Shown: in pieces, positions 1 through 35,001 of the stretch | Numbering within the stretch: the stretch's first letter is position 1 | How the letters are laid out: each line of letters opens with the position of its first letter | Assembly: GCA_016873715.1 (NCBI GenBank) | Contig: VGWF01000041.1 | Coordinates: forward strand, 1-35,001 | DNA length: 35,001 bases | Reading direction: 5' to 3' | DNA from: Lentisphaerota bacterium | Lineage (GTDB): Bacteria > Verrucomicrobiota > Kiritimatiellia > PWTM01 | Made by a program: the position numbers and the translations under genes | Notes under the pieces: generated by a model | Seen by the model: only the letters and a program-made list of their open reading frames with translations | What the model was told of the DNA's origin: nothing | The model's database searches: none

Positions 1-112
1 CCCCTCGTCCCTCCTCCCTTTTCCTCCCCTCGACCCTCGTCCCTCGTCTTCCTCCCCTCGCCCCTCGACCCTCGTCCCTCGTCCTCCCCTCGCCCCTCGC
101 CCCCCGCCCCTT
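1..112. repeat. 7-bp-period C-rich satellite
   Basis: The segment is a run of heptamers of the form CCCTCGN, with N = T, A or C. In-register units include 2-8, 27-33, 34-40, 41-47, 55-61, 62-68, 69-75, 76-82, 87-93 and 94-100, broken by short TCCT-type interruptions. The array may start before the window. No coding frame in it looks real. It resembles the short tandem heptamer repeats known from other bacterial lineages, and a different heptamer array occurs near 25.9 kb. Confidence 0.85.
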
Positions 113-200
113 TCCCGTTTGACACCCCATTCCGCAGCGGCATACCCTCCAAACGCGCGCGCCGGGGAGGCCGCGGACGCAGGGGGACGAACCGATGCTG

Positions 201-531
201 CGGGACGGACGGGACCGTCGGGCCGCGGATCCAAAGCGATTCCGCGGAATCGCCCTTAGTCTATCTCCACAACGTCCCGTGCTTGCTGCACCTGCCGGTT
301 CGAGACACCCGGCCGGGCTGCAATCCCGGAGAGGAACGCCTCGATTTCCGTCCGCCCACGATCGCGGCGCCTCCGGCCCGGATTCCGCGCGAAGAACCGC
401 CGTACACGCGCCACGCAGTATGGGATCGCCACCTCTTTCGCCCCCTCCTCCCGGAGCTCCGTCACGTACCCCTCCGGCCACCGGGGATCGTCGTTCTCCG
501 GCGCTGCCACCCGCCGCCCATCGTGACGCAT
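201..531 (-). pseudogene. Integron-type tyrosine recombinase, N-terminal remnant
   Basis: An ATG at 531 opens a 91-codon minus-strand frame that reads like the N-terminal SAM-like core-binding domain of integron integrases. It has a tryptophan followed by a helix, the pattern VARVRRFFARNPGRRRRD, then IEAFLSGIAARPGVSN and RQVQQARD. A TAA at 256-258 stops it. Past the stop, in the same frame, the residues FRGIALDPRPD still resemble the family for about 15 codons, after which similarity is lost. The catalytic domain with the R-H-R-Y residues is absent, so the protein cannot recombine DNA. The gene points away from the low-GC genes that begin at 675, the usual geometry of an integrase beside its cassettes. 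The family call rests on motif recognition; a general phage-type integrase is the alternative. Confidence 0.65.
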
Positions 532-674
532 ATCACGCCTCCTCGAATACTGTGCTATACGTCAGCGATTCGTGTAACTCACGTATTTGCAGGTCCAACA
601 TATTAGCAATCGGCGGAGAAGCGGGCGAAACCCCGTGCTATTTGTGACGGCCAATACTATGTTCGGTCACAATT
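532..674. other. Possible attI/cassette promoter region
   Basis: This is the 143-bp gap between the integrase remnant and the first low-GC gene. It is much more AT-rich than the rest of the window. A GTTCGGT core-like heptamer sits at 661-667, just upstream of the next ATG, where an attI or cassette junction would be expected. The core departs from the GTTRRRY consensus at one base and no convincing -35/-10 pair was found, so the role is inferred from position only. Confidence 0.3.
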
Positions 675-1415
675 ATGAATGCTGAAACCAACAAGACGGA
701 CTACGCCGTTAGCATTGCCAAGGGAATCATCGGTGCTGCTCCGATCGTCGGGCCGCTCGTCGCCGAGATCATCGGGAACATTATCCCGAATCAGAGAATT
801 GACCGGCTCACCAAGTACGTGCAAGACCTCAATGCCGCAGTTGCTGATCTCGACCGGGCGAGCATGGAGACGAAGATGCTCGAACCCGCGTTCGTTGACC
901 TCCTCGAAGACAGCTTCCTGGCTGCCGCAAGGGCTTTGACCGAGGAAAGACGCCAGCAGATCGCCTCATTGGTGAAGAATAGCCTCGCCAATCAGGAGAT
1001 TGCTGCGGCTCAAGCCAAACTCCTTCTGCAACTGCTCGGGGAACTCAGCGATCCAGAGATCATCGTGCTTCAGTTCTACGCGAAAATTACATCGCCAGAC
1101 CGAGATGCGTACTTGGAGAAACACAAGGACATTATTCAGGGCTCACACGCCTACCTCGGGTCATCTCAAGAGGAACTCGACCAAGCTGCTCTTGATTCGA
1201 CACGAAAGGCGCATCTTGAGCGCCTAGAGTTGATTCGGCCGAACTTTCGCTCGCCACGTCGCGGCGAATTGCCGGAGTTCGACGACAAGACGGGAATGAT
1301 GAAGGTCAGCTACCACAGCATCACATGGTTGGGACGACTTCTGCTGCGGTTCATTGACCTGGATGATGGAATGGAGAAGAATGACGACCGAACCACGCCT
1401 CCGACCGTACAGTGA
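675..1415 (+). CDS. Glycine-rich hydrophobic N-terminus protein of unknown function
   Basis: A 246-residue protein whose function I cannot assign. Residues about 13-40 form a glycine-spaced hydrophobic segment (GIIGAAPIVGPLVAEIIG), then an NQRIDRL helix start. A long charged, mostly helical region follows to about residue 190, with a polar tail containing a short hydrophobic patch (WLGRLLLRFI). The N-terminus resembles widespread uncharacterised bacterial proteins with a glycine-zipper-like segment that could insert in or associate with a membrane. No Shine-Dalgarno sequence is visible before the ATG, which sits 7 bp after a possible cassette junction. Base composition is clearly below that of the flanking genes, a sign of acquisition. 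It is followed after 59 bp, including two perfect palindromes, by a TIR-like membrane protein gene on the same strand, suggesting the two work together. Confidence 0.7.
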   Translation: MNAETNKTDYAVSIAKGIIGAAPIVGPLVAEIIGNIIPNQRIDRLTKYVQDLNAAVADLDRASMETKMLEPAFVDLLEDSFLAAARALTEERRQQIASLVKNSLANQEIAAAQAKLLLQLLGELSDPEIIVLQFYAKITSPDRDAYLEKHKDIIQGSHAYLGSSQEELDQAALDSTRKAHLERLELIRPNFRSPRRGELPEFDDKTGMMKVSYHSITWLGRLLLRFIDLDDGMEKNDDRTTPPTVQ

Positions 1416-1456
1416 ACCCGCGGCGGGTTCACTGCCGGTCAAGGCGAACGTTCGCC
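1412..1456. repeat. Two perfect palindromes between the low-GC genes
   Basis: The first, 1412-1432, has arms GTGAACCCG and CGGGTTCAC around CGG and overlaps the stop codon of the upstream gene. The second, 1443-1456, is the 14-bp palindrome GGCGAACGTTCGCC. No T-run follows either. They could be an attenuating hairpin pair, a protein-binding site or a degenerate cassette junction; the sequence alone does not decide. Confidence 0.6.
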
Positions 1457-1474
1457 CACTGAAAGGACAAACCC

Positions 1475-2755
1475 GTGTCTTCCGAGTTCTTTAGGCCCGT
1501 CACCATTCTCGTGCTCACGCCGCTGTGCATCGGCCCGTTCGCACTCTTGAGCCAGTGCATCGTAAGTCCCAGGCTGGCCTCAATCCTACGCCGTCCTCTA
1601 CCGTTGATAAGCACGCTTGTCGCTGCCGCTGCGGCAATACTCGGACTGGCGAAATCGTCAGATCTCCTTCTGCTGACTATCGTCAGCTTGTTTGCAGCGA
1701 CAGGAACTTTTCTCTTCTTTGTCCTCGACCGCTGTACTGACGAGCAATTCCAATGGTGGGCGAATTGGGCGACTCTGCTTGGTATCGCGTCGCTGATCAT
1801 TGTCGTTCAGACCTCTGGCGGCACAGCACAGTTTCTTCAAGGACTTCAAAGAGACGTAGATACTCTCACCGCCTCACAGGGCGATATATCCCGTTTGTGT
1901 TTCGCGGGCGCACTCGGCGCGCTACTCATCACCTTTGCCGTCATAGAGACTCCGCTCATCGCTAAATGCATTATTCTCTCGCGCCACTGGCCGATGCGCG
2001 AGCACTTGCGGTGGAATGTGCTTCCGAACCTCCACGTCTGGATTCTGGCATGCATCGCATGCACTATCGTCGCTCTGCCAACGCCTCAGAACGTACAACC
2101 GCGCATACATGCTTTCTACGAAGCTCTTCTTCTGACTTGGTGCCTCTTCTGGCTCCCGGTGGCCCTGACGCCGCCACAGATCCTCTTTCTTCACAGCTTC
2201 GATGAACGCAACTACCGCGCGCGCCGAATCCTCACCGCGATTCTGCCTGGCCACGTTGTGTCGCTATTCCCGGGCGCAACAACCGGAGCGGGATGGGTGA
2301 TGTGTGCGCTGCGGTCGATAGTCGGACAAGGTTGCCGTATTGCCTCTTCTCATTCCTGGCAACCCATGGTGCGCGTGTTCATGAAGCGCGCCGAGGTGAT
2401 CGTGATGGATCTGTCCTTTTCAAGGGCTGGGCTTCTCACAGAACTGCGGTTCCTTGCTTCTGACGAGGAACTGACGGACAAGACGATGTTCGTCAGCCAG
2501 AATGAAATGGAAGCGCGTCGCACGCTGAGTGATCTTGTCAAAGTCTGTAGCGCCGCGAATGGTCAACGGCTTCTTTCACGCCCGTGTTTCGGGATCGACG
2601 ACATTTGGCAGCCCGACCCCATTTCTTTCGTTCTTCCTTCTCGCATGGGGCTCACCGGTGCCAGACTCGATGTTAACGTCACACACGGAATGTATCCGGC
2701 CTCTAGATTTCTGCTGTACCTGGCAATTGCAGGGGTACTCATGGTGTTGGTGTAG
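1475..2755 (+). CDS. Multi-pass membrane protein with TIR-like cytosolic domain
   Basis: A 426-residue protein starting at GTG, with AAAGGA about 8 bp upstream. The N-terminal half has about seven hydrophobic segments, near residues 8-28, 43-59, 62-84, 98-112, 141-162, 186-201 and 215-232. A soluble domain at 237-405 follows, then a last hydrophobic helix at 408-426. The soluble part opens with ILFLHSFDE. It later has AEVIVMDLS followed by SRAGLLTELRFL (about 307-327), the beta-strand and helix pattern seen in membrane-bound TIR/SEFIR-like proteins of bacteria. Glu323 lies roughly where the catalytic Glu of NAD-cleaving TIR domains falls; that is inference. Low GC and pairing with the gene at 675 suggest transfer. 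Possible roles are nucleotide-triggered defence or signalling; a purely structural role cannot be excluded. Confidence 0.7.
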   Translation: MSSEFFRPVTILVLTPLCIGPFALLSQCIVSPRLASILRRPLPLISTLVAAAAAILGLAKSSDLLLLTIVSLFAATGTFLFFVLDRCTDEQFQWWANWATLLGIASLIIVVQTSGGTAQFLQGLQRDVDTLTASQGDISRLCFAGALGALLITFAVIETPLIAKCIILSRHWPMREHLRWNVLPNLHVWILACIACTIVALPTPQNVQPRIHAFYEALLLTWCLFWLPVALTPPQILFLHSFDERNYRARRILTAILPGHVVSLFPGATTGAGWVMCALRSIVGQGCRIASSHSWQPMVRVFMKRAEVIVMDLSFSRAGLLTELRFLASDEELTDKTMFVSQNEMEARRTLSDLVKVCSAANGQRLLSRPCFGIDDIWQPDPISFVLPSRMGLTGARLDVNVTHGMYPASRFLLYLAIAGVLMVLV

Positions 2756-3336
2756 TTTCATGTAGACTCGAATACTCAACACTGAGGGGCTGAGCGCCTA
2801 AGGGAAACAGGAACCGACATGGATGGGTGACGACGACGCGATACACACTCCCGAAGAACGCCGGCACATTCCGCGTGCAGGAAGCGATGGGAGGGAACTA
2901 CATCGTCACTAACGACAAGATGGCCGGGACTTGAAGAAAGAGAAATGGGCGAACAAGGCGTTTCGGGTTATCGGCGACCCGGGGTCGCCTCAACCTGAAC
3001 GCTGACGTTCGGCGCTTCTTCGTGTTTCCGCTCCAAACCAACATCAGGATACCATGACCTCATCCATGATCGGCCTGCTCCTCATCGCTGCCACGGGTTG
3101 CTGCTGCGCTTGGGCCGCTGATACCACACCTTGACAAGACCGCGCGCGCCCGGAACTGGTGCTTTCGTCGAAGGAGTTCCGGGTGAAGCCGCCCAGCACT
3201 GCCTGGAGTCTTTGCGAGGTCGCTTTGCTGAAGGGGTCGCGTTTATAGTGCAGGTGCTGCGTGTACGGCGGGCGGTTGGGCCTAGCGTTCCGGCCGGCCT
3301 CCGGCCCCGTGGAGTGCGGGATAGCGGAGAGATACC
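2756..3336. other. Gene debris without an intact gene
   Basis: No complete gene is seen in this 581-bp stretch. Short plus-strand frames with protein-like composition occur, for example one reading TLPKNAGTFRVQEAMGG and ending near 2934, and one reading KWANKAFRVIGDPGS and ending at 3003. A 26-codon secretion-signal-like frame lies at 3054-3134. Hairpins occur near 2978-2996 (GGCGACC/GGTCGCC arms) and 2995-3012 (GAACG/CGTTC arms ending in GTTCGGC). The mixture looks like decayed cassettes or deletion scars between the low-GC genes and the esterase cluster. Confidence 0.45.
3054..3134 (+). pseudogene. Isolated signal peptide fragment
   Basis: A 26-codon frame starts at ATG 3054 and stops at TGA 3132-3134. 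It reads as a complete secretion signal: short N-region, hydrophobic core (MIGLLLIAATGCCCAW) and an AWA-AD type cleavage site. No mature protein follows. It is best explained as the leftover 5' end of a deleted secreted-protein gene; a functional micropeptide is possible but unsupported. Confidence 0.35.
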
Positions 3337-5157
3337 ATGAGAGTCGAAGGACACATACTGGGCTGTGCACTGGCGATGGCCATGGGGGTCATGCCTTGTC
3401 GCGCGGCGGAGACGGAGACGGCGGGTGGGCTGAAGGTCCACGGCATCTTCGCCAGCAACATGGTCATCCAGCGCGACAAGCCGATCAAGGTCTGGGGATG
3501 GGCGAGACCCGGAGAGTCGGTCTCGGTTCAGTTGGGCAGGGAGAAGGCGGACGCCACGGCCGGCGCAGGGAAAGGGCGATGGGAAGTGACCTTCCCGGCG
3601 CGGCAGGCCAGCGCGGAGCCGCAGGCCCTGGTGGTGGTCGCGGGCGCGGCGCAGGTGGCTCTGACGAATATCGTGATCGGCGACGTGTGGGTCATGACCG
3701 GCCAAAGCAACATGGCCTTTCCGCTCGAGAAGATCCTCGATTCCGACATGGAGGCGGCCCAGGCGGACCTCCCGTTGCTTCGCCTCTTCTCGATCGATCC
3801 GAACGAGCAGGGCGAACCGCAGGATGATATCCCCGCCGGGAAGATCGCGACGCAAGGATGGGCCGTGTCGACCCCGGAGACGGCCCGCGACTTCTCCGCG
3901 ATAGGATACGTCTTCGCCTCCCGGCTCCAGCGGGCGCTGGGGATTCCGATCGGCGTCATCAAGAGCGCCCGCGGCGGCGCCTCGATCGAGGCCATCGTCC
4001 CCAGCCACAAGTTCGATGCCCATCCACTGGCCAAGCGCTACGCGGACGGCATCCGGAAGAAGGTGGCGGAATTCGATGCGGAAGAAACGTCCCTGACGAT
4101 TTGGAGCAACCAGCTCGCCCGGGCGAAAGGCAAGAAGCTCCCGGAGGACCAATGGCCGAAGAAGCCGGTGAAGGGCGACAACCTGACGTCCTGGAACATC
4201 CCCGGCAGGAGCGCCGGCGACATGGGCAGCGTGCATCACGGCATGTTCGGCGTCTTCAAGGGCTACAACATCAAGGGCGTGCTCTTCCACCAGGGCTTCA
4301 ACAACGCGCTCTTCAGCAATTCCCGGCCCAAGTTCTACCGCGTGCTCATGAAGCTGATGGTCGAAGGCTGGCGCGAAGACTTCAACGACCCGGAATTGCC
4401 GGTCGGCGTGATCGAGTTCTGCGCCGGCGGGGTCGCGCAGAACGAGGAGAATTTCGAGGCGGAGTCCTTCGCCGCGGGCCCCTACATCCGCGAAGCGCAG
4501 CGACTGGGGCTGGCGGACGCAGGGGATCCGAAGCATACCGCGTTCATTCCGGGCTACGACATTCAGATTCCCGGCCTGCACCCGGGCAAGAAGCGGGAGC
4601 ACGGCGAGCGCGCCGCCCGCTGGGCCCTCGCGCGGATCTACCAGTGCAAGGGTATGGGGTGGGATACCGCCGCGCTGGTCTCGGCCCAACCCGAGGGCGA
4701 TGAGATGATCCTCACCTTCGACACGCGGGTGGAACCCGACAACAAGGATCGCATCCTCCGCGGCTTCTCGATCGCCGGCGAGGACGGCAAGCTGTACATG
4801 GCGCATGCCCGCCACCGGACCGTTCGGGACAGCGGGGGCCGCTTGAAGACGGATCAAACCATCCTCCACGTCTGGAGTCCGCTGGTCGCCAAGCCGGTCG
4901 CGGTCCGCTATGCCTGGGCAACGAGCCCGATGGGCAATCTCAAGGCGCTTGGGCACCCGGCCTTCCCCTGCCCGAGCTTCCGCACCGATGCCTGGGACCT
5001 GCCGGCGAACGAGGAGGACTTCTCCGTAAGCGCCCTGCCCGACTACAGGAAGCTGCAAGCCGAAGCGGCCGAACGCTGCGAGTTCCGGCACGCCGAAGAG
5101 GCGAAGCGCGCGGTCGAGATCCTGGAGCGGGTCAAGACCCTTGGGCAACCCAAGTAG
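3337..5157 (+). CDS. Sialate O-acetylesterase-like SGNH hydrolase (SASA domain)
   Basis: A 606-residue secreted esterase. A signal peptide covers about residues 1-23 (CRAAE cleavage region). A beta-sandwich-like N-terminal part follows (HGIFASNMVIQRDKPIKVWG), typical of bacterial sialate O-acetylesterase homologues. The SGNH block I is GQSNM with the nucleophile Ser124. Further blocks are SARGGASIEA and VLFHQGFNNA. The C-terminal block reads GLHPGKKREHGERAARWAL, giving the likely catalytic His; the Asp usually just before that His is not present in its usual place. The family removes acetyl groups from sialic acids or plant and algal polysaccharides, so the exact substrate is open. GGAGA lies 6 bp before the ATG. 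It opens a run of secreted carbohydrate-active genes on the same strand. Confidence 0.85.
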   Translation: MRVEGHILGCALAMAMGVMPCRAAETETAGGLKVHGIFASNMVIQRDKPIKVWGWARPGESVSVQLGREKADATAGAGKGRWEVTFPARQASAEPQALVVVAGAAQVALTNIVIGDVWVMTGQSNMAFPLEKILDSDMEAAQADLPLLRLFSIDPNEQGEPQDDIPAGKIATQGWAVSTPETARDFSAIGYVFASRLQRALGIPIGVIKSARGGASIEAIVPSHKFDAHPLAKRYADGIRKKVAEFDAEETSLTIWSNQLARAKGKKLPEDQWPKKPVKGDNLTSWNIPGRSAGDMGSVHHGMFGVFKGYNIKGVLFHQGFNNALFSNSRPKFYRVLMKLMVEGWREDFNDPELPVGVIEFCAGGVAQNEENFEAESFAAGPYIREAQRLGLADAGDPKHTAFIPGYDIQIPGLHPGKKREHGERAARWALARIYQCKGMGWDTAALVSAQPEGDEMILTFDTRVEPDNKDRILRGFSIAGEDGKLYMAHARHRTVRDSGGRLKTDQTILHVWSPLVAKPVAVRYAWATSPMGNLKALGHPAFPCPSFRTDAWDLPANEEDFSVSALPDYRKLQAEAAERCEFRHAEEAKRAVEILERVKTLGQPK

Positions 5158-5364
5158 CCGTCCGGCAGCGAAAGGCCGGAGGACGCAGGATGCCGGCACG
5201 AGAACCATGAAGCCGAAGGAGAGGCGCATGGAAGTCGATGATATCCGCCGTCGGAGATCGTCATGTGGGACCGGTTCTGAAACCCCAGTGGATTTTGTGC
5301 CGCCCTGTCGGATGTTCATTCCGCCACTGCTGAGCGTTCGACGAACCAGGGACGGGAGAGGACC

Positions 5365-6708
5365 ATGAACGAATCTTCCAGGTTACAGGCCGGGAAGGCG
5401 TGTTTCATCGATGTCCGGGCGATGTCCGGCAGGCGCGCGCGCCGGGTGGCCTGGCTGCTCGTTGCCTTGTGCGCCGCGCACGCCGCCGCCGGGAAAGATG
5501 CCGAGGTCATCGCCTCGTTTGAGAAGCCGGATTCGGCTCGGAACTGGGTCTCCGTCAACGACGGCGTCATGGGCGGGGTGTCCAAGGGCGGATTCGAGCG
5601 CACGGAACGCAAGACGCTCCGGTTCTCGGGGGCTCTCTCGCTGGAGAACAACGGCGGCTTTGCATCCATCCGCACGAAGCCAAGCGCCCTGGATCTTGCC
5701 GGCGCGTCGGGCATCCTCGTGAAGGCCCGCGGCGACGGACGGACGTACTGGGTCGGCCTGCACACGGCCGGCCAGTTCGACGCGAGTTCCTTCCGCGCCT
5801 ACCTGCCGACTTCGAAAGGTGAGTTCACGGAGACGCTCCTGCCGCTTTCCGACTTCAAGCTCCAGGCGTTCGGCCGAACGTTGCCCAGCGGCCCGGTCGA
5901 TCCGGCATCGATCACATCCGTCGGCTTCACGATTGCCGACAAGAAGGCGGGGCCGTTCGAACTGGAGATCGAGTACGTCAAGGCCGTATTCCAAGACGCG
6001 AAACCGGCATCGCGCGATCCCGGCGGGACGATCGTGGATGTCGCGACCCAAGCCGGAACGTTCAAGACCCTGGTGGCCGCCGCGGTCGCCGCCGGCCTGG
6101 CCGGGCCGCTGTCGGGAGAGGGGCCTTTCACGGTTTTCGCCCCGACCGACGAGGCCTTTTCGCGACTGCCCGCCGGCACGGTGGACAATCTGCTCAAGCC
6201 GGAGAACAAGCAGCGGCTCGCAGGCATTCTCCAATACCATGTGATCGCCGGCCGCATAACCCTCGCGAAGGCGCTCGAGGCGGGTGAGTTTGTCACACTC
6301 CAGGGAGGAGCGCTTGCGGCGGCGTTCTCGGGGGGGCGCGTGCGGATCGGTCCCGCGGCCCTGATCCAGGCGGACATTCCGGCGTCCAACGGCATCATCC
6401 ATGTTGTGGATCAGGTCCTGCTTCCGCCGGAGGAGTCGGTTCGACCCCTGACGCCCGTGGAGCTCATCGGACTGGCGATCGAGAGAGGCGTCCCCTTGTT
6501 CAACAACGGAAACGCCGGGGCCTGCGCGGCGGTCTACGAAGTCACCTGCGAGGCCGTCCGTACCATGCCCGGAGTATCCGAGGACTCCCGCAAAGACCTG
6601 GCCCAGGCGCTCGTCAAGATGCGAGCCGCGAAGACGGAACTTGAGAAGGCATGGATTCTGCGCTATGCACTCGACCGCGTCGCTTCCCAGGGCCTTGAGG
6701 GTAAGTAG
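5365..6708 (+). CDS. Secreted CIA30-FAS1 (fasciclin) fusion protein
   Basis: A 447-residue protein. The ATG at 5365 has GGGAGAGG just upstream. A second in-frame ATG 45 bp on begins a cleaner signal peptide (RRVAWLLVALCAAHAAAG), so the true start is uncertain. Residues about 47-205 match the CIA30/NADH:ubiquinone oxidoreductase-associated fold, a galactose-binding-like beta-sandwich (WVSVNDGVMGGVSKG, then GGFASIRTK). Residues about 217-352 are a fasciclin FAS1 domain (GPFTVFAPTDEAFSRLP, LQYHVIAGR, NGIIHVVDQVLLP). A helical tail of about 90 residues ends the protein. FAS1 domains mediate adhesion and CIA30-type domains often bind ligands, so an extracytoplasmic binding or adhesion role is likely. 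It lies between two esterase genes. Confidence 0.8.
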   Translation: MNESSRLQAGKACFIDVRAMSGRRARRVAWLLVALCAAHAAAGKDAEVIASFEKPDSARNWVSVNDGVMGGVSKGGFERTERKTLRFSGALSLENNGGFASIRTKPSALDLAGASGILVKARGDGRTYWVGLHTAGQFDASSFRAYLPTSKGEFTETLLPLSDFKLQAFGRTLPSGPVDPASITSVGFTIADKKAGPFELEIEYVKAVFQDAKPASRDPGGTIVDVATQAGTFKTLVAAAVAAGLAGPLSGEGPFTVFAPTDEAFSRLPAGTVDNLLKPENKQRLAGILQYHVIAGRITLAKALEAGEFVTLQGGALAAAFSGGRVRIGPAALIQADIPASNGIIHVVDQVLLPPEESVRPLTPVELIGLAIERGVPLFNNGNAGACAAVYEVTCEAVRTMPGVSEDSRKDLAQALVKMRAAKTELEKAWILRYALDRVASQGLEGK

Positions 6709-6786
6709 GCGCAGCGAAGGAGAGCGGACACCTTGCGCCCTGCTGATCGCAGGCCCGGCCGCCGAACGAGGCGCTCCGGGCGACGC

Positions 6787-6948
6787 ATGATGGCGCGCCT
6801 GAACGCCGCCGCGATCGAGCCTGTTCCCGTGATTCTCGACACGGACATGGGCAATGATATCGATGATTCTTGCGCGCCTGGGCTGCTGCGCGCTCTTCAA
6901 AGCAGGGACGAATGCCAGCCGCCGCCCGTACCAAGGAATAGACGATGA
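6787..6948 (+). pseudogene. Nucleoside hydrolase N-terminal remnant
   Basis: The frame from ATG 6787 reads EPVPVILDTDMGNDIDD, the calcium-binding N-terminal signature (DTDxGxDxDD) of inosine-uridine-preferring nucleoside hydrolases, then a helix (GLLRALQSRDE). Similarity then ends and the frame stops at 6946-6948, overlapping the next gene's ATG. The normal family length is about 300 residues, so more than 80 percent is missing. The break falls immediately before the start of the next gene, which suggests a deletion joined the two. Confidence 0.65.
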
Positions 6949-9620
6949 ATAAACGATTCCGGATGCCGCGAATCGCCTGGCTTCTGTCTTTCTGCCTCGC
7001 GCCGCCCTCGTACGCGCAGGTCGATTACGACAACGAGAGCCCATGGAATCAGCGGGCCGATTCGGGGCCGGACGCGAACGTGCCCGGCTGGTTCTACAAC
7101 CTCGGCATCACCGGGCTGCGGGCTCAACTGGTAGCCGACGAACCGAAGGCCTTGCTGATCAAGTACGTCTTTCCGGGGTCGCCCGCAGAGGGTCACGTCA
7201 AGGTCGGCGACCTCGTCGTCGGCGCGGGCGGGAGCCTGTTCAAGGAGAACCACCGCGACGGGTACGGCGAAGAGGTGTTCGGGGCTGACGGGCCGATCGC
7301 GGAACTCGCCCAGATGTTGGAGGAGTGCCAGGGCGCCGACCGAAAAGGGAAGCTCCCGCTCACGCTCCGTCGCGGCACGGACATCGTCGCGGTCACCCTC
7401 GATGTCGGGATCAAGTACGGGACGTTCTCTCCGACGTTTCCGGACAAGTGCCGGAAGTCGGACCTGATTCTCGCCGAACTGCTCGACTATCTCGTGGCCC
7501 ATCAGGGGCGGGACGGCTCGTTCGGCGACCCTGTCCATGACACGTTCGCGCCGCTGGCCCTGCTGGCCAGTGGAGAAGCGAAGTACCTGCCGGCCGTCGA
7601 GCGGAACGTGAAGTATCACTGCGGCGTGCCCAAGATGAAAGACCTGGATCTGTCCAACTGGTACTACATGAGCGCGGCGATCGTCCTCAGCGAGTACCAC
7701 CTCGCCACCGGCGACCAGGCGGTGTTGCCGGACCTCCAGAAGCTCCACGATCTGATTGCGAAGGCCCAATACCTGCGCATGTCCCAGATCAATCCCAAGG
7801 CGAAGAAATCCCACCCCGATTCCTTCCCCAAGGGGCCACGCGACGCGCACGGCGGATGGGGGCACAATCCGGGTTTCGAAGGGTATGGTCCGCACGCCAT
7901 GCTCACCGGCCAGGGAGCGCTGGCGTACTCGCTGATGCACCGCTGCGGGATCACGATCGACCGCAAGAGTCACGACGCCGCCTACGACTTCCTCAAGCGG
8001 GGAACGGGGGAGAACGGCTATGTCTGGTACGCCGACCAGAAGGGAGGCGGTCCGGAGAACTGGGCCGATATGGGGAGAACCGGCGCCTCAGGAATCGCGA
8101 ACTTCCTCAGCCCGTACGACGGAGACGCCTGCCGGGAGCGGGCGCTGGTTCATGCCCGGGTGATCGGGAAGCACCCGCAGAGCTTCCCCGACACCCACGG
8201 CTCGCCGCCGATGGGCATGGCCTACGCGGCGCTGGCCGCGAACCTCGATCCCGACAGCTTCCGCAAGCTCATGGATGCGAACCGCTGGTGGTTCACGATG
8301 GCCCACTGCGGAGACGGCAGCTTCTACTATCAACCGAACCGCGATAACTCCAACTACGGTTCCGACTCCCGCACGATCGCTTCGTCCGTGACGGCGTTCA
8401 TCCTGACCATTCCCAAGCGCGGCCTGGTGATGACCGGCAGGGAAGGGAAGCCCGTCTCCCCGACGGCTCGCAAGCCCGGCACCGCGGCCAAGCGGCTCAA
8501 GGTGTTCATCCTCGCCGGGCAGTCGAACATGCAGGGGCACGCCGATGTCTCGACGTTCGACTCGATGGCCGACGACCCGAAGACGGCCCCACTCCTGAAG
8601 GAGATGCTCGGTCCCGACGGCAAACCGCGCGTGTGCGACCACGTGTGGATTTCGTCCGTGGGCTGCCTCGGCGACGCCTATTCCGATCTGACGGAGGCGA
8701 AAGGCAGGCTGACGGCAGGGTTCGGCGCGCCGGAGAACAAGATCGGTCCGGAATTCACCTTCGGCCTGACGATGGAGAAGCGGCTGAAGGAGCCGGTCCT
8801 CATCATCAAGACCTCGTGGGGCGGGCGCAGCCTGCACACCGATTTCCGTCCGCCGAGCGGCGGAGCGTTTGTGTGGAGCAAGGCCGAACTGGCGGAGAAG
8901 AAGAAGCAGGGCGAGGACATCAAGAAGATCAAGGCGGAGAAGGCAACGGCGACCGGCGTCATCTACCGCGAGATGATCGCGCATGTGCGAAGGGTGCTCA
9001 AGGACATCCAGCGCGTGGTGCCCGACTACGACGAGCGGCAGGGCTACGAGTTGGCCGGGTTCGTCTGGTTCCAGGGGTTCAACGATCTTGTCGACGGCGG
9101 GGTGTACCCCGAACAGAACAACCCCGGCGGGTACGACCTGTACGCCGACCTGCTCGGCCGCTTCATCCGCGACGTGCGGAACGATCTGTCCGCGCCGAAG
9201 ATGCCGTTCGTCATCGGCGTCATGGGCATCGAAGGCCTGAGAGGCGACAAGAACCCGCCGATGATGCACTTCCGCGAGGCCCAGCGGAAACCGTCCACGC
9301 TCGACGAGTTCAGGGGGAATGTCATCGCGGTCGAGACGGCCCCGTTCTGGGACGACGAGCTCGAGAAGCTCCAGGAGCGGATGGAGGGCTTCTGGCCGAA
9401 GGTCGACGCGCAGGTCGAGAAGGAGAAGAAGAGAAACCCGGAGGCGGATTCCTGGGAGAACAAGATGCGGCTCATGGCGAAGAACTTCACCCCGGAAGAA
9501 TGGAAACGCCTCTCGGGTGCGTCGAACGGCGGCTACCACTACCTTGGCGCCGCCAAGATCATGGCCCCCATCGGAAAGGCTCTCGCCGAGGCTCTCCTCG
9601 GAATGAAGGCGGCCGAATAG
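6945..9620 (+). CDS. Secreted fusion: PDZ-like, alpha/alpha-toroid, C-terminal SASA esterase
   Basis: An 891-residue protein with a signal peptide (about 1-24, ending SYAQ) and AAGGA about 8 bp before the ATG. Residues about 50-155 look PDZ-like (FPGSPAEGHVKVGDLVVGAGG). Residues about 170-490 form a helical repeat region like terpenoid-cyclase or lyase toroids, with HGGWGHNPGFEG and DGSFYYQPNRD motifs; it resembles domains catalogued as DUF6288 in this group of bacteria, from memory. Residues about 516-885 are a second SGNH esterase with GQSNMQGH (nucleophile Ser527), KTSWGGRSL and GFVWFQGFND blocks, and a late NGGYHYLGAAK block supplying His. This suggests a surface polysaccharide-degrading enzyme that also deacetylates. 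Substrate unknown. Confidence 0.8.
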   Translation: MNKRFRMPRIAWLLSFCLAPPSYAQVDYDNESPWNQRADSGPDANVPGWFYNLGITGLRAQLVADEPKALLIKYVFPGSPAEGHVKVGDLVVGAGGSLFKENHRDGYGEEVFGADGPIAELAQMLEECQGADRKGKLPLTLRRGTDIVAVTLDVGIKYGTFSPTFPDKCRKSDLILAELLDYLVAHQGRDGSFGDPVHDTFAPLALLASGEAKYLPAVERNVKYHCGVPKMKDLDLSNWYYMSAAIVLSEYHLATGDQAVLPDLQKLHDLIAKAQYLRMSQINPKAKKSHPDSFPKGPRDAHGGWGHNPGFEGYGPHAMLTGQGALAYSLMHRCGITIDRKSHDAAYDFLKRGTGENGYVWYADQKGGGPENWADMGRTGASGIANFLSPYDGDACRERALVHARVIGKHPQSFPDTHGSPPMGMAYAALAANLDPDSFRKLMDANRWWFTMAHCGDGSFYYQPNRDNSNYGSDSRTIASSVTAFILTIPKRGLVMTGREGKPVSPTARKPGTAAKRLKVFILAGQSNMQGHADVSTFDSMADDPKTAPLLKEMLGPDGKPRVCDHVWISSVGCLGDAYSDLTEAKGRLTAGFGAPENKIGPEFTFGLTMEKRLKEPVLIIKTSWGGRSLHTDFRPPSGGAFVWSKAELAEKKKQGEDIKKIKAEKATATGVIYREMIAHVRRVLKDIQRVVPDYDERQGYELAGFVWFQGFNDLVDGGVYPEQNNPGGYDLYADLLGRFIRDVRNDLSAPKMPFVIGVMGIEGLRGDKNPPMMHFREAQRKPSTLDEFRGNVIAVETAPFWDDELEKLQERMEGFWPKVDAQVEKEKKRNPEADSWENKMRLMAKNFTPEEWKRLSGASNGGYHYLGAAKIMAPIGKALAEALLGMKAAE

Positions 9621-9646
9621 CCGTCACCCGGAGATTGAATCGTGCG

Positions 9647-9671
9647 TGCGCCCTGGCCTCCGGGCGCATTT
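9647..9671 (+). terminator. Hairpin terminator after the esterase cluster
   Basis: Arms TGCGCCC and GGGCGCA form a perfect 7-bp stem around an 8-nt loop, directly followed by TTT. It lies 27 bp after the stop codon of the toroid-esterase gene. The T-run is short, as usual in high-GC genomes. Confidence 0.55.
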
Positions 9672-9678
9672 CCGGTCC

Positions 9679-10058
9679 TGCGCAGGGTGACGGCCGGGGG
9701 CGGGTGTCAACGTAGTCCTCACGCTCCGCGTGAGGACATCTCCGCAATCGGGATGGTCATCACGCGGAGCGTGATGACTACTATGCAGGGCCATCGCCGA
9801 TCCTACGCAGGGTGACGGCCGGGGGCGGGCGCAAAGTAGTCCTCACGCTCCGCGTGAGGATATCTCCGCGATCCGGATGGTCATCACGCGGAGCGTGATG
9901 ACTACCATCGATCTTGCGCAGGGTTATGGCCGGGGGCGGGTGTCAAAGTAGTCCTCACGCTCCGCGTGAGGACATCTCAGCAATCCGGATCGTCATCACG
10001 CGGAGCGTGATGACTACTATGCAGGGCCACCGCCGATCTTGCGCAGGGTTATGGCCAG
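9679..10058. repeat. Three-unit array of GTAG-headed REP pairs (BIME-like)
   Basis: Three units of about 112-124 bp each contain two palindromes in opposite orientation. The first type (9712-9737, 9836-9861, 9948-9973) reads GTAG then TCCTCACGC-TC-CGCGTGAGGA. The second (9756-9781, 9880-9905, 9992-10017) is the reverse complement of GTAG followed by a TCATCACGC stem, so it ends in CTAC. A spacer with GCGCAGGGT(G/T)A(C/T)GGCC links the units, and a partial copy of it closes the array at 10041-10058. GTAG heads and inverted pairing are the hallmark of REP elements mobilised by RAYT transposases. No RAYT gene is in the window. Confidence 0.85.
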
Positions 10059-10219
10059 ACGGGCCTCCCGACCTCGACTTGGGCTGCTGCCGCCCACGAT
10101 GCCCATCTCATGCTGTCCGACCTTCACACAGGGGATTTGAACCCCATCAGGACCGCGCCCATGCCAGGCGCACGCCATGTCCTGCTGCATGTGTTGCAAC
10201 CGCCGCCACAGTGGGCGAC

Positions 10220-10226
10220 GTTAGGC
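10220..10226 (+). other. attC core (R') at the upstream edge of the SRPBCC cassette
   Basis: The heptamer GTTAGGC matches the integron core consensus GTTRRRY and lies 25 bp before the next start codon, the usual distance in gene cassettes. The upstream half of the site is not clear: the nearest pairing for GTGGGCGAC is GCCGCCCAC near 10088-10096, which would make a very long site. Confidence 0.45.
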
Positions 10227-10251
10227 AAACAAGACTGAGAGAGGAAACGTC

Positions 10252-10695
10252 ATGAAGAAGCTGACCTATTCGATCACGATCCGTAAGCCCGTCCGTTTCG
10301 TATTCGAGAAACTCACGGACAGATCGGTGTTTCCAGCCTGGGCGAAAGCCTGGGGTGAAGGGATGACCTACGAGGGCGAGTGGAAGGAGGGGCAGCACAT
10401 TGCCTTCTTTGACAAGACCCAAGGTGGCACAAAGGCGTTGGTCGAGCATGTCGTGCCCAATGAAACCGTCCGGATGAAGCACGTTGCCATGGTCAATGCC
10501 CAGAACATCGAGGTTCCACTGACGGATGAGATGATGCGAAAGTGGATCGGCTCGCGGGAAGACTACCACCTCAAGAGAGACGGAAAGGACGGTACGACGC
10601 TCGAGGTCATCATGCATGTCGATGAGGCTTTCGAAGAGATGATGAACGCGTGGTCTCATGCTCTCCGGCTTTTCAAGGATGTATGCGAAGCGTAA
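10252..10695 (+). CDS. SRPBCC (AHSA1/START-like) family protein
   Basis: A 147-residue cytoplasmic protein with the SRPBCC helix-grip order: ITIRKPVRFVFEKLTDRS as the opening strand and helix, PAWAKAWGEGMTYEGEW, and a final amphipathic helix (AFEEMMNAWSHALRLFKDV). These domains form a deep hydrophobic ligand cavity; the ligand here is unknown. GAGAGGAA lies 4-5 bp before the ATG. The stop codon TAA (10693-10695) overlaps the R'' box of the downstream attC, as often seen in integron cassettes. The upstream edge has GTTAGGC at 10220. Base composition is lower than in the neighbouring esterase and SDR genes. SRPBCC genes are common cassette cargo. Confidence 0.85.
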   Translation: MKKLTYSITIRKPVRFVFEKLTDRSVFPAWAKAWGEGMTYEGEWKEGQHIAFFDKTQGGTKALVEHVVPNETVRMKHVAMVNAQNIEVPLTDEMMRKWIGSREDYHLKRDGKDGTTLEVIMHVDEAFEEMMNAWSHALRLFKDVCEA

Positions 10696-10744
10696 CAGCC
10701 GGCTCACCCGGATGGCCTGCCGTGGCTGAACAGGAGCGTTAGGC
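10690..10744 (+). other. attC recombination site
   Basis: A 55-bp imperfect inverted repeat with the order of an integron attC. R'' is GCGTAAC (10690-10696) and L'' is CAGCC (10696-10700). A variable centre separates them from L' GGCTG (10724-10728) and R' GTTAGGC (10738-10744). The right half reads GGCTGAAC, then AGGAGC, then GTTAGGC, close to classical attC right ends. R'' differs from the perfect complement at one base. Confidence 0.6.
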
Positions 10745-10848
10745 GGACTCATTTCGAATCGAGATTCCAGTCCCGCGCAGGAGGGTCGCCGCGCCCTCGT
10801 GGACGCGGGGTGAACAAACCCGGGCGGCAGACAGGAGAACCAGAAGCG

Positions 10849-11580
10849 ATGGCTACGAAGAACGGCAAGGTAGTCCTCATCACGGGGGCGAACAAGGGCT
10901 TGGGCAAGGAGATCGGGCGGCAGCTTGGCTCGCTCGGTTATACCGTGGTCCTCACGGCGCGGGAGGAGAAGGCCGGGAGAGCGGCGGCGGCGGAGCTCGT
11001 GGCTGCGGGCTGCGACGCCCACACGGTGCGCCTCGATGTCACCAACCCCGACGACATCGGCAAGCTTGTGAGCTATCTCCAAGCAACGTTCGGCAAGCTC
11101 GACGTACTCGTGAACAACGCCGGGATATCCATCGAGTGGGACGGCAAGCCCACCGATGCCGACAAGATCCGGCGGACCCTTGAGGTCAACCTCATCGCCC
11201 CGTACGCGATCACGGAGGCCCTCGTGCCGCTTCTCTCGCGCAGTGACGATGCGCGGGTGATCAACCATTCGTCCATGCTCGGCTCGATCGGCACGGCCGA
11301 GAGCATGTGGAAGCACGTCGGGGGCTTCATGGCCGTGGGGTACTCCACCTCGAAGGCCGGGCTCAACATGCTGACCCTGATCCAGTCGAAGACGCTGGCG
11401 AACAAGGGGATCGCGGTCGCCGCCGCCCATCCCGGGTGGGTGAAGACCGATCTCGGGACGCAGGCGGCTCCGATGGAGGTTGATGAGGGCGCGGGCACGG
11501 TCGTCGACCTTGTGACCATGGCCCGTGAGAAGTTCCCCCACGGCCAGTTGCGGCACAAAGGCGAGCGCATGGCCTGGTAA
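10849..11580 (+). CDS. Short-chain dehydrogenase/reductase
   Basis: A 243-residue classical SDR. The cofactor motif TGANKGLG lies near residues 11-18, with the Arg-rich loop TAREEK after the second strand, which favours NADP(H). NNAG (about 86-89) stabilises the sheet. HSSM carries the catalytic Ser, and YSTSK gives the Tyr and Lys of the active site. PGWVKTDLG follows, as in the carbonyl reductase branch. The ATG at 10849 is preferred over the GTG at 10810 because AGGAGA lies about 12 bp upstream and the fold begins at once. It is 104 bp after the attC at 10744 and is followed by an attC-like hairpin, so it is probably the next cassette. The substrate cannot be read from the sequence. Confidence 0.88.
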   Translation: MATKNGKVVLITGANKGLGKEIGRQLGSLGYTVVLTAREEKAGRAAAAELVAAGCDAHTVRLDVTNPDDIGKLVSYLQATFGKLDVLVNNAGISIEWDGKPTDADKIRRTLEVNLIAPYAITEALVPLLSRSDDARVINHSSMLGSIGTAESMWKHVGGFMAVGYSTSKAGLNMLTLIQSKTLANKGIAVAAAHPGWVKTDLGTQAAPMEVDEGAGTVVDLVTMAREKFPHGQLRHKGERMAW

Positions 11581-11607
11581 GGTTGTTCTGAACCGACAAG
11601 GCAGGCC

Positions 11608-11682
11608 GTCCAACCCCGCGATGCTCGCCTGCGCCTTGCCCGCGGACGGGCAAGGCGCGAGGGCTCGCATGAACGTTCGGGC
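11608..11682 (+). other. attC-like site or terminator after the SDR gene
   Basis: R''-like GTCCAAC (11608-11614) matches RYYYAAC. A perfect 11-bp stem follows (GCGCCTTGCCC at 11631-11641 with GGGCAAGGCGC at 11648-11658, loop GCGGAC), and GTTCGGG at 11675-11681 is an R'-like core. The R' box departs from GTTRRRY at one base. There is no T-run after the stem, so it could be either an attC or a weak terminator. Confidence 0.4.
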
Positions 11683-11780
11683 GGGCACCGGAGGTTGAAC
11701 CGGGCCATGGGTGCGATTACAGTGACACGCGCAGCGGAACGATGTCATGCCGCCAACCGGTTGACAGCGTGGGGACAGCC

Positions 11781-12227
11781 ATGAGCGAGAAACTGACTTT
11801 GCGCGCGTTGGTTTTCGACGACGATGAAGCGATCCGGTTACTGCTCTGGCGGTATTTCGACGGCAGAGGGTATGAAGTGTTCACCTTCCCGCATCCGAGA
11901 GCCTGCCCCATATGCGATGTTCAGTCCTGCGTTTGTCCGCTGGAAGAGAGCTGCGCGGACATCATCATCTCCGATTTGGAGATGCCGCACGTGAAGGGTC
12001 TCGAGTTCCTGGAGAAACAGATCTCCAAGGGGTGCAAGTGCCGCAATCTGGCCTTGATGTCAGGCAACGTATCGAAAGAAGAGCACGAAACAGCCGCATC
12101 GTGCGGCATAACGGTATTCAAGAAACCATTCAGAATACGAGAACTCGATGCCTGGGTTAGATCCGTGGAGGCAACGATCCCCCGGACACGAAGGTTATCT
12201 GACTGGTTCTTGGGCAACAGCAAGTAA
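11781..12227 (+). CDS. Single-domain response regulator with cysteine-rich insert
   Basis: A 148-residue CheY-like receiver. VFDDDEA supplies the acidic pocket, IIISDLEMP the phospho-acceptor Asp65, and the LALMSGN strand is followed by the conserved Lys in FKKPF. Between the second strand and the Asp lies an insert with five cysteines (CPICDVQSCVCPLEESC, about 42-58), and KGCKC adds two more. The cysteines could bind zinc or an iron-sulfur cluster, or sense redox. There is no output domain, so it acts through partner proteins. The ATG at 11781 is chosen because the receiver begins directly after it; a frame continues upstream to 11742. Base composition is below that of the SDR gene. It may be another cassette. 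Confidence 0.8.
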   Translation: MSEKLTLRALVFDDDEAIRLLLWRYFDGRGYEVFTFPHPRACPICDVQSCVCPLEESCADIIISDLEMPHVKGLEFLEKQISKGCKCRNLALMSGNVSKEEHETAASCGITVFKKPFRIRELDAWVRSVEATIPRTRRLSDWFLGNSK

Positions 12228-12230
12228 TCT

Positions 12231-12286
12231 GCCGAACCAGCCCATGAAGCGGGCGGCTTCGCACGCGCTTCCCTGTACCGTTCGGA
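12231..12286 (+). other. attC-like inverted repeat after the receiver gene
   Basis: GCCGAAC (12231-12237) and GTTCGGA (12280-12286) form inverted core-like boxes (6 bp perfect: CCGAAC/GTTCGG) around an inner GAAGC/GCTTC hairpin. Size and position just after a stop codon fit an attC. The cores do not match the strict GTTRRRY consensus, and no clear L boxes were found. Confidence 0.3.
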
Positions 12287-12305
12287 AACCACGGAAACAC
12301 GACGT

Positions 12306-12611
12306 ATGAAACCCGCGCTCCTTGCCTCCATGCTGGTCCTGTGCGCCTTCTTCGCCGGCTGCGACGGCGACGATGCACCCGGCGATCGCCATGTGACGTT
12401 TGCCGGCACCGTGAGCTGGAAAGCGTTGGAAACGGGCTTCTACGCCATCGACGCGGACGACGGACAAGGGTATGAGCCGATCAACCTGCCGGCGGAATAC
12501 AGCGTTGACGGATTGCGCGTGCAGGTCAGCGCAATCCTGCGAAACGACATGGCCAGCATCAACATGTATGGCATCATCATCGAGATTACTGAAATCTCGC
12601 GGCTGAATTGA
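12306..12611 (+). CDS. Small lipoprotein, OB-fold-like
   Basis: A 101-residue lipoprotein precursor with a signal peptide ending in the lipobox FAGC at about residue 19. The mature part is beta-rich: VTFAGTVSWKALETGFYAID, then DGQGYEPINLPAEYSVDG, then LRVQVSAILRND. The pattern of a strand, a GFY turn, then INLP and a final IIIEITEI strand resembles small predicted OB-fold lipoproteins found in many bacteria. The function is unknown. It is the last plus-strand gene before the convergent dihaem gene. Confidence 0.75.
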   Translation: MKPALLASMLVLCAFFAGCDGDDAPGDRHVTFAGTVSWKALETGFYAIDADDGQGYEPINLPAEYSVDGLRVQVSAILRNDMASINMYGIIIEITEISRLN

Positions 12612-12622
12612 TGCGAACCAGC

Positions 12623-12642
12623 GGCTCCGGGCCATCGGAGCC
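12623..12642. terminator. Hairpin between convergent genes
   Basis: A perfect 7-bp stem (GGCTCCG/CGGAGCC) with a 6-nt loop lies 12 bp after the lipoprotein stop codon and about 100 bp from the end of the opposing gene. It has no T-run. It could end transcription from the lipoprotein side. A GTTGGGT core-like heptamer lies downstream at 12674. Confidence 0.4.
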
Positions 12643-12741
12643 AACGCGCGCCTCCAGCCTGACCCGTGACGTTGGGTGCCCAAGGCGTTCACGCAACGCT
12701 CCACGGGTTCGTTCCGGGCGCCTGGCCCGGCGGGCGGCGGA

Positions 12742-15700
12742 TCACCGCGCGGCGGTCGCGGGGGCCGGGGGCGCGTCGCAGACGACGCGGAAGCCGACGG
12801 TGCGGTAACGGCCCCAGGGCTCGAGCGCGAGGCGCGCGGAACTGCGCGCGAGGAACGGGCGGTCCCAGTAGGAGCCGCCGCGGGCGACGCGCAGGCCGGC
12901 GGCGGCCTCGTCGTTGCGGCCGTCGTCGTCGCGCCAGGGCAGCGGGCGGTAGAGCGAGCGCGTCCATTCCGCCGCGTTGCCGTGCATGTCCTGCAGGCCC
13001 CACGCGTTCGGCGGGTAGCGGCCGGGGCTCTCGGTCACGACCGCGCCGTCGTCCGCCGCCTCGATCCGCGGGATCCACTTCGGCGAGTCGCGGAACGTCA
13101 GCTCGGAGATCCGGCGGTCGGCCAGGTTGGCGAGCTTGGAGAAGTCGGCCTCGACCGCGCCGTAGTGCATCGGCGTCGCGGTGCCGGCGCGGCAGGCGTA
13201 TTCCCACTGCGCCTCGGTCGGCAGGGCGAAGACGCGGCCGGTGCGGGCGGAGAGCCAGCGGCAGAAATCGGCGGCACGCGTCCACGTCACGAAGATCGCG
13301 GGCTGTGCCGGCTTGTCGGCCGGCTGCCCCGGCGTGTTGTGGTCCTTGTTGAACTGGCTGATCGCGCCGGAGTCGTGGGCGGGATCGAACTGCTCGAAGA
13401 CGGCGTTGGAGATCTCGAAGCGCGACATCCAGAAGTCGCGGCCGATCGTCACGGCCGACCGCGGCCGTTCGTCGGCGAAGCCGTCGTCGCCGCCCATCAC
13501 GAACGAACCGGCGGGGATTCGGAGCATCTCGATCCGCACGCCGGGCGCGAGGTCGACGGCGAAGGACTTCGTTCCGCCGTCCTGCTGCCGCCTGGCCGAC
13601 TCGGCGGCATCGAACGGCCAGCCCTCGGCGCGGACCTCCGCCGGAGCCGCCGCGGCGACGCCGGCGGGCGCGACGAAGGCGGGCTTAGCGGGCGGGGCGG
13701 ACGGGTAGGCCTCGTAGTCCTCCGCCCGGTTGGCGAAGGCCTTCCGCATCTCGACGCGCTGCGCGGCGAACTTCGGGTTCAGCCTCCCCTGCTCCGCCCA
13801 CGTGCCGTGGTCGGGCACGTTGAGATCGATCCACGTGATCAGGCGGTCCCAGTCCTCCGCGTCCAGTTCGACGCCGTGGTGGCCCTTGCGAAGGCGCTGC
13901 ACGAGCTCGCTGGTCTCGGCGTGGTACTCCATCGGCGGCCGCACGCGGTAGTCGCTTTCCGGGCCGGGCCGGTTCACGTAGGGATGCAGCGCGACGTAGG
14001 ACGGCGTGAAGTTCCGGAACTGGTCGCCGCCATCGACGCGGAAGTCCGGCAGGCCGGGCTTCGACCCGTCGTGGCAGCCGACGCAGCGGCGGTCGAGGAC
14101 CGGCTGGACCTCGCGCTTGAACGAGAACGGGCGTTCCGGGCCGCGCCAGGGCTCGATCGCGGACGGCGCGCGGCGGAACGCGGCGGCGGTCCCGGACTGC
14201 GGCGCCTCGTAGTTCTTCTCGTGGCAGCCGACGCAGCTCAGCTTCTCGCCGGGCATCGCGGTGAACCAGGAGCGCATCACCTGCACGGCGCGCCCCTGCG
14301 CGTCGAGCGGCTGGCAGGCGATCGGCGTGTTCGCCGGCACGCGGAACGACGCCGAGCCGTCGGGCTCGACGGGCACGGTGCCGAGGATGCGCCGCGCGTC
14401 CCACGGGCCGTCGATGCCGATGTGGATGTGGCCGCCGGTGCCGGGGTAGGCGTAGTGGTAGGCGAAGATCCGGAGCGACTTCACGGCGCCCCGCGGCACG
14501 CCGCGCATCGCGTCGCCGGCGTAGACGTCCGAGAGGTAGACCAGCCCCTCGCGGCTCGCGGGGTCGGTGCGGTCCGGGATCGCCGGGGCCTGCCGCGTCG
14601 CGCGCAGCGGGACCGGCTCGAAGAGCGCGGTCTGCGGATCCTCGCGCACGAGCACGAGGTTGTCGAAGACGTCGACGAGGTAGATGCCCCACGGGCGCGC
14701 GGGGTCGGGCTTCATCGACACGAGGAAGTAGCGGCCCGCCCCCGCGTTCGTCCCCTCCTCCGCCAGCGGGAACGGGTGGACGAACTTCGGCCACGAGGCG
14801 TTGACGAGCCCGTCGACGATCACCGGCTCGACCGGCCGCCCGCGGCCCGGGATGCGCTGCATGACGCCCTCGGCCTCGTACTGGCCGCGATTGAGGTCGA
14901 AGAGGAGCAGCTCGCCCATGCGCGCGACGCCGTGGTGGCCGGAGATCACCGCGACGACGCGGTTCGGCTGGCCGGGGATCGGGCGCGCGTAGAACGTGGA
15001 GTTGGGCCACCACGAGTTGCTGCCATAGACGGCGCGCTGCGCGGTGCCGTCGGGGTTCATCGCGAAGAGGACGCGCGTGAAGTAGTGCGGCGTGTCGGTG
15101 TACTCCCAGCGCGAGTAGAGGATGCGGCCGTCCTCCATCACGGTCGGACACCAGTTGTGCTCCTGGTCGAACGTGAGCTGGCGGATGCCCGTGCCGTCCG
15201 CCGCGCTGCGGAAGAAGTTCGCGACGCGCGAGCTCCCGCCCACGCACGGCACGCCGGCGATGCAGGCGGTGGAGGCGAAGAGGATGTCGCCGTGGGGCAG
15301 GTAGCAGGGATCGTAGTTGTCGATGTCGGGCGGAAGGCCCTGCGTCACCTGCCGCAGCGACGTGCCGTCGGCCTGCATCTCGAAGACCTGCCACGAGTGG
15401 TTGGACCCGGCCGGCATGCAGAAGAGCATGCGCCCGCCGTCGGGATGCAGCTCGAGGTCCGCCAGGACGACCGGCTTCTCCGGCCGGTAGACCGTCGTCA
15501 GCGTGCCGTCGGGCCGGAGCGGCGAGAGGGTCGCGATCTCGTTGACCGCGCCCTGCCGGGGCAGCGCGCAGTTGCCCTGCCAGTTCTGCGGGAGGCCGAT
15601 GCGTCCGCCGTTGAGCCCTTCCGACGGGGCGGCTTCGCGGCGGATCAGCAGGATCTTCCCGAACGCGAGCAGCGGGTTGGCCAGCAGCGCCTCGGACTGC

Positions 15701-16125
15701 AGCGCGCGGAACTCGGGCTCCATCGCCTTCTGCGCCGCATCGTCGGCCGCGTCGTACCGGGCCTCCATCTCGTCGATCCGGGTTCTCCAGCCCGGCGCGC
15801 CGGGGTAGCGGTCGCCGAACGTCGCGGCGAGGTCCTCGACCGCCAGCCGCAACGCGTCGAAATCGGGCTCGGTCGGGGCGATCCCCTTCGACCACTCGGC
15901 GAGCTTGCGCGCCTGCTTCTCGGCCTTCGCGGCCGCCCGCTTGTCGCCGTCCGTCTTCGCCGCGGCCCGCCTGGCGGCCTCGGCCTCCCCGGCCTTGCGC
16001 TTCTCGGCCTTCGCGGCCTCGGCGGCGGCGCGCGCGGCGTCCCGGTCCGCCGCGGCGGCGCGAACCTGCGGCGCGGCGCCGGCGATGGCGAGGCCCAGCA
16101 CGGCGAGAACTGGTCGACAGATCAT
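12742..16125 (-). CDS. HzsA-like propeller, dihaem and FGE-sulfatase domain fusion protein
   Basis: An 1127-residue secreted protein. A signal peptide (about 1-25) is followed by an Ala/Lys-rich coiled coil (about 28-75). Residues about 190-600 form a TolB-like beta-propeller with repeats such as LELHPDGGRMLFCMPAG and ILYSRWEYTD, similar to the hydrazine synthase alpha subunit middle region found in many non-anammox bacteria. Two c-type haem motifs follow, CVGCH at 631-635 and 681-685. Residues about 854-1117 are a formylglycine-generating-enzyme (SUMF1) domain (IPAGSFVMGG, LPTEAQWEYACRAG, GLQDMHGNAAEWT, GFRVVCD). The cysteine pair of true FGE is absent from the RGGSYWDRP region, so sulfatase activation is unlikely. 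The start overlaps the stop of the GH95 gene by 4 bp (ATGA), with GGAGG upstream. Confidence 0.85.
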   Translation of the reverse strand: MICRPVLAVLGLAIAGAAPQVRAAAADRDAARAAAEAAKAEKRKAGEAEAARRAAAKTDGDKRAAAKAEKQARKLAEWSKGIAPTEPDFDALRLAVEDLAATFGDRYPGAPGWRTRIDEMEARYDAADDAAQKAMEPEFRALQSEALLANPLLAFGKILLIRREAAPSEGLNGGRIGLPQNWQGNCALPRQGAVNEIATLSPLRPDGTLTTVYRPEKPVVLADLELHPDGGRMLFCMPAGSNHSWQVFEMQADGTSLRQVTQGLPPDIDNYDPCYLPHGDILFASTACIAGVPCVGGSSRVANFFRSAADGTGIRQLTFDQEHNWCPTVMEDGRILYSRWEYTDTPHYFTRVLFAMNPDGTAQRAVYGSNSWWPNSTFYARPIPGQPNRVVAVISGHHGVARMGELLLFDLNRGQYEAEGVMQRIPGRGRPVEPVIVDGLVNASWPKFVHPFPLAEEGTNAGAGRYFLVSMKPDPARPWGIYLVDVFDNLVLVREDPQTALFEPVPLRATRQAPAIPDRTDPASREGLVYLSDVYAGDAMRGVPRGAVKSLRIFAYHYAYPGTGGHIHIGIDGPWDARRILGTVPVEPDGSASFRVPANTPIACQPLDAQGRAVQVMRSWFTAMPGEKLSCVGCHEKNYEAPQSGTAAAFRRAPSAIEPWRGPERPFSFKREVQPVLDRRCVGCHDGSKPGLPDFRVDGGDQFRNFTPSYVALHPYVNRPGPESDYRVRPPMEYHAETSELVQRLRKGHHGVELDAEDWDRLITWIDLNVPDHGTWAEQGRLNPKFAAQRVEMRKAFANRAEDYEAYPSAPPAKPAFVAPAGVAAAAPAEVRAEGWPFDAAESARRQQDGGTKSFAVDLAPGVRIEMLRIPAGSFVMGGDDGFADERPRSAVTIGRDFWMSRFEISNAVFEQFDPAHDSGAISQFNKDHNTPGQPADKPAQPAIFVTWTRAADFCRWLSARTGRVFALPTEAQWEYACRAGTATPMHYGAVEADFSKLANLADRRISELTFRDSPKWIPRIEAADDGAVVTESPGRYPPNAWGLQDMHGNAAEWTRSLYRPLPWRDDDGRNDEAAAGLRVARGGSYWDRPFLARSSARLALEPWGRYRTVGFRVVCDAPPAPATAAR

Positions 16126-18794
16126 GGCGTTGCCTCCGGCGTCATCACGAGACCCTCGAAATTCAGCGACGGCGACTTCGCGGCCGCCGGCCTCAGCGTC
16201 ACATCGTACAGGCCCGCGGCCGGGAAGCGAAGCCTTCCCGCATCGGTGGATTTGAAGTCGTCCCAGCCGGACGTCCGCCCCGGCGTGAACTCGGGTTCCC
16301 CGACCGCGGCGCCGGCCGCGTCGCCCGCGCGCCGCGCCGTGACGCGCATCGGCACGCCGCCCCCGCCCGCGTGCGTCGCGCGAATCGTCCAGGCGCCCGG
16401 CCCGGGGGCCGCGACCCGCCATCCGACCGCGTCGGCCGGATCGAGCCAGTGCCCGATGTTGCCGGCCTTCGACTTGAACTCGAGCAGCAGCCCGTCGCCG
16501 AGGAGCGCCGCGTTCGTCGCCATCAGGCGCAGCGTTCCATCCGCGCCCGGCCGGAGGACCGCGGGCTTCGGCGAACCGAACCCGTTCGCGCGGTCGGGCT
16601 CCGGCGCAACCGGGGCCAGCACGAGGTCCGCGGCGCCGGCCGCCGCGCCGGCGGGCGTGAGCAGCACCGTTTCGCCCTTGCGAAGATCGATCGTCGTCAC
16701 GCGCCGCCCGTTGCGGTCGGGCGCGGTCGCCACCGCGAAGGCGCGCGTGCCGGAGGCGGCCGCGTCGCCCGGGAAGCCCGTCTGGACGCGGCAGGGGTTC
16801 CCCGCGAGGCTGCGGATGCGGATCCAGCGCGTGGCCCCGCCGCGCCGCGCGGCCGACACCTCGAAGCCGCCGGAGGCGAGGAGGTCGCGGAACGACGCGT
16901 CGGCCCAGGCGTCGGGCACGGCCGGGAAGACGCGGATATGGGTGCCGAACGGCTCCGGGCACCAGGACTGCAGCACGAGTTCGTGAATCGTCGCCGCCCC
17001 CGCCAGCGGCGTCTCGATCACCGGCCCGGCCTCGAGGTACATCGTGTTCGCCTTCACGAAGCGGTCGAGGAACTGGTTCATCAGCGATACCGCGGTGTCG
17101 CGCCGGCCGAGCCAGGCGGACATCGCCCCGGCGCCGGTGAACGAATAGCCCTGCAGCGCGCCTTCGAAGTGGATCCAGTGGTCGAGGGACGTCTCGATCA
17201 GGGGGCGGTCCGCCGCCGACTCCGCGTCGACGAGGGCGAGCGGGTAGACCATCAGCAGGTGCGAGAAGTGCCGGTGCGACACGGCGAGCGGCACGCCCGC
17301 GCCGATCATGTAGCCGGTCTTCGGGTCGACGGGATACGGCACGAGCTTCTCCAGCGTCGCGCGCCACTCCGCCGCCTTCGGGTCCTTCAACGCGAAGCGG
17401 CCGTCCGCGGCGATCAGCGCCTCCAGCGCCCAGCGCAGCAGCGCGAGGTTGTAGTTCGTGTCCGGCGCCTTCTCGGGGTACTCGGGCGAGGTGTCCACCG
17501 GGAAGTGCAGGCGGCCGTCGTCGCCGGGCTTGAGCTGGTGGACCATGTACGCCGCCGCGCGCTTCAGCAGCGGCACGAGCGAGTCGCGCAGCAGGGCATC
17601 GTCGCCGCCGTGGCGGGCCTGCATCCACACGTTGTGAAGCGCCCAGGTCAGGTTGCCGAACTCCGAGCCCGCGCCGCCGCGGCAATCGTAGCTCGACGTC
17701 CGCCCGATGCCCGCGGAATCGCCGCGCAGCGCCTCGGGGACGTTGGCGATGAGGTTCGTCCCGCCCGCCTGGAGCATCCGCACGAGCGACGCGCCGAGGT
17801 CGAGGCGGTTGGCGGTGGTGACGGGCCAGTAGGTGAGCTGGATGTTCAGGTTCCACCAGATTCTCGGCCACGGCGTGGACCGGAACCACGGCCCCATCAG
17901 GTCGATCGCGGGACGGTCCGCGCGCGTCGCCGAGGCGAGCTTGTACATCTGGATCCAGTAGAAGCTCTCCATCCGCGTGTCGGGGATGCTGAGGAAGCTC
18001 TTCGGCCACCAGGCGTGCCACCAGGCGCGGTGCGACGACTCCATCGCCGACGCGCCGCGGGCGAGCGCCGCGCGGACGCGCGCCACGGCGGGCGCGGCCT
18101 CGGGGGCCGCCTCGACCGACCAGGCCAGCAGGCGGCGGTCCGGGCCGCCCCCCTTCTCCGCCCACGCCACCGCGTAGCCGCCGCCGGCCTTGAACGGTTG
18201 CACGCAGTGGCGGATGCCGTCGGTTTCGCCGAACGCCGGCTCCGGATTGCGCTCGGCCTCCGGGATCGGCTCCTTCTTGTGCGCCTTGCGCGCGTCGAGC
18301 GCCGGTTCGTGGCGGAACTCGAAGCGCGCGGAGGTTTCGCCGCCGGAGGGCGTCCACTCGACGGTCTGCACGAGGTCCGACGCGTGCGTGAAGGTACGGA
18401 AGGCGACGGCGCCGCGGTCGGTGCCCAGTTCGCCGCGCGCCTCGGCGTTCCACAGGTCGAGCCGCATGGTGCCCGCCTTCGGCGCCCCGGCGGGGACGAG
18501 CTCGAAGAAGCCGATCGCGAGGCGGTTTCCGCGGTCCGTCACGTCCGAGCGGCCGACGTCGAGACAGACGGTTCCGTTCGTGCGGGCGTACACCATGGCG
18601 CCCAGCAGCCCGTTGCCGGTGAAGGCGCCCTCGTGCCACCGCGCGGGGAGCGTCTCCCAGACGAGGTCGTGGCGGCCGAGGAAGGCGGGCCAGTCGACGC
18701 GATCCTCGATCGACGGCACCGCCGCCGCGCACGCGGCCGCCGTTCCGAGCGCCGCCGCCAGCGCCCCCGCCGTCCTCCGCCGGATTCCGCCCAT
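16122..18794 (-). CDS. Glycoside hydrolase family 95-like protein
   Basis: An 890-residue secreted enzyme with a signal peptide of about 25 residues. The N-terminal domain (LPARWHEGAFTGNGLLGAMV) and the (alpha/alpha)6 core with IWWNLNIQLTYWP match GH95 alpha-L-fucosidase-type enzymes. Asn315 and Asn317 correspond to the paired Asn that help activate water in that family. A later HRHFSHL segment and the VIETPLAGAATIHELVLQSW stretch belong to the C-terminal part of the same fold. The last 170 residues form a beta-rich extension that may bind carbohydrate. GH95 members act on alpha-fucosides and some alpha-galactosides; the substrate is not deducible here. It is co-transcribed with the dihaem/FGE fusion downstream. 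Confidence 0.82.
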   Translation of the reverse strand: MGGIRRRTAGALAAALGTAAACAAAVPSIEDRVDWPAFLGRHDLVWETLPARWHEGAFTGNGLLGAMVYARTNGTVCLDVGRSDVTDRGNRLAIGFFELVPAGAPKAGTMRLDLWNAEARGELGTDRGAVAFRTFTHASDLVQTVEWTPSGGETSARFEFRHEPALDARKAHKKEPIPEAERNPEPAFGETDGIRHCVQPFKAGGGYAVAWAEKGGGPDRRLLAWSVEAAPEAAPAVARVRAALARGASAMESSHRAWWHAWWPKSFLSIPDTRMESFYWIQMYKLASATRADRPAIDLMGPWFRSTPWPRIWWNLNIQLTYWPVTTANRLDLGASLVRMLQAGGTNLIANVPEALRGDSAGIGRTSSYDCRGGAGSEFGNLTWALHNVWMQARHGGDDALLRDSLVPLLKRAAAYMVHQLKPGDDGRLHFPVDTSPEYPEKAPDTNYNLALLRWALEALIAADGRFALKDPKAAEWRATLEKLVPYPVDPKTGYMIGAGVPLAVSHRHFSHLLMVYPLALVDAESAADRPLIETSLDHWIHFEGALQGYSFTGAGAMSAWLGRRDTAVSLMNQFLDRFVKANTMYLEAGPVIETPLAGAATIHELVLQSWCPEPFGTHIRVFPAVPDAWADASFRDLLASGGFEVSAARRGGATRWIRIRSLAGNPCRVQTGFPGDAAASGTRAFAVATAPDRNGRRVTTIDLRKGETVLLTPAGAAAGAADLVLAPVAPEPDRANGFGSPKPAVLRPGADGTLRLMATNAALLGDGLLLEFKSKAGNIGHWLDPADAVGWRVAAPGPGAWTIRATHAGGGGVPMRVTARRAGDAAGAAVGEPEFTPGRTSGWDDFKSTDAGRLRFPAAGLYDVTLRPAAAKSPSLNFEGLVMTPEATP

Positions 18795-18874
18795 GGTCGC
18801 CCCCGCGTTTGGGCGGCGATTATCCCGACGGGGCTCCCGCGTGTCGATAGCGAAGGGAGCTCGCGCCGAGGCTG

Positions 18875-20526
18875 CTAGGGACCGTCGGGCGGCGCGCGGC
18901 GGCGCAGGATCCGGCGACCGCCCGCGGCGAGCAGTCCGCCGAGCGCGACCAGGATCGCGGCGCCCGGTTCGGGGAGTTGCTGGAGGACGATGTCGTTGCC
19001 GGTGCCGTAGGTGCCGGAGGCGATGTCGTAGTCGTAATGGATGCTGAATTCCTGGCCGTCGGCGGTGAACTTGTCACCGTTCGCAAGCACGGTCTCGTCC
19101 GGGAGGCGGAAGCTGCCCGTCACCACGGTGTTGGTGCAGTCCATGAGAACATGAACGGTGCCCGAGGGCGCGAAGCAGGCCGAGGCGTCGACGTCGAGGT
19201 ACGAATCCAAGGACATGGTGAACATGTGGCATGTCACCCGGCTGCCCGGTCCCCCCGCGCCCAGATCGGCCCGGAGCGTCCCGCCGTTGATCGAAAGCGA
19301 ACTGAACGTGAAGCCCGAATCGCCGGGGGCCAGCGTGGCGCCCGTGGCAACCGCCACGGGGCCGGTCACGCTGCCGACGCCGCGGAGCACGGCGTGGTTG
19401 GAGCAGTTCAGGCTGCCGAAGACGTGCTGTCCCCCCTCGCCTTCGAGGACCAGTTCCGCAGGACCCGCACCCCCGCCGACCGTCACCGCCCCCCGAACCG
19501 CGGACGTGGAGCCGATGGACAGCGTCCCCATGAGCAGGCTGATCTGCAGGGGGGGGAAGGACCTGTTGTCCGCGACCGATCCCACATGAAGAACACCGCC
19601 GTTCATGGAGAGGATCCCTCTCGTGCTGACGATGGCACCCACGCGCGAGGTTCCGCCATCGAACCGCAGGGTGGCACTCTGGTTGGTGAGCGTGTCGACT
19701 CGGGCTTCCCCGGCGGCAACGATCATCGCGTGCCCGCCAGCCATCGTCATCGCAGCCGTGCCGTTTCCGTTGGTCACAAGCAGGCGGCCGCCATCGACCC
19801 GCACCTCGCAGTTGGTCGTACCGCTGATTCCCATCACCCCCACCTGAATACCGGCCGCCGACAAAGCGGCTCCATTCTCGACCGTCACTCGAGTGTACTT
19901 CCCCGTCTGCCCCAGCCTGAGCGTGCCCGTGTCGATCCACGACGACCCCGGGCCGGTGACGACCACGCTGTTGCTGTTCGCCTTGTAGCGCCAACTCACG
20001 TACGCGCCGTCGCTGAGGACGGCCCCCCCGTTGCTGATCACGAGGCTGTTGCCCGTGCCCTCGGCGCCGACATAGAGCTTCGGAACAGTCCACGTGGACC
20101 CCGTGCCGCTGACCACGACCGAGTTGTTGGATGCCACCGACCACTGCCCGATCATGCCGGTCGTTGAATGCACGGCGCCGCCGGCCTCGATGATGACGCG
20201 GTTCCACTGCCCGCTGTTGCCGACGATCAGTGCGCCGTTGGTCCAGAACGAGCCCGGGCCGTTGACCACGACGCCGTTGTAGTTCCCCAAGTAGCACAGG
20301 CCGAGGCGCGTATCGCCCGACACCACGAACCGGCCGCCGTTGAGAACTCGAAACCAAGCATTGGTGTCCGACGCAACGAAGCCGTTCCCGACGGTGATCG
20401 GCCCGTTCGTGGACAGCGTGATCCCGTCGATGGTGTTGGTCCAGTTTCCGGATGCGGAGGCCTCGGGCCCCGGGCGGAGGAAAGGACGGCCGCGATGACG
20501 ATGATGCCTCCGGTCCTCGTGTGCAT
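18875..20526 (-). CDS. PEP-CTERM repeat protein with -1 frame break near its start
   Basis: A secreted beta-helical repeat protein. The main frame covers 18875 to about 20470. It has repeats of the T5SS/PEP-CTERM-associated type (VVVSGTGSTWTVPKLYVGAEG, VVVTGPGSSWIDTGTLRLG), then a passenger-like GGTLRADLGAG region. The end is LPEPGAAILVALGGLLAAGG followed by RRILRRR, the PEP motif, membrane helix and basic tail read by exosortases. That frame has no start codon upstream of 20326. The natural start is ATG 20526, with GGGAGG 5 bp upstream and a signal peptide (GGIIVIAAVLSSARG), but it lies one frame away. The switch point at 20464-20470 is G GGC CCG on the coding strand, a -1 slippery heptamer; a simple indel or assembly error is equally possible. 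Confidence 0.75.
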
Positions 20527-20704
20527 GCCAGCCTCCCGTATCGCACGGCCGTGCGGATCCTTGGGCGATATGCTACCGCCATCGCCCGGCGGGACAAGGA
20601 GAATAGTGCGGGGGGCCTCGAACGGGGCGCAGGGCGACGCCGAGGGGTTGCGCTACCGAAGGCGGGGTCCGTGGATGGGGAACTCCTCCCTCATCGCCCG
20701 TCCC

Positions 20705-21727
20705 TCAACGTTCACCGCCTCGTCTCGCCCCCAGCATCTCGAGGGCGGCGGCGAGGACCTGGCTGGGGAAGATGCGGCGCATGCAGGCGAGGTCGTGGCG
20801 GTCGCACGTCGCGGCGAGGCAGGGCTGGCAGGGCATGCGCTGGGTCGTCAGGACGCGGGCCTTCGGGCCGTAGGGGCCGGTGCGGACGGGATCCGTGGGG
20901 CCGAAGAGGGCGAGCACCGGGACGCCGAGCGCGGCGGCCATGTGCATCGGACCGGAGTCGACGGTGATGGCGAGGTGCGAGAGCTGGAGAAGTCCGCCGA
21001 GTTCGAGCAGCGTGGTCCGGCCCGCGAGGTTCCGCAGGTTCGGCCGCGGGCCGAGCTTCTCCGCGATCGCATCGCAGGCCGGTTTCTCCGCCGCTGCGCC
21101 GACAAGCACGACCGTCGCCCCGCGATGGAGGAGATCCTCCGCGACCTCGACGAACCCCTCGACCGGCCAGTTCTTCGTCTCCCACCGCGACGCCGGCACG
21201 ACGACGACGCGCGGCGAGACGCCCGGCGCCGGCTGCGGCGGGAACCGCACGGGGAACCCGATCGGCAGTTCCGGCCAGCCGAGGCGGCGGACGACGTCCA
21301 CGTTCTCCTCGACCGCGTGCCGCTCCTTGTTTCGCGGTCCGGCGACGGTGTCGTAGAACAGGCGCGCGCCCTCGCGGTGGAACGACGGGCCGATCCGCAG
21401 CGCCCCGCGCGCGAGGCGCGCCGGGATCGCGCTCTTGAGGAGCCCCTGCAGATCCACGACCAGGTCATAGGTGTCGCGCTGGAGCTCGTCGAGAAAGGCC
21501 GCGCCGCCCGACAACAGCCCGCGGCGCGGGAAGACGATGACGCGGTCGACATCGGTGAAGCAGCGCACGAGGTCGGCGTATTCCGGCTGGACGAGCCAGT
21601 CCACCGCCGCGCCGGACACGGCCTTGAGGTTGTGCACCGCCGGCAGCGCGTGGAACAGGTCGCCCAGCGAGCTGAGCTTGACGACCAGGATGCGCTTCAC
21701 GTCGGACGGCTGGATCGGGACCTTCAT
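20705..21727 (-). CDS. Glycosyltransferase family 9 (heptosyltransferase-like)
   Basis: A 340-residue GT-B glycosyltransferase. The N-terminal KLSSLGDLFHALPAV motif is typical of ADP-heptose:LPS heptosyltransferases, followed by DYxVDLQGLLKS-like residues (YDLVVDLQGLLKS). The C-terminal half has VVVVPASRWETKNWP and the nucleotide-sugar site SGPMHMAAALGVPVLALFGPTDPVRTGPYG. The best match is the heptosyltransferase I branch, but this branch also transfers other sugars in bacteria without classical LPS, so the acceptor is left open. It probably acts at the inner membrane face in lipid-A core or surface glycan assembly. The C-terminus has a cysteine cluster (CQPCLAATC, AC), common in the family. 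No clear ribosome site precedes the ATG. Confidence 0.85.
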   Translation of the reverse strand: MKVPIQPSDVKRILVVKLSSLGDLFHALPAVHNLKAVSGAAVDWLVQPEYADLVRCFTDVDRVIVFPRRGLLSGGAAFLDELQRDTYDLVVDLQGLLKSAIPARLARGALRIGPSFHREGARLFYDTVAGPRNKERHAVEENVDVVRRLGWPELPIGFPVRFPPQPAPGVSPRVVVVPASRWETKNWPVEGFVEVAEDLLHRGATVVLVGAAAEKPACDAIAEKLGPRPNLRNLAGRTTLLELGGLLQLSHLAITVDSGPMHMAAALGVPVLALFGPTDPVRTGPYGPKARVLTTQRMPCQPCLAATCDRHDLACMRRIFPSQVLAAALEMLGARRGGER

Positions 21728-21854
21728 TTTGTGCGCGGAGTGTATACGGACCGCGACGCCGCGCCAACCCGGAGCGCGCCGGCCCGGTCATCGGCCGCGC
21801 CCGGCGCGCCGCGCCGCGCCGGTCGGCAGGCGAAAAGGCCCTCCGTGGCCATCC

Positions 21855-21905
21855 CGCGGACATGCGGGAGGATGATCCTGGAGGGCGCCGCTCCGTCGGC
21901 GCCGT
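21855..21905. repeat. Short palindromes between GT9 and bioB
   Basis: The 265-bp gap holds CCCGC/GCGGG arms around GGACAT (about 21854-21869) and GGCGCC at 21884-21889 repeated at 21898-21903 around GCTCCGTC. The second looks like a dispersed palindromic motif. Nothing else recognisable was seen in the gap. Confidence 0.35.
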
Positions 21906-21992
21906 GCGCGGACCCTTGAAACCGTTCTCCCCGCCGGTCCCGGGGCGTGGCCGGCGCCCCTCGCCGGTTCGGGCCGGACAGGGCCGGTCCGG

Positions 21993-22973
21993 TCACGCCG
22001 AAACCCAGTGGCCGACGCGGAAGCCGGCGTCGGCGAGCATGGCCTGGTCGCGCTCCCAGCCCTGCCCGGGCGTGGTGAGGTAGCCCTCGGTGAACATCGA
22101 GTTCGCGGGCCAGAGCGCGAGCGGCTGGAGGCTGCGGATGCAGGCCTCGCGTCCGCCGGCGACGCGGATCTCGCGGTCGGGACAGACGAAGCGGACCATC
22201 GCCAGCACGCGCAGGCATTCGGACGGCGACAGGCGGGGGCGCCCTTCCAGCGGTGTGCCGGGGCGCGGATCGAGGAAGTTGACCGGGATCGAATCGACGC
22301 CGAGGTCGCGGATCGCGAGGGCCATGTCGACGCGGTCTTCGTCGCTCTCGCCCGTGCCGATCAGCCCGCCGCAGCAGACCTCGAGGCCGGCGGCCTTGGC
22401 GCGGCGGATGGTCTCCACGCGGTCCTGCCACGTATGGGCGGAGCAGAGGCTCGCGTAGCGGGCCTGCGACGTCTCGAGGTTGTGGTTGTAGCGGTTCACG
22501 CCGGCGGCGGCGAGGCGGGCGGCCTGCGCGCCGGTGAGAAGGCCGAGCGAGGTGCAGATCTGGATGTCGGTGCCGGCCCGGATCCGCGCGACGGCGTCGC
22601 AGACGCGGTCGAGCTCGGCATCGGCGGGCCCGCGGCCGCTGGTGACGATGCAGTAGCGAACCGCGCCGCAGGTCTTCGCCTTGCGCGCGCCCTCGACGAT
22701 GGTCTCGACGGACTGCAGGTCGTACTCCGGGATCGCGGTCGTCGCGACGGCGGACTGGCTGCAGAAGGCGCAATCCTCGGTGCACAGCCCGCTCTTCGCG
22801 TTGTCGATGACGTGGAGGTGCACGTCGCGGCCGAACGCGCGGCGGCGGATGAGAAACGCGGCATGGAGCAGCGCGAGGAGGTCATCCTCCGGCGACCTCA
22901 CGATCGCCAGGGCCTCGTCCCTCGTCACGCTCCTGCCGCCGAGCACCGCTTCCGCCAGGGAAATCCAGTCCAT
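21993..22973 (-). CDS. bioB: Biotin synthase
   Basis: A 326-residue radical SAM enzyme that inserts sulfur into dethiobiotin, the last step of biotin synthesis. The [4Fe-4S] motif CTEDCAFC gives Cys64, Cys68 and Cys71. Family motifs follow: CIVTSGRGP, NRYNHNLETS, CCGGLIGTGES, IPVNFLDPRPGTPLE and an Arg-containing IRVAGGRE, part of the [2Fe-2S] site. The C-terminal NSMFTEGYLTTPGQ is also typical. The ATG at 22973 matches the usual family length. The gene is divergent from bioF, 90 bp away, so one intergenic region probably controls both arms. No recognisable BirA-type operator was seen there. Confidence 0.95.
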   Translation of the reverse strand: MDWISLAEAVLGGRSVTRDEALAIVRSPEDDLLALLHAAFLIRRRAFGRDVHLHVIDNAKSGLCTEDCAFCSQSAVATTAIPEYDLQSVETIVEGARKAKTCGAVRYCIVTSGRGPADAELDRVCDAVARIRAGTDIQICTSLGLLTGAQAARLAAAGVNRYNHNLETSQARYASLCSAHTWQDRVETIRRAKAAGLEVCCGGLIGTGESDEDRVDMALAIRDLGVDSIPVNFLDPRPGTPLEGRPRLSPSECLRVLAMVRFVCPDREIRVAGGREACIRSLQPLALWPANSMFTEGYLTTPGQGWERDQAMLADAGFRVGHWVSA

Positions 22974-23063
22974 GTCAGTCACCCCGTTGACGCCCCACTC
23001 CGCGATCCGTATCGTGCAGGCGCCTACGGTAAGCACGGCGCGCGGCGACGCAACCCGAAAACG

Positions 23064-24233
23064 ATGAATGCGCACGAACCATGGATCGCCGGGGCCCTGG
23101 GGGACCTGGATGCCGCGCATCTCCGGCGGCGGCTGGTCGTCCGCCCGGGCGCGGGCGGATGGGTCGAGTCCGGCGGCCGACGGCTGCTGAACCTCGCGTC
23201 GAACGACTACCTCGGCCTCGCCTCCCACCCGCACGTGATCGCGGAGGCGCGGCGCGCGCTCGAAACGTACGGGGCGGGCGCGACGGCCGCGCGGCTGGTC
23301 TGCGGCCACCTGCCCTGTCACGAGGAACTCGAACGGCGGCTGGCGGCCCTCAAGCAGTGTCCCGCCGCCCTCGTCTTCGCCTCCGGCTTCGCCGCGAACA
23401 CAGGCATCGTGCCGGCCCTCTGCGGACGCGATGACCACGTCTTCGCGGACCGGCTCGTCCACGCCAGCCTGCTCGACGGCATCCGCCTGTCGGGCGCCAC
23501 CCTCCACCGGTTCCGCCACAACGACGCCGGCCACCTCGACGATCGGCTGCGCAAGGCCCCGGCGAAGGGCCGGCGGCTGATCGTCACCGAGTCGGTCTTC
23601 AGCATGGACGGCGACCTCGCCCCCCTCGCCGACCTCGCGGACCGGGCCGACGCGCACGGGGCGATGCTGATGGTCGACGAGGCCCACGCGACCGGCGTCT
23701 ACGGCCCCGGCGGCGCCGGCCGTTCCGTCGAACTCGGTCTGCAGGGGCGCGTGGCCGTCTCGATGGGCACCCTCAGCAAGGCCCTCGGCTCCGCCGGCGG
23801 CTTCGCGGCGGGGACAGAGATGCTCCGCGACTGGTTCCTCAACCGCGCCCGGTCCTTCATCTACTCCACCGGCCTCCCCCCCGCCGCCGTCGGGGCCGCG
23901 CTGGGCGCCCTCGACGTCCTGGGGCGCGAACCCGAAATGGGGACAGAGCTGCGCCGCCGCGCCACGGACTTCCGTAAGCGACTGAAGGACGGCGGGATCG
24001 ACGTTGGGTCCGGCGACAGCCCCATCGTCCCTGTCCCCGTCGGCGAGCCCGGCCGGGCGCTGGCCCTCGCCGCCCGACTGGAAACCGCCGGGATCCTCGC
24101 CGTCGCCATCCGCCCGCCCACCGTCCCACCCGGCACGGCGCGCCTTCGGCTTTCTCTGTCCCTCGCGCATGCGCCGGAGGACCTGTCGGCGGCGGCCGAC
24201 GCCATCCTCGCGGCGATGGGGACAGAGATGTGA
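23064..24233 (+). CDS. bioF: 8-amino-7-oxononanoate synthase
   Basis: A 389-residue PLP-dependent alpha-oxoamine synthase joining pimeloyl-ACP or -CoA with alanine. The N-terminal LLNLASNDYLGLASHP is characteristic. VDEAHATGVYGPGG carries Asp205 and His208, and TLSKALGSAGG carries the PLP Lys239. The C-terminal IRPPTVPPGTARLRLSLS is the family signature. The stop codon overlaps the GTG of the next gene by 4 bp. Three GGGACAGAG motifs in the gene are read as Gly-Thr-Glu (near residues 250, 293 and 386), using GGG and ACA codons that are scarce around them. Confidence 0.95.
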   Translation: MNAHEPWIAGALGDLDAAHLRRRLVVRPGAGGWVESGGRRLLNLASNDYLGLASHPHVIAEARRALETYGAGATAARLVCGHLPCHEELERRLAALKQCPAALVFASGFAANTGIVPALCGRDDHVFADRLVHASLLDGIRLSGATLHRFRHNDAGHLDDRLRKAPAKGRRLIVTESVFSMDGDLAPLADLADRADAHGAMLMVDEAHATGVYGPGGAGRSVELGLQGRVAVSMGTLSKALGSAGGFAAGTEMLRDWFLNRARSFIYSTGLPPAAVGAALGALDVLGREPEMGTELRRRATDFRKRLKDGGIDVGSGDSPIVPVPVGEPGRALALAARLETAGILAVAIRPPTVPPGTARLRLSLSLAHAPEDLSAAADAILAAMGTEM

Positions 24234-24948
24234 GCCCGACCCCCGCGATCCTCGTCTCGGGCTGGGCGCATCCGGCCGATGTTCTCTGTCCCCTCGCGGC
24301 GGCGCTGCGGCCGGATTTCGACTCCATCTGCCTATCCACGAAAGAATTGGGAGACAACCAGGCGACCTGGTCCAGCGCGCTGGCTGAACGGATCCGGTCG
24401 GCCGGTTCTCCTCCGCTGGTGGTCGGCTGGTCGATGGGCGGCATGGTCGCGATCGAGGCGCTGACGTCGGACTCCCCGCCCCCTGCGGCCGCGCTGGCGC
24501 TGATCGGATCGACCGTCCGCTTCTGCGCCGCGCCCGACTGGCCGTGGGGACAGACACCATCCGCGCTGCGGGCGCTACGGACCGGCCTGCGACGGGATGC
24601 CCGCGCCGCCCTGGCCGGCTTTCTCCGGGAATGCGCCGCGCCCGACGCGCCGGCGGAGGACGCCCTTCACGCCGGGGTCGATGCGGCGTTGTCCATGGGC
24701 CTGCCGCACCTTCTCGACGGACTCGATTACCTTGGGTCGACCGACCTCACCGGACGGATCGGACGGTTGAAGACGCGGTGCATCTGCATCCACGGCAACG
24801 AGGACCGCATCATACCCAGTGATGCGTCGTGGGCGATTGCGAAACACACGTCAGGATTTCTGGAAGTCCATGCCGAAAGGGGGCATAGTCTTCCGGTTGC
24901 ATCGCCCGTCCTGGTGGCCGACGCCATCCGGCGGGGATGGGGACAGAG
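23811..24948. repeat. Eight GGGACAG motifs on both strands within the biotin genes
   Basis: GGGGACAGAG occurs at 23811-23820, 23939-23948, 24218-24227 and 24939-24948, and GGGGACAGACACC at 24546-24558. Reverse-strand copies are CTGTCCCC at 24031-24038, CTCTGTCCC at 24154-24162 and CTCTGTCCCC at 24284-24293. Two plus-strand copies sit at the ribosome-binding position of the following gene. Single GGGGACAG copies elsewhere lie at 11771-11778, 33662-33669 and (reverse) 34099-34106. Confidence 0.8.
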
Positions 24949-24952
24949 ATGA
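24230..24952 (+). CDS. BioH-like pimeloyl-ACP methyl ester esterase
   Basis: A 240-residue alpha/beta hydrolase. The nucleophile elbow GWSMGG gives Ser68, GNEDRIIP gives the likely acid Asp192, and GHSLPV gives His219. The WAHP segment near residue 12 is the oxyanion region. Its place between bioF and bioC, with 4-bp overlaps on both sides (GTGA and ATGA), points to hydrolysis of pimeloyl-ACP methyl ester, the job of BioH or its analogues (BioG, BioK, BioV). I do not give a symbol because several unrelated subfamilies fill this role. Start is GTG at 24230, preceded by GGGGACAGAG, which may serve as the ribosome site. Confidence 0.85.
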   Translation: MSPTPAILVSGWAHPADVLCPLAAALRPDFDSICLSTKELGDNQATWSSALAERIRSAGSPPLVVGWSMGGMVAIEALTSDSPPPAAALALIGSTVRFCAAPDWPWGQTPSALRALRTGLRRDARAALAGFLRECAAPDAPAEDALHAGVDAALSMGLPHLLDGLDYLGSTDLTGRIGRLKTRCICIHGNEDRIIPSDASWAIAKHTSGFLEVHAERGHSLPVASPVLVADAIRRGWGQR

Positions 24953-25749
24953 CGGACGCGTTGGGCCATCTTCGGAGCACGCACGCCCGCTTCAATCGCG
25001 GAGCGGCCTTCTACGATCGATTCGCCTCGGTCCAGCGAGAGGCGGCCGCCCGCCTGCTGGCCCAGCTCGGCGACCTCCCCGAGCCGTTCCGGATCCTCGA
25101 GGCCGGGTGCGGAAGCGGCCAGCTCACGCGGCTTCTCGTCGAGCGGTTCCCGCGTTCGCGCATCGACGCGTTCGACATCTCCGAAGCGATGCTCGAAGCC
25201 GCGCGCCGTCACGCGGGACCGGGACAGGTCCGCTGGCTGCACGCGGACTTCGTCCACTTCATGCCGGTCCTGCCCTACCCGCTGGTCGTCAGCAGCTCGT
25301 CGCTCCACTGGGCGGCGTCGCTCGAGGAGGCCATGCGGAACCTCGCCTCCTGCACGGCGCCGGAGGGCATGCTCGCGATCTCGCTGATGCTCGACGGAAC
25401 CCTCGGCGAACTCCACGCCAGCCGCGAGGCCGCCGCCCCCGGCAAGCCGGTCCGCCACGCCATGCCGACCCTCGCGGACCTGACCCTCGCCATCGACCAG
25501 CTCGGCCTCCAGCGCCTCGGCGACGGAGCCTACGACCTCTGCACCCGGCACGAGACCGCGGTCGAGTGCCTCCGCTGCATCCACGACCAGGGGCTCACCG
25601 GCGGACTGCACTACCGTCCTTCCGCACCGCTCAACCGCCGCGAACTCGCCGCGCTCGCCTCCGAGTACGAGCGCCGCTTCCCCCACCCCGACGGCGGCGT
25701 CGCCGCCACCTACCGCATCGGTTGGATCATCGCCCGCTGCCCGTCGTAG
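24949..25749 (+). CDS. bioC: Malonyl-ACP O-methyltransferase
   Basis: A 266-residue SAM-dependent methyltransferase that methylates malonyl-ACP so that fatty acid synthesis can build the pimelate chain. The SAM motif is ILEAGCGSGQ (about 49-58), followed by FDISEAMLE. The VSSSSLHWA segment matches the BioC post-motif (usually SNLALQW). The N-terminal RFNRGAAFYDRFASVQREAA is also typical. ATG at 24949 overlaps the stop of the esterase gene (ATGA) and directly follows GGGGACAGAG. bioA and bioD are not in the window. Confidence 0.9.
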   Translation: MTDALGHLRSTHARFNRGAAFYDRFASVQREAAARLLAQLGDLPEPFRILEAGCGSGQLTRLLVERFPRSRIDAFDISEAMLEAARRHAGPGQVRWLHADFVHFMPVLPYPLVVSSSSLHWAASLEEAMRNLASCTAPEGMLAISLMLDGTLGELHASREAAAPGKPVRHAMPTLADLTLAIDQLGLQRLGDGAYDLCTRHETAVECLRCIHDQGLTGGLHYRPSAPLNRRELAALASEYERRFPHPDGGVAATYRIGWIIARCPS

Positions 25750-26062
25750 AAGTCGGGCGGGCGGGTTTCAGGTTCCGCGTCCCACGTCTCCCGTTCAGGA
25801 CTTCCAAACCTTGGAAGGTCGAAGGGCGGGCTTTCCCAAGGGTTGGAAGAACGCGGCGGAGAGGGAAGAGGGAAGAGGGAAGAGCGGAGAGCGAGGAGCG
25901 GAGGTCGGAAGGAAGCCGATCGGAGGCGGAGATCCCGAGGGCCGTTTCGCGTTCCACCTGGAAGACCATCCAAGCTGAAACCTGAAGCTTGGAACTTGGA
26001 ACTCCTGCCCGGCGGATGCCGGCCGTTGCGTTCGCGCGGGGCCTGTGGCAACTTGTCGCGCT
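25750..26062. other. Repeat-rich intergenic region
   Basis: The 313-bp gap holds no gene. It contains a dyad CTTCCAA-ACC-TTGGAAG (25801-25817) and a related imperfect dyad near 25831-25850 (TTTCCCAAGGGTTGGAAGA). A purine tract includes three tandem GGGAAGA heptamers (25863-25883), and four tandem heptamers of form YTGRARC (CTGAAAC, CTGAAGC, TTGGAAC, TTGGAAC) fill 25975-26002. No clear terminator or promoter was identified. Confidence 0.75.
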
Positions 26063-27583
26063 ATGAAGATGCAACCGGGTCGGGATCTGAAGGCCGTCTT
26101 CCTCACCGTGCTGCGCGTGGCCGTCGGCTGGCACTTTCTCTACGAGGGTGTGTCGAAGCTTCTGCAGAAGGGCTGGACGGCCTCCGGCTATCTCGCCAAC
26201 GCGACCGGCCCCCTGTCGGACGTCTACCACTCGCTGGCCGCCTCGCCGGGGCTGATGAAGGTCGTCGACCTGCTGAACATGTACGGGTTGACGGCGATCG
26301 GCCTCGCGCTGTCCCTCGGCATCCTGGTCCGCTTCGCCTCGGCCGCGGGCGCATTGATGCTGGCGCTCTACTACTTCGCGTACCCGCCGTTCGGCGCCTC
26401 GCTGGCGATGCACAACCAGCCGGGCGTCTTCATCGTCAACGCGCAGCTGATCGAGGCGGCGGTGCTGCTGGTGTTCGTCTTCCTCCGCGACTCCGGCTAC
26501 GGCCTCCAGCGCCTGTTGCCGGGCTTCCGCGATACGGCCGGCGCGGCGGACGCCCCTGCGGCGGCGGACGGCCGGCGCGACCTGCTGAAGAACCTCGCCT
26601 CGCTCCCGGTGCTGGGCTTCTTCGGCTGGGCCGCGGCGCGGCAGAAGCGCGCGTACGGCGTCGACGTCGTCTCCGGCGCGACGATCAAGGTCGGCGCGCT
26701 CGACATCCGCGAACTGAAGGGCGAGCTGCCGAAGGGGAAGATCAAGAACCACGAGATCAGCCGGCTCATCTGCGGCGGCAACCTGATCGGCGGCTGGGCC
26801 CACTCGCGCGACCTGATCTACGCGCCGTCCCTCTTCAAGGCCTACAACACCGAGCCCAAGATCTTCGAGACGCTCATGCTCGCCGAGCGCGCGGGCATCA
26901 ACGCGATCAACATCGGCTTCCCGTCGAATCCCGTGCTCGAGAAGTACAAGAAGCTGACCGGGAGTCGGATCAAGGTCATCAGCCAGATCGCGCCGGGCAA
27001 CGAGAAGGAGAGCCTCTTCGTCAACATCGACAAGGCCATCGACCACGGCGTCGACATCATCCAGGTCCAGGGCAACCACGGCGACTGGCTCGTGCGCGAC
27101 GGCAAGATCGACGACATTGCGAAGATGCTCGACCACATCCGCAAGCAAGGCTACACCGCGGGCCTCGGCGCGCATTCCGTCGAGACGCTCTTCCGCACGC
27201 AGGAAGCGGGAATCATCCCGGACTACTACATGAAGACGATGCACCACGATCGCTACTGGTCGGCGCATCCGAAGGAGAACCGGGTGCCGTTCGAGGTGGA
27301 CGGCAAGCGGAACCCCGAGCACGACAGGTTCCACGACAACATGTGGTGCCTGAACCCGGAGCGCACGGCGGAGTTCGTCGCGCAGACCAAGGTTCCGGTG
27401 ATGGGGTTCAAGGTGCTTGCGGCCGGCGCCATCCGGCCGGAGGACGGCTTCCGCTGGGCCTTCGAGAACGGGGCGGACTTCATCTGCGTCGGCATGTTCG
27501 ATTTCCAGATCGTCAAGGACATCAACGTCGCGATCGAGACGCTCGCCAAGCTCAAGGACCGGAAGCGCGAGTGGTACGGCTGA
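26063..27583 (+). CDS. DoxX-family membrane domain fused to a TIM-barrel-like domain
   Basis: A 506-residue two-part protein. Residues about 8-150 form four membrane helices of the DoxX type (LRVAVGWHFLYEGVSKLLQKG, GLTAIGLALSLGILVRF, AGALMLALYYFAYPP, NAQLIEAAVLLVFVFL). After a linker (about 165-235) comes a soluble domain beginning ISRLICGGNLIGGWAHSRDL. It has alternating strand/helix units (INAINIGFPSN, IKVISQIAPGN, GVDIIQVQGNHGD, TAGLGAHSV, PVMGFKVLAAGAI, DFICVGMFDFQI), the look of an aldo-keto reductase or aldolase-like TIM barrel. The chemistry is unknown. Similar fusions are, from memory, common in Bacteroidota and PVC bacteria. ATG at 26063 is preferred over the upstream GTG at 26045 because the DoxX helix follows; no ribosome site is visible. 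Confidence 0.75.
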   Translation: MKMQPGRDLKAVFLTVLRVAVGWHFLYEGVSKLLQKGWTASGYLANATGPLSDVYHSLAASPGLMKVVDLLNMYGLTAIGLALSLGILVRFASAAGALMLALYYFAYPPFGASLAMHNQPGVFIVNAQLIEAAVLLVFVFLRDSGYGLQRLLPGFRDTAGAADAPAAADGRRDLLKNLASLPVLGFFGWAAARQKRAYGVDVVSGATIKVGALDIRELKGELPKGKIKNHEISRLICGGNLIGGWAHSRDLIYAPSLFKAYNTEPKIFETLMLAERAGINAINIGFPSNPVLEKYKKLTGSRIKVISQIAPGNEKESLFVNIDKAIDHGVDIIQVQGNHGDWLVRDGKIDDIAKMLDHIRKQGYTAGLGAHSVETLFRTQEAGIIPDYYMKTMHHDRYWSAHPKENRVPFEVDGKRNPEHDRFHDNMWCLNPERTAEFVAQTKVPVMGFKVLAAGAIRPEDGFRWAFENGADFICVGMFDFQIVKDINVAIETLAKLKDRKREWYG

Positions 27584-27612
27584 CGGCCGGCGCGGCCCGC
27601 CCGTGCGCAGGG

Positions 27613-27631
27613 CCGCGACCAACGGTCGCGG
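27613..27631. terminator. Strong hairpin after the DoxX fusion gene
   Basis: Perfect 8-bp arms CCGCGACC and GGTCGCGG flank AAC, 30 bp after the stop codon. No T-run follows. It may terminate transcription or be a dispersed palindromic repeat; flanking GGGC/ACCC bases extend the symmetry imperfectly. Confidence 0.45.
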
Positions 27632-27718
27632 ACCCAGCGGCCCCGCCACCGGGGTGCGCCTCCTGCGCCCGCCGGGGCGCGGCTCGATTTCGGCGTCGGG
27701 CAGGCGTAAGCTCCGCTC

Positions 27719-29980
27719 ATGAGCGAGGTCCTTCCGTTCCTGTTGATCGGGTTTCTCCTTTTCGGCGCGCCGCTGGTTCTCTCCATCGTCGCGCTGGTCC
27801 AGACCGGCCGGCTGCGCCGCGACCTGCTGGACCTCCAGCAACGACTGGGATCGCCCGCGCGCGCGCCGGCACCCGTCGCGCCGCCCGTCGCGCCGCCGGC
27901 CGTCGCCGAGGCGCCCACCCCCGCCGCTCCGGCTCCGCCCCCCGTTGCCGCCCCCGCGGCCGCACCGCTTCCGCCGCCGCTGCCCCCGCGCGCGGCCGCG
28001 CCGCCGTCTCCGGTGGCGCCTCCCGCGCCCCCGTCCCGCCCGCCGCGGACCAGCCTCGAGTCGCAGCTCGGCGGGCGGATCTCGGGCTTCATCGGCATTG
28101 CGGCGGTGGTGCTGGGCGTCGCGTTCTTCGTCGCCTACGCGATCCAGCACGCGTGGATCGGCCCCTCGCTGCGGGTGACGCTGGGATTGCTGGCTGGGGC
28201 GGCGCTGGTGGGGGTCGGCCACCGGGTCGGACGGGCCAGCCCCCGGCACGCGCTGTTCGCGCGCGTGATGACCGGCGGCGGCGCGGCGCTCTTCTACTTC
28301 AGCCTCTACGCGGCCGGCGGGATGTACCGGCTGATCGGCCCCCTCGCGACGATCGCGGCGCTCGCGGTGACGGCGGGGGCGGTGCTGGCGCTGGCCGCGC
28401 TGTACAACAGCCAGTTCGTCGCGCTGATGGCGCTCTTCGGCGCGTTCGTCGCCCCGGCGATCGTCCGGACCGATTCGCCCAACGGCCTGTTCCTGCTGAC
28501 CTTCGCGGCCGGCGTCAACGTGCCGGTGATCCTGCTCGGCCTCAAGCGCCGGTGGCAGGTTCTCTACAACGCGGCCTTCGTCCTGACGTGGCTGACGTTC
28601 CTCGCCGCGATCGGCAGGAATCTCTCCGGCCTCGGCGACGACCACTGGGCCGCGCGGCTCGGATTCGCGCTGCTCTTCTTCGGGCAGTTCGCCGCGTTGA
28701 ACCTGCTGAAGCTGGTCCGCGAGACGGAGCCCTCGGGGCGCGCCTGGGACCAGGCGCGGACGGTTTTCAACACGCTGCTCCTCCTGCTGGCGACCTACGG
28801 GACGCTGAACGACGCGAAGCTCGACGACTGGATCGGCGCAACGTTCGTCGCCGAGGCCGCGCTGCTGGCCGTGCTCGCCGCCGTGGCGCGCCACCGGCTG
28901 CCGCGGTTCACGTGGGACGCCGTCTCGTTCCTTCTCGGCGCGCTCACGTTCGCGAGCCTGGCGCTGCCCGCGCAACTGGACGGCGCATGGGTCTCGGCCG
29001 GCTGGGCCGTCGAGGGCGTGCTCGTGGCGTGGTTCGCCCGCCGCGCGCGCGTTCCGCTGCTGCGCGTCGCGGCGGTCATCCTCGGCGCGATCGGCCTGGT
29101 GAAATCGCTGTTCTTCGACCTCACGCTCTACGACGCGCATCCGGCGCTCTTCCTGAACGGGCGCTTCGCGGTGAGCCTCCTCTCGGCGGTGGCGTTCGGG
29201 CTGCAGGGGCGGTTCATCGACGCGGCGGCCGGCGACGACGCGCCCGCCCTGCGCCCGCCGCGGGACGCGGGCTGGATCGTCATGACCTGCGGCCTCGTCG
29301 CGGCGGTCTTCGTCGACGTGATCTGGCTGCGCGGGCTGGAGAACCCGTCCGGCGCGCTCCTGACGACCGTCGCGCTGGCGGTCGCGGGCCTGGCGATCGC
29401 CCGGCTCGTGCGCGACGACGCGCCACGACCGCTGGCGGGGCTGGGCACGGCCCTGCTCCTCGCCGCGTGCGCGAAGCTCGCGCTGGTGGACCTGGCGGTC
29501 ACGTGGGACGCCGCGCGCGCGTTGCGCCGCTTCGCGAACCCGGTCTTCTGGGCGCAACTCGGCACGATGGCGGCGATCGTCGCGGCGTCCGCGCCGGGGC
29601 TCGGAAACCGGCGCGCGGGACGGGCGGCCTCGACGGAGACCGCGGCGCTGGTCGCGGGGCTGCTCGCGGTCACGATGGAGTTCGTACGCCTGCCGCGCGG
29701 GTGGGACTCCGCCCTCGTGACCATCGGGTGGGCGGTCGCGGCCTTCGCGTTCGTCGCGGCGGGGCTGGCCCTGCGGCGCGCGCACCTGCGATGGCTCGCG
29801 CTGGCCGTCTTCGCGATCACGGTCGTCAAGGTGTTCATCGTCGACCTCGCCGAGTTGCGAGGGCTGCACCGCGTGGCGGCCTTCCTGGTGACGGGTGTCG
29901 TGCTGCTGGCGCTGTCGTGGCTCTACCAGCGTCTCGCGCCCGCCTTCCTGGCGCCGGCCGCAGCGGAGAAGACCCCATGA
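27719..29980 (+). CDS. DUF2339 family polytopic membrane protein
   Basis: A 753-residue protein. An N-terminal membrane helix (FLLIGFLLFGAPLVLSIVALV) is followed by a short coiled coil and a Pro/Ala-rich linker (about residues 45-110). LESQLGGRISGFIGIAAVVLGVAFFVAYAI then opens a large array of about 20 or more membrane helices. The LGGR entry, GIAAVVLGVAFF and conserved polar residues in helices (SWLYQRL at the end) match DUF2339. The family has no established function, though it is widespread and usually beside a DUF3999 gene, as here: the next start codon overlaps its stop (ATGA). The pair probably forms an envelope complex; that is inference. Confidence 0.85.
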   Translation: MSEVLPFLLIGFLLFGAPLVLSIVALVQTGRLRRDLLDLQQRLGSPARAPAPVAPPVAPPAVAEAPTPAAPAPPPVAAPAAAPLPPPLPPRAAAPPSPVAPPAPPSRPPRTSLESQLGGRISGFIGIAAVVLGVAFFVAYAIQHAWIGPSLRVTLGLLAGAALVGVGHRVGRASPRHALFARVMTGGGAALFYFSLYAAGGMYRLIGPLATIAALAVTAGAVLALAALYNSQFVALMALFGAFVAPAIVRTDSPNGLFLLTFAAGVNVPVILLGLKRRWQVLYNAAFVLTWLTFLAAIGRNLSGLGDDHWAARLGFALLFFGQFAALNLLKLVRETEPSGRAWDQARTVFNTLLLLLATYGTLNDAKLDDWIGATFVAEAALLAVLAAVARHRLPRFTWDAVSFLLGALTFASLALPAQLDGAWVSAGWAVEGVLVAWFARRARVPLLRVAAVILGAIGLVKSLFFDLTLYDAHPALFLNGRFAVSLLSAVAFGLQGRFIDAAAGDDAPALRPPRDAGWIVMTCGLVAAVFVDVIWLRGLENPSGALLTTVALAVAGLAIARLVRDDAPRPLAGLGTALLLAACAKLALVDLAVTWDAARALRRFANPVFWAQLGTMAAIVAASAPGLGNRRAGRAASTETAALVAGLLAVTMEFVRLPRGWDSALVTIGWAVAAFAFVAAGLALRRAHLRWLALAVFAITVVKVFIVDLAELRGLHRVAAFLVTGVVLLALSWLYQRLAPAFLAPAAAEKTP

Positions 29981-31272
29981 ACCCGGTGCACGCCTCGGTT
30001 CTCGCCGCGCTGGCCGCGTCCGCCCCGTTCGCCCGCGCGGGGGCGGCGTCGAATCCGGCCGGCGCTCCGGCGACCTCCGGCTTCGAATGGGTGCAGCCCA
30101 TCGATGCCGAGATGGAGCCCAACCAACTCTACCGGGTCCTTGCGCCCGGCGCCGTCTTCGACGGCTGCCGCGGCCGGCCCGATCGCGACCTGCGCGTGGT
30201 CGATGCGTCGGGTCGCATGCTGCCGTTCTTCCTCTTCACGTCGCCCGCCGACCCGCCGGTGACGGTGACGATCCCGGCCCGGATGCTCAACCGCTCCCGC
30301 GTCGATGCGCCGGAGCGCTACGCGCGCATCGACATCGTGCTCCCCGACGATGCGCCGGCGGATGTCCCTCACAACGCCATCCGCGTCGCCGCGACGGGGG
30401 ACGAGTGGATCCGCAAGGTCGAGATCCTCGGCGGCGACGCGGACGACACCTGGGCGATGCTCGGCACGGGCTACATCGTGCGCCACCGCCGCGACGTGCG
30501 CGTGGACCACGATCTCGTCGCGTATCCGCCGTCGACCTTCCGGAAGCTCCAGGTCCGCGTGCATGCCGACCCGCGCATCGCGGACGACCCGGTCGGGGTC
30601 GACCGCGTCGACCTGCTCATGGCGGGCCGCCGGCCCGTGCCGCTGGTTCCGGTGGAGTGGTCGGGCTGCGAGTGCGCGGAGGAGGACCGCCCGGCGGGCT
30701 GGCAGACGGTCGCGTTCGACACGGGCGGGCGGAACCGGCCGCTCGATCTCATCGCCGTCGCGGCGGCCGGCGAGTACATCCGCCCGGTCGCAGTCTTCAC
30801 GCGGAACGACACGACGGGGCGGTGGGAGCGCGCCGGTTCGGGCCAGATCCAGCAGGTCGCCTCGAACCGGCAGGACCGGATCGAATTGTCCGCCCGCGGC
30901 CGCTACTGGCGCATCGACATCCACCGCGGCGACGACGCGCCGCTCGCCGACTTGCAGGTTGTCGCCTCCGCCCGTCCGCGCTGGCTCGTCTTCGAATCGC
31001 GGGCCGGGGGCCGGGCGCAGCTGTTCTACGGCGCCGACGAGGTGCTTCCTCCCACCTTCGACCTGGCCCGGCGCACGTCGGACCGCGACATCCTCAGCGC
31101 ACCCAAGCTCCCCCTCGGCGCCCGCGAGGCGAATCCGCTCCACAAGCCGCGCGGGCCGGGCGAGCGGCTCCGGCGGTCGCTCGTGACGGCGGGCGTCGGC
31201 GTGGCGAGCCTCGTGGTGCTCGTCGTGATCCTGCGCATGCTCCGGGAGACCGCCGGGCCGGACGTCGCCTGA
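29977..31272 (+). CDS. DUF3999 family membrane-anchored protein
   Basis: A 431-residue exported protein with a signal peptide (ending near ARAGAAS). A long beta-rich extracytoplasmic region follows (EWVQPIDAEMEPNQLYRVLAP, DLRVVDASGRMLPFFLF, RYWRIDI, FYGADEVLPPTFDL). A single C-terminal helix (VGVASLVVLVVILRMLR) and short tail end it. The order matches DUF3999, whose members sit beside DUF2339 genes. GGAG lies about 8 bp before the ATG, which overlaps the DUF2339 stop by 4 bp. The middle region resembles discoidin/galactose-binding folds, so glycan binding is possible. It converges on the HD-GYP gene with a 21-bp gap. Confidence 0.85.
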   Translation: MNPVHASVLAALAASAPFARAGAASNPAGAPATSGFEWVQPIDAEMEPNQLYRVLAPGAVFDGCRGRPDRDLRVVDASGRMLPFFLFTSPADPPVTVTIPARMLNRSRVDAPERYARIDIVLPDDAPADVPHNAIRVAATGDEWIRKVEILGGDADDTWAMLGTGYIVRHRRDVRVDHDLVAYPPSTFRKLQVRVHADPRIADDPVGVDRVDLLMAGRRPVPLVPVEWSGCECAEEDRPAGWQTVAFDTGGRNRPLDLIAVAAAGEYIRPVAVFTRNDTTGRWERAGSGQIQQVASNRQDRIELSARGRYWRIDIHRGDDAPLADLQVVASARPRWLVFESRAGGRAQLFYGADEVLPPTFDLARRTSDRDILSAPKLPLGAREANPLHKPRGPGERLRRSLVTAGVGVASLVVLVVILRMLRETAGPDVA

Positions 31273-31293
31273 CGCGGCGCGCCGGGCCGGACC

Positions 31294-32409
31294 TCATCGC
31301 GCAGCCGCGGCCGACCATCCGCCCACCCGCTCGATCTCGTCGCGGCAGCGGAGGAACACCTCGACGATCGCCGGGTCGAAGTGCGTGCCGCTGCAGCGGA
31401 CGATCTCCGCCTGGGCATCCTCCGGGCTGATGGACGGCTTGTAGACGCGCACCGAGCGCATGGCGTCGTAGGCGTCCACGACGGCGAAGATGCGGGCGCC
31501 GAGGCAGATCTCCGCCCCCTTCAGGCCGCGCGGGTAGCCGGACCCGTCGTACTTCTCGTGGTGGGCGAGGATGATGGCGGCGGCCGGGGCGAAGTAGTCG
31601 CTCGTCCGCACGATGTCGTAGCCGAAGCGGACGTGGCTGCGCATCACGGTCCACTCGTCCTGGGTCAGCTTGCCCGGCTTGAGCAGGATGGCGTCGGGGA
31701 TGGCGATCTTGCCGATGTCGTGCAGGAGCGTGCCCCGGGCGATGTCGTCGAGTTCGGCGGCGGGCAGGGCCATCGCGCGGCCCAGGATCAGGGCGAGATC
31801 GCGGACGCGCACGCTGTGGCGGCCGGTCGTCGACTCGCGGGCGTCGAGCATGGCCGCCATCGCCTCGAGCGTGAACTCGTAGGAGGCGCGGATCTCGTCG
31901 TAGGCGCGGGCGAGTTCGGCGCTCTTGTCGCGCACCATCTCCTCGAGATGAAGCCGGTAGTTCTCGTTCTCGGCGGCCAGCCGGCGGGCGCGGTCGCGCG
32001 TCCGCTTGATGCCGGCCGCCCGCTCGACGACCCGCAGCAGGACGGGCGTCGCGAACGGCTTCTCGACGTAGTCGACGGCCGACGAGGTCCGAAGGGCCTC
32101 CGCGGCCGTCGTGGTGTCCGGGTGTCCCGTCATGACGACGACGGGCACCTCCGGCACGCGCTCGTGGAGCATCTTCAGCAGGTCGATGCCCGAGAGGCCG
32201 GGCATCATGATGTCCGTGACGACGATGTCGACCTCCCACTGCCCGATCCGCTCCATCGCGGCGGGGACGCTGTCGACGGCCTCGGTGACGTAGCCTTCCC
32301 GCCGCAGCAGCGCCGTCACCACTTGGCGGACGCCGGGCTCGTCGTCGACGATGAGGACCCGCATCCCGGGTTCGCCGGCCGGCGCCTGCAGGGTCGCGGC
32401 CTCCGTCAC
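31294..32409 (-). CDS. Response regulator with HD-GYP c-di-GMP phosphodiesterase domain
   Basis: A 371-residue protein. An N-terminal receiver (about 16-130) has VLIVDDEPG, the phospho-acceptor in VVTDIMMPG, VVVMTGH and Lys in VEKPF. A coiled linker (about 138-175) leads to an HD-GYP domain: RHSVRVRDLAL, LLHDIGKIAIPD (HD pair), HHEKYDGSGYP (the GYP motif) and IFAVVDAYDAM. These domains hydrolyse c-di-GMP to GMP using a metal centre; the metal-binding residues look complete. The start is GTG at 32409, overlapping the stop of the GGDEF gene by 4 bp; an internal ATG 45 bp in (MRVLIVDDEPG) is an alternative. Phosphorylation by an unlinked kinase probably controls it. Confidence 0.92.
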   Translation of the reverse strand: MTEAATLQAPAGEPGMRVLIVDDEPGVRQVVTALLRREGYVTEAVDSVPAAMERIGQWEVDIVVTDIMMPGLSGIDLLKMLHERVPEVPVVVMTGHPDTTTAAEALRTSSAVDYVEKPFATPVLLRVVERAAGIKRTRDRARRLAAENENYRLHLEEMVRDKSAELARAYDEIRASYEFTLEAMAAMLDARESTTGRHSVRVRDLALILGRAMALPAAELDDIARGTLLHDIGKIAIPDAILLKPGKLTQDEWTVMRSHVRFGYDIVRTSDYFAPAAAIILAHHEKYDGSGYPRGLKGAEICLGARIFAVVDAYDAMRSVRVYKPSISPEDAQAEIVRCSGTHFDPAIVEVFLRCRDEIERVGGWSAAAAR

Positions 32410-33293
32410 AGCTCCCTCTCCACCCGGTTGCGGCCCGCGTTCTTCGCGCGGTAGAGGGCGTCGTCGGCGTTGCGAAGAAGATCGTCCACGCGCAGCCCGG
32501 CGCGATGGCTGGCGACCCCGAAACTCGCGGTCAGGCGGCTCTCCGGCGCCATGCGGAGATCCGCGTACTCCTGCCGCAGCCGCTCGGCGATCTGCATCGC
32601 CTCATCGAGCGGGGTCTCCGGGCAGACCACGAGGAACTCCTCGCCGCCCCAGCGCCCCGGCACGTCGCTCGCGCGAACCGAGGCCCGCAGCCAGCGGCCG
32701 GTCTCCATGAGAGCGGCGTCGCCGGCCGCGTGACCGTGAGTGTCGTTGACGGCCTTGAAGTGATCGACGTCGAACAGGATGACCGAGAGCGGCCGGGCGT
32801 AGCACTCGGCCCGGGAGACCTCGAGCGCCAGGCACTCCTGCAGCTTCCTCCGGTTGAACAGCGAGGTGAGCGGGTCAAGCGTGGCGAGACTCTGCAACTC
32901 GACGAGCGCCTTCCGCAGCGCGATGTGATTCCGGACGCGGGCCCGGACGATCGGCGCGTTGACGGGTTTGACGATGTAATCCACGGCCCCGAGGCCCAGG
33001 CCGTGCGCCTCGCTGTCGCCGCTGTCCATCGCCGTGACGAAGATGATCGGGATGTCCTTCGTCACGGGCGACTTCTTCAGGCGCCGGCAGACCTCGCGGC
33101 CGTCGATGCCCGGCATGTTGATGTCCAGGAGAATGAGATCGGGCACCGGCGGTTCCGACGCCAGGCGCAAGGCCGCGTCGCCATCGAACGCCGTCATGAC
33201 ATCCCATTCCTGCCGCAGCATGCTCTCAAGGACGGCGGCACTGGTCGGAACGTCGTCGACCACCAGGATCTTCTGTCGGATCGTCACATCCAT
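32406..33293 (-). CDS. Response regulator with GGDEF diguanylate cyclase domain
   Basis: A 295-residue protein of PleD/WspR-like layout. The receiver (about 8-125) has ILVVDDVPT, the acceptor Asp in LILLDINMPG, FVTAMD and Lys in YIVKPV. A short helix leads to a GGDEF domain (about 135-293): ATLDPLTSLFNRR, ILFDVDHFKAVNDTHGH, the active-site GGEEF in RWGGEEFLVV, then TASFGVA and ADDALYRAKNAGRN. It makes c-di-GMP. No clear RxxD inhibitory site stands at the usual place before GGEEF. ATG at 33293 begins the receiver directly; the frame stays open upstream with further ATGs at 33353 and 33455, so an N-terminal extension is possible. It is the first gene of an operon with the HD-GYP enzyme. Confidence 0.9.
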   Translation of the reverse strand: MDVTIRQKILVVDDVPTSAAVLESMLRQEWDVMTAFDGDAALRLASEPPVPDLILLDINMPGIDGREVCRRLKKSPVTKDIPIIFVTAMDSGDSEAHGLGLGAVDYIVKPVNAPIVRARVRNHIALRKALVELQSLATLDPLTSLFNRRKLQECLALEVSRAECYARPLSVILFDVDHFKAVNDTHGHAAGDAALMETGRWLRASVRASDVPGRWGGEEFLVVCPETPLDEAMQIAERLRQEYADLRMAPESRLTASFGVASHRAGLRVDDLLRNADDALYRAKNAGRNRVEREL

Positions 33294-33487
33294 GTTGCGT
33301 CTCGGCTTCCCACGCTTCACCAAATCGGTGCCGGGATCAAGCGCATTCTGCATGCCGCCCGGACTGACCGCCTCCGAAACCGCCGCTCCCGCCCCCCCTT
33401 TCCCGACGCCCCAAGCCATGCCGCAGCCCGCCGTCTTCGAGCCAGCCGACGCCATCGTCGCCGCGGAAAAAAGCAGTCCGAAACGTG

Positions 33488-33516
33488 TTGACAGACCGCG
33501 GACAACACCCTACATG
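33488..33516 (+). promoter_or_regulatory. Possible promoter with overlapping dyad
   Basis: A consensus -35 TTGACA (33488-33493) is followed after 17 bp by TACATG (33511-33516), a weak -10. The dyad GTGTTG (33485-33490) / CAACAC (33503-33508) overlaps it and could be an operator. It points toward the coiled-coil gene at 33789. Confidence 0.3.
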
Positions 33517-33548
33517 TTGCCGTCATAGAGACGAGAAAACGCAAAATA

Positions 33549-33604
33549 TTGGGTACGTCCGACGGGGATCGCAGGTTGGAATCGTTCCAACGGATTGTAC
33601 CCAA
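33549..33604. repeat. Nested hairpin element
   Basis: Outer arms TTGGGTAC (33549-33556) and GTACCCAA (33597-33604) enclose an inner hairpin GTTGGAA-TCG-TTCCAAC (33575-33591). The inner TTGGAA/TTCCAA core is the inverse of the dyad at 25801. It could be a structured 5' leader, a protein-binding site or a small dispersed element. Confidence 0.6.
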
Positions 33605-33618
33605 GCGAGTTTGATGTT

Positions 33619-33679
33619 CGGAAACCGGGATTTCCCCGGGAGGCGGCTGACAGGGGCGGTCGGGGACAGCCGGTTTCCG
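33619..33679. repeat. Long-arm inverted repeat upstream of coiled-coil gene
   Basis: Perfect 10-bp arms CGGAAACCGG (33619-33628) and CCGGTTTCCG (33670-33679) are separated by 41 bp. It lies in the same 330-bp intergenic region as the nested hairpin, about 110 bp before the next gene's start. Confidence 0.55.
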
Positions 33680-33788
33680 GGTCTGCGGGGTAGTGAGGAC
33701 GGATGGGTTGGCGACTGATTTCGGCAGCGGAATGCGCGACCATCGGGCTGAGCCCGCAGGAAGACGGGGGGACGGCCGGGAGGTGATG

Positions 33789-35001
33789 ATGGCGTACCGG
33801 ACAGGAATGGGAAGAAGCCTCGCCGTGCGGCGAGCGACTTTCGCTGCTGTCTGTGCCATGGCCCCGGTGGCTCCCGTTGCGGTTCTTGCATGGAACGATG
33901 GGTTGGAAGACCGGCTTCTTTCGGGCTCGCCGACCGGCGGCGATCAGCCCGTTCTCCGTCGGAGCTACGGCCGGCCTCTGTTTCGCGAGGAGAATCGGAC
34001 GGCTTCGCCTGAGGGGAGGCCGGCGCCGGCGTGGCCCGTGTCGGCGACCCCCGCGTCATCGAACGGGGCTCCGGCCCGCGCCGCGCCCGCTCCGGTCCCT
34101 GTCCCCGTTCTTCCGCCGACGCCCCTCCCCGCTGCTGCCGAACAGGCCGCCGGCTCCGAGCGATGGAAGACGCGGGTGGCGAAGGTCGAGGACGAGATGG
34201 ATCGGCTCGGCCGGGCGTTGCGCGACCGCGAGGCGGAGTTGAAGGCGGCCCGCAGCCGCGCGGCCGACCTGGAGCAGAAGGCCTCCCGGCTGGAGGTGGC
34301 CCGCGAGCTTCTCCGGCAGGACGCCGAGGTTCAGCAGGCCGACGCGGCGGTCGCGCAGGCCTCCCTGAAGGCCGAGATCGAGCGGCTCCGCCGGCAACCG
34401 CCCCCGCCGCCGGTCACCAATCTCATCGAGTCCGCGCGGTCGAAGGCGGAGGTCGCGAGGATCGCGGAGGAGCGGGACCGCCTGGGCCGGACGGTCGGCG
34501 ATCGCGAAGCGGAACTTGCGAAGGCCCGGGAGCGCGCCGCCGAACTGGAGAGCCGGGCCTCGCGCGCGGAGGCGGGGCAGAAGCTCGCGCAACAGGCCGT
34601 CGCGTCGCAGCAGGCGAACGCCACCTCGGCCCAGGCGGCCCTGAAGGCCGAGATCGAGCGGCTCCGCCGGCAACCGCCCCCGCCGCCGGTCACCAATCTC
34701 ATCGAGTCCGCGCGGTCGAAGGCGGAGGTCGCGAAGATCGCGGAGGAGCGGGACCGCCTGGGCCGGACGGTCGGCGATCGCGAGGCGGAACTTGCGAAGG
34801 CCCGGGAGCGCGCCGCCGAACTGGAGAGCCGGGCCTCGCGCGCGGAGGCGGAGCAGAAGCTCGCGCAACAGGCCGTCGCGTCGCAGCAGGCGAACGCCAC
34901 CTCGGCCCAGGCGGCCCTGAAGGCCGAGATCGAGCGGCTCCGCCGGCAGCCGCCCCCGCCGCCGGTCACCAATCTCATCGAGTCCGCACGGTCGAAGGCG
35001 G
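33789..35001 (+). CDS. Membrane-anchored coiled-coil repeat protein, 3' end outside window
   Basis: An open frame of at least 404 codons with no stop before the window ends. Two adjacent ATGs (33786, 33789) follow GGGAGG; 33789 gives the better 5-bp spacing. The N-terminus has a hydrophobic stretch (FAAVCAMAPVAPVAVLAW) that may be an anchor or signal. A Pro/Ala-rich linker (APAPVPVPVLPPTPLP) follows, then a long heptad-rich coiled coil (VEDEMDRLGRALRDREAEL). From 34365 the protein consists of 92-residue units. Each begins LKAEIERLRRQPPPPPVTNL and continues IESARSKAEV, then a coil of EERDRLGRTVGDREAELAKA type, so coiled-coil rods alternate with a polyproline break. Function unknown; an elongated envelope or scaffold protein is likely. 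Confidence 0.75.
   Translation, partial: MAYRTGMGRSLAVRRATFAAVCAMAPVAPVAVLAWNDGLEDRLLSGSPTGGDQPVLRRSYGRPLFREENRTASPEGRPAPAWPVSATPASSNGAPARAAPAPVPVPVLPPTPLPAAAEQAAGSERWKTRVAKVEDEMDRLGRALRDREAELKAARSRAADLEQKASRLEVARELLRQDAEVQQADAAVAQASLKAEIERLRRQPPPPPVTNLIESARSKAEVARIAEERDRLGRTVGDREAELAKARERAAELESRASRAEAGQKLAQQAVASQQANATSAQAALKAEIERLRRQPPPPPVTNLIESARSKAEVAKIAEERDRLGRTVGDREAELAKARERAAELESRASRAEAEQKLAQQAVASQQANATSAQAALKAEIERLRRQPPPPPVTNLIESARSKA
34365..35001 (+). repeat. Tandem 276-bp coding repeat
   Basis: Units start at 34365, 34641 and 34917 (the last is cut by the window end), each 276 bp or 92 codons. The first two full units differ at only a few bases, for example near 34459/34735, 34507/34783 and 34574/34850. 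A more diverged copy precedes them from about 34182. The near identity points to recent duplication or gene conversion. Confidence 0.9.

What the first reader, a model, noticed from the sequence alone, without database searches (positions are those of the whole stretch)
675..2755. Low-GC gene pair with a seven-helix TIR-like membrane protein: candidate new defence system
Seen: two co-directional genes of distinctly lower GC than the window. One is a glycine-zipper-like hydrophobic protein. The other has about seven membrane helices, a soluble domain with ILFLHSFDE and AEVIVMDLS...AGLLTELRFL patterns, and a final helix. Known: membrane-bound TIR-like domains and membrane-disrupting partners occur in bacterial immunity, and integron cassettes have recently been shown to carry defence genes. 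Inferred: the pair is a captured effector module, with the TIR-like part sensing or cleaving a nucleotide and the small protein acting at the membrane.
Basis: partly seen in the sequence, partly recalled or inferred. Interest (0 to 1): 0.72.

Follow-up and report, generated by a model that had tools for sequence, protein, structure and literature searches.

The report
Two integron cassettes, possible phage defence
The two genes are real, but they are two separately mobile integron cassettes next to the remains of an integrase gene, one encoding a relative of a known phage-suicide protein and the other a membrane protein of a widespread unnamed family, so they probably sit together through gene capture and not as one two-part defence system.

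Summary
Two co-directional, low-GC genes lie at 675-1415 and 1475-2755, and the second encodes about seven membrane helices, an alpha/beta domain and a final helix. The region is an integron: a truncated intI (216-531, minus strand), attI, cassette 1 (662-1450), attC1, cassette 2 (1451-3007), attC2. Positions 216-666 are 93% identical to intI plus attI of a second integron in the same genome, and identity stops at the GTT crossover. Each cassette's first seven bases are the perfect complement of its own R'' box, so each gene has its own recombination site. Gene 1 homologues occur in five other loci, none with a gene 2 relative. Gene 1 is a divergent relative of Abi-alpha: a 37%-identical homologue passes Pfam PF14337. 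Gene 2 is a divergent member of a widespread unnamed membrane family with an LYLRSFxDD...W...GLxWE domain. That family's profile resembles TIR weakly but specifically; fold comparison found no TIR match. My best reading is independent capture of two cassettes, cassette 1 probably an abortive-infection type defence gene in the well-expressed first position, and cassette 2 a possible membrane effector. The defence role is inferred, not shown.

The parts
216..531 (-). truncated integron integrase gene intI (about 105 N-terminal codons only; no catalytic domain)
   Evidence: 93% DNA identity over 216-666 with G000:C200:5136-5586, which lies in a full 505-aa intI (TIGR02249, 421 bits over cut-off 265); weak TIGR02249 match of the remnant itself, E 0.077
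532..667 (+). attI region with core G^TTCGGT at 661-667 (crossover after 661)
   Evidence: 96% identity to C200 attI; identity ends at 666, just after GTTCGG, where different cassettes follow
662..1450 (+). gene cassette 1 (789 bp)
   Evidence: begins TTCGGT after the attI crossover; its R'' box ACCGAAC (1387-1393) is the exact complement of GTTCGGT (661-667)
675..1415 (+). gene 1, 246 aa, Abi-alpha-related protein with one hydrophobic helix
   Evidence: homologues; 37%-identical homologue L085 passes PF14337 (31.2 bits, cut-off 29)
1387..1456 (+). attC1; contains the stop codon of gene 1; R''=ACCGAAC, R'=GTTCGCC
   Evidence: folds as R stem, L stem and hairpin; DNA -26.6 kcal/mol, z -6.2, no shuffle as good
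1451..3007 (+). gene cassette 2 (1557 bp)
   Evidence: begins GTTCGCC (1450-1456), exact complement of its own R'' GGCGAAC (2948-2954)
1475..2755 (+). gene 2, 426 aa, polytopic membrane protein of the LYLRSF family
   Evidence: family profile 16.6-17.1 bits, single-sequence E 2-3e-7
2174..2503 (+). LYLRSF-family alpha/beta (TIR-like) domain of gene 2, residues 234-343, with conserved Glu in GLLTEL
   Evidence: AF2 model of the family representative pLDDT 84.2
2948..3013 (+). attC2; R''=GGCGAAC, R'=GTTCGGC
   Evidence: folds in the same R/L layout as attC1; DNA -21.3 kcal/mol, z -4.1, 1 of 200 shuffles as good

Best explanation
This is the start of an integron array whose integrase gene has been truncated: intI remnant, attI, cassette 1 (gene 1), attC1, cassette 2 (gene 2), attC2. 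Shown by sequence: an integrase captured two independent single-gene cassettes. Inferred: cassette 1, in the first and normally best expressed position, makes an Abi-alpha-related membrane-associated protein that works like Abi-alpha, damaging the membrane or causing early lysis so that a phage-infected cell dies before releasing phage. Inferred more weakly: cassette 2 makes a membrane-anchored protein whose TIR-like alpha/beta domain binds or cleaves a nucleotide when triggered, acting on its own. With its integrase truncated, the array is now fixed unless the intact integrase of the second integron (contig C200) acts on it.
For: Integron: full intI elsewhere in the genome (421 bits); window 216-666 93% identical to that intI and attI, with identity ending at GTTCGG; two attC-shaped hairpins of identical layout; both cassettes with 7/7 complementary ends. 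Low GC fits acquired DNA. Gene 1: homologues at 30-38% identity in G263, G195, Marinobacter, Methylobacterium and an Acinetobacter record; the Acinetobacter one passes Abi_alpha; in G263 an Abi_alpha gene (E 5e-16) lies next to the gene 1 homologue with an attC-like hairpin between them. Abi-alpha is experimentally an abortive-infection system causing premature lysis (PMC6356687). Integron cassettes are a known reservoir of phage defence: 16 of 179 in V. cholerae, 9 of 57 tested in V. parahaemolyticus (PMC12409362). Gene 2: family membership, invariant Glu aligned with the TIR Glu column, confident alpha/beta model of the family.
Against: Gene 1 itself has no Abi_alpha match, so the link goes through homologues. 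No PADLOC model hits either protein. LYLRSF-family neighbourhoods are mostly housekeeping: 4 PADLOC models hit one protein each of 73 neighbours, and one of those (QatD) may be ordinary TatD. Fold search gives no TIR. There is no phenotype, and most integron cassettes have no known defence role.
Confidence: 0.55

Rival explanations
1. The pair is one functional two-gene defence system (a TIR-like membrane sensor and a membrane-active partner) that was assembled by, or now travels within, the integron.
For: Adjacent, same strand, 59 bp apart, similar GC; both membrane-associated.
Against: Each gene has its own attC and matching cassette end. No other locus has both. Gene 1 homologues occur alone in five loci.
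Confidence: 0.08
2. The two cassettes are not defence genes but cell-envelope or stress-response functions, like the META-domain cassette of the second integron.
For: The first cassette at the other attI encodes a META-domain lipoprotein (PF03724). LYLRSF-family neighbours are mostly housekeeping. Most cassettes have unknown roles (PMC12409362).
Against: Gene 1's link to Abi-alpha and the neighbouring Abi_alpha gene in G263.
Confidence: 0.3
3. Gene 2's soluble domain is not TIR-like but another Rossmann-like nucleotide-binding domain that senses a ligand in the membrane protein (this concerns gene 2 only and can hold together with the best explanation for gene 1).
For: Foldseek top hits are Rossmann-like enzymes (PylC, CoaB, LOG, ThiF) with E 2e-3 to 4e-2 and TM (query) at most 0.41; no TIR in the top 50. 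Only 1 of 40 family members touches a TIR Pfam model, E 0.19.
Against: Profile comparison prefers TIR_2 (P 2.2e-4) to another flavodoxin-like family (P 0.1), in register with the TIR glutamate column.
Confidence: 0.4

Closest known systems
Integron gene-cassette arrays, including cassette-borne phage defence genes in Vibrio (reviewed in PMC12409362)
   Same: intI divergent from attI and cassettes; single-gene cassettes, each with an attC; low-GC cassettes in a higher-GC genome; R''/R' complementarity
   Different: only two cassettes; the local integrase is truncated; no phage phenotype is known for these cassettes
Abi-alpha (DUF4393, PF14337), abortive infection protein of Enterococcus faecalis prophage 6 (PMC6356687)
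   Same: a 37%-identical homologue of gene 1 passes the Pfam cut-off; similar length (246 against 272 aa); single-gene system
   Different: gene 1 itself is below the cut-off; its family has an N-terminal Gly/Pro-rich hydrophobic segment and a PNQR-type motif; it is carried by an integron, not a prophage
TIR_2 (PF13676) and ThsB-like TIR domains
   Same: alternating beta-alpha order; W...V..LM..A.LIV...GLxWE aligns with the TIR block ending in the conserved Glu
   Different: no Pfam TIR match over cut-off, no Foldseek TIR match; embedded between membrane helices; LYLRSFxDD and GRPGE motifs of its own
Unnamed LYLRSF membrane family (loci L010-L015, L019-L068)
   Same: several N-terminal membrane helices, alpha/beta domain with LYLRSFxDD, W and WE motifs, often a final helix
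   Different: gene 2 is divergent: HSFDE in place of RSFDD, TE in place of WE, GRPGE loop altered

Membership tests
Integron cassette array | integron integrase gene next to attI | tested here: met
   93% identity of 216-666 to a full intI plus attI in the same genome; local copy truncated
Integron cassette array | each cassette ends in an attC of conserved shape with R''/R' boxes | tested here: met
   two hairpins of identical layout, z -6.2 and -4.1
Integron cassette array | cassette 5' end complementary to its own R'' | tested here: met
   7/7 for both cassettes
Integron cassette array | actual recombination of the cassettes by IntI | not testable with these tools
   different cassettes at two copies of one attI are indirect evidence only
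Abi-alpha (PF14337) | profile match over the curated cut-off | tested here: not met
   gene 1 has no match up to E 1; homologue L085 passes at 31.2 against 29 bits, Marinobacter homologue E 0.007. So gene 1 is called a relative, not a member
Abi-alpha (PF14337) | abortive infection with premature lysis | not testable with these tools
   known only for E. faecalis Abi-alpha (PMC6356687)
LYLRSF membrane family | profile match of the soluble domain above chance | tested here: met
   16.6-17.1 bits against a best shuffle of 7.0; hhalign P 1.2e-4 for gene 2 alone
LYLRSF membrane family | membrane helices flanking the domain | tested here: met
   hydropathy of gene 2 and many family members
TIR domain | sequence profile match | tested here: inconclusive
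   family against TIR_2 Prob 45%, P 2.2e-4; no single-sequence match; gene 2 alone against TIR_2 P 0.27
TIR domain | TIR fold | tested here: inconclusive
   confident alpha/beta model of the family representative (pLDDT 84.2, pTM 0.81), but no TIR among the top 50 Foldseek hits; the model of gene 2 itself is unusable (pLDDT 39.7)
TIR domain | catalytic glutamate and NAD cleavage | not testable with these tools
   a Glu invariant in the alignments aligns with the TIR Glu column; activity unknown

The most novel reading that the evidence does not exclude
Gene 2 represents a widespread, uncharacterised family of membrane-embedded TIR-like effectors, found from Actinomycetota to Verrucomicrobia, which here has been captured as a single mobile integron cassette and acts alone in phage defence.
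Probability: 0.2. Interest if true: 0.65.

Novelty: new member of a known kind. Interest (0 to 1): 0.42.

Why it matters
If cassette 1 is an Abi-alpha-type suicide gene, it extends the 'integrons as defence libraries' idea beyond Vibrio and mobile integrons to an environmental bacterial class in which 26 of 57 sampled genomes carry an integron integrase, and it links a proven abortive-infection family to cassettes. The analysis also outlines a broad unnamed membrane family with a TIR-like domain. It is also a caution: neighbouring genes in a low-GC island need not be an operon; here the recombination sites show them to be separate units.

Tried and rejected
(1) Direct relatives of gene 2: none in genome contigs, viral contigs, plasmids or 289 genomes of the phylum by single-sequence search; a consensus recalled from memory was used as a lead to find the family, which then tested positive by profile. 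(2) AlphaFold2 of gene 2 alone: useless (pLDDT 39.7), so a family representative was folded instead. (3) PDB profile hits to designed TIM barrels rejected as repeat artefacts: each repeat is insignificant on its own. (4) Rfam has nothing in the window. (5) Plasmid hits H4-H12 at E 2-8 not followed beyond annotation; treated as chance. (6) Glycine-zipper pore for gene 1: only one hydrophobic segment; DLP_helical and Vesi_VP2 matches are below cut-off. (7) Cassette status of the gene 1 homologue in G263: the upstream attC-like site folds (z -2.9), the downstream one does not (z +0.9), so this stays suggestive. (8) No attC-like site was seen near the G195 homologue.

Full report
Observation. Both genes are at the stated coordinates and are clearly lower in GC and GC3 than the 32 kb downstream. 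Gene 2 encodes a polytopic membrane protein with a soluble domain and a final helix, as described. Gene 1 has only one hydrophobic, Gly/Pro-rich segment before a mainly polar helical body.

What the region is. The surroundings decide the case. The minus-strand ORF at 256-531 is the N-terminal end of an integron integrase: window 216-666 is 93% identical over 451 bp to contig C200 of the same genome, where a full 505-aa intI (TIGR02249, 421 bits, cut-off 265) is followed by attI. The identity stops at 666, just after GTTCGG, the place where an integrase joins attI to a cassette; beyond it C200 carries a META-domain lipoprotein cassette while the window carries gene 1. Two sites fold as single strands into the attC shape (R stem, 2/3-nt spacer, L stem, hairpin): 1387-1456, z -6.2, and 2948-3013, z -4.1. 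The first spans the stop codon of gene 1. Each cassette's first bases (GTTCGGT at 661; GTTCGCC at 1450) are the exact complement of its own R'' box (ACCGAAC at 1387; GGCGAAC at 2948). With GTT/AAC fixed, the four free positions matching in both has a chance of roughly 1 in 65,000 (my arithmetic). So there are two complete single-gene cassettes, 662-1450 and 1451-3007.

Consequence for the 'pair'. Gene 1 homologues (30-38% identity) were found in G263, G195, a Marinobacter plasmid, a Methylobacterium plasmid and an Acinetobacter record, plus a fragment in Halomonas. None has a gene 2-family neighbour within the DNA examined, and none of about 55 gene 2-family loci has a gene 1 neighbour. The genes are most simply adjacent because an integrase put them there.

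Gene 1. It has no Abi_alpha match of its own, but its 37%-identical Acinetobacter homologue passes Abi_alpha PF14337 at 31.2 bits against a cut-off of 29, and the Marinobacter one reaches E 0.007. In G263 the homologue lies beside a clear Abi_alpha gene (E 5e-16) with an attC-like hairpin between them. Abi-alpha of E. faecalis prophage 6 is an experimentally shown abortive-infection protein that causes premature lysis, and its authors consider membrane effects possible (PMC6356687). I infer, and have not shown, that gene 1 acts in a similar way.

Gene 2. No close relatives were found in the collections searched. A consensus recalled from memory led to a real, widespread family with the pattern LYLRSFxDD, GPVVAxGRPGE, W...V..LM..A.LIV, GLxWE between membrane helices. 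A profile of 59 members built without gene 2 scores gene 2 16.6-17.1 bits (single-sequence E 2-3e-7), against a best of 7.0 among 2000 shuffles; hhalign of gene 2 alone against the family gives P 1.2e-4. An AlphaFold2 model of a family representative is confident (pLDDT 84.2, pTM 0.81) and alternates beta and alpha. Against a TIR_2 profile built from 28 TIR domains of the phylum the family gives P 2.2e-4 over 54 columns, with its WE glutamate on the TIR glutamate column; the best of 20 shuffles is 0.059 and a response-regulator profile gives 0.1. Foldseek, however, finds only weak generic Rossmann-like matches and no TIR in the top 50. 'TIR-like' is therefore a reasonable lead, not a membership. 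Neighbours of the family are mostly housekeeping, with a few conflict-type domains (SLATT_1 once, TPR-S twice among 73 proteins).

Context. Chromosomal and mobile integrons are now known to store phage-defence cassettes (review PMC12409362). That makes defence a fair prior for cassettes of this size and especially for cassette 1, whose wider family has a proven Abi member. The placement in first position fits expression from an integron promoter, but no convincing promoter was identified.

Verdict. Integron architecture: about 0.95. Gene 1 an Abi-alpha relative: about 0.8. Phage defence by cassette 1: about 0.5. Gene 2 in the LYLRSF family: about 0.9. TIR-like in mechanism: about 0.4. The two acting as one system: below 0.1.

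Noticed in passing
L077 3934-5451 (G000:C200): The genome's intact integron integrase is 505 aa with a duplicated N-terminal core-binding domain: residues about 39-94 match the second copy at 32% identity, E 8e-8. Many integrases in the class have open frames of 420-580 aa, so an extended N-terminus may be common there.
   Followed up: partly
class of the window's genome: 26 of 57 sampled genomes of the class have an integron integrase over the curated cut-off, several with two to four copies: an integron-rich class.
   Followed up: no
window 1-120: C/T-rich low-complexity repeat (CCCTCGTCC units) at the contig start, also present at the start of contig C200 (about 86% over 49 bp): possible assembly break or repeat-mediated truncation of intI.
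   Followed up: no
window 2758-2947: About 190 bp between gene 2 and attC2 with no convincing ORF; a frame reading VTTTRYTLPKNAGTFRVQEAMGGNYIVTNDKMAGT may be the end of a lost gene.
   Followed up: no
L085 (CAKLQH020000009.1): Record named 'Acinetobacter phage MD-2021a' carries ordinary bacterial genes (prpB, prpC, acnA, fabB) around the gene 1 homologue: apparently mislabelled chromosomal DNA.
   Followed up: no
L002 453-1421 and 5980-6678 (plasmid pMAQU01): The Marinobacter gene 1 homologue lies 4.5 kb from a SIR2-family gene in a run of co-directional hypothetical genes bounded by transposases: a possible defence island.
   Followed up: no
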